From Hymenobacter jeollabukensis (GTDB lineage: Bacteria; Bacteroidota; Bacteroidia; Cytophagales; Hymenobacteraceae), in contig NZ_VAJM01000020.1 of NCBI RefSeq assembly GCF_005771675.1, positions 1 to 64,000 of the forward strand: a stretch of 64,000 nucleotides of DNA, given 5' to 3'. The translations under genes were made by a program, and so were the position numbers. Positions 1 through 64,000 of the stretch are shown one piece after another. The notes beneath the pieces were generated by a model. It saw only the letters and a program-made list of their open reading frames with translations. It searched no databases and was not told where the DNA came from. Each line of letters starts with the position of its first letter. Position 1 is the stretch's first letter.

Positions 1-815
1 TGGCCATGCACCACGTCCGCATTCAACTCGTCATTGACGAGCATAATCGACGATGCACCATGTATTAGACCACCGCTGATAATATAATATCTTCTGTGTC
101 TTGATTTAAATATATCCTCCTTTAATATATCTACAACGCTGTATATTGCGTCGGCTTGTAATTCACTAATAACTTTCTGGGCTTTATTGGCAATTTCGTT
201 TTTTTCGATTCTGACTTTTTCATCGTCACTGCCTATCTTTCCAGAAATAAGATCTTTAAAAACAGCGGGGGCAAGTCCCAGTTCTGTAGTTAATTTCTGC
301 TTGATTTGATCTTCAACTGTTCGGACACGTATTTCGGTCTTTTCCCAGAAGTCATTTCTGTATTCGCGCAAATATGCTAGTGCTTCTTTTTTCTTTCTGC
401 TTAGAAAGAATTTTTCAACCAATGATTCTAGGACTCCTCCTTCTTTGCAAGCTTCTTCGCCGAAATGCATTTTCAAAAATTCTATAATGAACACATGCTT
501 CCATAATACTTTGTAAAATAAATCCAGATTTGTTCCTAGGCTTTTTAAATATCTTATAATGTCAGAATTGCTTAAGTATCTCAAAGACATTGCTTCTGGA
601 TTGATCCTATTCACATGTTCTTCTTGATCTTCTAAGTATCTTAAAAGTGCAGATTTTCCCGAGCCTGTGCGGCCTATAAGGATGCATTTGGCATTCTGAG
701 TATCTTGTAAGACCTCAAAGTCTCCCTTGTCAGTAAATGCTTCAATTAATCTAGCATCTGTCTCTGCTTCAAGACTTCCTATATCAAGATTGCGACGGAA
801 AACGAACTTGCCCAT
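1..815 (-). CDS. P-loop ATPase, Sll1717-like, partial (C-terminus beyond left edge)
   Basis: From an ATG at 813-815 the minus strand stays open for 271 codons to the first base, so only the N-terminal part is present. The product starts MGKFVFRRNLDIGSLEAE and has a Walker A loop GRTGSGKS at residues 48-55; charged, probably helical sequence follows. IMLVNDE at 257-263 could be a Walker B strand but is not a clean match. The N-terminus resembles the family annotated as Sll1717-type P-loop ATPases, whose role is unsettled; some large P-loop ATPases act in phage defence, but nothing here shows that. The gene is strongly AT-rich with AT-ending codons, unlike every other gene in the window, which suggests recent transfer. 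The family name is recall, the ATPase motif is seen. Confidence 0.7.
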   Translation of the reverse strand, partial: MGKFVFRRNLDIGSLEAETDARLIEAFTDKGDFEVLQDTQNAKCILIGRTGSGKSALLRYLEDQEEHVNRINPEAMSLRYLSNSDIIRYLKSLGTNLDLFYKVLWKHVFIIEFLKMHFGEEACKEGGVLESLVEKFFLSRKKKEALAYLREYRNDFWEKTEIRVRTVEDQIKQKLTTELGLAPAVFKDLISGKIGSDDEKVRIEKNEIANKAQKVISELQADAIYSVVDILKEDIFKSRHRRYYIISGGLIHGASSIMLVNDELNADVVHG

Positions 816-965
816 TTGTTGAACTGTGTTTTATTATTTTGTAGCAATAAGTATAAGGGAAAAAAGGTTTATTCGAAAGATATGTTTGTACATTTTGTCG
901 ACTGATTGAAACATATTTTTAGCAATCTGACTCATGCCGCCCGTTCAGCATCCCTCAACACGCTC
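816..965. other. AT-rich upstream region and composition boundary
   Basis: This stretch lies upstream of the leftward ATPase gene. It is AT-rich up to about 930 and then turns abruptly GC-rich. No gene is visible. The switch is a candidate edge of transferred DNA; no flanking direct repeat was found by eye because the other edge lies outside the window. Confidence 0.4.
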
Positions 966-1002
966 CCCCGCCGCCCGGATACTGGCTACCTGGGCGGCGG
1001 GG
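966..1002. terminator. GC hairpin, terminator-like
   Basis: A perfect 11-bp stem (CCCCGCCGCCC at 966-976 with its complement at 992-1002) closes a 15-base loop containing ACTGGCTAC. No T-run follows. The stem base and loop resemble the larger hairpin at 4092-4148, so both may belong to one repeated intergenic hairpin family rather than being simple terminators. Confidence 0.5.
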
Positions 1003-1014
1003 TTCGTTCTGGCG

Positions 1015-1308
1015 AAGAGCCGATCGGAAGTCGGGTAGCCCGCAAACCATTGATTACAGGTCCTCAGGGTTCTTGTTGAGGTGGGTGCATTGGTTTACGG
1101 GCCGATGTGACGTCACACGTGCCCGGAAACCATGGTTTTTGCCCTCATGTGACGTCACAGTTGTTCGGAAACCATTGATTTTGCCCAGGTGCGACGTCAC
1201 AGGTGCTCGAAACCAATGGTTTTTCCCTGCATGGGAAGTCATAGGGGCCCGAAAACGATGGTTTCCGAACAACTTTGACGTCCTAGTGGCCCGGAAACCA
1301 CTGTAGCG
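1015..1308. repeat. 42-bp tandem repeat array with TGACGTCA palindromes
   Basis: Five units of exactly 42 bp run from 1099 to 1308, preceded by two degenerate units at 1015-1098. The best units contain the palindrome GTGACGTCAC followed by GCCCGGAAACCATGGTTTTT, so each carries two dyads (TGACGTCA and AACCATGGTT). Copies decay towards both ends. Because 42 is a multiple of three, both strands show open frames of about 75 codons across the array; these are most likely artefacts of the repeat. Spacerless tandem units rule out CRISPR. The array could bind a dimeric protein, like iterons, but this is inference. Confidence 0.85.
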
Positions 1309-1463
1309 GCAGTATGGCGGCTGGGGGTGGCTGTTGTTTGCGAAGTTTATTGCTGTATGGGGTGTTTCATTATGGGAAAGGCAAAAAATATCAGTTACTG
1401 ATACACAAGTTGCCTAGACGGGCTTCTATATTCCCTCCGAAGTACCACAATCCAAACCCATTT

Positions 1464-2162
1464 ATGTCCACTCTAATTAACGGTTCGGACGCTACGGCGT
1501 CGACCACCAAGACCGTGCGGCGCACGGCGCAACTTCCCACCAAAGACGTGCCGCTGGGCATCCTGGCTACCACCGTAGCGGAGAAGTGGCGGGCTTCCCC
1601 GCTGCCGCCGCTGATGTGGCTCAGCAAAGACAACTTCGCGGCGCAGGTAGCGGCTTTCGTGCTCAGCCACAAGGAAGCCGACGACACGGGCGACGCCCGC
1701 ACCCCGCAGTCGAAGCGCCTCAAGGTGCTGGACAAAACCCTTGATACCAGTCTGCGCTACGTGAAGGGCTACCTGGAAGAAGAGTACGACGACCACGAGG
1801 GCTACTACGGCGAGTTCGGTATTGAGAAGCAGGGCAAGAATTACAAGCTGCCGCTCGGCCGGCCCGAGCGAGTAAAAGCCCTCGGCAAGCTGCTGGCGGC
1901 CTTGCGCAAGCACAAGTTCGACAAGAAGAAGTACGGCACGGCCTACTGGCAGCCGCTCTACGACGAGTATCAGCCGCTGGTAGCCGACAGCAACGAAACT
2001 ACCGGGCAGCGCAGCGGCCTGGTGGACCAGAAGGACCAGGGCGCGGCCCAAGTGCGCAAGGGCCTGCGCAGCATCATTCACCACGTGAAGGCCAACTACC
2101 CCGACACCTGGGAAGCCGAGCTGCGCGGGTTCGGGTTTTTGAAGGAGTCGTTTGGGGGCTAA
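1464..2162 (+). CDS. Conserved hypothetical protein, 232 aa
   Basis: I do not recognise a named domain. The start is the ATG at 1464 (MSTLINGSDATAS); the frame is open further upstream to 1314, but that stretch has low-complexity, non-protein-like sequence and adjoins the repeat array. There is no signal peptide or membrane segment. The protein is hydrophilic, with a central acidic-aromatic segment (EEEYDDHEGYYGEFGIEK) followed by lysine-rich helices and the ending FGFLKESFGG. It looks like a soluble cytoplasmic protein of a Bacteroidota-specific family. Normal GC-rich codon use separates it from the AT-rich gene to its left. Confidence 0.75.
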   Translation: MSTLINGSDATASTTKTVRRTAQLPTKDVPLGILATTVAEKWRASPLPPLMWLSKDNFAAQVAAFVLSHKEADDTGDARTPQSKRLKVLDKTLDTSLRYVKGYLEEEYDDHEGYYGEFGIEKQGKNYKLPLGRPERVKALGKLLAALRKHKFDKKKYGTAYWQPLYDEYQPLVADSNETTGQRSGLVDQKDQGAAQVRKGLRSIIHHVKANYPDTWEAELRGFGFLKESFGG

Positions 2163-2393
2163 GAGCTGATTTGGGAAGTTTAGAGCATCATGCTGAGCGC
2201 CCTTGTTCAGTTTGAACGACTATGCGGACAGGCAACAGGGCCACTTTAGCCGCTACGGCCCGCTGGTTCCCGGCCCGGTTGCAAGCCTTGCAGCCGGGCC
2301 GCTGCGTTGATGGGGGGCGGAGCCGTGGTGCCGAAAGGTGCAATGGGGCAACTTGCCCTATTATTGGGGCTGATTTCACACTACTACCAGCTT

Positions 2394-4025
2394 ATGCATC
2401 TGACCTCTACTCAAGTTTTCCGGCGCGCCCTGTTTCTGGGCGCGGCCTTGCTCGGCAGCGCGGCCGGGGCACTGGCCCAAGGGCCGGCCAAGCAATGGGA
2501 CAAAGGCTTCGGCGGGAGCAACAGCGACGTGCTCTACGCCCTGCAGCAAACCCGCGACGGGGGCTATATCCTGGCCGGCTCTTCCGCCTCCCCGGCCAGC
2601 GGCGACAAATCCCAGGCCACCGCCGGCGCCCTCGACTATTGGGTGGTGAAGGTGGACGCCCAGGGCCTGAAGCAGTGGGAGCGGACGCTCGGCGGCAGCG
2701 GTACCGACCAGCTCCGCGCCCTACAGCAAACCAGCGACGGGGGCTACGTGCTGGCCGGAGGCTCTAACTCGCCGGTCAGCGGCGACAAATCCCAGTCCTC
2801 CCGCGGGGACTACGATTTCTGGGTGGTCAAGCTGGACTCGCTCGGGGCGAAGCAGTGGGACCGGACGCTGGGCGGCCTGGGATACGACCTGGCTTGGTCG
2901 GTGCAGCAGACCTTCGACGGGGGCTACGTGCTGGCGGGGCCTATTGAGTCGGGGGCGTCGGGCGATAAATCCGAGCCGACCTATTCCGGCGGTTACACTG
3001 ATGGCTGGGTGGTGAAGCTGGATGCCCAGGGCACGAAGCAATGGGACCGGACACTGGGCGGCAACCAGCCCGACGAGCTGTTGACGGTGCGACAGACCAC
3101 CGACGGGGGCTACATTACCTGCGGATTCTCCGCCTCGGGCGTGTCGGGCACCAAGTCGGAGCCCAGCCGGGGCAGCAACGACATGTGGCTGGTGAAGCTG
3201 AGCGGCCAGGGCGTGAAACTCTGGGACCGGACCTACGGGGGCAGCAGCTTCGACCACGCCGTGACCGTGGAGCAGGCCAGCGACGGGGGCTTCCTGCTGG
3301 GCGGGGATACGCAGTCGGGCATCGGCGGCGACAAAACCGAGACCAGCCGGGGCGCCCGGGACTACTGGGTGGTGCGCACCGATGCGCAGGGTGTGAAGCT
3401 CTGGGACCGGACGCTGGGCGGCCCCTATATCGACTACGGCATGGCCGCTCGGCTGACCCCCGACGGGGGGTGCCTGATGGCCGGCTACTCCATCTCGGGG
3501 GCCGGCGGCGACAAAACCGAGGGGCAGCGGGGCGGCTCGGATTACTGGCTGGTGAAGCTCTCGGCCCAGGGCCAGAAGCAGTGGGACCAGACGCTGGGCG
3601 GCACGGAGCAGGACGTGCTCTACGCCGCGCAGCAAACCCGCGACGGGGGCTTTATCGTCGGGGGTGGGGCCGTGTCGGGGCAGAACGGCGACAAGTCCCA
3701 GCCCAGCAACGGCGGCGTCGACTACTGGATTGTCAAGCTCGGTGTGGTAACGGCCGCGCAGCCCCCGCGCACCTTCACCCCGCCGGCCCTCTATCCCAAT
3801 CCCGCCCACACCCGCCTCACGGTGCGCCTGGCCCCGGATGCGCCCCCCGCCGCCCTGCAGCTCCGCCTGCACGATGCAAAGGGCCGCGTGCGGCTGACGC
3901 TGCCCGTAGCGGCCCGGCAGACCGACGTGCCGGTGGAGCTGGGGCCGCTGCCCGCGGGCCTATACCTGCTGCGGGTGGAAGGCCCAGGCGGCTACGCGGC
4001 CACCCAGCGCCTGGTAGTGGAATAG
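2394..4025 (+). CDS. Secreted repeat protein with T9SS type A sorting domain
   Basis: The product has 543 residues. An N-terminal signal peptide (about residues 1-29, ending AGALAQ) is followed by seven repeats of roughly 58-60 residues. Each starts K(Q/L)W(D/E)RTLGG, continues with QTxDGGYxLAG and SGDKS, and ends DYWVVKLDxxG. Such tryptophan- and glycine-rich repeats probably form a beta-propeller-like solenoid. The last ~75 residues begin LYPNPAHTRLTV and end GYAATQRLVVE, the pattern of a T9SS type A C-terminal sorting domain, so the protein should cross the outer membrane and be attached to or released from the surface. The start at 2394 is chosen because it begins the signal peptide. The ligand is unknown. 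Confidence 0.85.
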   Translation: MHLTSTQVFRRALFLGAALLGSAAGALAQGPAKQWDKGFGGSNSDVLYALQQTRDGGYILAGSSASPASGDKSQATAGALDYWVVKVDAQGLKQWERTLGGSGTDQLRALQQTSDGGYVLAGGSNSPVSGDKSQSSRGDYDFWVVKLDSLGAKQWDRTLGGLGYDLAWSVQQTFDGGYVLAGPIESGASGDKSEPTYSGGYTDGWVVKLDAQGTKQWDRTLGGNQPDELLTVRQTTDGGYITCGFSASGVSGTKSEPSRGSNDMWLVKLSGQGVKLWDRTYGGSSFDHAVTVEQASDGGFLLGGDTQSGIGGDKTETSRGARDYWVVRTDAQGVKLWDRTLGGPYIDYGMAARLTPDGGCLMAGYSISGAGGDKTEGQRGGSDYWLVKLSAQGQKQWDQTLGGTEQDVLYAAQQTRDGGFIVGGGAVSGQNGDKSQPSNGGVDYWIVKLGVVTAAQPPRTFTPPALYPNPAHTRLTVRLAPDAPPAALQLRLHDAKGRVRLTLPVAARQTDVPVELGPLPAGLYLLRVEGPGGYAATQRLVVE

Positions 4026-4091
4026 CAAGGGCCGCGGAGCTGCGGGTTCCGGAAGGATTCATTTGGGGCTAGGAACCCGGCCACCCCACTA

Positions 4092-4148
4092 CCAATGCAA
4101 CCACCGCCGCTCGGGTTCTGGCTATCCGGGCGGCGGTGGTTGCATTGG
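4092..4148. terminator. Long hairpin between 4025 and 4241
   Basis: A 23-bp stem (4092-4114 with 4126-4148, one G-U type pair) closes an 11-base loop, GTTCTGGCTAT. The inner stem and loop match those of the hairpin at 966-1002. It sits just after the T9SS repeat gene and can act as its terminator, although there is no T-run. Confidence 0.65.
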
Positions 4149-4240
4149 CAATGCCCCGGGCAACCCTGCCCCTGTCCTCTTAGTAAGCCCTACCAAGCCC
4201 CCGAACTTTTATCTAACCCCAACGCTCAACTGCCTTCCCC

Positions 4241-4930
4241 ATGACCCCAGCCGAACCCGAAGCCACGCCGTGCAAATCCGTGCAGGAACTCTTGGAGCGC
4301 TACGGCGTCCTGGCCTACGACAAGCAAAACGACCTGTTCGAGGTTATCGGCGAGAACAGCTGGAGCTTCGATATGGCGGCGGGCGCCATTTCCTTCGGGC
4401 CGGCGCTGGTGTTTCCGGTGCAGATTCTGGGCACGTTCTCGCACGCGTCGCAGAGCTGGCTGTGGGCCTGGGCCAACACCCAGTCGGGCATTCCGGAGCG
4501 GCTGCTGGCGCAGGCCCGGCAGCTCAAAACCTACGGGGAGCAGCAGGAAATCGACCTGCTCAAGCACGACGCCGTCGACGCGGAGGAAGATGACCTGCAC
4601 CTGATCGGCTCCATTGCCGCGGGAATGTTCGACGCCAGCGGCTACTACCTGGCCGACTACGGGCAGGGCGTGATGCTCGTCACGGTGCAGAGCGAGCAGA
4701 TAGACCGGCTGCGCACCAACGACTTGCCCCGCCTGCTGCACGCTTTTCCGCAGGCCATTTCCCTGTACGAGCTGCGGCACCGCCCCGCTTTCATCAGCTA
4801 CGCCACCCTGAAGGGCTACACCGTGACCGAAGCGGCCGACTCCGTCACGGCCAGCAGCGCCGCCGGCACCCTCACCGCCACTTTCGACGACCTCGGCCGC
4901 CTGAGCAACCTAACGGGCAGCAGCAGCTAA
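4241..4930 (+). CDS. DUF6882-like protein
   Basis: A soluble 229-residue protein without signal peptide. The middle carries the pattern FPVQILGTFSHASQSWLWAW followed by LLAQARQLKTYGEQQ, which I associate with DUF6882, a small family of unknown function in diverse bacteria. The C-terminal third (from about residue 175) is a separate small segment ending in a Thr/Ser-rich tail. The ATG at 4241 follows a pyrimidine-rich leader. Function is unknown; the family assignment is from memory of the motif. Confidence 0.65.
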   Translation: MTPAEPEATPCKSVQELLERYGVLAYDKQNDLFEVIGENSWSFDMAAGAISFGPALVFPVQILGTFSHASQSWLWAWANTQSGIPERLLAQARQLKTYGEQQEIDLLKHDAVDAEEDDLHLIGSIAAGMFDASGYYLADYGQGVMLVTVQSEQIDRLRTNDLPRLLHAFPQAISLYELRHRPAFISYATLKGYTVTEAADSVTASSAAGTLTATFDDLGRLSNLTGSSS

Positions 4931-5412
4931 GGCCCGCGTAAGGCCGCGGCAAGATTAGGCAGCGGCCCGCGGCCCTCCATCTGGCCCGGCGGCCGACGCC
5001 GCGGCCAGGCGAGCCGGCAGGAGGCGCTTGGCAAACAAGCATTGGCGCCGAGCACGGCCCGGCGCCGCCCACCCCGTAATTTCCCCCGGCCAGTGGCCGG
5101 CAGCCCTGGCCGGGGCCGCCGGCCACTGGCGTTATCGGGCGGGGCTACTCCTTGCGGTCGGTGGCAGCTGACAACGCGCTGGCCTCTGCGCAATCAGCAG
5201 TGGCAGCACCAGCCGGCCCGCGCCACCGGCGCGGAGCCGCGGCTTCGTAGCCGGGGCCCGGCCGGCCCCGACCATAGCTTCCCCGGCCTGTTTGCAGCTG
5301 GCTGCAGCCGGGCCGGTGCGTTTAGCGCAGCACGCCAGCTGGCTGCTGGTGGCACCTCCGCACCAAATTCAATGATGTTCTCAACCCTTTCGAGGCACTG
5401 CTTCCCCTTTTT
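4931..5412. other. 482-bp GC-rich intergenic region
   Basis: No convincing gene is seen. The stretch is dominated by short GC dyads, the clearest being the hairpin at 5089-5130. Further weaker palindromes (around CAGCTGGCTGC) lie at 5295-5350. Promoter signals for the gene at 5413 could not be recognised. Confidence 0.5.
5089..5130. terminator. GC hairpin, 13-bp perfect stem
   Basis: GCCAGTGGCCGGC at 5089-5101 pairs perfectly with 5118-5130 around a 16-base loop. It lacks a T-run. It may terminate the transcript from 4241-4930 or be another copy of a palindromic intergenic repeat. Confidence 0.45.
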
Positions 5413-5961
5413 ATGAGCACCGAGCGGCAGCAGGCAAGGCGACGGGCGGGCTGGTACAACGCCGTGCCCAACGTACTGTGGTCGGTGCTGGGCCTGGGGC
5501 CGGTGGCGTGGTTTGCCTACGCCCACGTGGGGCGGCCCTGGCTGTGGGGGATGGTAGCAGTGAGTTTGCTGGCGTACCTGCTGCCGGCCCGGGCGCTGGA
5601 GCGGCTGCGGCTGAGCGCCTCGCCGGCCCGCTACCGCCGACTGGGCGTGCATTGGCTCAACCGCGTGACGCAGAACGGGGAGCTGGTGAACCGGCAGCTG
5701 CGGCGGCGGTTTCCCGGGTTTCGGCAGGTACCGGGGCGGGCGGCGGCCGAGCGGCACCTGCGCGCCTCCTACCACCTGGAACGGTTTCACCTGGCACTGC
5801 TGGTGTTCTTTGTGCTCGTCGGCGCCTACGCCGCCGCCTGCGGGCAGTGGGGCTGGGCCCTGCTGATTCTGGTGCTCAACGTCGGCTACAACCTGTACCC
5901 CATGTGGCTGCAGCAGTACTTGCGCAGCCGCCTGCGCGCCGCCCTGCGGCCCGGCCGCTGA
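5413..5961 (+). CDS. Membrane protein, CrtO-like acyltransferase family
   Basis: The product has 182 residues with two hydrophobic segments near residues 20-55 and two near 125-165. The C-terminal pattern NLYPMWLQQYLRSRL after a transmembrane pair, and the RASYHLERFH segment before it, resemble the family annotated as glycosyl-4,4'-diaponeurosporenoate acyltransferase (CrtO), which adds a fatty acid to a carotenoid sugar in staphylococci. In pigmented Bacteroidota members of this family occur widely and their real substrate is mostly unproven. No carotenoid genes are adjacent, so the biochemical role is an inference from weak family resemblance. Confidence 0.55.
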   Translation: MSTERQQARRRAGWYNAVPNVLWSVLGLGPVAWFAYAHVGRPWLWGMVAVSLLAYLLPARALERLRLSASPARYRRLGVHWLNRVTQNGELVNRQLRRRFPGFRQVPGRAAAERHLRASYHLERFHLALLVFFVLVGAYAAACGQWGWALLILVLNVGYNLYPMWLQQYLRSRLRAALRPGR

Positions 5962-5978
5962 ACTGGTGCTGCGAGGCT

Positions 5979-6019
5979 AAAAAACGCACAGCCCGCTGCG
6001 GCGCAAGGCAGCGGCGGGC
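5979..6019 (-). terminator. Terminator for the 6046-6330 gene
   Basis: On the minus strand a stem of at least 7 bp (CCGCTGC/GCAGCGG, 5993-5999 with 6008-6014) is followed after a few bases by six T residues (A-run at 5979-5984 on the plus strand). Confidence 0.55.
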
Positions 6020-6045
6020 GGCGACGTGTAGAGAGGGGCAGCAGC

Positions 6046-6330
6046 TTAGTGGCGACCGTGGCCGTGGCCCCGGCCGTGCCCGCGCCCGGGGTGGCCGCCG
6101 GGCACGTAATACACCGGTTGGGCCGGCACCAGCATCACGGGGCGCGGCTGGTAGTAATGGCGGTGTTTTTTGTACTTATACTTGACGGGGTGCGTCTCAT
6201 GCACCACGATTACCGGGGGGGGCGGGGCCGGTCGACCAATGTTGATGGTCACCTGGGCCCGCGCAGGAGCCGCGCTGAGGGCGAGGGCGCCTCCCGTCAG
6301 CAGGAGGGTCAGGAGAAAGGATGGTCGCAT
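6046..6330 (-). CDS. Small secreted His/Gly-rich protein, 94 aa
   Basis: A signal peptide (about residues 1-26, ending APARAQ) precedes a short mature chain. The mature protein has a proline run (RPAPPPP), a basic aromatic stretch (KYKYKKHRHYYQPRP) and a tail of GH/RG repeats (GRGHGRGHGHGRH). The tail could bind divalent metal or polyanions. The start at 6330 is chosen to begin the signal peptide; the frame extends upstream to 6726 but overlaps the divergent gene at 6542. No family name can be given. Confidence 0.7.
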   Translation of the reverse strand: MRPSFLLTLLLTGGALALSAAPARAQVTINIGRPAPPPPVIVVHETHPVKYKYKKHRHYYQPRPVMLVPAQPVYYVPGGHPGRGHGRGHGHGRH

Positions 6331-6541
6331 ACGGGGAAAGGGAAAAGTGGACAATAGCGGCCTCAGGCCCGGGCAAAGATTACGCCAAGTTACCGATTTC
6401 AGCGAGAGGCAGCCCGGGCGGGCTTGACGCAAGCATAACCCTGCGGTACCGCGGGCGCAACACTGCTGCCGCACCTTTGTCGCGGCCAACGCCTGCGGGC
6501 CGGTGCCGCTTTTCCCCACCGTCAACCAACCCCACACTGCT

Positions 6542-6922
6542 ATGAAACTGCTGCTGCAAACCGCCGCCCTGATGACCCTGCTGCTGATCGGGACCGGCCG
6601 CGCCGCCACCGCCCAGGAGCCCACCGCCCAGCCCGTGTGCCTCGACCAGGTGGCCGAGTGCGTGTACCTGGTGCGCGTGAGCAACCCCGCCCAGCTGCCC
6701 GGCCGCCTGCAACTGGTGCGCGCCACCGACGGCGCCGTGCTCTACGAGCAGGCCAGCACCGCCCCCGCCTTTGGCCAGAAGCTGAACGTAGGCCAGCTCA
6801 CCGACGGCCGCTACGCCGTGGTGGTGCAGCTGGGCTCCGCCACCCACCGCTTCGCCCTCGACCTGCACACCACCCAGACGCGCAGTGCCCGCCTTATCAG
6901 CCTGGCCACGCCTGCCCGCTAA
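6542..6922 (+). CDS. Small secreted protein, paralog 1 of 3
   Basis: A 126-residue protein with a signal peptide (about residues 1-24, ending TAQ). The mature chain has the pattern QPVCLDQVAECVYLVRVSNP, then LQLV...LYEQ, FGQKLNVGQLTDGRYAVVVQ and a final FALDLHTTQT. The same skeleton is found in the proteins at 9399-9806 and 11511-11921. The alternation of beta-strand-like segments suggests one Ig-like sandwich, comparable in outline to T9SS sorting domains but without a preceding passenger. A Cys in QPVC is common to all three copies. A CACCTTTG box at 6472-6479 is a weak promoter candidate. Function unknown. Confidence 0.75.
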   Translation: MKLLLQTAALMTLLLIGTGRAATAQEPTAQPVCLDQVAECVYLVRVSNPAQLPGRLQLVRATDGAVLYEQASTAPAFGQKLNVGQLTDGRYAVVVQLGSATHRFALDLHTTQTRSARLISLATPAR

Positions 6923-6973
6923 GGTCCGGCGCGCAACTTCGCGGGGCCGGACTTGCGTAGGAAGCATCGTTCT

Positions 6974-7015
6974 GTGCCGCCGGCGAGCCGTACGTGCTCC
7001 GCCGGCGGCACTTTT
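6974..7015 (+). terminator. Intrinsic terminator after paralog 1
   Basis: A perfect 12-bp GC stem (GTGCCGCCGGCG at 6974-6985 with 7000-7011) with a 14-base loop is followed by TTTT. It ends only 13 bases before the start of the next gene at 7028. Confidence 0.75.
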
Positions 7016-7027
7016 GCTGCTGCCCCT

Positions 7028-7957
7028 ATGCACCGTACTCTGGAAATCACCGTACCGCCCGCCGTTACCGAGGTACTCCAAACGGAACTCGTCGCCCTCG
7101 ACGACGTCATCGGCCTGACCTTGCAGCGCGGCGGTTCGCTCAAGCCCGTGGGCGACGTGCTCACCGTGCACGTGCTCAACCGCGGCGCCGACGAGGTGCT
7201 GCGCCGCGTGCGTGCCGCCGTTCCTGATAAACGAGACCTGAGCATCGTTACGGCCGAGGCTACCAGCTTCATCAGCCCCGCCGACCACCACCACGTGCGC
7301 GCCGACCAGGACGAGGCCATCTGGGAGGAAATGGAAAGCGGGCTGCGCCATCAGGGCCGTGTCACCAGCAATTACTTGCTGCTGATGGCGCTGGGCGGCG
7401 TCATTGCGGCGGTGGGCCTGGTGTCGGAGCCGGTGCCGCAGGCGGTGGCCTTTGTGGCCTCGGCCATCATCGCGCCGGGCTTCGACCCGATGACCACCGT
7501 GGCGCTGGGGCTGGTGCTGCGCCGCTGGCCGCTGGTGCGCCGGGGCTTCGGCTCGGCGCTGGCCGGCTACGCGGTGCTGGTGCTGGCCGCCGCTGCTACT
7601 ATGTGGGCCATGGTGGCGGCGGGCGAGGCCAACGAAACGCTGCTGGCCACCAACAAGGAAGTGAAACACCTGGCCGACCCCAGGCTGATGGAGCTGGCCG
7701 TGGCCGGGGCCGGGGCGCTGGCAGGCGTGGTGATGCTGGCGGCCTTCCGGCGCAGCTTCCAGGCCGGGCCGCTCATTGCCATGGCGTTCATTCCGGCGGC
7801 GGCCCTCATCGGCGCCGGTCCCGTGGTGGGCCGCTTCGATCTGGCCCTGGAGGGGCTGGAGCGGTTTGGGGCCGACTGGGGCTTTATCCTGGCCTTGGGC
7901 ATTCCATTTCTGTGGCTGAAGCAGCGCTTCCTGCACCGGCGCGCCCCGCTGGTGTAA
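7028..7957 (+). CDS. DUF389 membrane protein
   Basis: The product has 309 residues. A soluble N-terminal part of about 100 residues (MHRTLEITVPPAVTEVLQTE...) is followed by six or so hydrophobic segments starting near residue 118 (YLLLMALGGVIAAVGL). The motif SAIIAPGFDPMTTVALGL corresponds to the characteristic conserved segment of DUF389 proteins (usually SAMLVAPLMGPI-like). These are inner-membrane proteins of unknown function, sometimes fused to TrkA-type domains, which are absent here. The ATG at 7028 is preferred to an upstream in-frame start because the terminator hairpin lies between them. Confidence 0.75.
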   Translation: MHRTLEITVPPAVTEVLQTELVALDDVIGLTLQRGGSLKPVGDVLTVHVLNRGADEVLRRVRAAVPDKRDLSIVTAEATSFISPADHHHVRADQDEAIWEEMESGLRHQGRVTSNYLLLMALGGVIAAVGLVSEPVPQAVAFVASAIIAPGFDPMTTVALGLVLRRWPLVRRGFGSALAGYAVLVLAAAATMWAMVAAGEANETLLATNKEVKHLADPRLMELAVAGAGALAGVVMLAAFRRSFQAGPLIAMAFIPAAALIGAGPVVGRFDLALEGLERFGADWGFILALGIPFLWLKQRFLHRRAPLV

Positions 7958-7982
7958 GCACCCGGGCCTACGCAAATACATG

Positions 7983-8010
7983 CCCCGCCCCGATGCCTAA
8001 CAGGGCGGGG
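7983..8010. terminator. Hairpin between convergent genes
   Basis: CCCCGCCC at 7983-7990 pairs with GGGCGGGG at 8003-8010 around a 12-base loop, between the converging genes ending at 7957 and 8056. There is no T-run, so it is a weak candidate. Confidence 0.4.
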
Positions 8011-8055
8011 GCGAGGCACGGGCAACGTGGCGACGTGTGCTGGCCTAGCGGCCCA

Positions 8056-8520
8056 TCAGCGCCCCAGGGCGTTGGTAGCCGTGGTGGGCACCAGCAGGGC
8101 CTGCAGGGCAGGCGAGGCGGCCACGGCTTCGTCGAAGCAGGCAGCCGTGTAGTAGCGGTCGGTCAGCGGGTTCAGCCGCACGAAGAGCGTTTTGCGCGTG
8201 GCGCTGGGCCGGCGGTGCTCGGCGGCCGATTCCTGGTAGATGATTTCCTTGCCGGTCTTGTTGGTAAACACCAGTACGTACAGCCGCTGGGTGCTGAGCT
8301 GGTGCGTCTGCGGGTGGTAGCTCACCAGCACCAGCTCTTCGTTCTGGTGCGCGCGGGCCGCGCTGATGGCGGCGGGCATGTCCTTTTTCAGGTAGGTCAG
8401 CGGCATGTCCAGCGCGCAGCCGGCTAGTTGCTGCTCACCGGGAAACAGCTCGGTTTGGGCGGGTACTGCGGGCGCGCCGCACAGGCGGGCCAACGATGCC
8501 CAGAGTATGAATAGGTGCAT
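8056..8520 (-). CDS. Secreted hypothetical protein, 154 aa
   Basis: A hydrophobic N-terminus (about 1-22, ending AVPAQ) looks like a signal peptide. The rest contains CALDMPLTYLKKDMPAAISA, ENEELVLVSY-like strands (NEELVLVSYHPQT) and RLYVLVFTNKTGKEIIY. Two Cys residues, in GCALD and AACFDE, may form a disulfide in the periplasm. I do not recognise the family. It converges with the DUF389 gene and diverges from the DUF4269 gene. Confidence 0.65.
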   Translation of the reverse strand: MHLFILWASLARLCGAPAVPAQTELFPGEQQLAGCALDMPLTYLKKDMPAAISAARAHQNEELVLVSYHPQTHQLSTQRLYVLVFTNKTGKEIIYQESAAEHRRPSATRKTLFVRLNPLTDRYYTAACFDEAVAASPALQALLVPTTATNALGR

Positions 8521-8678
8521 AACAACAGCCAGCGTGGCGGCTGGCCCGACAGAGTAGGTGGAAAAGCGCGTGGGCCGGCCGCGGCTGAGGCAACTCAGGG
8601 GGTGGGCAACCAGTCCATTGATGCGTACGCCGGGCGCCGTCGTGGGTTGCCGGGCCCGTACCTTGCCGCCGCTTTCTT

Positions 8679-9257
8679 ATGCGCAACTGGCACGACATCG
8701 AGTACCTGCAAGCCGGCACTCCGCGGCAACGCGCGGCCCACGCGGCGCTGCGGCAGCTGGGTATCCTGGCCACGCTGCAGTCCTACGGCCCGGTGCTGGC
8801 CGGCACCATCCCGCTGGCCGTCGATGTGGCCAGCAGCGACCTGGATTTGATCTGCGACGTCAGCGAGGCGCAGCAGCCGGCCTTCGGGCAGCTGCTGCGC
8901 CACCACTACGGCCAGCTGCCCGGCTTCGAGCTGCGCCAGGCCCGGTGGCAGGAGCGGCCCATGGTGGTCAGCCGCTTCCGGGCGGTGGGCTTTGATTGGG
9001 AAATTTTCGCGCAGCCACTGCCCGCGCTGCAGCAGCAGGCCGTGCGGCACCTGCAAGTGGAACACGCGGTACTGCAGGCCGGCGGGGAGAACTGGCGCCG
9101 GGCGGTGCAGGCGCTGAAGGCGCAGGGCCTGAAAACGGAGCCAGCCTTTGCCCAGCTGCTCGGCCTGCCCGGTGACCCGTATGTGGCCCTGCTCGCGCTG
9201 GAAAGCTGGTCGGCGGCTGAGCTGCGGGCCTACGTGGCGGGGTGCACAACTTTCTGA
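8679..9257 (+). CDS. DUF4269 nucleotidyltransferase-like protein
   Basis: A soluble 192-residue protein. The segment VLAGTIPLAVDVASSDLDLI (near residues 39-58) carries the D-x-D/SSDLD pattern typical of DUF4269, a family related to minimal nucleotidyltransferases. The rest (ERPMVVSRFRAVGFDWEIFAQ, then a long helix and FAQLLGLPGDPYVALLALE) matches the family layout and length. The transferred nucleotide and target are unknown. The ATG at 8679 gives the standard family N-terminus (MRNWHDIEYL). Confidence 0.8.
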   Translation: MRNWHDIEYLQAGTPRQRAAHAALRQLGILATLQSYGPVLAGTIPLAVDVASSDLDLICDVSEAQQPAFGQLLRHHYGQLPGFELRQARWQERPMVVSRFRAVGFDWEIFAQPLPALQQQAVRHLQVEHAVLQAGGENWRRAVQALKAQGLKTEPAFAQLLGLPGDPYVALLALESWSAAELRAYVAGCTTF

Positions 9258-9365
9258 GGAGTACCAAGCTCGGTAAAAAATGCAAGGCTGGGCAGGCAAC
9301 GGTGGGATAGAAGTGGTGCCTATACGAATGTTTTCGTTGAAGCCGCTCGCGGCGCGCAACGCGTT

Positions 9366-9382
9366 CAACCCTTTCAACCCTT
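9366..9382 (+). promoter_or_regulatory. Conserved 17-base leader motif before paralog 2
   Basis: CAACCCTTTCAACCCTT lies 16 bases before the ATG at 9399. The same motif with one change occurs at 11487-11503, seven bases before paralog 3. It shows that the duplication included the untranslated leader, or that the leader is functionally kept. Confidence 0.55.
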
Positions 9383-9398
9383 TTACCACCTAACCGCT

Positions 9399-9806
9399 AT
9401 GAAAACCCTCATCCAAACGGCGCCCCGCCTTGCCTTGCTGGCCGCCTGCCTTGGCCTCGGCGTTAGCCAACCGGCCCACGCCCAATCGGCTAGCCGCCCC
9501 CAGCCCGTGTGCATCGACCAGGTCGGGCCGTTCACCTACTTAGTGCGCGTGAGCAACCCCACCCGGCAGCCGGGCGAATTGCAGGTAGTGAACATGAGCA
9601 ACAAAAAGTTGCTCTACCAGCACAACAGCCGCGGTATCGTGTTCGGCAACCTCCTGAACGTAGGGGCGCTGGCCGATGGTCAGTATGCCTTCTTGGTGAA
9701 AGTGGGCAAGCAGACCTACAACTACACGCTGGACATTCATTCCACATACGACCGGGTATCGCGCCTGGGCTCGGTATCGACGACGGCCATGGCCGTGGCC
9801 GATTAG
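9399..9806 (+). CDS. Small secreted protein, paralog 2 of 3
   Basis: A 135-residue secreted protein (signal peptide about 1-28, ending AHAQ). The mature part repeats the family pattern: QPVCIDQVGPFTYLVRVSNP, LQVVNMSNKKLLYQ, FGNLLNVGALADGQYAFLVK and YTLDIHSTYD. It is more basic and longer at the C-terminus than paralog 1. It is not adjacent to the other two copies: DUF389, a secreted protein and DUF4269 lie between it and paralog 1, and a TPM gene between it and paralog 3. Function unknown. Confidence 0.75.
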   Translation: MKTLIQTAPRLALLAACLGLGVSQPAHAQSASRPQPVCIDQVGPFTYLVRVSNPTRQPGELQVVNMSNKKLLYQHNSRGIVFGNLLNVGALADGQYAFLVKVGKQTYNYTLDIHSTYDRVSRLGSVSTTAMAVAD

Positions 9807-9835
9807 GCCCCGCGGCGCTCCTGCCTTTTCCGAAG

Positions 9836-9866
9836 CGCCCTTGCCCTTACCGGCAAGGGCGTTTTT
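9836..9866 (+). terminator. Intrinsic terminator after paralog 2
   Basis: A 10-bp stem (CGCCCTTGCC at 9836-9845 with 9852-9861), a 6-base loop and five T residues form a standard rho-independent terminator. Confidence 0.8.
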
Positions 9867-9973
9867 GTTGACAACTGCTGATTGGTGAAGCCAGCGGGCC
9901 GAGCGACCCCAGCCGCCGCCGCGTGCGGGGCGTACAAGGCAGACCGTCATCCATTCACTCCCCGTTTTCGCCT

Positions 9974-11272
9974 ATGTACCGCTTCTTGCTCTTGCTCCTG
10001 CTGGGCCTGGCAGCCACTTGGGGGCAGCCCGCCGCTGCCGCTGAACTACCCCCGCGCCCGGTCCCGTTCACCTTCGTCACCGATCAGGCCCAACTGCTGC
10101 GTCCGGCCGACGTGCAGAAGCTGGAAAGCGGCCTGCGCCGCTACGCCGACAACACCGGCACCCAAGTGGTAGTGGTGACCGTGCCCTCCCTCGACGGCCG
10201 CGAGGTGGCCGACTACGCCCGGGCCCTGGGCACCGCCTGGGGCGTGGGCCAGCGCGACAAAGACAACGGCGTGGTGGTGCTGCTGGCCGGACAAGAGCAC
10301 AAAGTGTCCATTCAGGCCGGTAGCGGACTGCGCCAGCAGCTGCCGCCGGAGCTGATCAACCGCATCATCAACGAGCAGATGACGCCCGGCTTCAAGCAGG
10401 GCAATTACTTCCTGGGTCTGCGCACCGGCCTGAACACGCTGATGCTGGCCGCCAACCCCGACTCGGACCCGCGCAAAAACCAGCCAGCCGCCACTGCCGC
10501 CGCCGCCGCCGACGCACCAGGGAGCGGGCTGAGCGCCGGAGCGGGTTCCGTCACCGCCGCGTCGTCCGCCCTGGACGAGCCCGCGGCCCCAGCCGAAGCG
10601 CCTTTCTCCCCTTCGGAGCCAACGGCGGCGGCGCCCAGCCCCGGTCCGGGCTTCGGCCTGGGCGCCATGGCCCTGGGGGCACTGGTGCTCGGCGGTGGAG
10701 TATGGCTGCTGCTGCGCCTGTTTCGCCGGCGGGCTGCCGCTAATGCTGCGGGCTACGGTAACAACCCAGCTGCCAGCTACGGTCCGGGCGGTGGCTACGG
10801 CGCCTCGGCGCCCACAAGCCCGGCCGGCGGCTACGGCCGCGGCCCGGCCAACCAGCCGGCGCCCGACTTCTACCCCAACCGCAGCGGCAGCGGCTTCGGG
10901 AGCAACACGGGCAGCGGCCTGGGCGGGGTACTGCTGACAGGTGTCGCCGCTGCCGCCGGCGCCTACATCGGCAACCGCATGGCCACCGGGCACGACGCGG
11001 ACCGCCACGACAGCCTCGGGGCCGAGGGGGCCGCTGCGCCGCCGCTGCCCACCGGCAGCGGGGCTGCCTCCGGGGGCTTCCCGCTGCTCGATAGCACCGG
11101 CAACGACGCCGCCGGTCCCAACGACGCGCCCGACTACTTCGCCGACGACGCGGCCGGCAGCTCGCCCGACTACTTCTCGCCGGGCGACGCGGGCTCTTAC
11201 GACGACCCGTCGTCCGGCGACACCGGCGGCGGCGGCTTCGACGATACCAACGACAACAGCGGTTCGTGGTAA
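9974..11272 (+). CDS. TPM-domain membrane-anchored protein
   Basis: The 432-residue product starts with a signal peptide (about 1-24, ending PAAAA). A TPM domain of about 130 residues follows: FVTDQAQLLRPADVQKLESG, then TQVVVVTVPSLDGREVADYA and DNGVVVLLAGQEHKVSIQAG. A Pro/Ala linker leads to one transmembrane segment near residues 225-245 (LGAMALGALVLGGGVWLLL), then a Gly/Ser/Asp-rich low-complexity tail ending in DDTNDNSGSW. TPM proteins (YgcG-like) take part in envelope quality control or photosystem repair in other phyla. The glycine-rich tail resembles the ending of many such proteins. The ATG at 9974 is chosen for the signal peptide. Confidence 0.8.
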   Translation: MYRFLLLLLLGLAATWGQPAAAAELPPRPVPFTFVTDQAQLLRPADVQKLESGLRRYADNTGTQVVVVTVPSLDGREVADYARALGTAWGVGQRDKDNGVVVLLAGQEHKVSIQAGSGLRQQLPPELINRIINEQMTPGFKQGNYFLGLRTGLNTLMLAANPDSDPRKNQPAATAAAAADAPGSGLSAGAGSVTAASSALDEPAAPAEAPFSPSEPTAAAPSPGPGFGLGAMALGALVLGGGVWLLLRLFRRRAAANAAGYGNNPAASYGPGGGYGASAPTSPAGGYGRGPANQPAPDFYPNRSGSGFGSNTGSGLGGVLLTGVAAAAGAYIGNRMATGHDADRHDSLGAEGAAAPPLPTGSGAASGGFPLLDSTGNDAAGPNDAPDYFADDAAGSSPDYFSPGDAGSYDDPSSGDTGGGGFDDTNDNSGSW

Positions 11273-11419
11273 CTGCCGGGCGAGGCCTCACATCTTTGGG
11301 GGAGGCCGGACCGTGGCCAACCGCGTTTGGGCGTTATGGGATGGGTTAAGGGACAGGTTTCAGGACAGGTAGGGTAATGCGGCCCTGATGATGTGAATGC
11401 GCCAGGCAACGGTAGCCGG

Positions 11420-11427
11420 TAGCTTTG
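11420..11427 (+). promoter_or_regulatory. Promoter -7 box upstream of paralog 3
   Basis: TAGCTTTG matches the Bacteroidota -7 consensus TAnnTTTG exactly. It lies 83 bases before the ATG at 11511. No clear TTG was seen at -33. Confidence 0.5.
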
Positions 11428-11510
11428 CATCTGTCAAGCAGCAACACAGTCGCCTGAGAGTCAGGTAGTGCTGCTGGTGCTCCGTCCAACCCTTCCAACC
11501 CTTGCCCGCT

Positions 11511-11921
11511 ATGAAAACTGCCCTGATCAACACTCGCGTCCTGCTGCTCGCCGCCACCGCCTGCACCCTGGGATTTGCTCAGCCCGCTGCCGCGGCCGAC
11601 AAGAACAACACCAACACCGACGGCCAGCCTGTCTGCGTCGACAAGGTGGCCGACTTCACGTACTTGGTACGCGTGAGCAACCCCGCACAGAAAGCCAGCC
11701 AGCTGTGGCTGGAGCGCGTCGACACCGGCGCCCGCCTCTACAGCAGCAGCGACAAGGCCCCTTCGTTCGGCCGCAAGCTGAACGTGAAAAACCTCGAAGA
11801 CGGGCAATACGCCATCGTGGTGCAGACCGGCAAAAGCACCCGCCGCTACACGCTGGAGCTGGCCACGCAGCGTAAGCAGCGCGTGGCTTCGCTGCACGAA
11901 AACGCCGTGGCCGCCCGATAA
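11511..11921 (+). CDS. Small secreted protein, paralog 3 of 3
   Basis: A 136-residue secreted protein (signal peptide about 1-28, ending PAAAA). The family pattern is clear: QPVCVDKVADFTYLVRVSNP, LWLERVDTGARLYSSSDKAP, FGRKLNVKNLEDGQYAIVVQ and RRYTLELATQ. It is the most lysine/arginine-rich of the three. The upstream leader motif CAACCCTTCCAACCCTT (11487-11503) is shared with paralog 2. The ATG at 11511 is preferred to an ATG at 11502 because it begins the same MKT... signal as paralog 2. Function unknown. Confidence 0.75.
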   Translation: MKTALINTRVLLLAATACTLGFAQPAAAADKNNTNTDGQPVCVDKVADFTYLVRVSNPAQKASQLWLERVDTGARLYSSSDKAPSFGRKLNVKNLEDGQYAIVVQTGKSTRRYTLELATQRKQRVASLHENAVAAR

Positions 11922-12295
11922 CGGTCCTGTTCGTCAGCAAGTTGATTTCGACGCCCCGGTCTGGCTGCTACGCGCAGTCGGGCCGGGGCATCGACGTTGT
12001 ATGGCTGGCTTCACAATTCGGTAACCGGGCTTTTTGCAATCCGGTTAGGCTGAATTTCGTCCTATTCTGGTATCTTGGCCGGTGATATATTGGGAGCCGC
12101 CCGATTACGGTGATTGAACGTCTTTGAGGCCTGTCTCTTAGGCGTCGATATTCACCGCTGTTTAATTAAAAAACCGCACAACAATCCCGTTGCGCCGCTT
12201 CGCCTTGGTTTGCCGTAGTTTATCGGTTGCCCTGCGCACCGGCGTTATTCACCCCCTCACTTTCGCGCGCTGATTTTCCACCCGTCCTTTTTGCT
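11922..12295. other. 374-bp intergenic region before pectinesterase
   Basis: A 7-bp stem with a long loop (GCCCCGG at 11953-11959 with CCGGGGC at 11983-11989) may terminate paralog 3. The stretch 12000-12180 is less GC-rich than its surroundings and probably holds the pectinesterase promoter, but no exact TAnnTTTG box was found. No gene is seen. Confidence 0.4.
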
Positions 12296-13279
12296 ATGAA
12301 AAAAGTACTACTTTTTTGTTTTCTGATCTGCCTGACTGCCAGCATGGCCTGGGCCCAACAGATGGGCCAGCGCGTGGTGGTGGCCCGCGACGGCAGCGGC
12401 AACTACCGCACCGTGCAGGAGGCGCTCAACGCCGTGCCTAAAAACAACACCACGCCCATTACCATCTTCATCAAGAAGGGCGTGTACAAGGAGAAGCTGA
12501 ACCTGGCCAAGAAGCAGGACAACGTGCACTTGGTGGGTGAAGCCGCGGAGGAAACCATTCTGGTGTACGACGACTACAACGGCCGCGTGGTAGAAGGCGC
12601 CGCCGAGCCGCTGGGCACCTCGGAGGCCTCGTCGTTCCGGGTGTTCGGCAACAACTTCTCGGCCGAAAACCTCACCTTCCAGAACACGGCCGCGCATACG
12701 GCCGGCCAGGGCCCGGCCATGTGGGTGTACGGCGACAAGGCGCAGTTCCGCAACTGCCGCTTCCTCGGCAACCGCGACACGCTCTACGTGTACGGCTACG
12801 GCTCGCGCCAGTACTACAAGAACTGCTACATCGAAGGCACCACCGACTTTATCCTGGGCTCGAGCACGGCCTGGTTCGAGGACTGCACGCTCTCGTGCAA
12901 GCCCAGCGGCACCTGCATGCTGGCCGCCTCCACGCCCGATACCGTCACCTTCGGCATGGTGTTTCAGCGCTGCAAAGTGGTGGGCGACGTGCCCGAAGAC
13001 TCGTACTTCCTCGGCCGGCCCTGGAAGCCCTACGGCAAAATCGTGTTCCTGAACTCCGAGCTGGGCGCTATGATCAAGCCCAAGGGCTGGGACCATTGGG
13101 GCAAGGAAACCAACAAGCAGGACGCCTTCTTCGCCGAGTTTAAGTCGAAGGGCCCCGGCGCGGCCAAGGCCAAGAACCGCGCCCTCTGGTCGAAGCAGCT
13201 GAACGCCCAGCAGGCGGCCCTCTACACCCCCGCCGCCGCCATGCACGGCTGGAACCCCACCGCGCAGGTCGTGGAGTAA
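12296..13279 (+). CDS. Pectinesterase (CE8 family)
   Basis: This enzyme removes methyl groups from pectin, giving pectate and methanol, outside the cytoplasm. The 327-residue protein has a signal peptide (about 1-20, ending WAQ). It then follows the CE8 beta-helix order: VVARDGSGNYRTVQEALNAV, TFQNTA, the conserved NRDTLYVYG (catalytic Asp region), EGTTDFILGSSTAWFEDC (second catalytic Asp in DFI) and FLGRPWKPYG (substrate arginine/tryptophan). Length is normal for a single-domain enzyme. It has no T9SS sorting domain, so it is probably periplasmic, unlike the pectate lyase at 36929. It stands alone between terminators. Confidence 0.92.
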   Translation: MKKVLLFCFLICLTASMAWAQQMGQRVVVARDGSGNYRTVQEALNAVPKNNTTPITIFIKKGVYKEKLNLAKKQDNVHLVGEAAEETILVYDDYNGRVVEGAAEPLGTSEASSFRVFGNNFSAENLTFQNTAAHTAGQGPAMWVYGDKAQFRNCRFLGNRDTLYVYGYGSRQYYKNCYIEGTTDFILGSSTAWFEDCTLSCKPSGTCMLAASTPDTVTFGMVFQRCKVVGDVPEDSYFLGRPWKPYGKIVFLNSELGAMIKPKGWDHWGKETNKQDAFFAEFKSKGPGAAKAKNRALWSKQLNAQQAALYTPAAAMHGWNPTAQVVE

Positions 13280-13302
13280 ACAAGCCCTGGATTTGAAACA
13301 CT

Positions 13303-13340
13303 GCGGCCCCGATGCGTTGAGCATCGGGGCCGCTGGTTTT
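13303..13340. terminator. Bidirectional terminator, pectinesterase and aspA
   Basis: A perfect 13-bp stem (13303-13315 with 13321-13333) with a GTTGA loop lies between the converging genes. A T-rich run follows on the plus strand (13337-13341). Confidence 0.8.
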
Positions 13341-13366
13341 TGGGGCCGAAAAGTCGTCCGCGGCGC

Positions 13367-14773
13367 TTACTGAATGAAGTGCGGGCGGATCAGGTTTTCG
13401 AAGGTGAAGATTTCGTCCCACTTCTCCTGGCTCAGCAGCTGCCGCTCGGTCACGGCAATCTGGTACACCGACTTGCCGGTTTTGAGGGCTTCCTTGGCAA
13501 TTTCGGCCGACATTTCGTAGCCCAGCACCGGGTTCAGCTGCGTGACGATACCCACGCTGTTGCGCACCAGCTCCTCGGCGTGCTTGGCGTTGGCGGTGAT
13601 GCCCACCACGCACTTTTCGCGCAGGGTGTGCGCGGCGTTGGTCATGTAGCTGATGCTGGTGAACAGCGCGAAGCTGATAACCGGCTCCATCACGTTCAGC
13701 TGCAGCTGCCCGGCCTCGGCGGCCATGGTCACCGTCAGGTCGGCCCCGATGACGTAGAAAGCCGTCTGGTTCACCACCTCCGGAATCACCGGGTTCACCT
13801 TGCCGGGCATGATGCTGGAGCCGGGCTGCAGCGGCGGCAGGTTGATTTCGTTGATGCCGGTGCGCGGGCCCGAAGAGAGCAGGCGCAGGTCATTGCAGAT
13901 TTTGGAGAGCTTCACGGCGGTGCGCTTCAGCACGCCCGAAAGCTGCACGTAGGCGCCGGTATCGTAGGTAGCCTCGATCAGGTCGCCGGCCAGGATGAGG
14001 TCGAGGCCGGTGATGTCGCGCAGGTGCTGGGTCACCAGCTCGGCGTAGCCCTCGGGGGCATTCACGCGGGTGCCGATGGCGGTGGCGCCCATGTTGATTT
14101 CGCTGATGAGCCGGCGCGAGTCGTCGATGCGCAGCAGCTCCTCGCGCAGGTTGGTGGCGAAGGCCCGGAACTCGTCGCCCATGCTCATGGGCACCGCGTC
14201 CTGCAGCTGGGTGCGGCCCATTTTCAGCACGTTGCGGAATTCCTCGCCCTTGGCCGCGAAGGCGTCGGCCAGCTCGGCCAGGGCGTCGCGGTAGCTCTGC
14301 AGCTTGTTGTTCAGCGCGATGCGGAAGGCCGTGGGGTAGGCGTCGTTGGTGCTCTGCGAGCAGTTGACGTGGTTGTTGGGGTGGCAGTACTGGTACTCGC
14401 CCTTCGGCTTGCCCATCAGCTCCAGGGCCACGTTGGCAATGACCTCGTTGGCGTTCATGTTCACCGAGGTGCCGGCCCCGCCCTGAATCATGTCGGTCAG
14501 AAACTGGTTGTCCAGCTCGCCGGTGGCCACCCGGTCGCAGGCCTGGGCGATGTAGCCGGCCAGGGTGGCGTCGAGCACGCCCAGGTCGCGGTTGGCCAGG
14601 GCGGCGCCTTTTTTCACGTAGGCCAGGGCCTGCACGAACAGCGGCTCGGCCTTGAGCGGAATGCCGGTGATGTTGAAGTTTTCGAGGGCGCGCAGCGTCT
14701 GGATGCCGTAGTAGGCGTCGGCCGGAATGGGCCGTTCGCCCAGAAAATCGTGCTCGATCCGGGAGGCGTTCAT
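13367..14773 (-). CDS. aspA: Aspartate ammonia-lyase
   Basis: Aspartase converts L-aspartate to fumarate and ammonia. The 468-residue product has the superfamily signature [19 protein letters not shown] and the aspartase-type active-site segments TSVNMNANEVIAN and NNHVNCSQSTNDAYPTAFRI. The N-terminus RIEHDFLGERPIPADAYYGI is typical of AspA rather than FumC, and the MPGKVNP segment continues with V-I-P-E as in aspartases, where FumC has T-Q-C-E (compare 41931-43334). Length is standard. It is a single-gene unit between two hairpins. Confidence 0.92.
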   Translation of the reverse strand: MNASRIEHDFLGERPIPADAYYGIQTLRALENFNITGIPLKAEPLFVQALAYVKKGAALANRDLGVLDATLAGYIAQACDRVATGELDNQFLTDMIQGGAGTSVNMNANEVIANVALELMGKPKGEYQYCHPNNHVNCSQSTNDAYPTAFRIALNNKLQSYRDALAELADAFAAKGEEFRNVLKMGRTQLQDAVPMSMGDEFRAFATNLREELLRIDDSRRLISEINMGATAIGTRVNAPEGYAELVTQHLRDITGLDLILAGDLIEATYDTGAYVQLSGVLKRTAVKLSKICNDLRLLSSGPRTGINEINLPPLQPGSSIMPGKVNPVIPEVVNQTAFYVIGADLTVTMAAEAGQLQLNVMEPVISFALFTSISYMTNAAHTLREKCVVGITANAKHAEELVRNSVGIVTQLNPVLGYEMSAEIAKEALKTGKSVYQIAVTERQLLSQEKWDEIFTFENLIRPHFIQ

Positions 14774-14890
14774 GAAGTCGATGGGGTGGGAATGGGGAAA
14801 TGAAAGTGGCGCAATGGCCCGCCGGGCGAACCGTCGGCAAAGGTATACGCGACCCGGCAGTTCGCGGGGCAGCAGCCGGCCAATAACAAA

Positions 14891-14923
14891 CCGCGCCGGC
14901 TACCCCTGGGGCAACCGGCGCGG
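14891..14923 (-). terminator. Terminator for the 14943-15206 gene
   Basis: CCGCGCCGG (14891-14899) pairs with 14915-14923; on the minus strand the stem is followed by TTTGTTATT. Confidence 0.55.
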
Positions 14924-14942
14924 CAGCGCAGCATGGGCGGCG

Positions 14943-15206
14943 CTAGTTGTTGCGTACGGGCGGATCGACGGTGATGACGCCCTTGGGCTTGCGGCGGAAC
15001 AGGCCGCGGTTGGTTTTCTTCTGCTTGCGGGCCTTGCGCTTGGCTTTGCGGGCCTTGGCCTTGTGGCGGTAGTAGCGGTAGCGCGGCCGCGGAATGCCCT
15101 GCGTTTCCAGGGCGGTTTCGGGGGCGGCGGAAGTGCTGGCGGCTACTTCGGCGGGGTCGAGCACGGCCAGGAAAATGCCCAGCCAGAGAACAAAGAGTCT
15201 GTACAT
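14943..15206 (-). CDS. Small basic secreted protein, 87 aa
   Basis: An N-terminal hydrophobic stretch (MYRLFVLWLGIFLAVLDPAE) serves as signal peptide or anchor. The mature part is very basic, with the run YRYYRHKAKARKAKRKARKQ, and ends VITVDPPVRNN. Such sequence could bind polyanions (LPS, teichoic-like polymers or nucleic acid) in the envelope. No family is recognised. The start at 15206 is chosen for the signal segment. Confidence 0.6.
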   Translation of the reverse strand: MYRLFVLWLGIFLAVLDPAEVAASTSAAPETALETQGIPRPRYRYYRHKAKARKAKRKARKQKKTNRGLFRRKPKGVITVDPPVRNN

Positions 15207-15488
15207 ACGAAGCTCAGGGGAGTGGGCCGCCGAAACGGTAAAAGTACCTGCGTGCGGAAATAGTCCTACTGTTGGTCTTTCCCAACATAAAAGTAATGAA
15301 TTCAACTGGGTGAATACTACCTACGGCAAAAACCGCTGCTGGGGTTGCCAAGGCAACCGGGTTAGGGCGTTTTTTATTGTTGAGCCGCTCAAAATGAAGA
15401 TAAATTCAAGGTATGAAGCGGCTTGATTCCCGAATAAGTACCAAAGATCTGCGCGGCTGAAACGCTGATACGCTGGCTTGGCCGCCGA

Positions 15489-15908
15489 TTACAAGGGCTG
15501 CTCCAGCAACCACGCCGCCGCGTCCGCGTCGCGGTCGAAGGAGCGGTAAGTCAGAGGCAGGCCCTGTACGCTGGTGGTAATGTAGGCCGTGGCCAGGCGC
15601 GTGAGCACCTGCGGCGACACCACCACGGCCCCGAAGCGGTAGCCGGCCTGCTGCACGGCCCGGGGCAGCCAATGCCGGGCCACCCACTCCTGCTCCTGGG
15701 TGGTGAACGGCGGCATTTCCACCTGGTTGATCAGGATGCGGCCCCAGCCATGCTCCCGCAGCGCCTGGGCCATGTGCTCGAACAGGGCCTGGGTATCGGC
15801 CAAGCGGCGGGGGCCACGGCTCCAGTGTGCCCGCAGGAAGCCGGCCGGGTCGAGGGACAGGGAGCCGGCGGCGTTGGCAAAGTAGGGGCTGGGAGCAGCA
15901 GGAAGCAT
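15489..15908 (-). CDS. SpoIIAA/STAS-like small protein, family member 1
   Basis: A 139-residue soluble protein with the layout of a SpoIIAA-like fold: an N-terminal strand pair (SLDPAGFLRAHW), a helix (TQALFEHMAQALREHGWGRI), a strand followed by ILINQVEMPPFTTQEQEWV, then a helix WLPRAVQQAGYRF, strand GAVVVSP and a C-terminal SFDRDADAAAWLLEQPL. The end pattern, a disordered loop then F-x-(D/T)-x-x-(D/E)-A-x-x-W(L/I), recurs in the proteins at 23069, 43461 and 60513. Such proteins may be signalling adaptors, but no kinase or phosphatase is adjacent. It lies directly downstream of the MFS exporter. Confidence 0.6.
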   Translation of the reverse strand: MLPAAPSPYFANAAGSLSLDPAGFLRAHWSRGPRRLADTQALFEHMAQALREHGWGRILINQVEMPPFTTQEQEWVARHWLPRAVQQAGYRFGAVVVSPQVLTRLATAYITTSVQGLPLTYRSFDRDADAAAWLLEQPL

Positions 15909-15963
15909 CGGCGCAAAGGTAATGAGCCCGCGGCCGGGGCCGCTACCGGGCGGGCAAACGGGG

Positions 15964-17628
15964 TCATTGCTGGCCCTGCAGGTCTTCGGGCGGGGTGGGC
16001 ACTTCCACGTTGGGCGTTTGTGGAAAGGCTAGGAAGTGCGTGACGCGCGGCGGCTCGGGACCCTGGTGAAACTGCAGGACCTGGGCCTCCACCAGCAGGT
16101 CTTCGCGGGTGAATCGGTGGTGCTGGCGCTGATGCTCGCCCCAGGTGGCCACGTAGAAAAACTCGGTAATCTGCTCGGGGCGGGCCAGGTCGGTGAACAC
16201 GCCGGCGCGCAGGGCGCCGTCGCGCAGGCGCAGGCGGGTGAGCGGGCCCACGGCCTGCCGGAACGCGGGCTGCGCGGCCACCGGCACGTGGTACTCCACC
16301 ATCACCACCACCGGCCCATCGTCGGGGTCGACGGCGCCGTGCACCACGGGCTCGGGCCAGTGCTCGGCGGGGGCCAGGTCGAGGTCTTCGGCGGCGCGCA
16401 TGGGGAAGGGCAGGGCCAGCAGCAAGCTCAGCAGCATCCAAGCGGCGGCGCCGAGCAGGGAGTACTGCAGACCCACGCGGTCGGCCAGCTCGCCCCACAC
16501 GATGCTGCCCAGCGACAGGCCGGCCTGAAATACCAGCATGTATATGCTCACCACCCGCGCCTGCACCCACTTGGGCACGTGCAGCTGCACGGTGGTGCTG
16601 AAGGCCGTCATCGTGAGCAGCCAGGCTACGCCCGAAAGGAACATCACCGGAAACAGCCCGTACTCCGTCGGCATCAGGGCCAGGCTTACGTTGGTGCCCA
16701 CGAACACCAGGGCCCCGAGCAGGGCGCGCTGGTTGAAATTCAGCCGCTGGCCGATGCGCCCCACCAGAAAGGCCCCGGTGATGGCGCCCGCGCCCAGCCA
16801 GGAAAGCAGCACGCCGTAGGAGCCGGACTGCAGGTGCAGGCGCTGGGCCGTCACCACCGAGAGCAGGGCCCACATGGCCGCCGCCCCGAACGAAAACGCG
16901 AAGGCCCGCACCAGCACCGCGTAGATGGCCGGGGAGTACTGCACGTAGCGCAGGCCGGCGCGCAGGGCCCCGGCAAAGTTTTCGGCTGGCCCGATGGCCT
17001 CGGGCTGCACGCGCCGCCAGCGGTACACCACTATCCAGGTGCCCACGAACGACACGCCGTTGAGCAGAAACACGTAGCCCGGCGAGTAGTAGGCAATGAT
17101 GAGCCCGCCCAGCGCCGGCCCGATGGCCCGGGCAATGTTGTTGCTGACCCCGTTCAGGGTTATGGCGAAGGGCAGGATGGGTCGCGGCACCAGCTCGGCG
17201 GGCAGCGTCTGCCACACCGGCGCGTTCAGGGCCGAGCCGATGCCGAGCACAAACGTGAAGCCCAGCACGCTGAAGGCCGATACCTGATTCGAGAGGGTGA
17301 GCACGCCGAGCACAAAAGCCACCACGCCCATGAAGCCCTGGGTGACCAGCAGCAGGCGGCGCCGGTCAATCAGGTCGCCAAGGGCGCCGGCGGGCATACT
17401 GAGTAGGAAGGCCGGCAGCGAGGTGGCGGCCTGCATCAGGGCCACCAATAGGGCCGAGGTGGTCAGCGTCGTCACCAGCCACACGCCGGCCACGTTCTGC
17501 ATCCAGGTGCCCACGTTCGACACCACCGAGGCCAGCCAGATGGCCCGGAACATGGAAATAGCCAGCGGCGACCAGAGCGTGGCCGGGGCAGGAGGAGAGG
17601 AAGCAGCAGTGGAGGTCGACACGGACAT
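15964..17628 (-). CDS. MFS exporter (MFS_3 type) with C-terminal ABM-like domain
   Basis: The 554-residue product has a twelve-helix MFS core (about residues 25-420) starting FRAIWLASVVSNVGTWMQNV, the typical opening of the MFS_3 (enterobactin exporter-like) group. The loop GDLIDRRRLLLVTQ is the MFS motif A. After the last helix comes a soluble domain of about 110 residues (VVVMVEYHVP..., FFYVATWGEHQRQHHRFTRE) resembling the antibiotic biosynthesis monooxygenase (ABM) fold, a known extension of this group. It probably exports a small hydrophobic compound; substrate unknown. The start at 17628 skips an upstream in-frame ATG at 17667 that adds non-protein-like sequence. Confidence 0.82.
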   Translation of the reverse strand: MSVSTSTAASSPPAPATLWSPLAISMFRAIWLASVVSNVGTWMQNVAGVWLVTTLTTSALLVALMQAATSLPAFLLSMPAGALGDLIDRRRLLLVTQGFMGVVAFVLGVLTLSNQVSAFSVLGFTFVLGIGSALNAPVWQTLPAELVPRPILPFAITLNGVSNNIARAIGPALGGLIIAYYSPGYVFLLNGVSFVGTWIVVYRWRRVQPEAIGPAENFAGALRAGLRYVQYSPAIYAVLVRAFAFSFGAAAMWALLSVVTAQRLHLQSGSYGVLLSWLGAGAITGAFLVGRIGQRLNFNQRALLGALVFVGTNVSLALMPTEYGLFPVMFLSGVAWLLTMTAFSTTVQLHVPKWVQARVVSIYMLVFQAGLSLGSIVWGELADRVGLQYSLLGAAAWMLLSLLLALPFPMRAAEDLDLAPAEHWPEPVVHGAVDPDDGPVVVMVEYHVPVAAQPAFRQAVGPLTRLRLRDGALRAGVFTDLARPEQITEFFYVATWGEHQRQHHRFTREDLLVEAQVLQFHQGPEPPRVTHFLAFPQTPNVEVPTPPEDLQGQQ

Positions 17629-17766
17629 AGGGCAGCACGGCCCCGCGCCGGGTGCGGCTCGGGGCAACCCCTGCGTACGGGATTTGCCCGCGCCGGGGTG
17701 AGGCCAGCGGCAAATGAGCGGCCGCCGGTAATGATTTCATAATTAGCCGCCCGGCTGCCGGCGGGG

Positions 17767-17774
17767 TAGCTTTG
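17767..17774 (+). promoter_or_regulatory. Promoter -7 box for the 17796 gene
   Basis: TAGCTTTG is an exact TAnnTTTG box, 21 bases before the ATG at 17796. TTA at 17743-17745 is at a suitable -33 distance. Confidence 0.55.
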
Positions 17775-17795
17775 GGCCGTATCAGCCTTTACTCC

Positions 17796-18137
17796 ATGCG
17801 TTGTGCCTTCTTCCTGCTGCCGATTATCGGGCTGGCAACGACCTGCGCTGCGGCTCAGGCGCCCGCGCCGCGCCCTATGCTGAGCGGGATGGTGGTCAAC
17901 GGGGCCCGACAGCCGCTGGCGGGGGTGAGCGTACTGGTGCGCGGCACCACGCAAGCCACCAGCACCAACGCCGAGGGCCGGTTTCTGCTGCCCGACCTGC
18001 CCCGCGGCCCCATCACGCTGCGCTTCGAGCTGAGCGGCTTTGTTACCACCGACGTGGCCGTGGCCGATACCGCCCGTGCCCCGCTGCAGGTGCGCCTGCT
18101 CTCGACGCGCCCGCCGGTGCGCGCCCGGCGCAACTAA
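17796..18137 (+). CDS. Secreted carboxypeptidase-regulatory-like domain protein
   Basis: A 113-residue protein: signal peptide (about 1-20, ending AAAQ), then a single carboxypeptidase D regulatory-like beta-sandwich. Its hallmarks are LSGMVVNGARQPLAGVSVLV, TTQATSTNAEGRFLLPDLPR and TLRFELSGFVTTDVAV. In Bacteroidota this domain normally precedes a TonB-dependent receptor or sits in surface proteins; here it is alone, with a basic tail (RPPVRARRN). It may be a periplasmic stand-alone module. It diverges from the MFS gene. Confidence 0.75.
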   Translation: MRCAFFLLPIIGLATTCAAAQAPAPRPMLSGMVVNGARQPLAGVSVLVRGTTQATSTNAEGRFLLPDLPRGPITLRFELSGFVTTDVAVADTARAPLQVRLLSTRPPVRARRN

Positions 18138-18276
18138 GGCCAGCGGCCAATTGCGGCACGACGGGAGCTGCTGCCGGCGTCCGCGTAGTGGGCGCAGCGC
18201 TGCCGCTTCGCCCTACCATGAGATAAAGAGGAAGCTGCACCGCACGGCGCTTCGGGCCTCATCCGCAACGGTACCG

Positions 18277-19041
18277 CTACGCCGGCCGCTCGGCCTTGGA
18301 GGCCGGAAAATCCGGGTTCATCTGCGCCAGGGTGTCGCGCAGGGTGGCGGCCACCACGTAGGCCTTGTACCAGTTCTGGTCGGCAGGCACGATGTGCCAG
18401 GGCGCCTCAGCGGGGCTGCAGTGGCGAAACACGTCCTCGTACACGGCGCGGTACTCAGGCCACTGCTGGGCTTTGTCCTCGTCGCCGGCCTCGTATTTCC
18501 ACTGCTTGGCCGGGTCGTGCACGCGCTCCAGCAGGCGCTTGCGCTGCTCCTCTTCCGAGACGTGCAGGTAGAACTTGAGAATGGTAGTGCCGGCCTGCTG
18601 CAGCAGTTGCTCGAAGTCGTTGATGCGGGCAAAGCGGCGGCGGGCTTCGGCGGCGCCCACCAGCCCCAGCACGCGGGTAATGAGCACGTCCTCGTAGTGC
18701 GAGCGGTTGAAGACGTGAATCATGCCCTTGGGCGGGGTGCGCTGATGAATGCGCCAAAGAAAGTCGTGGGCCAGCTCGTCGTGGGTGGGCTCCTTGAACG
18801 AATGCACCTCCACGCCCTGGGGATTCAGCCCGCTGAATACGCTGCGAATCAGCCCGTCCTTGCCGCTGGCGTCCATGCCCTGCAGCACGATGAGGATGCT
18901 GCGGCGGTTTTCGGCGTAGAGGCGCTCCTGCCAGGTCACCAGCTCCTGCCGGATGCGCTCCAGCTCGCGCTGGGTTTCGCGTTTGTGAAAGCCGGCCGGG
19001 GCGCGGGTCGTCAGCTGGGTCAGGTCGAGGATAGGAGTCAT
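18277..19041 (-). CDS. Polyphosphate kinase 2 family protein
   Basis: PPK2 enzymes transfer phosphate between polyphosphate and nucleotides. The 254-residue product has Walker A LQGMDASGKDGLIRSVF (about residues 53-69), then the PPK2 segment SFKEPTHDELAHDFLWRIHQ, the Walker B/lid region VFNRSHYEDVLI and KFYLHVSEEEQRKRL. Size and order fit one-domain PPK2 proteins, probably those that phosphorylate AMP or ADP (class III-like), but the class cannot be fixed from sequence reading alone. It is followed upstream by two signalling-like genes on the same strand (19107 and 19488), 65 bases away. Confidence 0.85.
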   Translation of the reverse strand: MTPILDLTQLTTRAPAGFHKRETQRELERIRQELVTWQERLYAENRRSILIVLQGMDASGKDGLIRSVFSGLNPQGVEVHSFKEPTHDELAHDFLWRIHQRTPPKGMIHVFNRSHYEDVLITRVLGLVGAAEARRRFARINDFEQLLQQAGTTILKFYLHVSEEEQRKRLLERVHDPAKQWKYEAGDEDKAQQWPEYRAVYEDVFRHCSPAEAPWHIVPADQNWYKAYVVAATLRDTLAQMNPDFPASKAERPA

Positions 19042-19106
19042 GCCGGGGCGGCGCGTCAGGTGCGCCCGATGTCGCTACGCGCCCGGCCCCGAAAAGGCTG
19101 CGCCGG

Positions 19107-19472
19107 CTACACCACTTCGCGCTCCAGCGTGAGCAGCAGCGCGTCGATGCGGTCGGCGTAGGTGTTGACCTGGTCGAGGCCGGCGCGGGCTTCCTCGATC
19201 TGGCCGCGCTGGTACAGGCGCACCAGGTCGCGGCCGGTATCGAGCAGGCGCTGCAGCTGCGCGTCGATCTGCGTCACCTCGGGCCGGGCGCCGTACTTGG
19301 GCTTCACCACCGCGTCGAGCCACTGGCCCAGCGGGTTGTCGGCACGCGCAAACAGGGCCGAATCGGCCTCGCGTACGCCGTAAAGCACCGAGCGCAGCCG
19401 GGATTTGAACAGCACCTGCTTGATGCGGGCCTGCTGGAAATCCAGGCTGGTAATGTCGAAGGCCAATGCCAT
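19107..19472 (-). CDS. CZB-like helical protein with altered metal residues
   Basis: A 121-residue all-helical protein. DFQQARIKQVLFKSRLRSVL, DNPLGQWLDAVVKPKYG, then a helix pair ending DRIDALLLTLEREVV follow the layout of chemoreceptor zinc-binding (CZB) domains. The residues that bind zinc in CZB (His in the first helix, Cys before LGKW, two His in the later helices) are not present: I see Q/K, N-P and Q/D instead. It may therefore be a CZB-fold protein that lost zinc. It starts 15 bases after the end of the PAS gene, so the two are probably co-transcribed. Confidence 0.5.
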   Translation of the reverse strand: MALAFDITSLDFQQARIKQVLFKSRLRSVLYGVREADSALFARADNPLGQWLDAVVKPKYGARPEVTQIDAQLQRLLDTGRDLVRLYQRGQIEEARAGLDQVNTYADRIDALLLTLEREVV

Positions 19473-19487
19473 TGAGGAGGAGGGGAG

Positions 19488-20786
19488 TTAGGCGCCGGAA
19501 TGAGCGGCCGGGCCGGCGCCATGCAGGCGCTCCAACACCTGACGAGCCCGAACAAGTTCAGTTACGTCGAAGGCAAAGCAGAACAACCCCACTACCTGCC
19601 CGTTCTCGCGGAAGGGCTGGTACACGAAATTCAGGTAGATGGGCTCGGCCGCGTTGTCCACGGTCAGCGGCACTTCCTTGCCATAATACGGCTCGCCGGT
19701 CTGGTACACCTGGTCGATCAGCTGCTGGAAACCCTGCTCCGCCGCCTCGGGAATGGCCTCGGCCACCGGGCGCCCCAGCAGCTGCCGGCCCGGAAACAAG
19801 GTCTGCTGGTACCGCTCGTTCACGAACTCGAAGCGGTGCTCCGGGCCGCGCACGATGGCAATGAGGGCCGGCGCCTGCTGAAACAGCTGCAGGAAGGTTT
19901 CGCGCTGGGCCACGGCCTGCTGCTGGGTGGCGTAGGCCTGGTCGGAAAGGGCGGCGTGCTGCTCGCTGGCGGCCAGCAACTCCTGCACCAGCTGCTTCTG
20001 GTCGTGAATGTCGGTGGCGCTGCCCACCCACATGGTCGTATGGCCGGCGTCGTTGCGGCGGGGCACGGCCCGGGCCAGCACCCAACGGTACTGCCCGTCG
20101 TGGCGGCGCAGGCGGTACTCAGCTTGAAACACATCGTGCCCGGCCAGGGCCTGCGTCCAGGCGGCGCTGAGGGCCGGCGCGTCGTCGGGGTGCACCAGGG
20201 TAGTAGCCGTTTGTTCCATGGACTGATCCAGCAGGTCGTAGCCCGTAAACTGCCGCCAGCGCGCGTTGAAGTAATCCGCGTGGCCGTCGGGGCGGGTGGT
20301 CCACACCATCACAGGCAGGGCCTCCAGCACAAACTGCGCCTGGGCCTGGGCCTCGGCCAAGGCCTGCTGCATCTGCTGGTTTTGCTGCCGGGCCAGCTGC
20401 TGCTCGGTCACGTCCTCGGGCGTCTGCAGAATGTAGAGCAGCTGGCCGTCGTCGTCGAGAATGGGGTGGTGGGTGAGCTGCCAGTAGCGCACCTCCGTGC
20501 CGCCGCCCTGCGCGGCGGGCCGCTCCAGGTCGTAGCGCAGCAGCGCCATGGTGTGCGGGCGCAGGGTGCGGCGCACCTCTTCCTGCGACTCGAACAGCTC
20601 ACGCTGGCTTTCGGGGGCCGAGGGGTAGGCCTCGAAGATGCTGCGGCCAATGCCCTGCTCGCGCGGCAGCATCGATACCCGTTGGTGGGCGTCGGAGTTG
20701 TCGAGCACGGTGCCATCGGCCGCCAGCAGCAGGAAATTGCCGGGCAGGCGGTGAAACAGGCGGTGGTAGTCGAGGGAAGCGGGCAT
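19488..20786 (-). CDS. PAS-domain protein with three PAS domains and no output domain
   Basis: A 432-residue cytoplasmic protein with three PAS units: about 5-130 (LFHRLPGNFLLLAADGTVLD), 145-270 (VLEALPVMVWTTRPDGHADY with a PAC segment YRWVLARAVPRRNDAGHTTM) and 300-415 (LQLFQQAPALIAIVRGPEHR). Short coiled-coil linkers (QQNQQMQQALAEAQAQAQF) join them. There is no histidine kinase, GGDEF or HTH domain: the chain stops soon after the last PAS. It probably passes a signal by protein contact, perhaps to the CZB-like protein encoded 15 bases downstream. The ATG at 20786 begins the first PAS. Confidence 0.8.
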   Translation of the reverse strand: MPASLDYHRLFHRLPGNFLLLAADGTVLDNSDAHQRVSMLPREQGIGRSIFEAYPSAPESQRELFESQEEVRRTLRPHTMALLRYDLERPAAQGGGTEVRYWQLTHHPILDDDGQLLYILQTPEDVTEQQLARQQNQQMQQALAEAQAQAQFVLEALPVMVWTTRPDGHADYFNARWRQFTGYDLLDQSMEQTATTLVHPDDAPALSAAWTQALAGHDVFQAEYRLRRHDGQYRWVLARAVPRRNDAGHTTMWVGSATDIHDQKQLVQELLAASEQHAALSDQAYATQQQAVAQRETFLQLFQQAPALIAIVRGPEHRFEFVNERYQQTLFPGRQLLGRPVAEAIPEAAEQGFQQLIDQVYQTGEPYYGKEVPLTVDNAAEPIYLNFVYQPFRENGQVVGLFCFAFDVTELVRARQVLERLHGAGPAAHSGA

Positions 20787-20983
20787 ACGTGAGCGGGGAA
20801 GAAATGCGCGGGCAGGACTAAGGTAGCAGGTGCCGCCGCGGGCCATTGGGCAGCCCGGACAAGCAATTGCTTGCCACATACGGCCGCGGGGATGGTGCCG
20901 TCGAGCTTTCTTGGAAAAACCTTGGCAATAAGCCGAATAATGCAGACGTTGCAGCAGTTCCTACCTCTTATCCCCGGCCCGTT

Positions 20984-22987
20984 ATGCTCCGACGCTACTC
21001 CCCGTTATTGCTGGCCCTGGCCCTACTAGCCTGCGCCCGCCCCGACGATTCCGCCCTCAGCCGCACCGGCCAGCCCGGCCGCCCCGCCGCCTTATTGCCC
21101 GATTCGTTGCCGGTGCCCGTCGCGCCGGCAGCCGCCACCTCTACGGCGTCGGCAGCCGCCACCGCTACGGCGTCGGCCGGCCCCCCCGCGGCACCGGCCG
21201 ACGCGGGCAAAGCGCAGGTAGCTGTATCCGACGAGTCGTCCGAACGCCCGGGGCCAACGGCGCCGGCCGCTGTCGGCAAGGAGTATAGTCGCCGCTCCAA
21301 CAGCCTGGCCGCCGTGCCCGAAGCCCCGGCAGCCCGCACGGTAAAAGCGGCGCGCCGCGCCAGTGCATCCACCGCTGCCCGCCGTGCCGGGCGCCGTCGG
21401 CCGGCGGCTGCGCTACCGCAAGCCGTAGCCAGCAGGCAGGCTGCCGAAGCCGACGAATCGTCTGCAACGCGGCCGGTAGCCACTGTAGCCGCGCAGACAG
21501 GGTCCGCCGTGGGCGTTTCCACGGCCCTTCCCGAACTTCCGGCGCAATCCGGCGCTCCGGCGGCCAGCCTGGCCGCTGCCAATGCCGAGCTACTGCCCGA
21601 AACCGCCTGGGCGGGCTTGCCGGGCGTCCCCACCCAGGTATTTCGGCTGCAGACGGCTCTCGACACCGCCGTGGTGGGCGTGCGCGGCACCACGCTGGCA
21701 TTGCCGGCCAATGCCTTTGCCTACGCCGACGACCCCGAAAAAATCGTAGCCGGCACCGTGGAAGTGCGCCTGCGCGAGTTTGTCACCGTGGCCGATATGG
21801 TGCTGAACCAGCTGCACACCGCCTCGGGCGACAACCTCCTTGAAACCGGCGGCATGGTGCAGCTCACCGCCCGCACCGCCGACGGCCGCCCCTGCCAGCT
21901 GCGCCCCGGCGCCTCGGTGCTGGTGCGCCTGCCCACAGCCCAGCCGGTGGCCGGTATGCAGCTGTTCAAGGGCGTCGCCACCTCCACCGGCCGCGTCGAT
22001 TGGCAGAGTCCGCGCCGGGCCCTGCGGCCGCGCCAGCTGCGGGCCGGCGCGCCCGTGTTCCGGGCGGGCGTGCCGCTGCGCATGTTTCTGCAGAAGCGTC
22101 TGGCCTGCTCCGACGCCACGCTGCGCGAATTGCGCCGTAGCCCCCAGCGGCTGCGGCGGAAGATGTGGTACGAAGGGCAGCGCGTACGCGTGTTGGCTTA
22201 CTGGAAAGCCGTTATCGTGCTCGACTCGACGGGCCGGGCCCGGGGCGTGCGGCAGACCGCGGCGCCCACGCCCGAGCTGCGCGCCACCGTGGAGCGCGCC
22301 GTGGCCCAGCTGCCGTCGTTCATGCCCGCCTACTTGCAGCCCCCGGCCGAAAAGCTGCCGCGCCAGCGCCGCCGCAGCCTGGGCGTGAAGCCGCCCCGCC
22401 TGCGCACCCGCAGCGTGGTGCCCGTGTGGCTGACGGTGACCAAGCGCGGCCGGGTGCTCGTCAAAACCGACCGGGGCCGCCCGGTGTACCCCGCCGGCAT
22501 CGAGGACCCGGAAGCCGCCGGGGCAGGCGTTGCCCGGCAGCGCGTGAGCAAGATGAGCGAGCAGGAGTTGGCGGCGCTGGAAACGCGCCAGCTGGGCGGC
22601 TACCTGTTCACGGCCTCCGCCCTGGGCTGGATGAACTGCGACCGGCTCATCCGGTCCAACGAGCCCAAGGTCCTTTTCACGGTGCGCGACACCCAGCCCG
22701 AAGACCTGGTGTGCCTGGTGTTTCACAACCTGCGGGCCGTGCTGAGCGGCACCTCTTCCGGCCGTCACCACGAGTTCCGGCAAATTCCGCGCGGGGAGCC
22801 CGTCACGGTGCTGGCCCTGCGCCGCCGCGGCCCCGATTTGGAAATGGCCATGACGCAGACCACCGTCGCCGGCTCTTCGCTCGACGGCCTGCGCTACCAG
22901 CCCGTCACGCCCGCGCAGCTGCAGACGGTGCTGCTTCAGCTGGACAAAGTGGGCCAGCCCGGCGCCGGCAGCCTGAGCAGCCGCTGA
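20984..22987 (+). CDS. Large lipoprotein of unknown function, 667 aa
   Basis: A lipobox (LLALALLACARPDD) places the lipidated Cys at about residue 17. Residues 20-230 are a low-complexity Ala/Thr/Ser/Pro and Arg-rich linker. The folded part starts near residue 235 (PTQVFRLQTALDTAVVGVRG), with TTLALPANAFAYADDPEKIV and VEVRLREFVTVADMVLNQLH, a pattern seen in Bacteroidota surface lipoproteins with a ZU5-like/peptidase-associated sandwich. A late segment reads GWMNCDRLIRSNEPKVLF. Probably exposed on the outer membrane; role unknown. The start at 20984 is the one that begins the lipoprotein signal. Confidence 0.65.
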   Translation: MLRRYSPLLLALALLACARPDDSALSRTGQPGRPAALLPDSLPVPVAPAAATSTASAAATATASAGPPAAPADAGKAQVAVSDESSERPGPTAPAAVGKEYSRRSNSLAAVPEAPAARTVKAARRASASTAARRAGRRRPAAALPQAVASRQAAEADESSATRPVATVAAQTGSAVGVSTALPELPAQSGAPAASLAAANAELLPETAWAGLPGVPTQVFRLQTALDTAVVGVRGTTLALPANAFAYADDPEKIVAGTVEVRLREFVTVADMVLNQLHTASGDNLLETGGMVQLTARTADGRPCQLRPGASVLVRLPTAQPVAGMQLFKGVATSTGRVDWQSPRRALRPRQLRAGAPVFRAGVPLRMFLQKRLACSDATLRELRRSPQRLRRKMWYEGQRVRVLAYWKAVIVLDSTGRARGVRQTAAPTPELRATVERAVAQLPSFMPAYLQPPAEKLPRQRRRSLGVKPPRLRTRSVVPVWLTVTKRGRVLVKTDRGRPVYPAGIEDPEAAGAGVARQRVSKMSEQELAALETRQLGGYLFTASALGWMNCDRLIRSNEPKVLFTVRDTQPEDLVCLVFHNLRAVLSGTSSGRHHEFRQIPRGEPVTVLALRRRGPDLEMAMTQTTVAGSSLDGLRYQPVTPAQLQTVLLQLDKVGQPGAGSLSSR

Positions 22988-22999
22988 TAAAGCAAACAC

Positions 23000-23055
23000 A
23001 ACGGCCTCGGCCGGACGAATGAGCACGTGCGCTTATTCGTCCGGCCGAGGCCGTT
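23000..23055. terminator. Bidirectional terminator, 21-bp perfect stem
   Basis: Bases 23000-23020 pair perfectly with 23035-23055 around a 14-base loop, between the convergent genes ending at 22987 and 23069. Confidence 0.8.
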
Positions 23056-23068
23056 TGATAGTGGCAGG

Positions 23069-23485
23069 TTACCGCTGCGCCACCAGCCAGCGCACGGCCT
23101 CGCCCTCGTCGGTAAACTGATTCACCGAGCAATTGTCGCCGTGGGTGTGGGGCAGGGGCGGCAGTGAGTCGTCCTGCACGTCGTCGGCCTGGTGCGGGCC
23201 GATGAGGAAGGCCAGGTACACGTGCCCGTTGAGGTGCTGGCGCAGCGTGGGGTAAAACACCGAGGTGAGCCAGTGCACGTCGCGGGCGTCGACTTCCACC
23301 CGGCGGCGGGCATCGATCAGCCAGCGGCGGCAGGCGTCGCAGCCGCCGGCGTAGCGCAGAATTTCCTGGTAGCCCGCCCGCAACTCGTGGGAGCCAACGG
23401 GCCGCGTCCAGCGGGCCGTCACCAGGCCCAGGTCGGGGCGGTGCTGCAACAGCAGGTAATCGGTAACGGAAACGGGTGCCGTCAT
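23069..23485 (-). CDS. SpoIIAA/STAS-like small protein, family member 2
   Basis: A 138-residue soluble protein close to the one at 60513-60935. Shared pattern: (HRPDLGLVTARWTRPVG), a helix, CRRWLIDARRRVEVDARDVH, WLTSVFYPTLRQHLNGHVYL, a variable loop and NQFTDEGEAVRWLVAQR. The DARRR motif after the third strand is identical in the 60513 protein. The start is the ATG at 23485; an upstream in-frame ATG (23542) adds sequence unlike the family. The function is unknown; the fold resembles SpoIIAA-like (STAS) proteins. Confidence 0.65.
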   Translation of the reverse strand: MTAPVSVTDYLLLQHRPDLGLVTARWTRPVGSHELRAGYQEILRYAGGCDACRRWLIDARRRVEVDARDVHWLTSVFYPTLRQHLNGHVYLAFLIGPHQADDVQDDSLPPLPHTHGDNCSVNQFTDEGEAVRWLVAQR

Positions 23486-23632
23486 GCGCAGGAGGAGAGG
23501 GCCAGATTCAAGAGCACTGTGCCCCACCCTACGCAGCAACACTCGTTTGCGTTATCGACGGACCGACCAGAGCCGGATTGTCCTCACAAAGCCAGCGGCA
23601 TAATTAAGCCGGGTGCACCGCGGTCGTCTCCA

Positions 23633-25426
23633 CTAACATTGGTCCTTCGTCAGAAACCCAGGGTAAAGCAGGCCGGAGGAGGTCGGTTTCCCGGCTTTGG
23701 GGCTGGGCTTGGACTGTTCTATGCCGTGCTGGCGGATGAATTCCTGCACCGCGGCCGACTGCTCGTTGGCCTTGGTGACGACTATAATAACGTCGTGGGT
23801 GCCGATGTTCTGAAAGGCGTAGCGCTGCCGGGCTTTATCGTTTTTCATCACCCACATGCTGCTGATGGCTGCGGGCTGCAGTTGCTCCACGGCCGCCTTG
23901 TCGGCTGGCTGGCCGTCGAGGAAGTACAGCGGGGTGTTTAGGTCCTTGTCCAGGGTACTCACCAAGCCGTCGACGGGGTCGGGTTGGGCTTGGGCCGCAG
24001 GCTTCGTGGTGGTCACCATGACCAAACCCTTGCGGCTGGCCTCGCCGAATTTCTTGGCCGGCCCGTCGGAAACGGCAAACCCGCTGACGGTGCCGGGGGG
24101 CAGGGCGCGCAGCTGCGCCGCCGTGGCGGGCTGCTGGTCGATGAGCACCAGGCGTCCCCCAATTTCCTCGTCCGTCAGGCCCTGGCCGTCGAGCACTTTC
24201 CGGTACATGGCTTCGGTATCGGTTTTGTGCTTTTCCAGCACGGCCGGGTCGCCCAGCTTGATGCCGTACTTGGCGTTAAGCGCCTGCACGGCCGGGGTGT
24301 TCACGCCGGCTTTGGTGAAGCCAAACGCCAGCCCGTCGTCGAGGCGGCTGCCGTAGTCGCGCCGCAGGGCTGCGAGGTCGGCGCCCTGGTTGGGCTTGGT
24401 GCCCTTGTATACGTGCAGGGTCAGCAGGTTTTCTTCCTGCGCAAACACTTCGGCTTCGGTGGAGGGGCGCCCGTCGAGCAGGTAGGTCATCTTATCCAGG
24501 GCCCGGGCGGCGCTGGCGCCGGGGCGGGGCTGCGGCACTTCCGAGGCTTTGGGGGTGGCGCAGGCGGCGGCCAGCAGCAGCAGCAGGCTCAGGCCGGCGG
24601 CGTAGCGGCTCAGCTGCCGCGGCGACGATTCGGGGGTGTTCATCATTTGAATGCGGTTTTTAAGCGTGATAAAAGAAAAAGGCGTGGCAAAGGCCGGGGC
24701 CGCGCCCAGGGTGCTCAGGCGCAGCAGGCTGTACTGATAGGTTTTGGCCGGCAGGGCACTTTCGCGCAGCACGGCCGCATCGGCAATGAACTCCAGGTTT
24801 TCCTGCACGGCCCGCAGCCACAGCCAGGCGGCCGGACTGGCCCAGGCCAGCGCGCGGTGCAGGTGGGCCAGCAGCGTATCGAGGCTGTGCAGCTGCCGCA
24901 CGTGCACTTGCTCGTGCAGCAGCACGGCCGGCAGCTCCTCGGCCGGGTGCCGGGCCGGATTCAGGTAGATGTGCCGCCCAAACGAAAACGGGCTGATGGG
25001 CGCCGCCACGGCCCGAAAGACGCTGCCCGCCGCCCGGGCCGGGCGGGAGCCCCGGTGCAGCCGCCACAGCGCGGCGGCCTGTACCAGCAGCAGCAGCAGC
25101 AGCAGGCCCGCGCCCGCGCCGTAGCCCAGCCACCACCACGTTTCGGCCGACACCGGCGCCGGTCCGGCCGCTGCGGCTGTCGGGCCGGCGCCGTCCAGCA
25201 ATTGGGGCAGTAGCCGGGGCCGGGCCGCGGCGGCCGGGGCCGGGCGCAGACTCAGGGCGCTCAGGTCGAGAGCGGGGTAGAGGGCCGCCAGGGCCAAGCT
25301 GCCGAGCAGGTAGCCGCGGTTGAGGCGGTGAAAGGTGAGCTGGCGCAGTGCCAGGTAATACACGCCCAGCAGCAGCAGCAAGGCTAGCTGCATCTGAACC
25401 AGGTAAAGCAGCGCGGCGGGCATCAT
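23633..25426 (-). CDS. M56-family metallopeptidase, BlaR1-like sensor
   Basis: A 597-residue membrane protein. Four hydrophobic segments (about 8-28, 38-56, 98-118 and one near 283-300) surround a zinc peptidase domain with LLHEQVHVRQLHSLDTLLAH (HEQVH is the HExxH motif). This is the BlaR1/MecR1 sensor layout, but the C-terminus is not a penicillin-binding domain. It has DGRPSTEAEVF and TPLYFLDGQPADKAAVEQLQ with SSMWVMKNDKARQRY, resembling TonB-receptor plug segments, as is common in Bacteroidota M56 proteins. The reading frame overlaps the BlaI gene by four bases (25423-25426), so translation is coupled. It should cleave or inactivate the repressor on an unknown signal. Confidence 0.88.
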   Translation of the reverse strand: MMPAALLYLVQMQLALLLLLGVYYLALRQLTFHRLNRGYLLGSLALAALYPALDLSALSLRPAPAAAARPRLLPQLLDGAGPTAAAAGPAPVSAETWWWLGYGAGAGLLLLLLLVQAAALWRLHRGSRPARAAGSVFRAVAAPISPFSFGRHIYLNPARHPAEELPAVLLHEQVHVRQLHSLDTLLAHLHRALAWASPAAWLWLRAVQENLEFIADAAVLRESALPAKTYQYSLLRLSTLGAAPAFATPFSFITLKNRIQMMNTPESSPRQLSRYAAGLSLLLLLAAACATPKASEVPQPRPGASAARALDKMTYLLDGRPSTEAEVFAQEENLLTLHVYKGTKPNQGADLAALRRDYGSRLDDGLAFGFTKAGVNTPAVQALNAKYGIKLGDPAVLEKHKTDTEAMYRKVLDGQGLTDEEIGGRLVLIDQQPATAAQLRALPPGTVSGFAVSDGPAKKFGEASRKGLVMVTTTKPAAQAQPDPVDGLVSTLDKDLNTPLYFLDGQPADKAAVEQLQPAAISSMWVMKNDKARQRYAFQNIGTHDVIIVVTKANEQSAAVQEFIRQHGIEQSKPSPKAGKPTSSGLLYPGFLTKDQC

Positions 25427-25803
25427 GACTGCGGCTTTTGCGGATTAGACCCGTCCTCAATCATGCGCACGATTTCCTTGAGCTCCTCGGCGCTGATTTT
25501 CTGCTCTTTGGCGAAGAACGACACCAGCTCCTTGTAGGAATTCTTGAAATAGTCGCCCACCAGGGTGTTCACGAAGCGGCGGCGGTAGTCCTGCTCGGCC
25601 ACCAGCGGGCTGAAGCGGAACACGTTGCCCAGCTTTTCGCCGCGCAAGTAGCCCTTGCGTTCCAGGTTGCGCACCGTGGAGGCCAGGGTGGTGTAGGGCG
25701 GGCGCGGCTCGGGCAGCTCTTCCAGCACGTCCTTGATAAAGCCGCCGCCCAGGCGCCAGAACGCCCGCATGGCGTCCTCTTCGGGTTGGGTTAGTTTCTC
25801 CAT
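25423..25803 (-). CDS. BlaI/MecI-type transcriptional repressor
   Basis: A 126-residue winged-helix protein. The DNA-binding half has LTQPEEDAMRAFWRLGGGFI, EPRPPYTTLASTVRNLERKG (the recognition helix with TTLAST) and YLRGEKLGNVFRFSPLV. The C-terminal half (RRRFVNTLVGDYFKNSYKEL) dimerises. It represses its own operon and is relieved by the M56 partner whose gene overlaps it. The paired inverted repeats at 25813-25847, just upstream of the start, are the likely operator. Confidence 0.9.
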   Translation of the reverse strand: MEKLTQPEEDAMRAFWRLGGGFIKDVLEELPEPRPPYTTLASTVRNLERKGYLRGEKLGNVFRFSPLVAEQDYRRRFVNTLVGDYFKNSYKELVSFFAKEQKISAEELKEIVRMIEDGSNPQKPQS

Positions 25804-25812
25804 AACTGGCTA

Positions 25813-25847
25813 TTACGATTTGTTCGTAATTCTACGAATGTTTCGTA
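25813..25847 (-). promoter_or_regulatory. Tandem BlaI operator, TACGA-N5-TCGTA twice
   Basis: Two inverted repeats with the same half-sites and spacing, TACGA-N5-TCGTA, lie at 25814-25828 and 25833-25847. Their centres are 19 bp apart, close to two helical turns. They begin 11 bases upstream of the BlaI start. Classical BlaI/MecI operators contain TACA/TGTA, so the half-site differs but the arrangement fits two dimers side by side. Confidence 0.75.
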
Positions 25848-25890
25848 ATGATGTGCGTATGGAGTCGAAATATTTTTTTGCGGGTAAATA

Positions 25891-25925
25891 AAAAAGGCGC
25901 TCTGCGCGGTGCAGAACGCCTTTTT
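25891..25925 (-). terminator. Terminator of the M13 peptidase gene
   Basis: AAAAAGGCG/CGCCTTTTT arms with TCTGC/GCAGA inside form a stem with one mismatch (25891-25925). On the minus strand it lies 63 bases after the M13 stop and ends in a T-run. It also insulates the BlaI operon. Confidence 0.75.
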
Positions 25926-25987
25926 ATAGTCAGGCTGAGGGTCGTGTCATGCCTCGCGTGACGTAGCTGACGGGGCCGGGCCCCGGC

Positions 25988-28099
25988 CTACCAGATTTTG
26001 GCCCGGTCCTGCTCGGCGCGCACCATCTTCTGGCTGGGCTGGCAGCCGAAGGCCTGGTAGAATTCCGGCATGTTCATCAGCGGGCCGATGGTGCGGTACT
26101 GGCCGGGGGAGTGCGGGTCGGTCAGGATTTGCTGGCGCAGGGCTTCGGGGCGGATGTTGGTGCGGCGCAGCTGGGCCCAGGCCAGGAAAAAGCGCTGCTC
26201 GGGCGTGAAACCGTCGATTTTGGGGCGCGGGCCGGTGCCGTAGGTTTTCTGCAGCTGCTTCTGCAGGGCCCCGTACACGATGGTCAGGCCGGCGAAGTCC
26301 GCCAGGTTTTCGCCCATGGTCAGCTTGCCGTTCACGTGCACCGAGTCGAGCGGGCTGAAGGCGTCGTACTGGCGGCCCACCACGGCGGCGCGGCGGTTGA
26401 ACTCGTCGTTGTCCTGCTGGGTCCACCAGTCGCGCAGGTTGCCGGCGGCGTCGTACTGCCGGCCCTGGTCGTCGAAGCCGTGGGTCATTTCGTGGCCCAT
26501 CACCCCGCCGATGGCTCCGTAGTTCACTGCGTCGTCGGCGTCGGGGTTGAAGAACGGGGGCTGCAGGTAGCCGGCCGGAAACACGATTTCGTTCATCGGC
26601 GGGTTGTAGTAGGCATTCACCGTGGGCGGCGTCATGCCCCACTGGTTGCGGTCGATGGGCTGGCCGAGGTGGCGGGCTTCGTCGCGGAAGTCCCACTGGC
26701 GAGCCGCCAGCAGATTTTTCAGGTAGGACTCGCGCGAAATGGTCAGCGCCGAATAGTCCTTCCACTGGTCGGGGTAGCCGATTTTCACGCGCAGGGCGTT
26801 GAGCTTTTTCAGCGCCTCCTCTTTGGTGGCCGGGCTCATCCAGGTGTTGGTCTGGATGTGGTCGGCCATCGAGGCTTTCACGTTGGCCACCATTTCCAGG
26901 GCCTTGGCCTTGGCGCGGGGCGGAAAGGCCTCATCGACGTACAGCTGCCCAAAGGCTTCGCCGAGGTAGTTGTCGGTGGCGGCCAGCATGCGTTTCCAGC
27001 GCACCGTCTGGGTTTTGGCCCCGCCCAGCACCTGCTGGAAGCGGAAGGCTTCGTCGACGTAGGCCTGGGGCAGGCCGCTGGTGGCGGTGCGCACGAGGTG
27101 CCAGCGCAGGTAGGTTTTCTGGTCGGCCAAGGGCTCGGTCTGCACCAGCTTGTCGGCTTCGGCCAGGAAGGCGGGTTGGCCCACCACCACGTCCTTGGCC
27201 GCGCCCAGCTGCAGGGCCCCGAGCAGGCGCGGCAGCTCCAGGTGCGGGTACTTTTTGGTGGCCTCGGCCACGGTCATCTTGTTGTAGTTGGCCTGCGGGT
27301 CGCGCAGCTCCACGCGGGTGCGGGAGGCGCGGGCGAGGCGCGTTTCGAGGCGCTCCACCGCCTCGGCGTTTTTGCGGGCCGTGGCCTCGTTGTCGCCGAG
27401 CAGCTGGAAGGTGTTGCGCAGGTAGGTGCGGTAGGCCTCGCGGATTTTCTTGCTCCGCTCGTCGTCCTTGAGGTAGTAGTCGCGGTCGGGCAGGGTGAGG
27501 CCGCCCTGCGACATGCCCACGATGTACTGCGCGGAGTTTTTCTCGTCCACCTCCACGCCGATATTGAAATAGGTACCGATCTGCAGCATTTTCTGGTGAG
27601 CCAGCGCGTCGAGCAGGGTGCGGCGGTCCTTCACGGCGGCCACGCGGGCCAGCTCCGGCTGCAGGTACTTCAGGCCCGCGGCTTCGATGGCCACGGTGTC
27701 CATGGCCGAGGCGTAGAAGTCGCCGACTTTCTGGGCGTTGGAGCCGGGCGCGGCGGCGCGGTTGGCGGCGGCCGCGTCGAGGATGCGGCGCATCAGGGCC
27801 TGGTTGCGGTCCTGTAGCAGGTTGCGCGGGCCCCAGCTGGAGGCGTAGCCCGGAATGGGATTGGCCTTGAGCCAGGCCCCGCCAGCAAACTGGAAAAAGT
27901 CGTCGCAGGGCGCGGCCGTGCGGTCGATATCGGCCACGTTGATGCTCAGGCCGTGCACCTCGGGCTCGGGCGCGGGTGCCGGGGCGGTAGTGGCGGTTGG
28001 CGTAGTGGTGGAGGCCGGGGGCGCGGAGGCGGCGCAGCCGCCGAGGGCCAGCAGGCCGGCGGCCGTGGCCAGGCGGGGCAGCAGGGTAAAGGTGTTCAT
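25988..28099 (-). CDS. M13-family zinc metallopeptidase, lipoprotein
   Basis: A neprilysin/PepO-type endopeptidase of 703 residues that degrades peptides in the envelope. A lipobox (LLALGGCAAS) anchors it; a Thr/Pro linker follows. The catalytic region has VMGHEMTHGFDDQGRQYD (HExxH) and GENLADFAGLTIVYGAL (third zinc ligand Glu and catalytic Asp). The N-terminal M13 domain has CDDFFQFAGGAWLKANPIP. The chain ends QDRAKIW, near the usual C-x-x-W end of the family. Full length. The start at 28099 is the lipoprotein signal, not the upstream in-frame ATG at 28192. Confidence 0.92.
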   Translation of the reverse strand: MNTFTLLPRLATAAGLLALGGCAASAPPASTTTPTATTAPAPAPEPEVHGLSINVADIDRTAAPCDDFFQFAGGAWLKANPIPGYASSWGPRNLLQDRNQALMRRILDAAAANRAAAPGSNAQKVGDFYASAMDTVAIEAAGLKYLQPELARVAAVKDRRTLLDALAHQKMLQIGTYFNIGVEVDEKNSAQYIVGMSQGGLTLPDRDYYLKDDERSKKIREAYRTYLRNTFQLLGDNEATARKNAEAVERLETRLARASRTRVELRDPQANYNKMTVAEATKKYPHLELPRLLGALQLGAAKDVVVGQPAFLAEADKLVQTEPLADQKTYLRWHLVRTATSGLPQAYVDEAFRFQQVLGGAKTQTVRWKRMLAATDNYLGEAFGQLYVDEAFPPRAKAKALEMVANVKASMADHIQTNTWMSPATKEEALKKLNALRVKIGYPDQWKDYSALTISRESYLKNLLAARQWDFRDEARHLGQPIDRNQWGMTPPTVNAYYNPPMNEIVFPAGYLQPPFFNPDADDAVNYGAIGGVMGHEMTHGFDDQGRQYDAAGNLRDWWTQQDNDEFNRRAAVVGRQYDAFSPLDSVHVNGKLTMGENLADFAGLTIVYGALQKQLQKTYGTGPRPKIDGFTPEQRFFLAWAQLRRTNIRPEALRQQILTDPHSPGQYRTIGPLMNMPEFYQAFGCQPSQKMVRAEQDRAKIW

Positions 28100-28263
28100 A
28101 GGCTCAGGGAAACGAGGGGAAGCGGAAGGTAGGAAAGGATGCGAAAGACCGCGCCCGGCCGGCCGGGCTGCATTGCCCGCTTGTGGGCGCAATTCCGCAA
28201 CAGGGTGGCGCCACTAGTGCTTATCTTGCCCGGTAAACGTCGCTCCCCCATCCTACCGCTCGC

Positions 28264-28716
28264 ATGAAACACGCTCTACTCCTCGCGCTGGCTTTGCTGC
28301 TCACCGTCGGCGCGGCCCGCGCCCAGGCCCCGGCCAGCCCCGCCGCTGCCCCGGCCGCAACAGTGCCCGCCAACGTCGAAACCGACTTTCTGGCCGTGGC
28401 CAACGCCGCTGCGGGGCTGATGAAGCGCCTGATGGCCCAGCCCGCCACCGCCGCGGCCGAGGCTCCGCTGCTGCGCGAGTGCAACGCCCTGTGCCAGCGC
28501 GGGCGGCGCGTCACGCCGGCCTACGCGCAGTGGCTGCGCGGCCTCTCGCGGCCCGAGCTGCAAACGGCCGTGCAGCACCTGAAAGCCAGCGCCTTCGTGC
28601 AGTACTTCGGCCCCTTGCAGTACGACCCGCAGTTCGAGGCCCGCTACAAGCGCAGCCCCGCCGCCGCCGACATGATGCTGGCCCTGCTCAACGCCCTGGA
28701 CTTCGAGCGGCAGTAA
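28264..28716 (+). CDS. Secreted hypothetical protein, 150 aa
   Basis: A clear signal peptide (about 1-20, ending ARAQ) and an Ala/Pro-rich linker precede a helical domain: FLAVANAAAGLMKRLMAQPA, LLRECNALCQRGRRVTPAYA, LQTAVQHLKASAFVQYFGPL and FEARYKRSPAAADMMLALLN. Two Cys residues four apart (ECNALC) may pair. No family is recognised. It diverges from the M13 gene and converges on the aromatic operon. Confidence 0.65.
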   Translation: MKHALLLALALLLTVGAARAQAPASPAAAPAATVPANVETDFLAVANAAAGLMKRLMAQPATAAAEAPLLRECNALCQRGRRVTPAYAQWLRGLSRPELQTAVQHLKASAFVQYFGPLQYDPQFEARYKRSPAAADMMLALLNALDFERQ

Positions 28717-28738
28717 ACCAGCGTAGCAGCAGTTGCGG

Positions 28739-29824
28739 CTACTCGTTCATCACCCGGTCCTGGTGCTGGATGGATTCGAGGTGGATGGCGTCGAGGAAGC
28801 GGTGAATGAAGCCTTCACTCAGGCCTAGTTTGGCACCTTTCCGCACGCCCCGGTCCACGATTTCCTGCCAGCGGCCGGGCTGCAGGATGGTGATGCGGTT
28901 GTCCTTCTTGTAGCGCCCGATCTGCTCGGCCACCCCCATGCGCTTGCTGATCAGCTGCAGGATTTCGTCGTCGAGGTGGTTGATTCGCTCGCGCAGCTGG
29001 GCCAAGGCACTGAGGAAGTCCGGCTGGTCGGTGGTTTCGCGGCGCCACACGATGCCGGCCAGCAGCTCGGCCAGGCGCTCGGGCGTCACCTGCTGGGCCG
29101 CGTCGCTCCAGGCCGCGTCGGGGTCCTGGTGCGCCTCGATCATCAGGCCGTCGAAGTCGAGGTCGGCGGCCTGCTGGGCCAGGGCGGGCAGCAGCTCGCG
29201 GCGGCCGGCAATGTGGCTGGGGTCGCAGAGGATGGGCAGCTCGGGGAAGCGGCGCTTCATCTCGATGGGCAGGTGCCACATGGGCGCGTTGCGAAACTCC
29301 GTCTGCCCGTAGCTGCTGAAGCCCCGGTGAATCAGGCCCAGCGGCCCGGTGCCCACTTGGCGCAGGCGCTCCACGGCGCCGGTCCACAGCTCCACGTCGG
29401 GGTTGAGCGGGTTTTTGATGAGCACCGGCCGGTCGACCCCGCGCAAGGCGGCGGCCACTTCCTGCACCGAGAAAGGGTTGACGGTGGTGCGCGCCCCCAG
29501 CCACAGCACGTCCACGTCGAAGGCCAGGCAGTCCTCCACGTGCTTGGCGGTGGCCACTTCCACGGCCACCGGCAGGCCGGTCAGCTCGCGGGCCCGTATC
29601 AGCCAGGGCAGACCCCGCGTGCCGATGCCCTCGAACAGGCCCGGCTTGGTGCGCGGCTTCCAGATGCCGGCGCGCAGCAGGTTCACGCGCCCGGTGGCGG
29701 CCAGGCGCTGGCAAGTATCAATAACCTGCTGCTCGGTTTCGGCCGAGCACGGCCCGGCAACGACCAGGGGCTTGTCGGCAAGGAGCGGGTTGGGTTTGGT
29801 GGTAAGCGGGGCCGTGGGGTTCAT
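28739..29824 (-). CDS. Bifunctional DAHP synthase/chorismate mutase (type II)
   Basis: The first and a later step of aromatic amino acid synthesis in one chain: erythrose-4-phosphate plus PEP to DAHP, and chorismate to prephenate. The 361-residue product has a DAHP synthase domain (about 15-260) with KPLVVAGPCSAETEQQVID, RAGIWKPRTKPGLFEGIGTR and LCDPSHIAGRRELLPALAQ. A chorismate mutase AroQ domain (about 270-345) follows with LAQLRERINHLDDEILQLIS and RMGVAEQIGRYKKDN. This fusion is standard in Bacteroidota. It is the last gene of the operon, separated from tyrA by 235 bases containing a nested palindrome. Confidence 0.93.
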   Translation of the reverse strand: MNPTAPLTTKPNPLLADKPLVVAGPCSAETEQQVIDTCQRLAATGRVNLLRAGIWKPRTKPGLFEGIGTRGLPWLIRARELTGLPVAVEVATAKHVEDCLAFDVDVLWLGARTTVNPFSVQEVAAALRGVDRPVLIKNPLNPDVELWTGAVERLRQVGTGPLGLIHRGFSSYGQTEFRNAPMWHLPIEMKRRFPELPILCDPSHIAGRRELLPALAQQAADLDFDGLMIEAHQDPDAAWSDAAQQVTPERLAELLAGIVWRRETTDQPDFLSALAQLRERINHLDDEILQLISKRMGVAEQIGRYKKDNRITILQPGRWQEIVDRGVRKGAKLGLSEGFIHRFLDAIHLESIQHQDRVMNE

Positions 29825-29873
29825 GGCTATGAGAAGGGTTTTGATGACGAGAGAAGCGGAGAGGGGGCCAAGA

Positions 29874-30050
29874 GCTGGCGCCGGTTTAGCGAGCGAAGCG
29901 AGAGTAACCGGTGCCGAAAATCAGGCAGGCTTTCAGCCTGCGTAAAGCGCCCGGTCGGATTTGCCGGGCCTGGCAACGTTCGACGCAGGTTGGAAACCTG
30001 CTTTATACCCGGCACCGGTTACACCGCTGCGCGGCTAAACCGGCGCCAGC
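29874..30050. repeat. Nested 177-bp palindromic element
   Basis: Outer arms 29874-29916 and 30010-30050 are inverted copies (GCTGGCGCCGGTTTAG... with CTAAACCGGCGCCAGC). Inside are three short hairpins: 29925-29941 (GCAGGC/GCCTGC), 29949-29969 (GCCCGG/CCGGGC) and 29985-30001 (GCAGGTT/AACCTGC). The first and third are themselves inverted copies of each other, so the whole is one large palindrome that can also fold as a three-armed structure. It lies between tyrA and the DAHP synthase gene. Confidence 0.85.
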
Positions 30051-30059
30051 TGTACCCGC

Positions 30060-30905
30060 TCACTTGATGATGCGGCGGATGTGGTTGGCCTGCTCGATGA
30101 GCTGGGCGAAGGCGGCGTAGTCTTCCTGCGCCAGCAATTCGCGCATGCGCTGCAGCTGGTGCAGGTGCTCGTCGAGCACGTCGAGCACGTTCAGGCGGTT
30201 TTGGCGGAAGATGGGCACCCACATGGCGGGCGAGCTTTTGGCCAGGCGCACAGTGGAGGCGAAGCCCCCGCTGGCCAGGTCGAAAATGCGCTGCTCCTCC
30301 TTCTCCTTTTCCAGCACCGTGAGGGCCAGCGCAAAGGAGGTGATATGCGAAATGTGCGAGACGTAGGCCGTATGCACGTCGTGCTCGGCCGCGTCGAGGT
30401 AGACCAGGCGCATGGGCAGCTGCCGAAACAGCGTTTCCACTTGCTGCAGCGCGTCCGGGTCGCTGCCGGCGGCGTCGCAGATGACCAGGGTGCGGCCGGC
30501 AAACAGGTCCGGCACGGCGGCTTCGGGGCCCGAGTACTCGGTGCCGGCCATGGGGTGCACCGCCACGAGGCGGCCCCGGCGCGGGTGCCCGGCCACGGCG
30601 GTCAGCAGCGCGGCCTTGGTTGAGCCCGCGTCGATGACGATTTGCCGTTCCGTCAGCACATCGAGCACCCGCGGCAGCAGGGTGAGCAGCCCGTCCACCG
30701 GCACGGCGGCCACCACGAGGTCGGCCGGCTGCACGGCCGCCGCCAGGTCGGGCGCGGCTTCGTCGATGAGGCCCAGCGCCAGGGCTTTCTGCAGGTGCGC
30801 CGGGTTCTGGTCGACGCCGATGATGCGCGTGGCCAGGCCCTGCTGCTTCAGGCTCAGAGCCAGGGAGCCGCCGATGAGCCCCACGCCGATGATGGTTACT
30901 ATCAT
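30060..30905 (-). CDS. tyrA: Prephenate dehydrogenase
   Basis: Oxidatively decarboxylates prephenate to 4-hydroxyphenylpyruvate for tyrosine. The 281-residue product opens with the NAD-binding loop IIGVGLIGGSLALSLK, then has DAGSTKAALL, the active-site segment AVHPMAGTEYSGPEAAVPDL and the helical dimerisation domain with AYVSHISHITSFALALTVLE. No ACT domain. It begins 41 bases after the aminotransferase stop; a REP-type hairpin starts five bases upstream of its ATG. Confidence 0.93.
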   Translation of the reverse strand: MIVTIIGVGLIGGSLALSLKQQGLATRIIGVDQNPAHLQKALALGLIDEAAPDLAAAVQPADLVVAAVPVDGLLTLLPRVLDVLTERQIVIDAGSTKAALLTAVAGHPRRGRLVAVHPMAGTEYSGPEAAVPDLFAGRTLVICDAAGSDPDALQQVETLFRQLPMRLVYLDAAEHDVHTAYVSHISHITSFALALTVLEKEKEEQRIFDLASGGFASTVRLAKSSPAMWVPIFRQNRLNVLDVLDEHLHQLQRMRELLAQEDYAAFAQLIEQANHIRRIIK

Positions 30906-30909
30906 GAGA

Positions 30910-31006
30910 GTAGCGCGGGCGTCAGCCCGCGTTTTTCAGAACGAAATCAGGAAAGGGAATCAGCCACGGCAGTATCCGGGAGGACGCGGGCTGAAGCCCG
31001 CGCTAC
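30910..31006. repeat. REP-type paired hairpin element, invades aminotransferase 3' end
   Basis: Two hairpins, 30910-30932 (GTAGCGCGGGCGTCAGCCCG...) and 30984-31006, are inverted copies of each other with one mismatch, 51 bases apart. Each is itself a stem of about 8 bp with a 4-base loop. The right hairpin and spacer lie inside the aminotransferase frame and supply its last ~19 codons; the left hairpin touches the tyrA start. Confidence 0.85.
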
Positions 31007-32170
31007 GGGCCAGCCCGCTTCGGCCAGGCGCTGCTGCGCCTCCGTCAGCACCGCCGTGGGCTGGCACAGGCTGAGGCGCACGAACCCGTTGCCGTTGGAG
31101 CCGAAAATGCCGCCGGGGGTGATGAACACCCGCGCCCGGCTCAGCACCGCGTCGCTGAGGGCGTAGCCGTCGGCGTAAGCGGCCGGCACCCGCGCCCACA
31201 CGAACAGGCCTACCTGCGTCCGGTCGTAGGCGCAGCCCAGGGCGTCGAGCAACTCGAACACCTGCTCGCGGCGGGCGCGGTAAGTGGCGTTCAGCCCGGC
31301 CGACCACTCCGGGCCGAGATGCAGGGCGGCGGCGGCGGCCAGCTGCACCGGCAGGAACATGCCCGAGTCCATGTTGCTTTTGAAGCGCAGCACCTGCTGC
31401 AGGAGGTCGGCGCGGCCGGCCAGCAGGCCCACCCGCCAGCCCGCCATGTTGTGCGACTTGCTCAGCGAATTCAGCTCCAGGGCCACTTCGCGGGCGCCGG
31501 GCACGGCCAGCAGGCTCAGCGGCTCGTCGTTGAGAATGAAGCTGTAGGGGTTGTCGTGCACCAGCAGGATGCCGTGCTGCCGGGCAAAGGCCACCAGCTT
31601 TTCCAAGGCCGCCGCCGAGGCTCGGGCGCCGGTGGGCATGTGCGGGTAGTTCAGCCACATGAGCTTCACGCGGCTCAGGTCGCGGCGGGCCAGGGCGGCC
31701 AGGTCGGGCAGCCAGCCGTTGGCCGCCGTCAGGTCGTAGTCGACGGGTGCGGCGCCGCTGAGCTGCACGGCGGCGCGGTAGGTGGGGTAGCCGGGGTTGG
31801 GAATCAGGGCCTCGTCGCCGGGCTGCAGAAAGGTCATGCACACGTGCACGATGCCCTCCTTGGAGCCGAGCAGCGGCAGCACTTCCGCTTCGGGGTCCAG
31901 CGTCACGCCGTAGCTGCGCCGGTACCAGTCGGCCACGGCCTGGCGCAGGGCGGGCACGCCCCGGTAGCTCTGGTAGGCGTGGGTGTCGGGGCGCAGGGCG
32001 GCGGCAGTCAGCGCCTGCACCACGCTGGGGTGGGGCGGCAGGTCGGGGCTGCCGATGCCGAGGTTGATGACCCGGGCGCCGGCGCGGTTCAGCCCGTCGA
32101 TTTCGCGCAGCTTCTGCGAGAAGTAGTATTCCTGAATGGGCGCCAGGCGCTCGGCTACGGGTATGTTCAT
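30947..32170 (-). CDS. PLP-dependent aminotransferase (class I/II), aromatic operon
   Basis: Probably transaminates phenylpyruvate and 4-hydroxyphenylpyruvate to Phe and Tyr, given its position between pheA and tyrA. The 407-residue product has VINLGIGSPDLPPHPSVVQA, the PLP-lysine motif SLSKSHNMAGWR, the aspartate-containing WLNYPHMPTGA segment and a late ARVFITPGGIFGSNGNGFVR with the carboxylate-binding Arg. The natural end appears to be near AEAGWPV; the following VARASARVLPDTAVADSLS is encoded by the REP element at 30984-31006 and its spacer. Start ATG at 32170. Confidence 0.88.
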   Translation of the reverse strand: MNIPVAERLAPIQEYYFSQKLREIDGLNRAGARVINLGIGSPDLPPHPSVVQALTAAALRPDTHAYQSYRGVPALRQAVADWYRRSYGVTLDPEAEVLPLLGSKEGIVHVCMTFLQPGDEALIPNPGYPTYRAAVQLSGAAPVDYDLTAANGWLPDLAALARRDLSRVKLMWLNYPHMPTGARASAAALEKLVAFARQHGILLVHDNPYSFILNDEPLSLLAVPGAREVALELNSLSKSHNMAGWRVGLLAGRADLLQQVLRFKSNMDSGMFLPVQLAAAAALHLGPEWSAGLNATYRARREQVFELLDALGCAYDRTQVGLFVWARVPAAYADGYALSDAVLSRARVFITPGGIFGSNGNGFVRLSLCQPTAVLTEAQQRLAEAGWPVARASARVLPDTAVADSLS

Positions 32171-32186
32171 GGTCGTTGTTTTTCGT

Positions 32187-32366
32187 GTCATCCTGAGCAA
32201 AGCGAAGGACCTTGTTCGAACACTGCACAGTGGGTTAAGTCCTGGCTTCGACGTTCTGGTGATTGGGCATCGATGGGTGCATTTGTTGGCGTTTAGGGGT
32301 GGTTGCGCATTGTTGGTGGTGTTGGTGCGGGGTTGGAGGAAGTTCCTTCGCTGCGCTCAGGATGAC
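32187..32366. repeat. Inverted-repeat element between pheA and aminotransferase
   Basis: Arms of about 26 bp, 32187-32212 (GTCATCCTGAGCAAAGCGAA...) and 32341-32366 (...TTCGCTGCGCTCAGGATGAC), are inverted copies with a few mismatches, separated by 128 bp without a gene. The GTCATCCTGAGC/AAGCGAAGGA word is a frequent intergenic palindrome in Bacteroidota genomes. Confidence 0.8.
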
Positions 32367-32395
32367 GTTCTGTTTGCTTAGCTGTTCGGTGTCCT

Positions 32396-33210
32396 TCAGT
32401 AAGTCCCTCCCTTTCGGTACACGCCCAGCACCCGCACGCTCTCCGCTATCTGGTCCAATTCGGCCAGGGCACGGCGGAAGTCCTCGGGCGCGTCGAACTC
32501 CAGGTCGGCGTGGAAGAAGTATTCCCAGGTGGTGCCGGGCCGCGGAAACGACTGCAGCTTGCTGAGGTTGATGCCGCAGGCGGCCACCCGCGTAAGCACC
32601 TCGGCCAGGGCGCCGCGGCGGTGGGCGGTGTGGAAGTACAGCGAGGCTTTGTTGGCGCCCTCGGCCGGCGCGGCATCGGCGGGGCGCTGCACCACCAGGA
32701 AGCGCGTGTAGTTGTCGGCGGCGGAGTGAATGTCGGGCGCCACGATGTCGAGGCCGAACAACCGGGCGGCCAGCTCGCCGGCCACGGCGGCCACGCCCGT
32801 CAGCTGCTGTTCGTGGATGCGCTGGGCGCTCAGGGCCGTGTCCTCCGTCTCGGCTGGTCCAGGAAGCCGGTACACTGCTGCAGGGCCATGGGGTGGGAGT
32901 GCACCTCGCGCAGGGCGGCCAGCGTCTGGCCGGGCAGGGCCATCAGGTGCTGGCGAATCCGCAGGTACACCTCGCCGGTGATGCGCAGCTCGGCCTGCTG
33001 CAGCAGGCGGTAGTTGGGCAAAATGCTCCCGGCAATGGAGTTTTCGATGGCCATCAGCCCGGCGCTGACTTCACCCGCCGCCACCTGCCGCAGCACTTCG
33101 GCAAAGGTGGCGCAGGGGCGCACCGTGCCGAGCCGGGGGCCGAAGTAGTGGCCGGCGGCAACCTGGTGGAAGCTGCCGGCGAAACCCTGAATGGCAACGG
33201 AATGCGTCAT
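32396..33210 (-). pseudogene. pheA: Prephenate dehydratase, frameshifted
   Basis: Converts prephenate to phenylpyruvate. The frame from the ATG at 33210 encodes AIQGFAGSFHQVAAGHYFGP, MAIENSIAGSILPNYRLL and HSHPMALQQCTGFLDQ, then leaves the family pattern (PRRRTRP) and stops at 32830. The remaining protein is in the next frame from about 32851: ETEDTALSAQRIHEQQLTGV, the catalytic NYTRFLVVQ and an ACT domain (ASLYFHTAHRRGALAEVLTR, GINLSKLQSFP). Relative to the family about eight residues are missing at the junction, so a deletion of 3n+1 bases near 32851-32856 is likely. Both halves are otherwise intact, so the lesion is recent, an assembly error, or bypassed. First gene of the operon. Confidence 0.85.
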
Positions 33211-33222
33211 GCGAACGGAAAT

Positions 33223-33251
33223 AAAAAAAGGGCCTCCGCGCTGCGGGGCCC
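33223..33251 (-). terminator. Proximal attenuator terminator
   Basis: On the minus strand a 9-bp GC stem with one bulge (arms 33243-33251 and 33230-33239) is followed by seven T residues (33229-33223). It lies between the second leader peptide and pheA. Confidence 0.8.
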
Positions 33252-33282
33252 TGGTGGTATGCTGGTCGGTGAGTGAGTTGGC

Positions 33283-33363
33283 TCAGACTGCGCAATAGGG
33301 ACCCCGCTGCTTCCGGTAGAAGCAGTAATAGCAGCCAAAAAAGAAGCAGGCGGTGCGGAGCAT
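33283..33363 (-). CDS. Second Phe/Tyr leader peptide, 26 aa
   Basis: An ATG at 33361-33363 opens a 26-codon frame closed by TGA at 33283-33285. It reads MLRTACFFFGCYYCFYRKQR followed by GPYCAV: four Phe and four Tyr, six of them plus one more within twelve codons. This density, just before a terminator and an aromatic biosynthesis operon, is the classic mark of an attenuation leader. Stalling for lack of Phe- or Tyr-tRNA would favour antitermination at 33223-33251. Confidence 0.8.
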   Translation of the reverse strand: MLRTACFFFGCYYCFYRKQRGPYCAV

Positions 33364-33383
33364 GAGCGGGCTGAAACTGGGCG

Positions 33384-33414
33384 AAAAAAAAGCGCCTCCG
33401 GGGCAGGAGGCGCT
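33384..33414 (-). terminator. Distal attenuator terminator
   Basis: On the minus strand a perfect 9-bp stem (AGCGCCTCC, arms 33406-33414 and 33391-33399) with a 6-base loop is followed by a run of seven to eight T residues (33391-33384). It lies between the first and second leader peptides. GAGGC in the upstream 33444-33452 segment could pair with GCCTC of this stem and act as antiterminator. Confidence 0.85.
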
Positions 33415-33455
33415 TGTAAGGTCAGGGGTGATGCTGCTACAAAGAGGCCTCGCTG

Positions 33456-33515
33456 CTACGCGTGAGCGTAGTAGAAGTAGTAGCTAAAAAACGTCGAGGC
33501 CTGCGAGGTCAGCAT
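33456..33515 (-). CDS. First Phe/Tyr leader peptide, 19 aa
   Basis: An ATG at 33513-33515 begins MLTSQASTFFSYYFYYAHA, closed by TAG at 33456-33458. Seven of nineteen residues are Phe or Tyr, in FFSYYFYY near the end. A longer frame runs upstream to 33692 but this ATG is 18-25 bases downstream of the predicted transcription start. AGGCCTCG at 33495-33502 within the coding region can pair with 33444-33451 downstream, the expected 1:2 hairpin of an attenuator. Confidence 0.8.
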   Translation of the reverse strand: MLTSQASTFFSYYFYYAHA

Positions 33516-33539
33516 GGGGGTATTCGATGCGGAATAAGC

Positions 33540-33570
33540 CAAAGATGGAGAAGCCCGGCGAGGAATGCAA
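33540..33570 (-). promoter_or_regulatory. Promoter of the aromatic operon
   Basis: On the minus strand TTG (33570-33568), a 20-base spacer and CATCTTTG (33547-33540) fit the Bacteroidota promoter form TTG-N19/20-TAnnTTTG with one change. It lies 25 bases upstream of the first leader ATG, after the stop of the preceding gene at 33702. Confidence 0.55.
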
Positions 33571-33701
33571 GGTTTTTTTCGGGCGGATGGCTGCTGCAAG
33601 GCCTGTAACAGCGTCCGCGTCGAGTGGCCCACACACGCAGCGACCCGCCAGAAGCGGGCCGTTGCGGAGGTGAGTGAATGGTGAGTGAGCATGAGGCGGG
33701 C

Positions 33702-34523
33702 TTACCAGCGCCCGGTGAGGCGGCGAGGCAAGGAGCGGATGCTGTACCACAAGCCGCGGGGCGAGTACCAGGGCCTTACATAAGTGGTGACAACTATTCC
33801 GGATAACGCTTGCTCGTTTAGGGACATGTTGATATTTATCTTACCCTCTGAAGCTGCGCTGATTGGTTGTTCACGATTTGTGTAGCCAATAGAAGAGAAG
33901 AGCAGAGTGCCGCCAACTGGGGCGTCCAGCTCATAGTAGCCATCCGCATTGGTTGAAACGCCAACAGTGGTGCCAGCGACCCGAACGGTCACTCCAGGCA
34001 TGGTTTCCCCGCTATGGGCTTCTATCACGCGGCCAGATATATGCTGTAGGTACAGCGGCGCCATCGTTCCACCCGGGGGCATTTTCCGGGTAGTGTCCGA
34101 TGAAACGTCGGGGTTGCCCGAAACAGCTGCGTTGGGCAACTGCTCAGTCAAGTCTGCCGTGCGGCCCCCGCCCGCCGGCACTGGCCCGCCCGAATGTGTA
34201 CTGCGCAGCTCCTGGCTGCGGGCGGCTGTGGGCAGCAGGCCCCAGAGCGCGGCGGCGGCCAGCACCCAGGCCCGCCAGCGCGGAGCAGCCGCCGGCGCAT
34301 GCACCAACGCCCGGTCGAGCTGCTCCGCCCGGAACCGACCGCACACCCTGCCGCCGGCGGCCTGCCGCAGCAGGGCCAGAATTTCGGCGTCGGTGCGCTG
34401 GGTGAAGTCGGTTACGGTGTGCTGGCAGGCGGCACAGTGGCGTCCCTGGGTGGTTGGCGTCATGGCCTCCCACGCCTCCCCGCAGGGCCGCGGAATCTGC
34501 ACGTGTATCGTGGCACGAGTCAT
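33702..34523 (-). CDS. Membrane protein with CxxC-type N-terminus and carboxypeptidase-regulatory domain
   Basis: The 273-residue product starts with a small cytoplasmic domain (IPRPCGEAWEAMTPTTQGRH, then CAACQHTVTDFTQRTDAEIL) carrying a zinc-ribbon-like set of Cys. A transmembrane segment near 85-103 follows (WVLAAAALWGLLPTAARS). Outside the membrane is a carboxypeptidase-regulatory-like sandwich (ISGRVIEAHSGETMPGVTVR, GVSTNADGYYELDAPVGGTL, FSSIGYTNREQ) and a short SusC-like plug start (LSGIVVTTY). This layout recurs in Bacteroidota and may link cytoplasmic state to the envelope; role unknown. It is downstream of the VWA gene. Confidence 0.75.
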   Translation of the reverse strand: MTRATIHVQIPRPCGEAWEAMTPTTQGRHCAACQHTVTDFTQRTDAEILALLRQAAGGRVCGRFRAEQLDRALVHAPAAAPRWRAWVLAAAALWGLLPTAARSQELRSTHSGGPVPAGGGRTADLTEQLPNAAVSGNPDVSSDTTRKMPPGGTMAPLYLQHISGRVIEAHSGETMPGVTVRVAGTTVGVSTNADGYYELDAPVGGTLLFSSIGYTNREQPISAASEGKININMSLNEQALSGIVVTTYVRPWYSPRGLWYSIRSLPRRLTGRW

Positions 34524-34687
34524 AAAACGAATGGAATGGTACGCGTTAGGGGTTTCGGGTTTTCTGTCATCCGGAGCCGTGCGAACCGCAGGTCGACGGG
34601 GGCCAGGACCTTCTCACGTCAGGTATTGGCTGACGGTAGTCGGGCTGCGGTTCGCTTTGCCCGGGCTGAATGGTTTTTTCTCGTCGG

Positions 34688-36631
34688 CTAGCGGCGGCCG
34701 TAGGCGCCGGGCGTGAGGCTGGCGGCGGTTTCCATCAGGCGGATGCACTCGGCGCGGTAGCCGTCATCGTCCTTGCCGCGGGCGGTGCGGGCCAGCTCCA
34801 CGGTATTCTGCCAGGTGGCCTCGCCCCGCCGCTCCGACTGGCGCAGCAGCAAGCTCATCTGGGCCACGGCCGCCGCCCAGCGCAGGTTGTTGGAGGCTGC
34901 GGCCAGCGCGGTGGGGGCGGCAGCGGGCAGGGCTTGGCTGAGCAGGCGGCTCGTCCGGCCCTGGGGCTGCTTGTAGCGCATTTTCACCGTCAACAACTCG
35001 GTGGCGGCGGCCCCGGCGGTTGCCTGCGGGGCCGGCTGGTACTTCAGCCCATCGACTACCGGCGGAGCGCCCACGGGCACCACCTCGTACAGGGCCGTCA
35101 CCTGCTGGCCGGCGCCCAGCTCGCCCGCGTCTTTCTGGTCGTTGTTGAAGTCCTCGTCGGCCAGCAGGCGGTTTTCGTAGCCGATAAGGCGGTAGGCCTG
35201 CACCCGGGCGGGGTTGAATTCGACCTGCAGCTTCACGTCCTTGGCCAAGGTGAACAGGGTGCCGCCAAACTGCTGCACCAGCACCCGCCGGGCCTCGCCC
35301 AGCTGGTCGATGTAGGCGTAGTTGCCGTTGCCCTTGTCGGCCAGGCGCTCCATCTTGCTGTCCTGCAGGTTGCCGGTGCCGAAGCCCAGCACCGACAAAA
35401 ACACGCCCGATTCGCGCTCCTGGGTGATGAGGTGTTCCATGGCGTCGTCCGAGGATTCGCCCACGTTGAAGTCGCCGTCGGTGCAGAGCACCACGCGGTT
35501 GTTGCCCTCCTTATTGAAGTGTTGGCGGGCCGTGGCGTAGGCCAAGCGCAGCCCCTCGCCGCCGGCCGTCGAGCCGCCGGCTTCCAGCCGGTCCAGCGCC
35601 GCCACGATGTCGCCCTTGCGGGTGCCGGGCGTGGGCGGCAGCACCACCCCGGCCGCCCCGGCATATACCACCAGCGACACCTGGTCTTGCGGGCGCAACT
35701 GCTGCACCAGCTGCTTCAGGCCGGCCTTCACCAGCGGCAGCTTGTCCTCGCTCTGCATCGAGCCCGACACGTCGATGAGGAACACCAGGTTGGCCGGCGG
35801 CAGATTCTCTACCGGCACGGTGCGCGCCTGCAGCCCGATGAGCACCAGCTGGTGCGCGGGCGCCCAGGGGCAGCGGGCCTGCTCCAGGTGCAGGGCGGCC
35901 GGGGCTTCGGCGGCGGGCTGGGGGTAGTCGTAGCGGAAGTAATTCACCAGCTCCTCGGTGCGCACCGCGTCGGCCGGCGGCAGCTGGGCCTGCTCGGTCA
36001 GGAAGCGGCGCACGTTCGAGTACGAGGCCGCGTCCACGTCGATGCTGAAGGTGCTCAGCGGGGCCTTGCTCACCGGCTGAAACGGGTTTTCGGTCTGGTG
36101 GGCGTAGCCTTCGCCCTCGGTCTGGCGCCGGGCTTTTTCATCCTTGCTGAAGTAGCCCTGAGCTGCTGCCGGGGCCGCAGCGCGTTTGGCCTTGCCAGGC
36201 GACATGGCGCGGTTGCCCCGGATACGGATTGCGGGGCCGGCGGAGTAGCCCGTCACCACGCATTCGCTCAGAGCCTTGGTGTCGGCAGCCAGACCTACGT
36301 TGAGTGCCTGGCCGCCGCGGGTTGGTTGCTCCTGGGTGAGGTAGCCCACGCTGGAAAACTGCAGCGTGGCCTTGCGCGTGCCCGGGGCCAGCCGCAGGCT
36401 GAAGCTGCCGTCGTGGCTGGTGCTGACGCCGTTCGTCGTGCCCTTCACGAGCACCGTCACGCCGGGAATGCCCTGGCCACTGGCCCGATCCGTCACCCGC
36501 CCGCTGACGGTGAGCGAATCCATGACGGCCGATTCGGGCCCCGCACCCAGGCGCGTCTGCGCCGTGGCGGGGTGAACGAAAGCGCTGCTAAGGGCGGCAG
36601 CGAGTAAGGAGCAACATAAAACGGTGCGCAT
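34688..36631 (-). CDS. VWA-domain (YfbK-like) secreted protein with carboxypeptidase-regulatory N-terminus
   Basis: The 647-residue protein has a signal peptide (about 1-24), a carboxypeptidase-regulatory-like domain (VSGRVTDRASGQGIPGVTVL, SVGYLTQEQ, about 40-120) and a linker. A YfbK-type N-terminal region (STFSIDVDAASYSNVRRFLT, AVRTEELVNYFRYDYP) comes next. The von Willebrand A domain (about 280-450) has an intact metal site: VFLIDVSGSMQ (DxSxS), GGSTAGGEGL and CTDGDFNVGESSDD. The C-terminal DUF3520-like part ends GKDDDGYRAECIRLMETA. YfbK proteins are envelope proteins of unknown role that bind partners through the metal site. Confidence 0.87.
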   Translation of the reverse strand: MRTVLCCSLLAAALSSAFVHPATAQTRLGAGPESAVMDSLTVSGRVTDRASGQGIPGVTVLVKGTTNGVSTSHDGSFSLRLAPGTRKATLQFSSVGYLTQEQPTRGGQALNVGLAADTKALSECVVTGYSAGPAIRIRGNRAMSPGKAKRAAAPAAAQGYFSKDEKARRQTEGEGYAHQTENPFQPVSKAPLSTFSIDVDAASYSNVRRFLTEQAQLPPADAVRTEELVNYFRYDYPQPAAEAPAALHLEQARCPWAPAHQLVLIGLQARTVPVENLPPANLVFLIDVSGSMQSEDKLPLVKAGLKQLVQQLRPQDQVSLVVYAGAAGVVLPPTPGTRKGDIVAALDRLEAGGSTAGGEGLRLAYATARQHFNKEGNNRVVLCTDGDFNVGESSDDAMEHLITQERESGVFLSVLGFGTGNLQDSKMERLADKGNGNYAYIDQLGEARRVLVQQFGGTLFTLAKDVKLQVEFNPARVQAYRLIGYENRLLADEDFNNDQKDAGELGAGQQVTALYEVVPVGAPPVVDGLKYQPAPQATAGAAATELLTVKMRYKQPQGRTSRLLSQALPAAAPTALAAASNNLRWAAAVAQMSLLLRQSERRGEATWQNTVELARTARGKDDDGYRAECIRLMETAASLTPGAYGRR

Positions 36632-36928
36632 CGAGCCAGGGCAGTTAAAGGGTGATAGATGCCTGGTTGATGCCGGGTAGCCGTGGTTTCCATATGACCG
36701 CCCGAAAAAGTTTTGCGCCGCCGGACGGGCCGGTTACTAGAGAATTCGCCGCTCTGCGGCCCGGTCGCTCGCGCCGCCGCTACCCGGGCCGCGGCGCTGG
36801 CATCGTTGCCGGCATCGTTTGCATAACTTTAGTAATGCCTCTGCTTACTTAAATGCTCTTTTTCTGACGGCTGAAGTTAGGTTTGTGTAAACCGCTGTTC
36901 CCGATTTCCCACCTAAAAGCCCCGGAAT
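36632..36928. other. Divergent promoter region, VWA gene and pectate lyase
   Basis: The 297 bases between the divergent genes contain GC-rich dyads (36745-36800) and an AT-richer part from 36815. The pectate lyase promoter box lies at 36878-36885. No gene is seen. Confidence 0.5.
36878..36885 (+). promoter_or_regulatory. Promoter -7 box of pectate lyase gene
   Basis: TAGGTTTG is an exact TAnnTTTG box 43 bases before the ATG at 36929. The -33 region (TTTTTC near 36859) is a weak match. Confidence 0.55.
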
Positions 36929-39178
36929 ATGAAGCACTTACTTACCCTATTACTACTGCTGGCTCCCCTGGCATTACGGGCCCAGGCCCTGACCATCCTG
37001 GAGTCGGCGGGCTGGCTGGAATCGGCGTACGTGCGGTGGCAGCCGGTGGCCGCTGCGCAAAGCTACAACGTGTACTACAGCGGCGGCGGCGTGGTCAACC
37101 AGCGGATTGACGACCAGCTGATCCGCAACTACGGCTCGTTTTACCGGGCCGACGCGCTAGGGCTGAGCCCGGGCACGTACACGCTCAAAATCGTGCCCGT
37201 CGTGGCGGGGGTAGAAGGCACCGCGACGGTGACCAGTTCCCTGACCGTACTGGCCCAGGACCGGACCGGGTTTGCCTTCAGCAACGGCCGCGTGCCGGGC
37301 GCCTACAACACCAACGGCACGGTGAAAAGCAACGCGGTGATACTCTACATCACCCAGAACACCAAAAACACGGTGTCGCTGAACGTGACCGGGGCCACCA
37401 CCAACCCTTGCGTGGGGCTGCAGACCATTCTGGATGGCTTCAAGAAAGGCCGGGACGCGCGGCCGCTGCTGGTGCGGCTGGTGGGCAACATCACCGACCT
37501 GAGCTACATGCTGGGCGGCGACATCGTCATCGAAAACGACAACCTGGCTACCAGCTCCATCACCCTGGAAGGCGTGGGCAACGACGCCGTGGCCAACGGC
37601 TGGGGCATCCGCATCAAGAACGCGTCCAACGTGGAGGTGCGCAACATCGGCACGATGAACTGCGACAGCGACGAGGGCGACAACATCGGCCTGCAGCAGG
37701 ACAACGAGTACGTTTGGGTGCACAACGTCGATTTCTTTTACGGCCGCGCCGGCAGTGACCCCGACCAGGTGAAGGGCGACGGGGCGCTGGACTGCAAAAA
37801 GTCGACTTACGTCACGTTCTCCTACAACCATTTTTGGGATTCGGGTAAGTCCAACCTGCTGGGGCTCAGCGAAGCAACTACACAGGGCCTCTACATCACC
37901 TATCACCACAACTGGTACGACCATTCGGATTCGCGGCATCCGCGCGTGCGCTACTACTCGGCGCACGTGTACAACAACTACTACGACGGCAACGCCAAGT
38001 ACGGGGCGGGCTCCACGTTGGGCTCCTCCGTGTTCATGGAAAGCAACTACTTCCGCAACTGCAAGTACCCGATGCTCACCTCCATGCAGGGCACGGACGT
38101 GTACAACCCGGTGACCCAGCGCAACGACTACAACACCATGCCCATCTTCTCCAACGAGAACGGGGGCACCATCAAGGCCTTCGACAACTACATGGTGGGG
38201 CAGCAGCGCTTCGTGCCGTACGGCGCGGCCGGCTACCCCAACTCCACGGTCGATTTCGACGCCTACGTGGTGACGACCCGCGGGCAAACCGTCCCCGGCA
38301 CCGTGGTTTCGGCCTACGGCAACAACACCTACAACAACTTCGACACCAACGCGGCCATCATGTATGCCTACACGCCCGATGCCCCGGCCGCGGCCCAGGC
38401 CAAGGTGGTGCAATACGCCGGCCGCGTGGGGGGCGGTGATTTCCGTTGGACCTTCAACAACGCCGTCGACGACGTGTCGTCCGCCGTCAACGCGCCCCTG
38501 CAAACAGCCCTGGTCGGCTACGGCACCGGCCTGGTGTCGGTGCAGGGCGACGGACCGGCCACCCCGGGAGGCCCCGGCCCGGGCACTTCGACCGCCGGCA
38601 TGGTGCATAATTTCACCCTGGCCGGTACCACCAGCACGTTTTACACCATCACCGGCAACCTGTCCACCTCGCAGGGGACGGTGAGCTACAACGGCCTGAA
38701 CCTGACGCAGTGCCTGAAGCTGGAGTCGTCCACGAACATTGCCTTCACGCTGGCCGCGGATGCCACGCTGACGCTGGTGTTCAACGATGCGTTCAGCGGC
38801 ACGGTGAAGGTGGACAACGTCAACCAAACGGTCAGCGCGGGCCGGTTCACGATGACGCTGCCGGCCGGGCCCCACCAGATTGCCAAAGGCAGCACCGCGA
38901 ACCTGTACTACCTGAGCACCGCTTACCTCACGCCCCTGGCCACCCGCAAGCAGGCCGCGCCGGCGGTGAGCGTGTACCCGAACCCGGCCGCCGATGAAGT
39001 AACGGTGGGCTGGACGAGCAAGCGCGTATTTTCGCTCTACTCCGTCACGGGCCGCTTGGTCAAAACGGGTTACACCAACCAGCCGGTTGACTTGAAAGAC
39101 GTGAAACCCGGGGTGTATCTGATTCGGGTTCAGGACGAAGACGGCTACCTGCGGACGGGCCGCCTGGTCAAGCACTAA
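36929..39178 (+). CDS. Pectate lyase (PL1) with T9SS type A sorting domain
   Basis: Cleaves de-esterified pectin by beta-elimination outside the cell. The 749-residue protein has a signal peptide (about 1-20, ending LRAQ), a fibronectin-like domain (about 22-110: SAYVRWQPVAAAQSYNVYYS), the PL1 beta-helix (about 120-530) and a C-terminal sandwich. Calcium and catalytic landmarks are DGALDCKKSTYVTFSYNHF, YHHNWYDHSDSRHPRVRYYS (catalytic Arg in HPRVR) and AHVYNNYYDG. The end (VSVYPNPAADEVTVGW... RTGRLVKH) is a type A T9SS sorting domain, so it is exported and surface-bound or released. It is the natural follow-up enzyme to the pectinesterase at 12296. Confidence 0.92.
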   Translation: MKHLLTLLLLLAPLALRAQALTILESAGWLESAYVRWQPVAAAQSYNVYYSGGGVVNQRIDDQLIRNYGSFYRADALGLSPGTYTLKIVPVVAGVEGTATVTSSLTVLAQDRTGFAFSNGRVPGAYNTNGTVKSNAVILYITQNTKNTVSLNVTGATTNPCVGLQTILDGFKKGRDARPLLVRLVGNITDLSYMLGGDIVIENDNLATSSITLEGVGNDAVANGWGIRIKNASNVEVRNIGTMNCDSDEGDNIGLQQDNEYVWVHNVDFFYGRAGSDPDQVKGDGALDCKKSTYVTFSYNHFWDSGKSNLLGLSEATTQGLYITYHHNWYDHSDSRHPRVRYYSAHVYNNYYDGNAKYGAGSTLGSSVFMESNYFRNCKYPMLTSMQGTDVYNPVTQRNDYNTMPIFSNENGGTIKAFDNYMVGQQRFVPYGAAGYPNSTVDFDAYVVTTRGQTVPGTVVSAYGNNTYNNFDTNAAIMYAYTPDAPAAAQAKVVQYAGRVGGGDFRWTFNNAVDDVSSAVNAPLQTALVGYGTGLVSVQGDGPATPGGPGPGTSTAGMVHNFTLAGTTSTFYTITGNLSTSQGTVSYNGLNLTQCLKLESSTNIAFTLAADATLTLVFNDAFSGTVKVDNVNQTVSAGRFTMTLPAGPHQIAKGSTANLYYLSTAYLTPLATRKQAAPAVSVYPNPAADEVTVGWTSKRVFSLYSVTGRLVKTGYTNQPVDLKDVKPGVYLIRVQDEDGYLRTGRLVKH

Positions 39179-39231
39179 GCTGCTGCAGCCCCATGTCGGT
39201 ACCGCAACGGGCCGGCTGGAACAGCGCCAAG

Positions 39232-39263
39232 GGGCCTCTCCGCTAAACCGGAGAGGCCCTTTT
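39232..39263 (+). terminator. Intrinsic terminator after pectate lyase
   Basis: Perfect 11-bp stem (GGGCCTCTCCG at 39232-39242 with 39249-39259), a 6-base loop and TTTT. Confidence 0.8.
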
Positions 39264-39426
39264 ATGTATTTTGGAGCGTGGGCCGTTACCCGGCCCACGT
39301 GCTGACGCCCCCTGCTGATTAATTCGGTGCGGTGGCCGGAAGGAGCGGGCTGGCTACCGGCGCCGCCGTTCCGGCCCGTTCGGTCGTCGGCTGGTGCCTT
39401 ATCTTTAGCTGGCCAAGTCTCCCCCG

Positions 39427-40041
39427 ATGTTTTCCCTGTTCCGCCGCTCCAAGACGCCCGCCGCTGCCGCGCCGCCCACCGAGGCGGAGCTGCTGGCGCG
39501 CTACCGGCAGCACGGCGACGTGCAGGACCTCGGCCAGCTCTACGAGCCCTACTTCCACCTCGTCTACGGCGTGTGCCTGCGCTACCTGCGCGCCGAGGAC
39601 GACGCCAAGGACGCGGTTATGCAGATCTTTGAGAAGCTGGTCGTCGATTTGCGCCGCCACGAGGTGCAGAACCTGAGCAGCTGGCTGCACACCACCGCCC
39701 GCAACTACTGCCTGATGGAGCTGCGCCGCCGCAAATCGGTTCCCGATACCATCGAATTTGGCCTGCCCGGCGCCCCCGGTGTGGAATCCGAGGCGGCCCT
39801 GCATCTGGTAAGCGACGATGACGACGACTTTCCCACCGAAGAGCACTTGCAGCAGCTGGAGGCCGCCCTGGCCCGCCTGCCGCCGGAGCAGCAGCGCTGC
39901 CTCGAACTATTCTACCGCCAGCAGCTCTCGTACCAGGAAATTGCCGCCGCCACCGGCTACGACCTCAAACAGGTGAAAAGCTACCTCCAGAACGGGAAGC
40001 GCAACCTCAAACTCCTCCTCGCCAGCCATGTCGCCCGCTGA
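39427..40041 (+). CDS. ECF-type RNA polymerase sigma factor
   Basis: A 204-residue sigma-70 family factor. Region 2 is about 35-100 (LGQLYEPYFHLVYGVCLRYL, DDAKDAVMQIFEKLVVDL) and region 4 about 145-200 (ALARLPPEQQRCLELFYRQQ, LSYQEIAAATGYDLKQVKSY). The acidic linker DDDDDF separates them. Its stop overlaps the start of the next gene by 14 bases, the usual coupling of an ECF factor with its anti-sigma factor. A TATCTTTA box at 39400-39407 is a promoter candidate. Confidence 0.88.
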   Translation: MFSLFRRSKTPAAAAPPTEAELLARYRQHGDVQDLGQLYEPYFHLVYGVCLRYLRAEDDAKDAVMQIFEKLVVDLRRHEVQNLSSWLHTTARNYCLMELRRRKSVPDTIEFGLPGAPGVESEAALHLVSDDDDDFPTEEHLQQLEAALARLPPEQQRCLELFYRQQLSYQEIAAATGYDLKQVKSYLQNGKRNLKLLLASHVAR

Positions 40042-41161
40042 TCCGCACTTTCAGGCCCCCGCGCCCGCCGCGCACCTCTCCGCAGCCCTGCTGCGGCAGT
40101 ACGCGGCCGGCACCCTCGCGGCCGCCGAGCGCCGGCAGGTGGAGCGCCACACCCTGGCCTGCGCCCTCTGCGCCGATGCCCTCGACGGCTACCTGCAGGC
40201 CGCGCCGGCCGCCGTAACGCCCGAGGCCCTGGCCGAGCTGCAGCAGCGCCTGCACGCCCGCGTGGCCACCGAGCCGGCCGCGGCTACCCGCGGCGGCGCC
40301 TGGTGGATGGCCGCTGCGGCCGCCGTAGCCCTGCTGCTGGTATTCGTGGGCCTCTGGCAGTGGCCGGCCTCGCCCTCGAAAGCCCCCATAGCAGCCCGCC
40401 AAAGCACCACGGCCCCAGTCGCCGCCACCGAGCCGGCCGCAGCCGAACCGTCCATTGCCGCCGCGCCCACGCCCGAGCCGGCGGCGGCACCCGCGCCGCC
40501 CGCCGTGCAGCCCGAAACGACCGCCGCGCCCGTTGCCTCCGCTTCGGCGCCACGCCGGCGCCGGGCCCGCCCACGGCCGGCCGTGGTAGCCGCCCGCAGC
40601 GCCGCGCCCAAAGCCGCCACCGTGCTGGGCAACGCGGCGCCCATCAGCAGCGCCACCGCCGCCGATAGCAGTCAGGCGCTGGGCTGGGGAGCAACGGCTG
40701 CCGCGCCCCCGGCGGCGGTCCAGCAACCGGCCGCCGAAGCAGCGGATACTGCCCCGGCCAAGCCCATGGCTATGGCCCGAATGGCTGCCGCCGCGCCGAC
40801 CGATACCGCCCACGCCTTTCGGGAAGAGGCCAGCAAGCGCAAGGCCGCGCTGCCCCCGGCGCCGGCCCTGGCCCCGTTCCCGGTGGGCGGATATCCGGCT
40901 CTGCGCACTTACCTGCGCCGCGAGCAGCAGCGCCCCGAAACCGGTATCGGCGACCAGGCCCACTCCGACGGCATCGTCAAGCTGAAATTCATGGTCGAGG
41001 CCGACGGCACGGTACACAACATCCAGGTGGTGCGCGGCATCAATGCCGAGTACGACGAGGAAGCCATCCGCCTGATCTGCGAAGGTCCGGCCTGGCGTCC
41101 GGCCATCGTCAACGGCCGCCGCGCCGCCCAGGCCGTGCGCCTCGACGTGCCCTTCCACTAG
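40028..41161 (+). CDS. Fusion of anti-sigma-like zinc finger, membrane segment and TonB C-terminal domain
   Basis: A 377-residue protein. The cytoplasmic N-terminus (about 1-60) has VERHTLACALCADALDGYL, an H-x3-C-x2-C motif as in zinc-binding anti-sigma factors. One transmembrane helix (about 91-112, WWMAAAAAVALLLVFVGLW) follows. Then comes a long Pro/Ala/Arg-rich periplasmic spacer, and a TonB C-terminal domain (about 285-377: GGYPALRTYLRREQQRPETG, GIVKLKFMVEADGTVHNIQV, CEGPAWRPAIVNGRRAAQAV). It overlaps the ECF sigma gene. It could hold the sigma factor at the membrane and sense outer-membrane or TonB status, a one-chain version of the FecR/TonB relay. The two domain calls are solid; the signalling role is inference. 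Confidence 0.8.
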   Translation: MSPADPHFQAPAPAAHLSAALLRQYAAGTLAAAERRQVERHTLACALCADALDGYLQAAPAAVTPEALAELQQRLHARVATEPAAATRGGAWWMAAAAAVALLLVFVGLWQWPASPSKAPIAARQSTTAPVAATEPAAAEPSIAAAPTPEPAAAPAPPAVQPETTAAPVASASAPRRRRARPRPAVVAARSAAPKAATVLGNAAPISSATAADSSQALGWGATAAAPPAAVQQPAAEAADTAPAKPMAMARMAAAAPTDTAHAFREEASKRKAALPPAPALAPFPVGGYPALRTYLRREQQRPETGIGDQAHSDGIVKLKFMVEADGTVHNIQVVRGINAEYDEEAIRLICEGPAWRPAIVNGRRAAQAVRLDVPFH

Positions 41162-41256
41162 GCGCAGCAGCTAATTAGTACGCCCGGCGGCCCGGCGCGG
41201 CAACTCCCGCCGGAGCCCCGTGCCGGGCCGCCGTGTATGTGGCTTCGTGGGCCGGC

Positions 41257-41565
41257 TTAGCCGCTGTAGCCGCCGCCGTTTTCGGGTGAGGTGGCGCTGC
41301 CGCTGGGCTCGTGGGGCGCTTCCGCTGCGGCCGCGCTGCCCGCGTGGGTGGGCTCCCAGCGGTGCATCACCTCAAAGGAAATCTTGGCCGTGATGCGGTA
41401 TTCCACGATTTTGTTGTCGCGCACCCGGCAGCTCTGGTCCTTGATGTAGATAGATTTGATGCCCTGCACGGTGGTGCTGGCTTCGTTTAGGGCTCGTTGC
41501 AGGGCGTCTTCAAAGCTTTTGTCAGACGAGGCCAGCACTTCGATGACTTTCTTGATGGTGCTCAT
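41257..41565 (-). CDS. Dodecin family protein
   Basis: Dodecins are dodecameric flavin-binding proteins that store or buffer riboflavin and FMN. The 102-residue product has the core MSTIKKVIEVLASSDKSFED, ALQRALNEASTTVQGIKSIY and RDNKIVEYRITAKISFEVMH. A non-conserved tail of about 35 residues (Ala, Gly, Ser, Pro-rich) follows, longer than in typical dodecins of about 70 residues. The start at 41565 matches the family N-terminus. Confidence 0.85.
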   Translation of the reverse strand: MSTIKKVIEVLASSDKSFEDALQRALNEASTTVQGIKSIYIKDQSCRVRDNKIVEYRITAKISFEVMHRWEPTHAGSAAAAEAPHEPSGSATSPENGGGYSG

Positions 41566-41930
41566 GGGGCTGAGGTCAGTTAGCGGTAGAACATCGGGTG
41601 ACAAGGCGCGAAGGCCTGACAAACACATACGCAAAAGCACCCGGCCAGGCGTGCCGCGCACTACCCCGCTGGCAGCTTCGTTAGTGTTGATCAGTTTTAC
41701 GCGTTGACAATCAATGACATTTTCATTTGGTAACCATATTTATTATCTAAGCAAAAGTTTTGAAATGTCATTAAGTAAACTCGTTTATAGAATTGATAAA
41801 AGCCTTTCAGCGTGGCTTTTTACCTCCTAATAAGCCTGGGCTTTTGTTGCGTCACACCATAACCGCTTCGCGGCGCGGTGCTACCTTTGCCGCGCCTAAT
41901 TCCCATCGTTTCACCGAGTCTGTTCGCCTG
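41566..41930. other. 365-bp region upstream of dodecin and fumC
   Basis: The divergent intergenic region includes an AT-rich stretch at 41690-41820. In it a 10-bp perfect inverted repeat (AATGACATTT at 41713-41722 and its complement at 41763-41772, 40 bases apart) is visible, followed by an AAAAGCC/GGCTTTT hairpin near 41805-41826. The fumC promoter box is at 41882-41889. No gene is seen. Confidence 0.5.
41882..41889 (+). promoter_or_regulatory. Promoter -7 box of fumC
   Basis: TACCTTTG matches TAnnTTTG exactly, 41 bases before the ATG at 41931. No clear TTG at -33. Confidence 0.5.
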
Positions 41931-43334
41931 ATGCAATTCCGCACCGAAAAGGACACCATGGGCACCGTGCAGGTCCCCGCCGACGCCTACTGGGGCGCCC
42001 AAACCCAACGCTCCATCGAGAACTTCCAGATTGCGCAGGACATCAACCGGATGCCCAAGGAAATCATCCGCGCCTTCGCTTACCTGAAGAAAGCCGCCGC
42101 CCTCACCAACCGCGACGCGGGCATCATGCCGGCCGAGAAGGCGGAGCTGATCGGCCGCGTCGCCGATGAAATCCTCGAAGGCAAGCTCGACGACCAGTTT
42201 CCGCTGGTGGTGTGGCAGACGGGCTCGGGCACGCAGTCGAACATGAACGTGAACGAGGTCATTGCCTACCGCGGCCACGTGCTGCAGGGCGGCAGCCTGC
42301 TCGACGAGAAGAAGGCCCTGGCCCCGAACGATGACGTGAACAAGTCGCAGTCGTCGAACGACACCTTCCCGACGGCCATGCACATCGCGGCCTACAAGAT
42401 TCTGGTGGAGGTGACCATGCCCGGCATCGAGAAGCTGCGCGACACCCTGGCCGCGAAGTCCAAAGAGTTTATGCACGTGGTCAAAATCGGGCGCACGCAC
42501 CTGATGGACGCCACCCCGCTGACGGTGGGCCAGGAGTTCAGCGGCTACGTGTCGCAGCTCGACCACGGCTTGCGCGCCATCAAGAACACCTTGGCCCACC
42601 TTTCGGAGCTGGCCCTGGGCGGCACCGCCGTGGGCACGGGCATCAACACGCCCGCCGGCTACTCCGAGAACGTAGCCAAGCACATTGCCGACCTGACCGG
42701 CCTGCCTTTCGTCACCGCCGAAAACAAGTTTGAGGCTCTGGCCGCCCACGACGCCATCGTGGAAGCCCACGGCGCGCTGAAGACGGTGGCCGCCTCGCTG
42801 ATGAAAATTGCCAACGACGTGCGCCTGCTGGCCTCGGGCCCGCGCGCCGGCATCGGCGAGCTGTTCATCCCCGACAACGAGCCCGGCTCCAGCATCATGC
42901 CCGGCAAGGTGAACCCGACCCAGTGCGAAGCCATGACGATGGTGGCCGCGCAGGTGATGGGCAACGACGTGGCCATCAACATCGGCGGCATGAACGGGCA
43001 CTTCGAGCTGAACGTGTTCAAGCCCGTCATGATCTACAACTTCCTGCACTCGGCCCGCCTGATCGGCGACGTGTGCGTGTCGTTCAACGACAAGTGCGCC
43101 GTGGGCATCCGCCCCATCGAGGAAAACATCAAGAAGCACGTGGAGTCGTCCCTGATGCTGGTGACGGCGCTGAACCCGCACATCGGCTACTATAAGGCCG
43201 CCGAAATTGCGCAGACGGCCCACCGCGAAGGCAGTACCCTAAAAGAAACCGCTCTGAAGCTGGGCTACCTCACCGAGGAACAGTTCAATGAGTGGCTGCG
43301 TCCGGAGGACATGGTGGGCGAATTGCCCCGCTAA
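41931..43334 (+). CDS. fumC: Class II fumarate hydratase
   Basis: Interconverts fumarate and malate in the TCA cycle. The 467-residue product shows FumC order: [40 protein letters not shown] (active site), [39 protein letters not shown] and [18 protein letters not shown]. The T-Q-C-E continuation distinguishes it from the aspartase at 13367. Full length. The ATG at 41931 is the family start; the upstream open frame is not protein-like. Confidence 0.95.
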
Positions 43335-43358
43335 ATAAAAATTAGCCTTGTGCGTTGG

Positions 43359-43394
43359 AACGCCGCAGCCCCGTTGGGTTGCGGCGTTTCTTTT
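43359..43394 (+). terminator. Terminator of fumC
   Basis: A 13-bp stem with one G-U pair (43359-43371 with 43376-43388), CGTT loop and TTTCTTTT-type tail. Confidence 0.8.
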
Positions 43395-43460
43395 ATCCGG
43401 ACAAACCAACTACCGTATCTTCCCGTTTCGGGAAACTGTTCGGCGTGCCTCATACCTATC

Positions 43461-43901
43461 ATGCTTAAGCTTTACGAAACAAATCATTTACGCATCAGTT
43501 ACGAGCCCCGCCTGCGGCTGCTGGAAGTGCAATGGCTGAGCGACGCAGCCACGCCTGCCGAATTTCGGGAGGGCTACTGGCAGGCCCTGTTGTTGGCCGA
43601 ACGCCATCAGACGCGCGCCTGGCTGTCAGATTTCCGCACGGTGCCCACGCCGCCGGAGGCCGAAATTCAGTGGCTGGCGCAGCAGTGGTACCCGCGCTAC
43701 GTGCGGCTCAAGCTCGACAAAGTGGCCATTATCAAGCCTCTCAGCGCCAGTGCCCAGCAGGCGCTGGCCCGCATCGTGCAGCTGGCCGACGAAGCCGGCC
43801 ACACCAACCGCCCCGACGCGCACTACTTTGACGACCCGGCCGACGCCCGCGCCTGGATCGAGCGGCCCTTTACCAAAGGCCAACTGCCGCCGGCTGGCTA
43901 G
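43461..43901 (+). CDS. SpoIIAA/STAS-like small protein, family member 3
   Basis: A 146-residue soluble protein with the same layout as those at 15489, 23069 and 60513: strand pair LRISYEPRLRLLEVQWL, a helix FREGYWQALLLAERHQTRAW, the strand LSDFRTVPTPPEAEIQWLAQ, a helix with WYPRYVRLKLDKVAIIKPLS and the end YFDDPADARAWIERPF. It is the most similar to member 1 (both have P-P/F-T/E-x-E-x-x-W after the third strand). The ATG at 43461 is preferred to an upstream in-frame start that lies in the terminator region. Function unknown. Confidence 0.65.
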   Translation: MLKLYETNHLRISYEPRLRLLEVQWLSDAATPAEFREGYWQALLLAERHQTRAWLSDFRTVPTPPEAEIQWLAQQWYPRYVRLKLDKVAIIKPLSASAQQALARIVQLADEAGHTNRPDAHYFDDPADARAWIERPFTKGQLPPAG

Positions 43902-43971
43902 CACCACGCGGGCACTTTCGCGCGGGTGCGCGTCGTTAAGCGCCTGACGCGTAGGTTTGCGTGTCAGAATT

Positions 43972-44054
43972 GATGACAGATGAGCGGATGAGTAGTTGAG
44001 CAGATAAAGCGGCCCAACTATCCATTCATCAACTCATCAACCCAGCTACTCATC
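43972..44054. repeat. GATGAG 8-bp-period hairpin element, copy 1
   Basis: The left arm (43972-44000) is a run of degenerate 8-bp units of the GATGAGNN type; the right arm (about 44025-44054) carries the complementary CTCATC/CATCAA units. It lies immediately upstream of the 44063 gene. Confidence 0.7.
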
Positions 44055-44062
44055 TTTTGCCC

Positions 44063-45583
44063 GTGCGCTACCTTTTCCCGCTGCTGTTGCTTTTCTCCAT
44101 GCTGACCTCGGTGCTGCTGTCCGGCTGCGAACCGAAGGAGGAAATGGTCACCACCGACGGCAGCGTCCGGCTGGCGTTTTCGGCCGATACGGTGAAGTTC
44201 GACACCGTATTCGTGCAGACGCGCACCGTGAGCAAGCGCCTGTGGGTGTACAACCGCAACAAGCAGGCCGTGCGCGTCGATGAAATCCGGCTGGCCGGGC
44301 CCTACGGGCAGCCCTACAAGCTCATCATCGACGGCGACTCGGGGGCGGTGCGGCAGAACGTGCTCATCCGCGGCAAGGACAGCCTGCTGGTGCTGGTGAA
44401 GGCCACGCTGAACGTCAACGCCCAACCCGACAACCGGCCCTTTCTGACCGAGGACCAGCTGTTGTTTCGTACCAACGGCAACGAGCAGCAGGTGAAGCTG
44501 CTGGCGTTCGGGCAGAACGCGTATTTCCACATCAATGAGCTGCTGCCCTGCAACACCGTGTGGCGCAAGGATAAGCCCCACGTTATCTACGGCGGGGTGC
44601 TGGTCGGCCCGGGCTGCACGCTCACCATCGAGGAAGGTACGCGCGTGTACTGCCACGCGGGCGCGGGCATGGAGGTGCAGGGCCGGCTGCTGATCAACCC
44701 CGCGCTGCAGCCCACCGACGAGGTGAAGCCCGATGACCCGCGCATCGTGCGCTTCCAAGGCGACCGGCGGGAAGCGTTTTACAACGACATTCCCGGCCAG
44801 TGGGCTGGCATTCAGTTCGACCCGGGCAGCAGCCGGCAGAGTGTGTTGCGCTTTTGCGAAATCAAGAATTCCTCGTTCGGCCTGCTCGTCTACAACCCCG
44901 ACGCCCAGACGCCCTTCCCGAAGGTGACCGTGGAAAATGCCGTGTTCCGCAACATTTCCGGGGCGGGCCTGACTTTCGCCAGCGGCGGCCAGAGCTTCGA
45001 CGGTGGCGGTATTCTGAGCTTCTCGGGGGATTTTGACGTGCGCAACTCCCTGTTTACCAACTGCGGCGAGTACGCGCTGGGCGGTTTTCAGGGCGGTACT
45101 TACAACCTGCAGTACTGCACCTTCGCCAACTACACCCCGCTGTTTCAGCGCAAAACGGCTTCGCTCACCTTCTCCGACGGCCTGCCGGTGCGCGTGCCCC
45201 CGCGCCAGATCAACCCGGTCGTCAGCCTGGAAAACTGCATCGTGTGGGGCTCCATTGCCGATGAGCTGTTTTTCAACAACAGCAGCCGCTACCTAGCGCA
45301 GATCAGCGTGAAAAACAGCGTGCTGCGCACCCAGGAGTACCTGGGCGCGGCCGACAACGGCGGCAAGCCCGGCCTGGCCCGCGCCGGCAACCTGCTCAAC
45401 ACCGACCCCAAATTCCGGCGCACGCCCGAAACCGCCGCGAACCGCTACGACTACCGTCTCGACACCCTCTCGCCGGCCAGCAACCGTGCCGTGCCCCTGC
45501 CGCTGCTCCCCCGCGACCTGCGTAACCTCAGCCGCAGCAGCACCACCCCCGACCCCGGCGCCTACGAGCGGGTGAATCCGTAA
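44063..45583 (+). CDS. Lipoprotein with parallel beta-helix fold
   Basis: The product has about 506 residues. A lipobox (SVLLSGCEPKEE) anchors it. The N-terminal third is an Ig-like sandwich with FSADTVKFDTVFVQTRTVSK and LWVYNRNKQAVRVDEIRLAG. The rest is a right-handed beta-helix (GGVLVGPGCTLTIEEGTRVY, repeated N/F-rich turns such as VENAVFRNISGAGLTF) ending DPGAYERVNP, like choice-of-anchor pectate-lyase-fold proteins. Enzymatic residues cannot be assigned. There is no ATG at a suitable position: GTG at 44063 is proposed, with TTG at 44057 as alternative, both directly after the hairpin element. Confidence 0.7.
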   Translation: MRYLFPLLLLFSMLTSVLLSGCEPKEEMVTTDGSVRLAFSADTVKFDTVFVQTRTVSKRLWVYNRNKQAVRVDEIRLAGPYGQPYKLIIDGDSGAVRQNVLIRGKDSLLVLVKATLNVNAQPDNRPFLTEDQLLFRTNGNEQQVKLLAFGQNAYFHINELLPCNTVWRKDKPHVIYGGVLVGPGCTLTIEEGTRVYCHAGAGMEVQGRLLINPALQPTDEVKPDDPRIVRFQGDRREAFYNDIPGQWAGIQFDPGSSRQSVLRFCEIKNSSFGLLVYNPDAQTPFPKVTVENAVFRNISGAGLTFASGGQSFDGGGILSFSGDFDVRNSLFTNCGEYALGGFQGGTYNLQYCTFANYTPLFQRKTASLTFSDGLPVRVPPRQINPVVSLENCIVWGSIADELFFNNSSRYLAQISVKNSVLRTQEYLGAADNGGKPGLARAGNLLNTDPKFRRTPETAANRYDYRLDTLSPASNRAVPLPLLPRDLRNLSRSSTTPDPGAYERVNP

Positions 45584-45584
45584 T

Positions 45585-45704
45585 CGGTGAGATGGAGAGG
45601 TGGTGAACTGGTGAGTGCCGTGCCGATGGCGCCAAATGCGTGGCGCTGCGCGGTTCTGGCCTCCCGAACATCAACTCACCAGTTCACACCTCACTATCTC
45701 ACCG
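45585..45704. repeat. GGTGAG-type paired arms before yjbQ
   Basis: Arms 45585-45616 (CGGTGAGATGGAGAGGTGGT...) and 45674-45704 are inverted copies with a few mismatches, 57 bases apart. The element ends one base before the yjbQ ATG at 45706 and starts just after the previous stop. The GGTGAG words resemble the GATGAG elements. Confidence 0.75.
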
Positions 45705-45705
45705 C

Positions 45706-46128
45706 ATGATCTGTGCTCAGAAACGAATGCGCCTGCCGGCCGTGCGCCGCGGCTTTCACCTCATCACCGACCTCGTGACGGCCGAGCTGCCCGAGCTGGA
45801 GCAGGTACAGGCGGGTACCCTGCACGTGTTCATTCAGCACACCTCAGCCAGCCTCTCGATCAACGAAAACGCCGACCCCACGGTGCGGCACGACTTCGAG
45901 CAGTTCTTCAACCGCACGGTGCCCGAAAACGCCCCCTACTTCCGCCACACCCTCGAAGGCCCCGACGACATGCCGGCCCACCTCAAGGCGGCCATGCTCG
46001 GCAGCAGCGTGACGGTGCCCGTTACCAACGGCGAGCTGGCCCTGGGCACCTGGCAGGGCATTTACTTGGGGGAGCACCGCAACAACGGCGGCCGCCGCTG
46101 GCTGGTGCTGACGTTGTTGGGGACGTAA
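45706..46128 (+). CDS. YjbQ family protein
   Basis: A 140-residue one-domain protein of the YjbQ/UPF0047 family, some members of which can act as thiamine-phosphate synthase in vitro. Signature: LHVFIQHTSASLSINENADP with the metal-binding His, then PYFRHTLEGPDDMPAHLKAA and LALGTWQGIYLGEHRNNGGR. Length is standard. The physiological role is unsettled. The ATG at 45706 gives the usual N-terminus. Confidence 0.9.
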   Translation: MICAQKRMRLPAVRRGFHLITDLVTAELPELEQVQAGTLHVFIQHTSASLSINENADPTVRHDFEQFFNRTVPENAPYFRHTLEGPDDMPAHLKAAMLGSSVTVPVTNGELALGTWQGIYLGEHRNNGGRRWLVLTLLGT

Positions 46129-46192
46129 ATACAGATACCGATGCTTCCCAAAGCAAACGGCGCCCAGGTTCTGAACCGGGGCGCCGTTTGGA

Positions 46193-46789
46193 TTACCGCA
46201 GCACCCGCCCGCGGGCCACGTAGCGCGTGGTGTCGAAGCCGACGAGCTTCTGCTGGCCCAATACCTCGTAGCTGCTCAGCGTACCATCTTCCCCGAAGCG
46301 CAGGCGCAGCTGCTTGCCGGAGAAGAACAGCGGATTCTGTTGGTTGACAATGGCGCGTAGCTCGCGCACCGTCGGGCCGGCTTGCAGCACCGTCATGTCC
46401 GTTACGGGGTGGTCCACGTCGGGCAGGCGGCGGAAGCTGCGGCGCGTGAGGCCGGCTGAGTCTGTGGTCTGTACCTGGTAGGCGCCGCGCAGAGCGGGCT
46501 TGTTGATGTCGGCCTGGTAGAACAGCTGCAGCTCGTGGGCCCAATCGGGCTGGGCCAACGTCTGGGTTTCCGGGGCGCTGCCGCGCAGGCTCACGCGCTT
46601 CTCCAGGCCCGGGTGCTGAGCCTGCAATTGCTGCACCTGCTTGTCGAGCAGGCCCTGGGTATCGAAGTAGCCGGCGGGGCGGCGGGCCGGGCGCTCGGCC
46701 GGGTCCGACGAGCAAGCGGCGCCAACTCCGCTTCCGAGAAGCAGAATCAGCGCCGCCTGGGCTGCCCGGTAGGGGCGGAGCTTACGCAT
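46193..46789 (-). CDS. Lipoprotein of unknown function, 198 aa
   Basis: A lipobox (LLLGSGVGAACSSDP) is followed by a helical-then-strand protein: FDTQGLLDKQVQQLQAQHPG, LQLFYQADINKPALRGAYQV, DMTVLQAGPTVRELRAIVNQ and RLRFGEDGTLSSYEVLGQQK. The segments suggest a beta-rich fold with repeated hairpins. Its start overlaps the end of gpmI by 8 bases, so it is translated from the same transcript. No family is recognised. Confidence 0.7.
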   Translation of the reverse strand: MRKLRPYRAAQAALILLLGSGVGAACSSDPAERPARRPAGYFDTQGLLDKQVQQLQAQHPGLEKRVSLRGSAPETQTLAQPDWAHELQLFYQADINKPALRGAYQVQTTDSAGLTRRSFRRLPDVDHPVTDMTVLQAGPTVRELRAIVNQQNPLFFSGKQLRLRFGEDGTLSSYEVLGQQKLVGFDTTRYVARGRVLR

Positions 46790-48323
46790 TGCGCGGGCGC
46801 AGCAGCGATTCGCCGGTCATGTCGGCGGGCTGCGGCAGTCCCATCAGGGCCAGCACGGTGGGCGCGATGTCGCCCAGCTTGCCGTCGGCCAGCGTGCCTT
46901 GGTAGTCGTTGTCGGCCAGGATGCAGGGCACCAGGTTGGTGGTGTGGGCCGTGTTAGGCGTGCCGTCCTCGTTGATCATCATGTCGGCGTTGCCGTGGTC
47001 GGCAATGATGATGCTGGCGTAGCCGGCCGCCAGCGCCGCCGAAACGACGTCGCCCGCGCACTGGTCTACCGTTTCCACCGCTTTTACGGCGGCCTCGAAC
47101 ACGCCGGTGTGGCCCACCATGTCGGGGTTGGCGAAGTTCAGCACCACGAAGTCGGCGGTGCGCTGCTGCAGCTCGGGCACCAGCGCGTCGCGCAGCTCGT
47201 AGGCGCTCATTTCGGGCTGCAGGTCGTAGGTGGCCACCTTGGGCGAGGAGCGCAGGATGCGGCTTTCGCCCTCAAACTCGGCTTCGCGCCCGCCCGAGAA
47301 GAAGAACGTCACGTGCGGGTACTTCTCGGTTTCGGCAATGCGGATCTGCTTTTTGCCGTTTTCGGCCAGCACCTGCCCGAGCGTGTGCTCCAGGTTGTCC
47401 TTGTCGAAAATCGGCTGCACGCCCACGAACGTCGCGTCGTAGTTCGTCATCGTGAGGTAGTGCAGGTTCAGCCGGTGCATGTTGAAGGCGTGGAAATCCT
47501 GCTGGGTCAGCGCCTGCGTGATTTCGCGGCCGCGGTCGGTGCGGAAGTTGAAGCAGATGACCACGTCGCCGTCCTTGATGGTGGCCAGCGGCTGGTCGTC
47601 GGCCCCGATTTTCACCAGCGGCTTGAGGAATTCGTCGGTCACGCCCGCCTTGTAGGAGTCGAGCATGGCCCCGATGAGGTTGTTGCAGCGCTGACCCTTG
47701 CCGTTCACCAGCAGGTCGTAGGCCACCTGCACCCGCTCCCAGCGGTTGTCGCGGTCCATGGCGTAGTAGCGCCCCACGATGGAAGCAATTTTGCCGCTGG
47801 CCCCGTGCTGCAGGTGCTGCTCCAGGTCGTTGACGTAGCGCACGCCGGCTTTGGGGTCGGTGTCGCGTCCGTCGGTGAAGGCGTGGATGAACACGCGGTG
47901 CACGTCTTCGTCGTGGGCGAGGGTGCAGAGGGCCTTCAGGTGGTCGATGTGCGAGTGCACGCCGCCATCGGAGAGCAGGCCCATCAGGTGCAGGTTTTTG
48001 TCGGTATTCTGTCGCAGGTACTCAAAGGCCTGCTTCAGCGCCGGCATGGCGGCCAGCTTCCGCTCCCGCACGGCTTTGTTGATGCGCACCAGATCCTGGT
48101 ACACCACGCGGCCGGCGCCGAGGTTCATGTGGCCGACTTCCGAATTGCCCATTTGCCCCTCGGGCAACCCCACGGCCTCGCCGGAGGCCTGGAGGCGGCT
48201 GTGGGGAAAACGCTGGAAAAGGGAATCCACGAAAGGCGTCTTGGCGGCGGCAATAGCCGACACGGCCGGATTGGTGCCCAAACCCCACCCATCAAGGATT
48301 ACCAACAGTACCGGTTTATTCAT
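46782..48323 (-). CDS. gpmI: 2,3-bisphosphoglycerate-independent phosphoglycerate mutase
   Basis: Interconverts 3- and 2-phosphoglycerate in glycolysis using two manganese ions. The 513-residue product opens MNKPVLLVILDGWGLG and has QMGNSEVGHMNLGAGRVVYQ (Ser nucleophile), DGRDTDPKAG, CFNFRTDRGREITQ, a second metal cluster NFANPDMVGHTGVFEAAVKA and IIADHGNADMM. All metal ligands appear present. The ATG at 48323 is the family start; the frame upstream overlaps the divergent gene. It is followed by a lipoprotein gene with 8 bases overlap. Confidence 0.95.
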   Translation of the reverse strand: MNKPVLLVILDGWGLGTNPAVSAIAAAKTPFVDSLFQRFPHSRLQASGEAVGLPEGQMGNSEVGHMNLGAGRVVYQDLVRINKAVRERKLAAMPALKQAFEYLRQNTDKNLHLMGLLSDGGVHSHIDHLKALCTLAHDEDVHRVFIHAFTDGRDTDPKAGVRYVNDLEQHLQHGASGKIASIVGRYYAMDRDNRWERVQVAYDLLVNGKGQRCNNLIGAMLDSYKAGVTDEFLKPLVKIGADDQPLATIKDGDVVICFNFRTDRGREITQALTQQDFHAFNMHRLNLHYLTMTNYDATFVGVQPIFDKDNLEHTLGQVLAENGKKQIRIAETEKYPHVTFFFSGGREAEFEGESRILRSSPKVATYDLQPEMSAYELRDALVPELQQRTADFVVLNFANPDMVGHTGVFEAAVKAVETVDQCAGDVVSAALAAGYASIIIADHGNADMMINEDGTPNTAHTTNLVPCILADNDYQGTLADGKLGDIAPTVLALMGLPQPADMTGESLLRPRNA

Positions 48324-48464
48324 GCTCGCAAAGATAGGCGCTGGCGTGCTGCGAAACCGTACCGATTCACTATTTTGGACGCAGCCGCGCCGAACCAACG
48401 ATTTGCCCCCGCCGTATGCGGTTGGCACAATTTTCGCTCACGCCGCGCAGCAACCCCGCTTACC

Positions 48465-48863
48465 ATGAAACGATTACTCCTCCGTGTGCTGACGGTGCTG
48501 TGCTTGGCGTTGCTGAGCCCCGCCGTTCATGCCCAGAACGATACGTTCGGGGCAGTGCGCTCGGCCATTCAGAACGGGTCGTCGCGGGCTGTTTCCCAGT
48601 ACTTTGGCGGTACCGTGGAAATTGGCTTCGACGGCGAGAAACAGAGCTACAGCGCCACCCAGGCCGAATTCGTGCTGAAGGATTTCTTCGCCAAGAATTC
48701 CCCGGCAACCTTCGAAGTCGTGCACCAGGGCTCCTCCACCGGCGGCATCAAGTATGCCATCGGGCGCTACGCCGGCAAGAGTGGCAGCTACCGCGTCTAC
48801 ATCAAGCTCAAGCCCGTGCAGGGCGGCCAGCAGATCGACACCATCGATTTTAACCACGAGTAG
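48465..48863 (+). CDS. DUF4783-like secreted protein
   Basis: A 132-residue protein with a signal peptide (about 1-24, ending VHAQ). The mature part is a small NTF2-like cone: FGAVRSAIQNGSSRAVSQYF, VEIGFDGEKQSYSATQAEFV, LKDFFAKNSPATFEVVHQGS and YAIGRYAGKSGSYRVYIKLK. This is the DUF4783 pattern of Bacteroidota, a periplasmic family of unknown ligand. It diverges from gpmI. Confidence 0.8.
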   Translation: MKRLLLRVLTVLCLALLSPAVHAQNDTFGAVRSAIQNGSSRAVSQYFGGTVEIGFDGEKQSYSATQAEFVLKDFFAKNSPATFEVVHQGSSTGGIKYAIGRYAGKSGSYRVYIKLKPVQGGQQIDTIDFNHE

Positions 48864-48944
48864 ATGAAGTGAACCGCTACTTTCTCCCCTGAATTACCTC
48901 CTTCCGCTGGGTTAGGTCCCGACTGCTAAGTCGGGGCCTTTCCC

Positions 48945-48952
48945 TATTTTTG
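48945..48952 (+). promoter_or_regulatory. Promoter -7 box of nadC
   Basis: TATTTTTG matches TAnnTTTG. It ends only five bases before the GTG start at 48958, so transcription would begin at or next to the start codon (leaderless mRNA). Confidence 0.5.
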
Positions 48953-48957
48953 CACCT

Positions 48958-49818
48958 GTGCAAAACCCGCCCTACCTCACGCCTGACGCGCTGCGCGCCT
49001 TTATTCACTCGGCCCTGGCCGAAGACGTGGGCGACGGCGACCATTCGTCGCTGGCCGGGGTGCCGGCCGAGGCCCGCAACCGGGCCCGCCTGCTGGTGAA
49101 GGACGAGGGCGTGCTGGCCGGCGTGCAGCTGGCCGAGCTGATTTTCCGCGAGGTCGACCCCGCGCTGCAGGTGACGGTGCTGCTGCCCGACGGCAGCCGC
49201 GTGAAGCACGGCGACGTGGCCCTGACGGTGGAAGGCCCGGCCCGCAGCATCCTCACGGCCGAGCGCCTGGTGCTCAACTGCATGCAGCGCATGAGCGGCA
49301 TTGCCACCAAAACGGCTTACCTGACCTCGCTCATCGCCGGCACCAAGGCCAAGCTGCTCGACACGCGCAAGACCACGCCCAACTTCCGCCTCTGCGAGAA
49401 GTGGGCGGTGCTCATCGGCGGCGGCGTGAACCACCGCTTCGGCCTCTTCGACATGATTATGCTGAAGGACAACCACGTGGACTACGCCGGCGGCATTCGG
49501 CCCGCCATCGAAGCCACGCACCGCTACCTGCAGCAGCTGGGCCGCGAGCTGCCCATCGTGGTGGAGACGCGCACGCTGAGCGAGGTGGAGCAGGTGGTGG
49601 AAGTCGGCGGCATCGACCGCATCATGCTCGACAACATGAAGCCCGACACCATGCGCGAAGCCATTACCATCATTGCCGGCCGCTTCCCCACGGAGGCCTC
49701 GGGCGGCATCACCGAGCAAACCATTCGCGCGGTGGCCGAAACCGGCGTCGACTACATCTCGGTGGGTGCCCTCACGCACTCCGCCGATATTCTGGACCTG
49801 AGCCTCAAGGCTTTTTGA
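48958..49818 (+). CDS. nadC: Nicotinate-nucleotide diphosphorylase (carboxylating)
   Basis: Makes nicotinate mononucleotide from quinolinate and PRPP in NAD synthesis. The 286-residue product has the family N-terminus (FIHSALAEDVGDGDHSS), RSILTAERLVLNCMQRMSGI, LLDTRKTTPNFRLCEKWAVL (PRPP and quinolinate binding), GGGVNHRFGLFDMIMLKDNH and RIMLDNMKPDTMREAI. It starts with GTG; there is no other start that would keep the conserved N-terminus. nadA and nadB are not in the window. Confidence 0.95.
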   Translation: MQNPPYLTPDALRAFIHSALAEDVGDGDHSSLAGVPAEARNRARLLVKDEGVLAGVQLAELIFREVDPALQVTVLLPDGSRVKHGDVALTVEGPARSILTAERLVLNCMQRMSGIATKTAYLTSLIAGTKAKLLDTRKTTPNFRLCEKWAVLIGGGVNHRFGLFDMIMLKDNHVDYAGGIRPAIEATHRYLQQLGRELPIVVETRTLSEVEQVVEVGGIDRIMLDNMKPDTMREAITIIAGRFPTEASGGITEQTIRAVAETGVDYISVGALTHSADILDLSLKAF

Positions 49819-49910
49819 TGAGTGGATGAGCAGATGAGTAAATGAGCGGATGGCTCATCTGTCCCACCTAGCACGTTCACTCATCTATTCATCCACTCAT
49901 CTACTCATCA
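49816..49910. repeat. GATGAG 8-bp-period hairpin element, copy 2
   Basis: The left arm 49816-49846 is a run of 8-bp units of the GATGAGNN type and overlaps the nadC stop codon; the right arm 49880-49910 is its inverted copy with about five mismatches over 31 bases. It ends six bases before the next ATG. Confidence 0.8.
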
Positions 49911-49916
49911 AGAAAT

Positions 49917-50567
49917 ATGCAACCACCCATTCCCCGCGGGGGCGGCGCGGGCCGCCAGTTCGTCCAGCAGCCGCAGCAGCCTTCGCCGCTGGCCATCCGC
50001 ACCAAGAAGTACCAGCTCGACAAGGAGACCTACACCCGCATGGCCCTCACGCAGGTGTGGAAAAAGGACTGGTGGCAGGCCGCCATTCCGCTGGTGGTGC
50101 TGGCGGTGCCGGCTATTTTCAGCTTTTCGTGGTGGTGGATAGCGGCGGCCGTGCTCGTGACGGTGCTCTACGTGCTGCTGCGCTCGGCCCAGGTGACGGG
50201 CATCACCCAGCTGGAGCAGGGCAAGGTGCTGTTTGAGCGCCTGAGCTACGAGTTTGACCCGCGCTACATCGCCCTGCGCGCCAACGACAAGGATCAGCCC
50301 CGCGGCATGACCTGGGACATGATCGAGACGGTGAAGCGCACCAAGGACGCCTACGTGCTCTACCTGAAGCAGCCCGACGCGGCCGAGCAGGTATCGGGCT
50401 GGCGCCTGTGGCTGGCCAAGCTGATGTGGGTGCCGGTGTTTATTCACCTGCCGCTGCGCATCTTCCCGGCGCCCAAGGACCTGACCATGTTCGAAAACCT
50501 GCTGCGCCGCAAAAACCTGCTGCCGGCCACCGCGCCCAGCGCCGCCGACGCGCCGAAAGCTGCCTAA
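49917..50567 (+). CDS. Membrane protein with PH-like domain, 216 aa
   Basis: A Pro/Gln-rich cytoplasmic start (about 1-45), two transmembrane segments (about 55-90, AAIPLVVLAVPAIFSFSWWW) and a soluble domain (LEQGKVLFERLSYEFDPRYI, WDMIETVKRTKDAYVLYLKQ) of the YcxB-like type, ending with a reentrant hydrophobic stretch and basic tail (LRRKNLLPATAP). YcxB-like proteins are of unknown function. The ATG at 49917 follows the hairpin element. Confidence 0.65.
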   Translation: MQPPIPRGGGAGRQFVQQPQQPSPLAIRTKKYQLDKETYTRMALTQVWKKDWWQAAIPLVVLAVPAIFSFSWWWIAAAVLVTVLYVLLRSAQVTGITQLEQGKVLFERLSYEFDPRYIALRANDKDQPRGMTWDMIETVKRTKDAYVLYLKQPDAAEQVSGWRLWLAKLMWVPVFIHLPLRIFPAPKDLTMFENLLRRKNLLPATAPSAADAPKAA

Positions 50568-50619
50568 CCGCGGTTTTGTCCGTACTTCGCATTCCGAGAA
50601 CCTACTTCGCCTTCCTTAT

Positions 50620-50991
50620 ATGACCTCCAACAAACTCGTTCTGGGCCTGGCCACGGTGGCCGCCCTGGCCCTGGGTGCGTGCAGCGCCGAGCCTTCCGAT
50701 TGGCGCGACGACAAGAAAGTATCCGTGGACTCGGTGCCCCCCGGCACCCGCGACACCGAAAACTTCGACCTGGCTACCGACGCGCCCAGCCAGCATAAGG
50801 GCGGCGCCATTGCCGAGCCCATCAGCCAGAACCACGACGCCCCGCAGACCCTGGACGCCGCCGCCGGCAAGCACGACGTGATGTCGGCTGAGCACGCTAC
50901 TTCGGCCAATGCCGAAGAGGCGGCCGCCGAACATACCGCCACCGAGCACGACCTGGGCAACAAGCCCGGCGAGGTGCAGAAGGAAAACTAA
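50620..50991 (+). CDS. Small acidic lipoprotein, 123 aa
   Basis: A lipobox (ALALGACSAEPSD) anchors a short hydrophilic chain with acidic and His/Ala-rich sequence (DDKKVSVDSVPPGTRD, AEHATSANAEEAAAEH, ending KPGEVQKEN). The mature part looks disordered. It may be an outer-membrane spacer. No family recognised. Confidence 0.6.
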   Translation: MTSNKLVLGLATVAALALGACSAEPSDWRDDKKVSVDSVPPGTRDTENFDLATDAPSQHKGGAIAEPISQNHDAPQTLDAAAGKHDVMSAEHATSANAEEAAAEHTATEHDLGNKPGEVQKEN

Positions 50992-51011
50992 GGCCTTCGA
51001 TTTCGGTTGTT

Positions 51012-51068
51012 CCGACGCCCCGGCGCGGGGCTGGCCGACACCGGTCAGCCACTGCGCCGGGGCGTCGG
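51012..51068 (+). terminator. Large hairpin after the 50991 stop
   Basis: A perfect 15-bp stem (CCGACGCCCCGGCGC, 51012-51026 with 51054-51068) contains an inner GGCTGGCC/GGTCAGCC stem. No T-run follows. It lies between the lipoprotein and methyltransferase genes. Confidence 0.65.
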
Positions 51069-51135
51069 CGTCGGCGGGCGGGTAGCGGCCGATTTTCTGC
51101 TTACTTGCGCCCCTGCCTATTGCCCCCTGCCCCCT

Positions 51136-51888
51136 ATGCATCCCACCAGCTATGCCCAGTCCGCGGAGTGGTTCAGTACGTGGTTTGACTCGCCGTACTA
51201 CCACCTGCTCTACCAGGACCGCAACCACGACGAAGCGCGCTACTTCCTCGACAACCTGCTGCGCCACCTGCACCCCAAGCCCAAGGAACGGCTGCTGGAC
51301 CTGGCCTGCGGCCGGGGCCGCCACTCCATTTACCTGAACGAGCACGGCTTCGACGTGACGGGCATCGACCTTTCGGCCGAAAACATCGACGCGGCGCGGG
51401 CGGCTGAGAACGAGCGGCTGCGCTTCCACGTGCACGACATGCGGGCCCCGCTGCCCTACGGCCCGTTCGATTTCGTGCTGAATTTGTTCACTTCCTTCGG
51501 CTACTTCGACGAAGAGGCGGAAAACGTGGTGGCCCTGCGCAACGCCGTCGACGCCATGCAGTACGGCGGCAAGCTGGTCATCGACTTCATGAACACCGAG
51601 CGCACGGTGCGCGAGCTGGTGGCCCACGAAACCAAGCATGTGGAGGGCATCACCTTCGAGCTGCACCGCCACCTCGACCGCGACTTCGTGGTGAAGGACA
51701 TTCGCTTCGTGGACCGCGAGGGGCAGCCCCAGCATTTTCAGGAACGCGTGCGCGCGTTGAGCGTAGAGCGGTTTCGCGAGTACTTCTACCTGGCCGGGCT
51801 GCGGCTGGGCGAGGTGCTGGGCGACTACGACCTGCGCCCCTACGTGCAGGCCGAAAGCCCGCGCATGATTTTCATTCTCAAGAAATAA
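51136..51888 (+). CDS. Class I SAM-dependent methyltransferase
   Basis: A 250-residue soluble enzyme. Motif I is RLLDLACGRGRHSIYLNEHG with GIDLSAENIDAARAAE after it; motif IV is FDFVLNLFTSFGYFDEEAEN. The C-terminus has a beta-rich insert (ITFELHRHLDRDFVVKDIRF) and FREYFYLAGLRLGEVLGDYD. The pattern is of small-molecule methyltransferases; substrate unknown. The start at 51136 follows a T-rich/C-rich leader. The ZIP transporter begins 18 bases later, so they may be co-transcribed. Confidence 0.85.
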   Translation: MHPTSYAQSAEWFSTWFDSPYYHLLYQDRNHDEARYFLDNLLRHLHPKPKERLLDLACGRGRHSIYLNEHGFDVTGIDLSAENIDAARAAENERLRFHVHDMRAPLPYGPFDFVLNLFTSFGYFDEEAENVVALRNAVDAMQYGGKLVIDFMNTERTVRELVAHETKHVEGITFELHRHLDRDFVVKDIRFVDREGQPQHFQERVRALSVERFREYFYLAGLRLGEVLGDYDLRPYVQAESPRMIFILKK

Positions 51889-51906
51889 GCCCGCCGCCGG
51901 TGCCCC

Positions 51907-52671
51907 ATGGCGCCGCGGGCGGGCCGCTTACCCGCAATGCTCGTAGCCCTTCTGCTGCTGTTTGTGACGGTGCTCGGCGCCGGCTGGCTCACGCGCTTCG
52001 TCCCGACGGCCCACACCACCTGGCTGCGGCCCCTGCTGGCCTTCAGCGGGGCCTACCTGGTTACGCTCACGCTTACCCACCTGCTGCCCGAGGCGCTGGA
52101 GCTGGATACCGCCAGCCACCGCGTGGGCTACTTCGTGCTGGCTGGCTTCTTCGGGCAGCTGGTGCTGGAGCTGTTTTCGCAGGGCGTGGAGCACGGCCAC
52201 CAGCACGTGCACGCCGAGCACGCCCACGCGGGCGTGCCCTTCCTGCTGCTCGGCTCGCTCACGCTGCACGGCTTCATGGAGGGCAGCATCTTGGTGCAAA
52301 GCCCCGGCGGCGAAGTGCCCGGCGGCTTCTACGCGGTGCTCACCGGCGTGGCCCTGCACCACATTCCGGCCGCCTTTGCCCTGATGGCGGTGCTGGTCAC
52401 GCGCCTGGGCTCTTTCAACAAAGCCCTGCCCTGGCTGACCATTTTTGCCGCTGCGGCGCCGCTGGGCGTGCTCTTTAGCTACTACCAGGGCCTCGACCCG
52501 CTGCAGCACGGCGGCTGGTACCCGGCGCTGCTGGGCCTGGTGAGCGGCAACTTCCTGCACGTGTCGACCACCATCCTCTTCGAAGTCAGCCCCGAGCACA
52601 AAATCAACGTGCGCAAGCTGCTGGCTACGGTGCTGGGCGCCGGGCTGGCCCTGCTGGTGAACGGGCACTAA
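51907..52671 (+). CDS. ZIP family divalent metal transporter
   Basis: Imports Zn2+ or Fe2+ across the inner membrane. The 254-residue product has about eight hydrophobic segments. A His-rich loop (HGHQHVHAEHAHAG) lies after the third. The metal-path helices contain LGSLTLHGFMEGSILVQSPG and GVALHHIPAAFALMAVLVTR, with the paired His/Glu sites. The C-terminus is LLATVLGAGLALLVNGH. The metal cannot be told from sequence. Confidence 0.87.
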   Translation: MAPRAGRLPAMLVALLLLFVTVLGAGWLTRFVPTAHTTWLRPLLAFSGAYLVTLTLTHLLPEALELDTASHRVGYFVLAGFFGQLVLELFSQGVEHGHQHVHAEHAHAGVPFLLLGSLTLHGFMEGSILVQSPGGEVPGGFYAVLTGVALHHIPAAFALMAVLVTRLGSFNKALPWLTIFAAAAPLGVLFSYYQGLDPLQHGGWYPALLGLVSGNFLHVSTTILFEVSPEHKINVRKLLATVLGAGLALLVNGH

Positions 52672-52911
52672 GCGCAGCCGCTTCAGCCACGGAAAAGCTT
52701 GCGCTGCCGGCTGGAACCACGATTTCCCGGACACCCCAGCTGGTCGGGTGTTATTGGTATAGCGGAACCACAGCGGCCTTATCGTAGTACGAGTACTGAT
52801 GAGCGGCAATTCCCCTACGTTACTCGACTACCAATCTGGCTGTGCGGCACACGCTGGCACCTGTCCCAAGGTCTCCTTGGCTGAAGGCACCCAGGGCGGG
52901 CTTGCAAACTT
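52672..52911. other. 240-bp intergenic region before the radical SAM gene
   Basis: Nothing is recognised here apart from weak dyads (CCAAGGTCTCCTTGG near 52867). No tRNA-like fold was found. Confidence 0.4.
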
Positions 52912-54027
52912 ATGGGCTCATCAATGACTTCGCCGCGTAATCAATTCCGCGTCGCGGCCACTTCGGCCGAGCTGGCGCAGTTCCGGCGAGACGCCTGGCG
53001 CCTGTACCAGCCCGTGGCGCCGGTGGCCGTTGAGGCCTTCGGGCAAACGTGGCAGCTGCGGCCGGGCCTGACCTTCACGCCCTTCGCCAACGCGGTGCGC
53101 TGCACGGCCCACTGCGCCTTCTGCTCTGAGGAGCTGCAGCGCTACGACGGGCACCAGCTCACGGCCAAGCGCCTCATCGACGACTACCCGGCCTATTTTG
53201 CCCGGCTGCAGGCGGTGCTGCGGCCGTTTCGGGGCCTGCCGCTGGGCCTGAGCTTGTCGGGGCTCGAAGCCACGGCGGAGCCGCAGTGGCTGCGCGAGCT
53301 GCTGGCCAGCCTGGGCGCGGCGGAAGCGGCCGGTAGCGTGTTCGACGAGAAAGTTCTGTATACCAATGGCAGCGGCTTCGTGCTCAGCCCCGACCTGGCC
53401 CCGGCCCTGCAGGACTTCGGCCTGACCCGGCTGGAACTCTCGCGCTGCCACGACGACGAGGCGGTGAACCAGCAGATCATGCGCTTCAACCGCAATCAGC
53501 CCATGCGCCACAACGCCGTGTACGCGGCCACGGTGCGCACGCTGCACCAGCATGTGGCCGTCAAGAACTCCTGCATTCTGACCCGTGAGGGCATTGCCTC
53601 GCTGCCCGATGTGGAGCGGTACCTGGCCTGGGCCGCCGGGCTGGGCGTGCGCCGGGTGGTGTTTCGGGAGTTGAGCCGGCTGGAAGGCAGCTACCTGCCC
53701 AACCGCTTTACCGAGTGGATTGAGGCCCAGCGGGTGCCCATCGAGCCGCTGCTGGCGGCTGTGGTGCCCACGCTGGAGGAGCCGCGACCGGGCTGGCAGT
53801 ACGCGGGCAGCACCTTCGGCTACTATTATTACAACGAGCATTACCGCTGGCAGGGCACCGACGTCATCTTCGAAACCAGCAGCTACCCGGCCCTGCAGGC
53901 GGCCAACGCCACCGGGGTGCTGCAGAAGCTCATCCTGCACTCCGACGGTACGCTGGCCGGCGACTGGGACCCCGACAGCCACGTGCTCAGCCGCCTCGAC
54001 GCCCCAGCCGCCGCGCCCCAGCCATGA
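52912..54027 (+). CDS. Radical SAM protein of unknown substrate
   Basis: A 371-residue enzyme. The 4Fe-4S motif is RCTAHCAFCSEELQRYD (C-x3-C-x2-C) near residues 64-71. LGLSLSGLEATAEPQWL corresponds to the SAM-binding GGE-like region, and DEKVLYTNGSGFV and RLELSRCHDDEAVNQQIMRF follow TIM-barrel order, with VKNSCILTREGI and RVVFRELSRLEG later. There is no SPASM or RRE domain, so it is not a typical RiPP maturase. It ends by overlapping the next gene by four bases. ATG at 52912 or 52924 (MTSPRNQ) is possible. Confidence 0.82.
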   Translation: MGSSMTSPRNQFRVAATSAELAQFRRDAWRLYQPVAPVAVEAFGQTWQLRPGLTFTPFANAVRCTAHCAFCSEELQRYDGHQLTAKRLIDDYPAYFARLQAVLRPFRGLPLGLSLSGLEATAEPQWLRELLASLGAAEAAGSVFDEKVLYTNGSGFVLSPDLAPALQDFGLTRLELSRCHDDEAVNQQIMRFNRNQPMRHNAVYAATVRTLHQHVAVKNSCILTREGIASLPDVERYLAWAAGLGVRRVVFRELSRLEGSYLPNRFTEWIEAQRVPIEPLLAAVVPTLEEPRPGWQYAGSTFGYYYYNEHYRWQGTDVIFETSSYPALQAANATGVLQKLILHSDGTLAGDWDPDSHVLSRLDAPAAAPQP

Positions 54028-54506
54028 CGGCCACCCACGAGCAGCTCTACCGGCGCACGCTCCGCGCCCTAGTGGCCGCCGGCGTACCGTTCGTAGTACT
54101 GGGCACGTTCGCCCTGCGCCGGCAGTGCCCGCCGCTGCCGCGCCGCCTCGTCGCCGACTGCGACCTGCAGCTCCCGCCGAACGAGGCCGTGCTCACCCAC
54201 CTGACGCAGCTGCTGCAAGCAGCCGGCTGGCAGGTGACGCTGTGGGAAAAGCCCGTTCAGCTACCGCTCACCACGGCAGCGCTGGCCGGCAAGTACTACC
54301 TGCGCGCCCGCCGAGTAGGCGCCGTGCTCGACTGCACTTACGAGCACGATTCCCTGAGCTGGCCGGAGTTCCAAGCCAGCAGCTACCACCACGAAGGACT
54401 GCCCCTGATGCGCGCCGCCGCCATTCTGCAGCAGAAAGCCCAGATCGGCCGCCCGCGTGACTTGGCGCTGCTCGACTGGTGGCAGCAAACTATCGGCCCG
54501 CTCTAG
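54024..54506 (+). CDS. Nucleotidyltransferase-like protein coupled to the radical SAM gene
   Basis: A 160-residue protein. VPFVVLGTFALRRQCP followed by LVADCDLQLPPNEAVL has the outline of minimal nucleotidyltransferases (GG/S-x-A-L-R then D-x-D), although the usual GGS is GTF and the acidic pair is D-C-D. The rest is helical and ends RPRDLALLDWWQQTIGPL. It overlaps the radical SAM gene by four bases (ATGA type), so the two are translated together and probably work on the same molecule. No family name is assigned with confidence. Confidence 0.6.
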   Translation: MTATHEQLYRRTLRALVAAGVPFVVLGTFALRRQCPPLPRRLVADCDLQLPPNEAVLTHLTQLLQAAGWQVTLWEKPVQLPLTTAALAGKYYLRARRVGAVLDCTYEHDSLSWPEFQASSYHHEGLPLMRAAAILQQKAQIGRPRDLALLDWWQQTIGPL

Positions 54507-54534
54507 GGTGTGTGAGCAGTTTGGAAAAAGCACG

Positions 54535-54606
54535 TCATGCTGAGCTTGTCGAAGCATCTCTACCGCTTCGTTGTTCGGTAGAGATGCTTCGACAAGCTCA
54601 GCATGA
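54535..54606. repeat. Perfect 30-bp-stem palindrome between convergent genes
   Basis: TCATGCTGAGCTTGTCGAAG... at 54535-54564 pairs without mismatch with 54577-54606 around a 12-base loop. It is the intergenic palindrome that often yields spurious frames reading HAELVEAS and MLRQAQHD. It can act as terminator for both convergent genes. Confidence 0.9.
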
Positions 54607-54619
54607 TAGCCTGGAGGCA

Positions 54620-54946
54620 TCAGTATTCCGCATCGGTAGCCGGGTGGCGGCGCACCCAGGCTTCCAGCTGGGCTGCCCGGGCCGATTGGCGCGTCAGCTC
54701 GTACTGCAGCTGCACCAGGCGGCGGCGCATGGCCAATACCAGGTCGATGCCTTCGGGAGCGAGGTGCAACTCGTGGTGCAGGCGGGCCAGGCGGGCCAGG
54801 TGGTCGGCTTCGTCCTCGATGAGGGGCTCGGCGGCTTCGGGTTGCAGGCGCAGCCAGCCCAGGTCGGCCAGCTCGTGCAGCACGGTTTCGGAGAGGCCGT
54901 AGGTGCTGGCGCAGTCGCGGAAGGTGAGGGTCACGTAGTGGGTCAT
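54620..54946 (-). CDS. cbpM: Chaperone modulator CbpM
   Basis: A 108-residue helical protein of the CbpM/MerR-like family that binds the J-domain of CbpA and tunes it. Features are FRDCASTYGLSETVLHELAD, LGWLRLQPEAAEPLIEDEAD and LARLHHELHLAPEGIDLVLA, then a coiled coil (LVQLQYELTRQSARAAQLEA). It follows the cbpA gene with a 13-base gap, as usual. Confidence 0.85.
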   Translation of the reverse strand: MTHYVTLTFRDCASTYGLSETVLHELADLGWLRLQPEAAEPLIEDEADHLARLARLHHELHLAPEGIDLVLAMRRRLVQLQYELTRQSARAAQLEAWVRRHPATDAEY

Positions 54947-54959
54947 GGCGGGTGACGAA

Positions 54960-55910
54960 TTAGGCCGACACGGTTTCGCCGCGCAGCTGGGCCAGCTGGC
55001 GCACGAGGTCTTTTTCCTGGTCCGAAAGGTGCTGGGGCAACTCCACCTGTAGGCGCAGGTATAGGTCGCCGTGCCGGTCGGTGTGGCCGTACACGGGGAA
55101 GCCTTTGCCGCGCAGGCGCAGGCGGGTGTTGTTGGCCGTTTCGGGCTTGATCTTGATTTTGACGGGTCCGCCGAGGGTTTCCACCACCTGCTCGCCGCCC
55201 AGCAGGGCCTTGTACAGGCTCACGGGCACGTCCATGGTCAGGTCGTGGCCGGTGCGCACGTAGCGGGCGTCGGGGCGCAGGCGGAAGGTGATGAGCAGGG
55301 AGCCGTTGGGCCCGCCGTTGCGGCCGGGGCCGCCCTGGTCGCGCAGCCGGATGGTCTGCCCGTCTTCCACGCCGGGCTTGATGGTCAGGCGCAGGCTCTT
55401 GCCGTTCACGTTCACGGTGCGCGGGCCGCCGTGGAAGGCTTCTTCCAGCGTCAGCTCCATTTCGGCCTGGTAATCCTGTCCGGCCGCGGGCCGGCTGCTG
55501 CGGGCCCCGCCCCCGCCGCCCATGCCCCCGAAGATGGAGCTGAAGAAGTCGGAGAAGTCGGCGTCGCCGCCGAAGCCGCCTCCGCCAAAGCCGCCGAAGC
55601 CCCCGGCGCTGCCCTGCCCGGCGTACTGCGACCAGTCGAAATCGCCCTGCCCGCCGAAGCCGCCGCGCCCGCCGCCCTGCTGATAGCGCTGCCAGTCGGC
55701 GCCCAGCTGGTCGTACTTCTGGCGCTTGTCGTCGTCCGACAGCACCTCGTTGGCCTCGTTGACCTCCTTGAACTTCCGCTCGGCCTCCGGGTCGTTGGGG
55801 TTCACGTCGGGGTGATACTGGCGGGCCAGCTTGCGGTACGCCTTCTTGATCTGGTCCTTGGTGGCCGATTTCTCGACGCCCAGCACCTTGTAGTAGTCCT
55901 TGTAGTCCAT
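54960..55910 (-). CDS. cbpA: Curved-DNA-binding/DnaJ-type co-chaperone
   Basis: A 316-residue DnaJ-family protein without zinc fingers, the CbpA type. The J-domain (about 1-70) has [20 protein letters not shown] and [12 protein letters not shown] with the HPD motif. A Gly/Phe-rich linker ([11 protein letters not shown]) leads to two C-terminal substrate-binding sandwiches ([60 protein letters not shown]). It works with DnaK and is modulated by CbpM. Confidence 0.92.
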
Positions 55911-55921
55911 GACGGGAGGGA

Positions 55922-56171
55922 AATTCTGAATTATAAATTATGAATTCTGAATTGAGGTTGGGTCGATTAACGGAGAACCTATTTGGGAAGTGTCATGTCG
56001 AGCTTGTCGAGACACCTCGCATGCTGACTTCCACGAGTAATCCGTTTGTTCAACGAGAAGAATAGCCCCCGAGCGAGATGTCTCGACAAGCTCGACATGA
56101 CGCTCCAAGGGCTTCCTGAACAGCTTCGGAGACTCTTCCAATTCAGAATTCATAATTCAACATTCAGAATT
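55922..56171. repeat. Nested 250-bp inverted-repeat element
   Basis: Outer AT-rich arms, 55922-55954 and 56139-56171, are inverted copies with three differences in 33 (AATTCTGAATT...AATTATGAATT). Inside, 55993-56020 and 56072-56099 form a 28-bp inverted repeat with one mismatch (TCATGTCGAGCTTGTCGAGA). The right end overlaps the stop codon of the DUF3140 gene. It lies between two genes on the minus strand. Confidence 0.88.
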
Positions 56172-56508
56172 ATTTGAGCGGGTCGTGGCCCCAGTTCATC
56201 AGCGAGTAGCGCCAGCGCGAGGTGGGTACGTCTTTCTTGTCGTGCGGGCCCTGGGCCAGGTGGCGGCTCACGTAGCTGTGCACCTTGTGCATGTGGGCTT
56301 CGTCGTCGGCCGTCAGCTCGGCTTTTTTCTTGTGCAGTATTTCCACTATGCGCTGCCCGGAGTGGTGGCCGATGCTTTCCCCGTCGCCGCTGTCCTGCCC
56401 GACGGATTTGGATTCTTCCGTCTTCAGCCATTTGTCGAGCTCGGACGCGGTCATGTTCACGTCCGTCTTGAATTGATTATAAATGTCGCCTGAGGGTTTC
56501 GTAGTCAT
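56170..56508 (-). CDS. DUF3140 protein
   Basis: A 112-residue hydrophilic protein with IYNQFKTDVNMTASELDKWL, ESKSVGQDSGDGESIGHHSG, RIVEILHKKKAELTADDEAH and MHKVHSYVSRHLAQGP, the DUF3140 pattern (small DNA-binding-like proteins of unknown function). Its stop codon is part of the inverted-repeat element downstream. Confidence 0.82.
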   Translation of the reverse strand: MTTKPSGDIYNQFKTDVNMTASELDKWLKTEESKSVGQDSGDGESIGHHSGQRIVEILHKKKAELTADDEAHMHKVHSYVSRHLAQGPHDKKDVPTSRWRYSLMNWGHDPLK

Positions 56509-56652
56509 GATTTTGCGGCTGAGGGATGAACGAAATCAGGAGTTGGTCCGTTAGTGGCGAAAATATGGCAGCGCGGCAGTCGGTTGTACTTGGCTGATAT
56601 TGTCGATTTGCCGTATCTTCCCTTTCCCTTACCTTTTACCACCCTTTCTCCC

Positions 56653-57060
56653 ATGAAGTTTTCTTCGACTCTCCTGACCCTGGGCCTGCTCACGTTGGGC
56701 ATTGCCGCCCAAGCCCAAACGCGCCCCGCACCGCGTAAAGCTGCCGTGCCGCAGCGCCCCGTGATGAAGAATGCCGGCGTCAAGGACGGCTTCATGATGC
56801 AGGACGGGAAAGTGATGCACACCGAAAACGGCCACACCATGCCCGTTGCCGCGCTGACGGCGCTGCCCAGCGGCGTGAAGGTGCAGCCCGACGGCGTGGT
56901 TATCATGGCCGACGGTAGCACCGCGCAGCTGCAGAACGGGGACTATATGTCGCCGAGCGGCCGCCTGACGACCATGCGCATGAAGGCCGAGCAGGACAGC
57001 CTGGCCAAAGCCGCCATGCTGGACCCCAAAGGCAAAAACAAGAAGAAGAAAGGCAAGTAA
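56653..57060 (+). CDS. DUF6799-like secreted protein
   Basis: A 135-residue protein with signal peptide (about 1-22, ending AQAQ). The mature part has two copies of a short motif: KDGFMMQDGKVMHTENGHTM and PDGVVIMADGSTAQLQNGDY, as in DUF6799 (Met- and Asp/Gly-rich, possibly metal-binding). A lysine-rich tail (KGKNKKKKGK) ends it. Function unknown. The ATG at 56653 begins the signal peptide. Confidence 0.72.
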   Translation: MKFSSTLLTLGLLTLGIAAQAQTRPAPRKAAVPQRPVMKNAGVKDGFMMQDGKVMHTENGHTMPVAALTALPSGVKVQPDGVVIMADGSTAQLQNGDYMSPSGRLTTMRMKAEQDSLAKAAMLDPKGKNKKKKGK

Positions 57061-57079
57061 GCTTCGCTGCTGCCCAAGC

Positions 57080-57115
57080 AAAAAAGCCCGTGACTACGCC
57101 GTCACGGGCTTTTTT
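57080..57115. terminator. Bidirectional terminator
   Basis: AAAAAAGCCCGTGAC at 57080-57094 pairs perfectly with 57101-57115 around TACGCC, giving a T-run on both strands. It separates the converging genes ending at 57060 and 57162. Confidence 0.9.
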
Positions 57116-57161
57116 ACGTCTGAAACCGAGCCGGGCTGAGGCAAGGCCCCACGACGGTGGC

Positions 57162-57359
57162 TTAGCTGAAGGTGTAATCCTGTAGAATGGCGCGGGCTTC
57201 CTCGTCGTCCTTGGCTTCCACCACCTCGTCGATGACGAACTGGATTTCCGTTTCCGACCAGGTTTGCTGCTCGGCGGCTTTCACGAACTGGCCCAGCGTC
57301 ACGAACCGGCTGGTGGCGGCCGGCGGCATGGTCCATTTTACTTTCTTACGAATGCGCAT
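57162..57359 (-). CDS. Small hypothetical protein, 65 aa
   Basis: A short basic start ([13 protein letters not shown]) leads to an acidic helix pair ([40 protein letters not shown]) ending DYTFS. It has the size and charge of small cytoplasmic regulators or chaperone-like proteins. No family recognised. It lies 24 bases downstream of rlpA. Confidence 0.5.
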
Positions 57360-57383
57360 AGGGAGGAGGAAAGAAGGTCTGAC

Positions 57384-57770
57384 TCAGCGGCCGCGGCCCT
57401 TGCGCACCACCTTGATTTTGACGGGCGCCACGCCGGCCTTGTCGACGCCGATTTTGTGGGCGGCGCTCTTCGACAGGTCGATGATGCGGCCCTTCACATG
57501 CGGCCCCCGGTCGTTCACGGTTACCTTCACGGAGCGGCCGTTCTGGACGTTGGTCACGCGCACCACCGTGCCGAAGGGCAGCGTGTTGTGGGCGGCTGTG
57601 CGCTTGCCGGGGCGGTAGGGCACGCCGCTGGCCGTTTTGCGGCCGTCGAACTTGTCGGCGTAGTAGGAGCCCTTGCCGGTTTCGGTGTAGGCCCCACCGG
57701 CGCAACTGCCCAGCAGCAGCAGGCTCAGCAGGCAAGTCAGCGGGCGAAAAGGCAGCGGCGGCAGGTTCAT
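57384..57770 (-). CDS. rlpA: RlpA-like septal ring lytic transglycosylase
   Basis: Cuts glycan strands of peptidoglycan lacking stem peptides. The 128-residue lipoprotein has a lipobox (LLLLGSCAGG) and one double-psi barrel: GKGSYYADKFDGRKTASG, HNTLPFGTVVRVTNVQNGRS and VTVNDRGPHVKGRIIDLSKS with the catalytic Asp region. No SPOR domain is fused, typical of short RlpA proteins. The next gene upstream encodes a GH25 lysozyme, so wall remodelling is a shared theme. The start at 57770 begins the lipoprotein signal. Confidence 0.88.
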   Translation of the reverse strand: MNLPPLPFRPLTCLLSLLLLGSCAGGAYTETGKGSYYADKFDGRKTASGVPYRPGKRTAAHNTLPFGTVVRVTNVQNGRSVKVTVNDRGPHVKGRIIDLSKSAAHKIGVDKAGVAPVKIKVVRKGRGR

Positions 57771-57792
57771 AGGCGGGAAAGGTAGGGCGCCG

Positions 57793-58656
57793 CTACTGGC
57801 GCGAAGTGCCTGAGGCGGCTTTGCGCGGCGGAATGCGCAGGGCCAGCAGGTTGGCGTAGCTGCCCTGGTATACGTTGAAATCGACAGCGCCGCGAATGCC
57901 GGGAATGTAAGCCTCGTCGGAGTGCTGCCATATAATCCACTTCTCACGGGCCAGGGCGGGCTTTTCCACCTCGTAGTGCGCTAGCCAGAGCGGGTAGTCA
58001 TCGAAGTGCCCGGCGAGGTAGCGACGGTAGAAGCTGTAATTGGAGTACAGGATGGGCCGCACGCCGTAGTGGCGCTCCACCAGCCGCAGCCAGGTGCCGA
58101 TGTGCTGGCGCATCACGGCCACGTCGTGAAACTCGGGGGCTTCCACGTCGAGCACGGGCGGCAGGTCGCCGGGGCCGAGGTCGGCGGTGCGGGTGAAGAG
58201 GTTGGCCTGCTGGGCGCCGTCGTAGTTGGGCTGAAAGAAGTGGTAGGCGCCGCGGCAGATGCCCGCCTTCCGGGCCCCGCGCCAGTTGCGGGCGAAGCGT
58301 CGGTCGCGCAAGCTCACGCCCTCCGTGGCCTTGATGAACGCGAAGCGCACCCGGTGCCGGGCCACCTCCGGCCAGTCGATGCTGCCCTGGTACGACGACA
58401 CGTCGATGCCGTGCACGGAGTAGCCGTCGAGCAGCGGCGTTTTTTCCCGGCCCGTGAGGTAGTCGGCCGAGAGCGTGGCCCAGGCACGGCGCACGTAGCG
58501 GTGCAGCTGCCGCCGGTAGTGCCCGTAAAACAGGCCCGCGCCCAGCAGAATCAGCAGCAACGTCGCCAGCACAGTGCGCCGCCAGCCGCTCCGGCCCGCG
58601 CGGCGCGGGGCCGGACGGCGAGCAGCAGCAGCAGAAACACGGCGGACGCGGGGCAT
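57793..58656 (-). CDS. GH25-family lysozyme
   Basis: A muramidase that cuts peptidoglycan. The 287-residue protein has an N-terminal transmembrane segment near residues 27-46 (TVLATLLLILLGAGLFYGHY), then the GH25 barrel: SVHGIDVSSYQGSIDWPEVA, RFAFIKATEGVSLRDRRFAR, YHFFQPNYDGAQQANLF, PPVLDVEAPEFHDVA (the catalytic DxE), ILYSNYSFYRRYLAG and EKWIIWQHSDEAYIPGIRGA. Anchored to the inner membrane, it faces the wall. Co-oriented with rlpA, 22 bases apart. Confidence 0.9.
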   Translation of the reverse strand: MPRVRRVSAAAARRPAPRRAGRSGWRRTVLATLLLILLGAGLFYGHYRRQLHRYVRRAWATLSADYLTGREKTPLLDGYSVHGIDVSSYQGSIDWPEVARHRVRFAFIKATEGVSLRDRRFARNWRGARKAGICRGAYHFFQPNYDGAQQANLFTRTADLGPGDLPPVLDVEAPEFHDVAVMRQHIGTWLRLVERHYGVRPILYSNYSFYRRYLAGHFDDYPLWLAHYEVEKPALAREKWIIWQHSDEAYIPGIRGAVDFNVYQGSYANLLALRIPPRKAASGTSRQ

Positions 58657-58773
58657 AGGCAAACGAAGGTGGTCGGAAAGCGAAGATAACGTCAAGACGA
58701 CGCTTGCTGGTGCCCGCCGCCGTGCCGGGCCACGGTGAAACTGGTAATTTCAGGGCCCAACCATCCCGCTGCC

Positions 58774-59103
58774 ATGGCCGCCGACGTCCGTTCCGAAGTT
58801 TCCGGCCCCCGGGCCTTTCTGCTTGGTTTAGTGGGCTTCGCGGCCTTCGAAACCGCCGTGTACTATCTGCTGCGCTGGGCCACCTCGGGCCTGGGCGAGC
58901 GAAACCAGTTTCAGGCCGAAAACACCATCGTGCGCAACTGGGTGAAGACCACCGCCTTTTTGCTTGGGCATCTCACGCTGGTCATCATTGCGGTGCTCGT
59001 GCTGAGCAACCTGCTGCCGCGCCGCTACCGCAGCCAGATCATACCCTGGTTTCTGCTGTCGTTGCTGGTGATGTTCCTGCTGCTCTGGCCGCTGTTTGAA
59101 TAG
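58774..59103 (+). CDS. Membrane protein, 109 aa
   Basis: The product has three or so hydrophobic segments (about 14-32, 58-78, 88-106: FLLSLLVMFLLLWPLFE). A soluble stretch (GLGERNQFQAENTIVRNWVK) lies between. No family recognised. It diverges from the lysozyme and is followed by the GATGAG element. Confidence 0.55.
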   Translation: MAADVRSEVSGPRAFLLGLVGFAAFETAVYYLLRWATSGLGERNQFQAENTIVRNWVKTTAFLLGHLTLVIIAVLVLSNLLPRRYRSQIIPWFLLSLLVMFLLLWPLFE

Positions 59104-59188
59104 ATGAGTGGATTTCGGATGAGTAGATGGGCGGATGAGAAAGACCTCTGAATAGCCACTCATCGACTCATCTAAAACCTGCTCATCA
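59102..59188. repeat. GATGAG 8-bp-period hairpin element, copy 3
   Basis: The left arm (59102-59140) starts AGATGAGTGGATTTCGGATG with 8-bp-periodic units; the right arm (about 59156-59188) has CTCATCGACTCATCTAAAAC-type complements. It lies after the stop at 59103. Confidence 0.7.
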
Positions 59189-59193
59189 AAAAC

Positions 59194-59222
59194 AAAAAAG
59201 CCACTGCGGGCGAGGCAGTGGC
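59194..59222 (-). terminator. Terminator of the Hsp20 gene
   Basis: GCCACTGC at 59200-59207 pairs with 59215-59222; on the minus strand it is followed by six T residues (59199-59194). Confidence 0.75.
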
Positions 59223-59290
59223 GGTGAAACCATGAGGTGTCGGTCGGTCCCGACGGTATAAACGGAGCGGGCAAGGCCCGCCGAAGAAGC

Positions 59291-59674
59291 CTAGCGGCGG
59301 CGAATGTTGATTTCGCGGTGGTTGGTCGTCGGGTCCTGGTACGGGATGCGTACGCGCAGCTCGTGGCCTTCGTGCTCGGCATCGATGCGGGTCAGGTCCA
59401 GCTCAACGGGCAGCTCGAAGGTCTGCACGAACAGAGGGGCAACCAGCTGTTCCTCGGCGGCGTGGCGGTATTCGGCGAATACGTCCAGGCGGTTGTTGTT
59501 CAAGACGACGTGGAATGTCTCGGGGCGTACGCTCGGAGCCGACACCCGGATAACCACGCCCTGTTCGCGCTTCTGCACACGCACCTGCGGCTGCGCCACC
59601 CCGCCGCCCAAGGTATTGAGCAGGTTGAGTTGGGGAGCAATGTTGTGCAGGAATTCTTGGCTGATAAGTTTCAT
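59291..59674 (-). CDS. Hsp20/alpha-crystallin family small heat-shock protein
   Basis: Prevents aggregation of unfolding proteins. The 127-residue chain has an N-terminal arm, then the alpha-crystallin sandwich: QPQVRVQKREQGVVIRVSAP, TFHVVLNNNRLDVFAEYRHA and FELPVELDLTRIDAEHEGHE, ending LRVRIPYQDPTTNHREINIR. The I-x-I tail motif is not evident. The start at 59674 matches the family N-terminus; the frame upstream uses a TTG. Confidence 0.82.
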   Translation of the reverse strand: MKLISQEFLHNIAPQLNLLNTLGGGVAQPQVRVQKREQGVVIRVSAPSVRPETFHVVLNNNRLDVFAEYRHAAEEQLVAPLFVQTFELPVELDLTRIDAEHEGHELRVRIPYQDPTTNHREINIRRR

Positions 59675-59991
59675 GGCGGTGGTCCTTATTCTGTCTTTCG
59701 AAGGGTTGATTTGCAAACAGTGTACCAACCTGATTTGTCGGCATGCCGACTTCTTTGTTTGTCATATTGGCGGAAAACAGCAGTTTGCCGGTCCTGATAA
59801 GGTGTCATTATGACGGGTCAAGCTGGGAGTGGGTCTACAGCCGTAGCCCAGAGTACAACAACGCAACAGCAAAAAAGCCTCCCTGCACGAGCAGAAAGGC
59901 CTTGATTGGATCCGTAAGGTTGTTCTGAGGCAATAAACTTCAGAACACCCGCAGGCAGCGCGAAGACAGTCAGTTAAGAACCCTGGCGGGG
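59675..59991. other. 317-bp intergenic region
   Basis: It contains the Hsp20 upstream region (59675-59800, AT-richer) and the VOC gene terminator at 59871-59900. A TTCTGA/TCAGAA dyad lies near 59920-59946. No gene or sigma-32-like site was recognised. Confidence 0.4.
59871..59900 (-). terminator. Terminator of the VOC gene
   Basis: On the minus strand a 10-bp stem with two G-U pairs (59891-59900 with 59877-59886), a TCGT loop and six T residues. Confidence 0.75.
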
Positions 59992-60354
59992 CTAAGCCGG
60001 TAACTGAAAGTGCGGATTCTGGATGACGCCCAGCAGATTGCCGAACGGATCGAGCACGCACCCCACGTAAATGCCGCCGCCCACTTCGTGCACGGCTTCG
60101 TGGGACTGGGCGCCCAGCTCCAGCAGGCGGGTGTAGGCCGCGGCCGCATCGGGCACGCCCCAGTAGGTGACGGGGCCGCCCGGCCCGGTGCCGGGGCTGT
60201 TGGGGTCGAGGCCCAGCTCGTAACCGCCCACGTTGAAGCCCACGTAGAACGGCTCGTCGAAATAGGGCGGCTGGCCCAGAACCTGGGTGTACCACTGGCG
60301 GGCGCGTGCCAGGTCACGGACGGGGTACACAATGGTGCGTAAGCCTTGAAACAT
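59992..60354 (-). CDS. VOC family protein (glyoxalase-like)
   Basis: A 120-residue two-module fold: FQGLRTIVYPVRDLARARQW, YTQVLGQPPYFDEPFYVGFN and VGGYELGLDPN, then VTYWGVPDAAAAYTRLLELG, AQSHEAVHEVGGGIYVGCVL and DPFGNLLGVIQN. VOC enzymes include lyases, dioxygenases and drug-binding proteins; the metal ligands cannot be assigned with confidence here. Full length. Confidence 0.88.
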   Translation of the reverse strand: MFQGLRTIVYPVRDLARARQWYTQVLGQPPYFDEPFYVGFNVGGYELGLDPNSPGTGPGGPVTYWGVPDAAAAYTRLLELGAQSHEAVHEVGGGIYVGCVLDPFGNLLGVIQNPHFQLPA

Positions 60355-60512
60355 ACGTAAAGCGAAAAAGGAATGGAAAACCAGCCGGCAAATAGCGCCG
60401 CCGCTTGCCGATAACCAAGCCTGGGACGCCCCAGTTTGGGAATGCCCGGCTCGTTTCTGCTACCTCCACCCGTCCGGCGCGTACTTTTACCCCGCCTCCG
60501 CCTTTCCCATTC

Positions 60513-60935
60513 ATGGCCGCTCCCGATTTTCTACAGATTGACTACCGCCCCGACCTCGACCTGCTGGTGGGCCGCTGGCTACGCGCCGTCGGCGAAGGGG
60601 AGTTGTACGCCAGCTACCCCGCCCTGCTGGAGGTGGCGCGGGCGCAGCATTGCCGCTACTGGCTGCTCGATGCCCGTCGGCGCCTGAACGTGGAAGTCGC
60701 CATTACGCCCTGGCTGCTCAACGACTTTCTGCCGCGCCTCGGGCAGCACCTGGCGGGCCGCGTCTACCTAGCTTACCTGGTGGCCCCCATTCAGCTCACC
60801 GACGCCGTGCCGGCCGACAAGAAAATCCCGCCGCTGGTGTATTTCGAGGGCAAAGCCAGCCTGATGCAGCGCTTCACCGACGAAGCCGAAGCCATAGCCT
60901 GGCTGCGGCAGCAGCAGGCGCAAGAAGGTCGATAG
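60513..60935 (+). CDS. SpoIIAA/STAS-like small protein, family member 4
   Basis: A 140-residue soluble protein closest to member 2 (23069): IDYRPDLDLLVGRWLRAVGE, CRYWLLDARRRLNVEVAITP, WLLNDFLPRLGQHLAGRVYL and MQRFTDEAEAIAWLRQQQAQ. The DARRR motif and the F-T-D-E-A/G-E-A-x-x-W-L end are common to both. A TACTTTTA box at 60482-60489 is a promoter candidate. Function unknown. Confidence 0.65.
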   Translation: MAAPDFLQIDYRPDLDLLVGRWLRAVGEGELYASYPALLEVARAQHCRYWLLDARRRLNVEVAITPWLLNDFLPRLGQHLAGRVYLAYLVAPIQLTDAVPADKKIPPLVYFEGKASLMQRFTDEAEAIAWLRQQQAQEGR

Positions 60936-60956
60936 GCTAATATTTTTAGTAAAATC

Positions 60957-60986
60957 TTGTTTAAAAATTTAGTATTGTCGTATTTG
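60957..60986 (+). promoter_or_regulatory. Candidate promoter of the Tet-like MFS gene
   Basis: TTG (60957-60959), a 19-base spacer and CGTATTTG (60979-60986) fit the Bacteroidota promoter layout partly: the TTTG end is right, the initial TA is not. The region is AT-rich. Confidence 0.4.
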
Positions 60987-61012
60987 CATGTTCACCAGCT
61001 GACCTCTTCGTT

Positions 61013-62341
61013 ATGGCCGCCGAACCGCGCAAAGCTGCCCTGGGCTTCATTTTCGTCACGCTGCTCATCGATGTCATCGGGTTTGGCATCATCATTCCGG
61101 TAGTACCCAAGCTGATTCAGCAGCTGACCGGCGGTACCATCAGCGACGCGGCCCGCTACGGCGGCTGGCTGGTGTTTGCCTTCGCCGTGATGCAGTTTCT
61201 GTTTTCACCGGTGCTCGGCAACCTCAGCGACCGGTACGGTCGGCGGCCCGTGCTGCTGTTTTCGCTGTTCGGCTTCGGGCTCGACTACCTGCTGCTGGTG
61301 GTGGCCCCTACCATTGGCTGGCTGTTCGTCGGGCGGCTGCTGGCGGGCGTCACCGGGGCCAGCATGACCACCGCCACCGCCTACATTGCCGACGTGAGTC
61401 CGCCGGAAAAGCGGGCGCAGAACTTCGGCATGGTGGGCGCCGCGTTTGGGCTGGGCTTCATCATCGGGCCGGCCATCGGCGGGCTGCTGAGCCGCTGGGC
61501 GCCGCAGCTACTGGGCGGGTTCGGGCAGCTGACGGGCGTGGTGCTGGACGCGGCTCAGTGGGGGCCGCGGGTGCCCTTCATGGTGGCGGCCCTGCTCACC
61601 TTCGTCAATTGGCTGTACGGCTTCTTCGTGCTGCCCGAGTCGCTCGACGAAGCGCACCGCCGTCCCTTCGAACTGCGCCGGGCCAACCCCGTCGGCTCGC
61701 TGCGGCAGCTGCAGCGCTACCCGGTTATCTTCGGGCTGGTCGGCTCACTGATATTCATCTACGTCGCGGCCCACGCCACGCAGAGCACCTGGTCGTACTT
61801 CACCATGGAGAAGTTTGGCTGGAACGAGGCCTGGGTGGGCATTTCCCTGGCCGTCATCGGGGCGCTGGTAGCCATCGTGCAGGGCCTGCTGATTCGCTAC
61901 ATCAACCCGCGCCTGGGCTCGGAGCGCTCGGTGTACGTGGGCATGCTGCTCTACGCGCTGGGCTTTCTGCTCTTTGCCTTCGCCTCGCAGGGCTGGATGA
62001 TGTTTGTGTTTTCGGTGCCGTATTGCCTGGGCGGCATTGCCGGTCCGGCCATTCAGGGGCTGATTTCGGCCCAGGTGCCGCCCAACGAGCAGGGCGAGCT
62101 GCAGGGCGGCCTGACCAGCCTGATCAGCCTCACCTCCATCGTGGGGCCGCCGCTGATGACCAACCTGTTTTCGTATTTCACCGGGCCGAAAGCGCCGGTG
62201 TATTTCCCCGGCGCGCCATTTTTGCTGGCGGCGGTGCTCACCGTCATCAGCGCCTGGCTGGCCGCCCGCTCCCTGCATGGCTCAATGCACCTGCGCCGCC
62301 CGCAGGAAACGCCGGTGCCCGAACAGGCGCTGGTGGAGTAA
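61013..62341 (+). CDS. MFS transporter, TCR/Tet family
   Basis: A 442-residue twelve-helix exporter of the tetracycline-resistance (DHA1) branch. It starts [20 protein letters not shown], has motif [21 protein letters not shown] after helix 2, and [20 protein letters not shown] (motif B/C area) in helix 4-5. The C-terminal half has [20 protein letters not shown]. It could export a drug or metabolite; tetracycline resistance cannot be claimed from sequence. Full length, single gene followed 34 bases later by a GNAT gene. Confidence 0.88.
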
Positions 62342-62375
62342 TCTGACCTTTGTTTCCGACTGTTTACCTGTACCG

Positions 62376-62882
62376 ATGCTCACAGTTCGCCCCTCTACCG
62401 AAGCCGATCTGCCCGCCATCCTGGATATCGTGCGGCGGGTGGTGCCGCTGATGCAGGCCGCCGGCAACTTTCAGTGGGAGGCCGACTACCCGAATGAGGC
62501 CGTGTTCCGGCAGGACATCGACCGGGCGCAGCTGTGGGTGGCCGAGGTCGACGGGGCCGTAGCCGGCGTAGCGGCCCTGACTACCGACCAGGACCCAGAA
62601 TACGCCCAGGCCGACTGGGACCCGGCGGAAACGGCCATCGTCACGCACCGCCTCGCCGTGGACCCCGCGGTGCAGGGCCGGGGCGTGGCAGCCGCCCTGC
62701 TGCACCAAGCGGAGGCGCTGGCCACGGCGCGCGGACTGACTGTGCTGCGGGTGGACACCAACTCGGAAAATCAGGCCACGCAACGGCTGTTTCCGAAGCT
62801 GGGCTACCGATTCGCGGGCGAAATCATGCTGGGCTTCCGGCCCGGGCTGCGGTTTTTTTGCTACGAAAAGCGGCTGGACTAG
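62376..62882 (+). CDS. GNAT family N-acetyltransferase
   Basis: A 168-residue acyl-CoA-dependent acyltransferase. It has MLTVRPSTEADLPAILDIVR, QLWVAEVDGAVAGVAALTTD, the acetyl-CoA loop LAVDPAVQGRGVAAALLHQA and LRVDTNSENQATQRLFPKLG. The substrate (amine or protein N-terminus) is unknown. ATG at 62376 gives the canonical start. Possibly in one transcript with the MFS gene. Confidence 0.88.
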   Translation: MLTVRPSTEADLPAILDIVRRVVPLMQAAGNFQWEADYPNEAVFRQDIDRAQLWVAEVDGAVAGVAALTTDQDPEYAQADWDPAETAIVTHRLAVDPAVQGRGVAAALLHQAEALATARGLTVLRVDTNSENQATQRLFPKLGYRFAGEIMLGFRPGLRFFCYEKRLD

Positions 62883-62888
62883 CCCGGG

Positions 62889-63338
62889 CTACAGCTGCTC
62901 GAACGGCAGATCCAGGCAAACTGCGGTCAAGGCTGAGCGGGCATCCGTTCCCAACAGGTAGAAGCAGTCGTCGCAACCGGCGCCATAAATGCGGCCCTGT
63001 GGGTCCATCAATAGCAGCAGGTCTTCGCCGTAGGCCACGCCCAGAACGGCCAAAGCAGGTTGGCCCAGCAGTTGGCTCAAGCCTTCCTGAGCAGGCTGAT
63101 AGTGCGCAAGCTGCACCGCCAGCGCCGGTTCAAACTGCAGATTGCTGACGCTGCCGTCGTGGCGAAGGAAGCGCAGGTGTAGGCTCCCAAACTCGCTCAG
63201 GAACCTTTCTGCTGCGCCAAACCACGCGCCGCCCGAGGAAGTATTGGCGGCGCTATATGGCTGCGTACTCACGCGGCGCCCTTCGTGCCAGCCCGCTTCG
63301 CGCAGGACGTGTCTTACTTCATCGGAAAAAACAGACAT
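62889..63338 (-). CDS. SUKH-3 domain protein
   Basis: A 149-residue protein with VRHVLREAGWHEGRRVSTQP, FLSEFGSLHLRFLRHDGSVS and LAVLGVAYGEDLLLLMDPQG, then RIYGAGCDDCFYLLGTDARS, the SUKH-3 pattern. SUKH proteins are immunity proteins against polymorphic toxins or toxin-like effectors. No toxin gene is near, so it is an orphan: it may protect against toxins of neighbours or have another regulatory use. It converges on the GNAT gene (gap of six bases). Confidence 0.75.
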   Translation of the reverse strand: MSVFSDEVRHVLREAGWHEGRRVSTQPYSAANTSSGGAWFGAAERFLSEFGSLHLRFLRHDGSVSNLQFEPALAVQLAHYQPAQEGLSQLLGQPALAVLGVAYGEDLLLLMDPQGRIYGAGCDDCFYLLGTDARSALTAVCLDLPFEQL

Positions 63339-63360
63339 CCCAGTGCTTATAGAGGGAGTA

Positions 63361-63368
63361 CAAATTTA
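63361..63368 (-). promoter_or_regulatory. Promoter -7 box of the SUKH-3 gene
   Basis: On the minus strand TAAATTTG matches TAnnTTTG exactly, 22 bases before the start at 63338, in a short AT-rich stretch. No TTG at the usual spacing was identified. Confidence 0.45.
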
Positions 63369-63585
63369 TCCGAAAATAACAAAGTAAGATAATGCGGCCT
63401 CGATAAAATACACGGCTGCGTTATTGGCGGCAGCTTGGCCGCGCGGGCCTGATTAGCAGGGCATTCAGGCTTGCGCGCCCTTTGCGGGCTGAAGGACTAC
63501 ACCGGGTGAAACCTGAGGGGCGAGGCTTTGCCGCTCGCGGCCCGGAAAATAACCGCCGTTGCCGTCGTGCCGGGCAGCCGGCCGA

Positions 63586-64000
63586 CTAGCGTAGCCACTC
63601 GCGGCCGGCTGCCAGCAGGCGGGCCAGGTAGGAGGGGGCTGGCGCCGAAGACGGGGAAGCCATGGGCGTTGGGCTGGCCGGAGCGGCAGCATCACGAGCG
63701 GGAGCCGGGGCCGGGCGGCTTGCCTGGATGGTGGCTTTGCCGGGGCGCTTGCGGCGCGAGGCGTTGGCGGCGGGGCGAACGGCTTTGCTGCGCCGCGCCA
63801 GCACCGGCGGCAGGGCCGGCGTGCGGAACTCCAGCACCGGATTGCCATCGAGGGCGTAGACGGGATGCTCCCCGGTGCCGGCGCTCTGCCGGTACTCCAC
63901 CACGCGGGCGTAGTAGGTGCGACCGGGCTCCAGGTCGCGCACGGTCACGGCGCTGTCGGGGCCGGCCGTTACCACGGCGCCGGTGCCCAGAGTGGCCCCG
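63586..64000 (-). CDS. C-terminal part of a fibronectin-type protein, cut by right edge
   Basis: The minus-strand frame is open from the stop at 63586-63588 to the window edge, so only the last ~138 residues are seen. They include a fibronectin type III end (TVRDLEPGRTYYARVVEYRQ, PVYALDGNPVLEFRTPALPP) and a Pro/Ala/Arg-rich tail ending YLARLLAAGREWLR. The start and any catalytic domain lie beyond 64000. Such an arrangement is common in surface or secreted proteins; no further function can be given. Confidence 0.6.
   Translation of the reverse strand, partial: GATLGTGAVVTAGPDSAVTVRDLEPGRTYYARVVEYRQSAGTGEHPVYALDGNPVLEFRTPALPPVLARRSKAVRPAANASRRKRPGKATIQASRPAPAPARDAAAPASPTPMASPSSAPAPSYLARLLAAGREWLR

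Follow-up and report, generated by a model that had tools for sequence, protein, structure and literature searches.

Two serial leader-peptide attenuators with phenylalanine and tyrosine codons very probably precede the pheA operon in Hymenobacter and related Bacteroidota

Introduction

The pheA gene of Escherichia coli is controlled by a leader attenuator, in which a short ORF rich in Phe codons and a set of alternative hairpins are followed by a terminator before pheA. The pheA locus described here, from a member of Bacteroidota, likewise has a leader ORF, alternative hairpins and a terminator in front of pheA, but it differs from the E. coli leader in using Phe and Tyr codons, in containing two modules and in belonging to another phylum.

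A single attenuator is described as the norm (PMC3641672). The leader mRNA of the Salmonella mgtCBR operon harbors two leader ORFs and two attenuators, which sense two different signals, ATP and proline, according to the same article (PMC3641672). Two leader ORFs with two attenuators are also present here; in contrast to mgtCBR, the codon content does not assign them different signals, as both leaders contain Phe and Tyr codons in all 63 tandem regions identified below, and the operon is biosynthetic. Elsewhere, one sensor is repeated. Tandem homologous riboswitches for one ligand are referred to as 'pseudo-cooperative' with a more digital response (PMC9481103), and multiple T-boxes have been noted upstream of thrZ and trpE (PMC2494555). 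Our locus resembles the tandem riboswitches in that the same sensor is repeated, each copy taking its own terminator decision, with a steeper response to be expected (PMC9481103), and it resembles the T-boxes of thrZ and trpE in the serial use of one sensor (PMC2494555). Unlike in both, the sensor would be the translating ribosome instead of an aptamer or a tRNA-binding RNA.

In Flavobacterium psychrophilum, a member of the same phylum, clues to leader-peptide attenuation have been described before amino acid operons, and the pheA and hisG genes are preceded by 5′ elements without Rfam hits (PMC9723704). Leader-peptide attenuation as such is thus not new in the phylum. Our locus shares with F. 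psychrophilum a structured 5′ region before pheA, whereas a tandem arrangement is absent from the account given in the relevant section of that study (PMC9723704). The Bacteroid-trp motif (RF01692), a candidate cis-regulatory RNA of Bacteroidetes that is linked to trp by its name (PMC2864571), has by comparison no gathering-score match in the 64,000 nt stretch of DNA that was analyzed here (hereafter the window) and none in the trpE locus of the same genome up to an E-value of 1. We found no literature report of tandem Phe/Tyr attenuators in Bacteroidota, nor of tandem leader attenuators sharing an amino acid specificity, in a search that covered subscription journals and, for the former, supplements only thinly.

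Here we analyze the pheA leader region of the window and of its relatives. The 350 bases before pheA very probably form two serial ribosome-mediated transcription attenuators on one transcript, both of which read Phe and Tyr codons.

Results

Layout of the leader region and its operon

The elements that an earlier note had recognized in this DNA, namely a promoter-like pair, two leader peptides each with a terminator, and a downstream operon of pheA, an aminotransferase gene, tyrA and a DAHP synthase/chorismate mutase gene, were all located, the genes by NCBIfam matches (Table 1). The promoter-like pair ends 24 nt before leader 1, and a similar pair occupies the same place in all four genomes of the genus that have pheA, the window included. 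Among the 90 upstream regions of the family introduced below, a loose Bacteroidota promoter pattern was found in 43 and a strict one in nine. In the window, a simple scanner detected terminator 1 and missed terminator 2, and it detected no sigma-70-type promoter.

By the promoter patterns used, the space between the two modules is free of promoter-like pairs in all 63 tandem regions, and a separate promoter for module 2 was rejected on this count. The transcript would start upstream of leader 1, judging from the promoter-like sequences. As the start codon of leader 2 comes 20 bases after the T-run of terminator 1, the second leader would be translatable only once RNA polymerase has cleared the first terminator.

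Table 1. Leader region of pheA, in minus-strand order from 33570 to 33211 (promoter-like pair, leader 1, terminator 1, leader 2, terminator 2, then pheA), and genes of the operon; positions are those of the window
Feature	Position	Strand	Details
Promoter-like pair	33540..33570	(-)	TTG + 20 bases + CATCTTTG; Bacteroidota-type −33/−7 look, by consensus only
Leader peptide 1	33515-33456	(-)	MLTSQASTFFSYYFYYAHA; 19 codons + stop TAG
Module 1 conserved hairpin	33453..33474	(-)	last control codons CTACTACGC with GCGTAGCAG, stop codon included
Module 1 antiterminator strand (region 2)	33436..33457	(-)	duplex of −19.9 kcal/mol with 33419-33402
Intrinsic terminator 1	hairpin 33415-33390, T-run 33391-33384	(-)	−18.9 kcal/mol
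Leader peptide 2	33363-33283	(-)	MLRTACFFFGCYYCFYRKQRGPYCAV; 26 codons + stop TGA
Module 2 conserved hairpin	33307..33325	(-)	control codons CTGCTTC with GAAGCAG
Module 2 antiterminator strand	33296..33311	(-)	within leader 2; duplex of −24.1 kcal/mol with 33253-33239
Intrinsic terminator 2	hairpin 33252-33229, T-run 33229-33223	(-)	−18.2 kcal/mol
pheA, prephenate dehydratase, two frames	32396..33210	(-)	NCBIfam; frame broken near 32855 in the assembly
Class I-type aminotransferase	30947..32200	(-)	best-matching model, LL-diaminopimelate aminotransferase; under all curated cut-offs shown
tyrA, prephenate dehydrogenase	30060..30905	(-)	above the NF006307 cut-off
DAHP synthase fused to chorismate mutase	28739..29824	(-)	below NCBIfam cut-offs

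Only prephenate dehydrogenase passed a curated NCBIfam cut-off among the operon genes. The break in pheA reflects a genuine loss or else an error of the assembly: read by eye, the window at 32840-32880 (minus strand) is 19 bases shorter than the copy of another genome of the genus (G002), in which the frame is open. A second DAHP synthase/chorismate mutase paralogue with 54-55% identity occurs in all eight genomes of the genus (loci L238-L243). The idea that a leader precedes every DAHP synthase was rejected, as the six loci read show no aromatic-rich short ORF before the second paralogue.

Conservation of leaders and terminators in the family

A pheA match was found in 168 of the 204 genomes of the family; in the window's genus (g1), it was found in four of the eight genomes including that of the window, the other four giving no match to the pheA query. 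We studied the upstream regions of 90 of the 168 pheA-bearing genomes, window included, comprising the 30 best-scoring regions and 60 that we picked across genera. A module was defined as a leader plus a terminator. For tandem counts, frames were required to have a terminator below −10 kcal/mol and starts read as TTG were dropped, an exclusion that also removed spurious frames of two genomes (G078 and G201). The end of module 1 in one genome (G050) was placed by a special rule, and this module was omitted from the duplex test described below. In these bacteria, translation appears to make little use of Shine-Dalgarno starts.

At least one Phe/Tyr leader with a terminator was present in 90/90 regions. 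The tandem pair was found in 63 and a single module in the other 27. By genus, tandems account for 4/4 regions in g1, 55/66 in g4 (Hymenobacter) and 4/9 in g6, and single modules for 7/7 in g2, 4/4 in g5, 5/9 in g6 and 11/66 in g4. The earlier note had proposed to look in relatives for Phe/Tyr codon runs and paired terminators; the codon leaders and terminators are kept throughout these regions and the pairing in the tandem ones. A fixed rule that does not consider terminators recovered at least one leader in 90/90 regions and two in 61/90, while in dinucleotide-shuffled sequences it yielded at least one leader in 28/1800 and two in 0/1800. Only three frames lacked a terminator, each with five F/Y in ten codons. 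The mean energies of the terminator hairpins were −19.0 kcal/mol in module 1, −15.9 kcal/mol in module 2 and −19.2 kcal/mol in single modules. The start codon, the F/Y run and the terminator are retained in both modules of all 63 tandem genomes.

Phe and Tyr codons in both leaders

F and Y are both present in both leaders of the 63 tandems, with a minimum content of one F and two Y in leader 1 and of three F and two Y in leader 2. The two residues replace each other at 6/8 control columns of leader 1 and at 9/10 of leader 2. The ends of the leaders are biased: of the 59 g1/g4 tandems, 55 have Tyr as the final control residue of leader 1 and 38 have YY as the final two, and leader 2 ends with FF in 30, FY in 26 and YY in three. 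This bias leaves room for a partial division of labour, in which a different amino acid may dominate at each leader.

Conserved hairpins and cognate antiterminators

Alignments of the two modules (A2 and A3) drew on 42 g1/g4 tandems out of 59; in A2, the row of the window starts three bases inside the leader. In these 42 sequences, RNAalifold placed in each module a hairpin made of the last control codons: in module 1 CTACGC/GCGTAG, which takes in the stop codon, and in module 2 TTCTTC/GAAGAA. It also recovered terminator 1, and three pairs only of terminator 2. The six pairs of the module 1 hairpin are formed in 97.2% of cells and those of the module 2 hairpin in 94.8%, with changes on both sides at 1/6 and 2/6 pairs, respectively. 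Such modest covariation is attributable to the little variation of the hairpins, which also encode the control residues. The antiterminator strand lies directly 3′ of the control-codon hairpin. In module 2, 77.7% of antiterminator cells are paired and 5/9 pairs have changed on both sides, while three pairs are broken in 17-19 of the 42 sequences.

Taken together, the hairpin and terminator of module 1 are paired in 96.7% of cells with 18 both-side changes (slid controls, at most 59.8%), and the hairpin and antiterminator of module 2 in 84.6% with 27 both-side changes (slid controls, at most 61.0%). None of 500 shuffles equaled the alignments in cell counts or in covariation score. Pairs with a double change were at least as numerous in 23/500 shuffles for module 1 and in 76/500 for module 2, and further pair types in 92/500 and 161/500, so that two of the five measures per alignment do not stand clear of the shuffles.

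The strength of the antiterminator duplex was compared with controls across the family regions. Cognate duplexes averaged −17.3, −18.3 and −17.0 kcal/mol in module 1, module 2 and single modules, respectively; the means were −11.6, −15.9 and −11.2 kcal/mol with the arms of dissimilar genomes and −11.1, −12.1 and −10.4 kcal/mol with shuffled strands. The cognate duplex was stronger than the non-cognate one in 54/62 cases for module 1, 46/63 for module 2 and 26/27 for single modules, which makes module 2 the weakest case for a cognate antiterminator. The leader region thus contains two short ORFs with a codon run for the product amino acids of the operon, an intrinsic terminator that separates the leader ORF from the first structural gene, and an antiterminator that is exclusive with the terminator and backed by covariation, more weakly in module 2.

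The earlier note had also proposed a classical 1:2 pairing by AGGCCTCG within leader 1. This pairing exists in the window (33502-33495 with 33452-33445), but the three congeners aligned with it read AGGCCCAG; AGGCCTCG was therefore rejected as a conserved 1:2 arm, being confined to the window among the four. The conserved hairpin is instead formed by the final control codons, joined in leader 1 by the stop codon.

Folding with the ribosome at defined codons

The leader RNA was folded, as the earlier note had suggested, by modeling the nascent RNA with a ribosome set at selected codons. When its A site held the last control codon, the terminator 5′ arm was taken with mean probabilities of 0.78 (module 1), 0.69 (module 2) and 0.75 (single), compared with 0.33, 0.31 and 0.19 when the stop codon was in the A site. 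The probability was lower at the stop codon in 63/63, 60/63 and 27/27 cases; the fall exceeded 0.2 in 61/63, 50/63 and 27/27, leaving two module 1 and 13 module 2 copies without a fall of this size. In the model, ribosome position decides the fold: antitermination results when the ribosome is at the control codons, and termination when it is at the stop codon, which matches the classical logic.

Without a ribosome, region 3 was mostly taken, at means of 0.66, 0.70 and 0.60 in module 1, module 2 and single modules, respectively, and it was taken below 0.5 in only 15/63, 8/63 and 8/27. Untranslated leaders may consequently read through, and a clear state in which no translation means termination is absent from the folding model in many relatives. 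Module 1 of the window scores 0.45 without a ribosome, to which the long-range pairing of AGGCCTCG may contribute. In equilibrium folding of three genomes, the terminator of module 1 wins at most ribosome positions; the switch would thus have to be kinetic, decided during RNA synthesis.

Comparison with known RNA families and other leaders

Membership in the Rfam family Phe_leader (RF01859) was rejected, as the window scores 20.3 of the required 55 bits (E-value 0.58). Two Chitinophaga loci (L171 and L138) reach 34.1 and 32.8 bits, also below the cut-off. A T-box or other known riboswitch was likewise rejected, with no Rfam model matching at its cut-off.

Short ORFs occur before other amino acid genes of the same genome. 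A 29-codon ORF with LWWWSS precedes trpE (L212, contig C1 near 597434, minus strand) and is likely a Trp leader, and a short ORF with GHHHHHSS precedes hisG (L213, contig C24 near 33537) and is likely a His leader. No match to ilvD was found in this genome. To judge from the trpE and hisG ORFs, leader attenuation may be general in this genome.

Distribution in the phylum and origin of the second module

In other families of the order, the fixed rule found a leader in 4/40 regions (shuffles, 12/800), one of them showing two frames; this count is a lower bound, since the start of many genes lies well before their domain match and the reading was limited to the last 560 bases. Of the best 80 named records that match Hymenobacter-type PheA, 77 have at least one leader (shuffles, 31/1600), which is no unbiased rate because the set was chosen by similarity to Hymenobacter PheA. 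When terminators were considered, 17 of the 80 named loci are tandem, five from Hymenobacter, H. roseosalivarius among the species with the pair, and 12 from Chitinophaga (L138, L140-L142, L153, L155, L158, L159, L169, L171, L177 and L184). One locus (L156) was scored as single because its two frames have one terminator in common, and upstream sequence was short in some loci (48 bases in L204 and 173 in L203). All 12 Chitinophaga tandems carry a Trp codon close to the end of leader 1, which would perhaps sense all three aromatic amino acids.

In a draw of 70 regions across the phylum, a leader with a terminator was present in 24/24 regions of four families (f23, f24, f26 and f27), 22 of them single. 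One f27 genome (G551) carries a tandem, while one doubled count in f26 and the second leader in G595 look spurious. A leader was also found in 1/2 regions of f37 and 1/1 of f34. In the other 14 families sampled, among them f25 of the same class, there was no leader in 43 regions. These counts indicate a patchy distribution of the leader, which is common in some sections of the phylum and missing from others.

When the tandem state is placed on a tree of 129 PheA rows, five changes are required, at least four of them forced by well-supported branches; the count does not distinguish gain from loss and carries a long-branch warning. A covariance model of module 1 found module 2 as its next match in 9/9 pheA-bearing genomes (E-values of 1.2e-8 to 0.0054). 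Among the 150 best first-look candidates scored per genome, it matched no other place below an E-value of 0.02, nor did it give any match in two congeners that lack pheA. Such matches suit an origin of module 2 by duplication, with the caveat that common F/Y codons and terminators raise the similarity of the modules. Over its N-terminal 117 residues, Hymenobacter-type (g1/g4) PheA is up to 68% identical to some Chitinophagales PheA and about 45-54% identical to PheA of the genera g2, g5 and g6 of its own family, which hints at a transfer of the operon.

Discussion

Leaders, terminators, conserved hairpins and cognate antiterminators are present at the pheA locus of the window and conserved among its relatives. 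The proposal of the earlier note, two serial leader-peptide attenuators with Phe and Tyr codons before a Phe/Tyr operon, is backed by conservation, pairing and folding. Weighing against it, a single module suffices in 27 of the 90 family members, and the pheA frame of the window is broken.

The mechanism that we propose would couple ribosome and polymerase at the leaders. When charged tRNA is scarce, a ribosome would be held at the Phe/Tyr codons, leaving the antiterminator strand free; this strand would take the terminator 5′ arm, and RNA polymerase would continue. A ribosome that has reached the stop codon would cover or melt the antiterminator strand, and the terminator would form. Because both checkpoints have to be passed, the probabilities of read-through should multiply. 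This would keep leakage low when Phe and Tyr are plentiful and give a steeper rise when either is short. The earlier note had envisaged graded or AND-type control; such a multiplicative, steeper response to the same signal would be the simplest reading of the pair. As the tandem is conserved in many relatives, the cell probably must lack Phe or Tyr at two checkpoints for the enzymes to be produced.

The pair might instead divide the labour, leader 1 sensing mainly Tyr and leader 2 mainly Phe, and so act as a two-input gate and not as a steeper switch. The endings of leader 1, Tyr in 55/59, and of leader 2, FF in 30 and FY in 26, point in this direction, but F and Y occur together in both leaders of all 63 tandems, and the folding model frees the antiterminator to nearly the same extent whether the ribosome stalls at the first control codon or at the last (0.77/0.78 for leader 1 and 0.73/0.69 for leader 2); we consider a gate of this kind unlikely. 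It is quite improbable that just one module is active and the other a relic of duplication. The 27 regions with one module and the match of the module 1 model to module 2 are what a relic would predict, whereas both modules keep their start codon, F/Y run and terminator in 63 genomes as well as their hairpins and cognate antiterminators, and tandems recur in Chitinophaga.

The two remaining alternatives take the decision away from codon reading. Short, conserved and aromatic-rich as they are, the leaders could be arrest peptides or functional small proteins whose nascent chain sets the outcome; however, F and Y replace each other at the majority of control positions, and the non-aromatic residues follow the RNA pairing, the KK codons after FF being paired with TTC codons, which renders this reading very improbable. 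That a T-box or riboswitch, binding tRNA or a metabolite, drives the terminators with the ORFs being incidental is hardly credible: such RNAs generally work through a terminator and an antiterminator, yet in the window no Rfam family attains its gathering score, the four sub-threshold Rfam matches to the region include no T-box, and ORFs with F/Y are found in 90/90 family regions.

We therefore favor two serial attenuators reading the same codons. The conserved pair of leaders with one specificity makes it testable whether stacked ribosome-read checkpoints sharpen a starvation response, and close relatives, some with one module and some with two, naturally provide material for such a comparison. 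The Phe/Tyr leaders before pheA would form a class found in several families of the phylum, for which no Rfam family reached its cut-off where we looked. A broader reading, which we regard as evenly balanced, is that this pheA leader class, which occurs in many though not all of the sampled families of the phylum, senses Phe and Tyr together and has been doubled in series several times, giving a steeper, multiplicative attenuator. On that reading, and with no better than an even chance, the doublings would have taken place in Hymenobacter together with the window's genus, in a second group of the family, in Chitinophaga and in one genome of a further family. If this is true, the tandem leaders would be a ribosome-read counterpart of the tandem 'pseudo-cooperative' riboswitches, evolved repeatedly from copies of one sensor.
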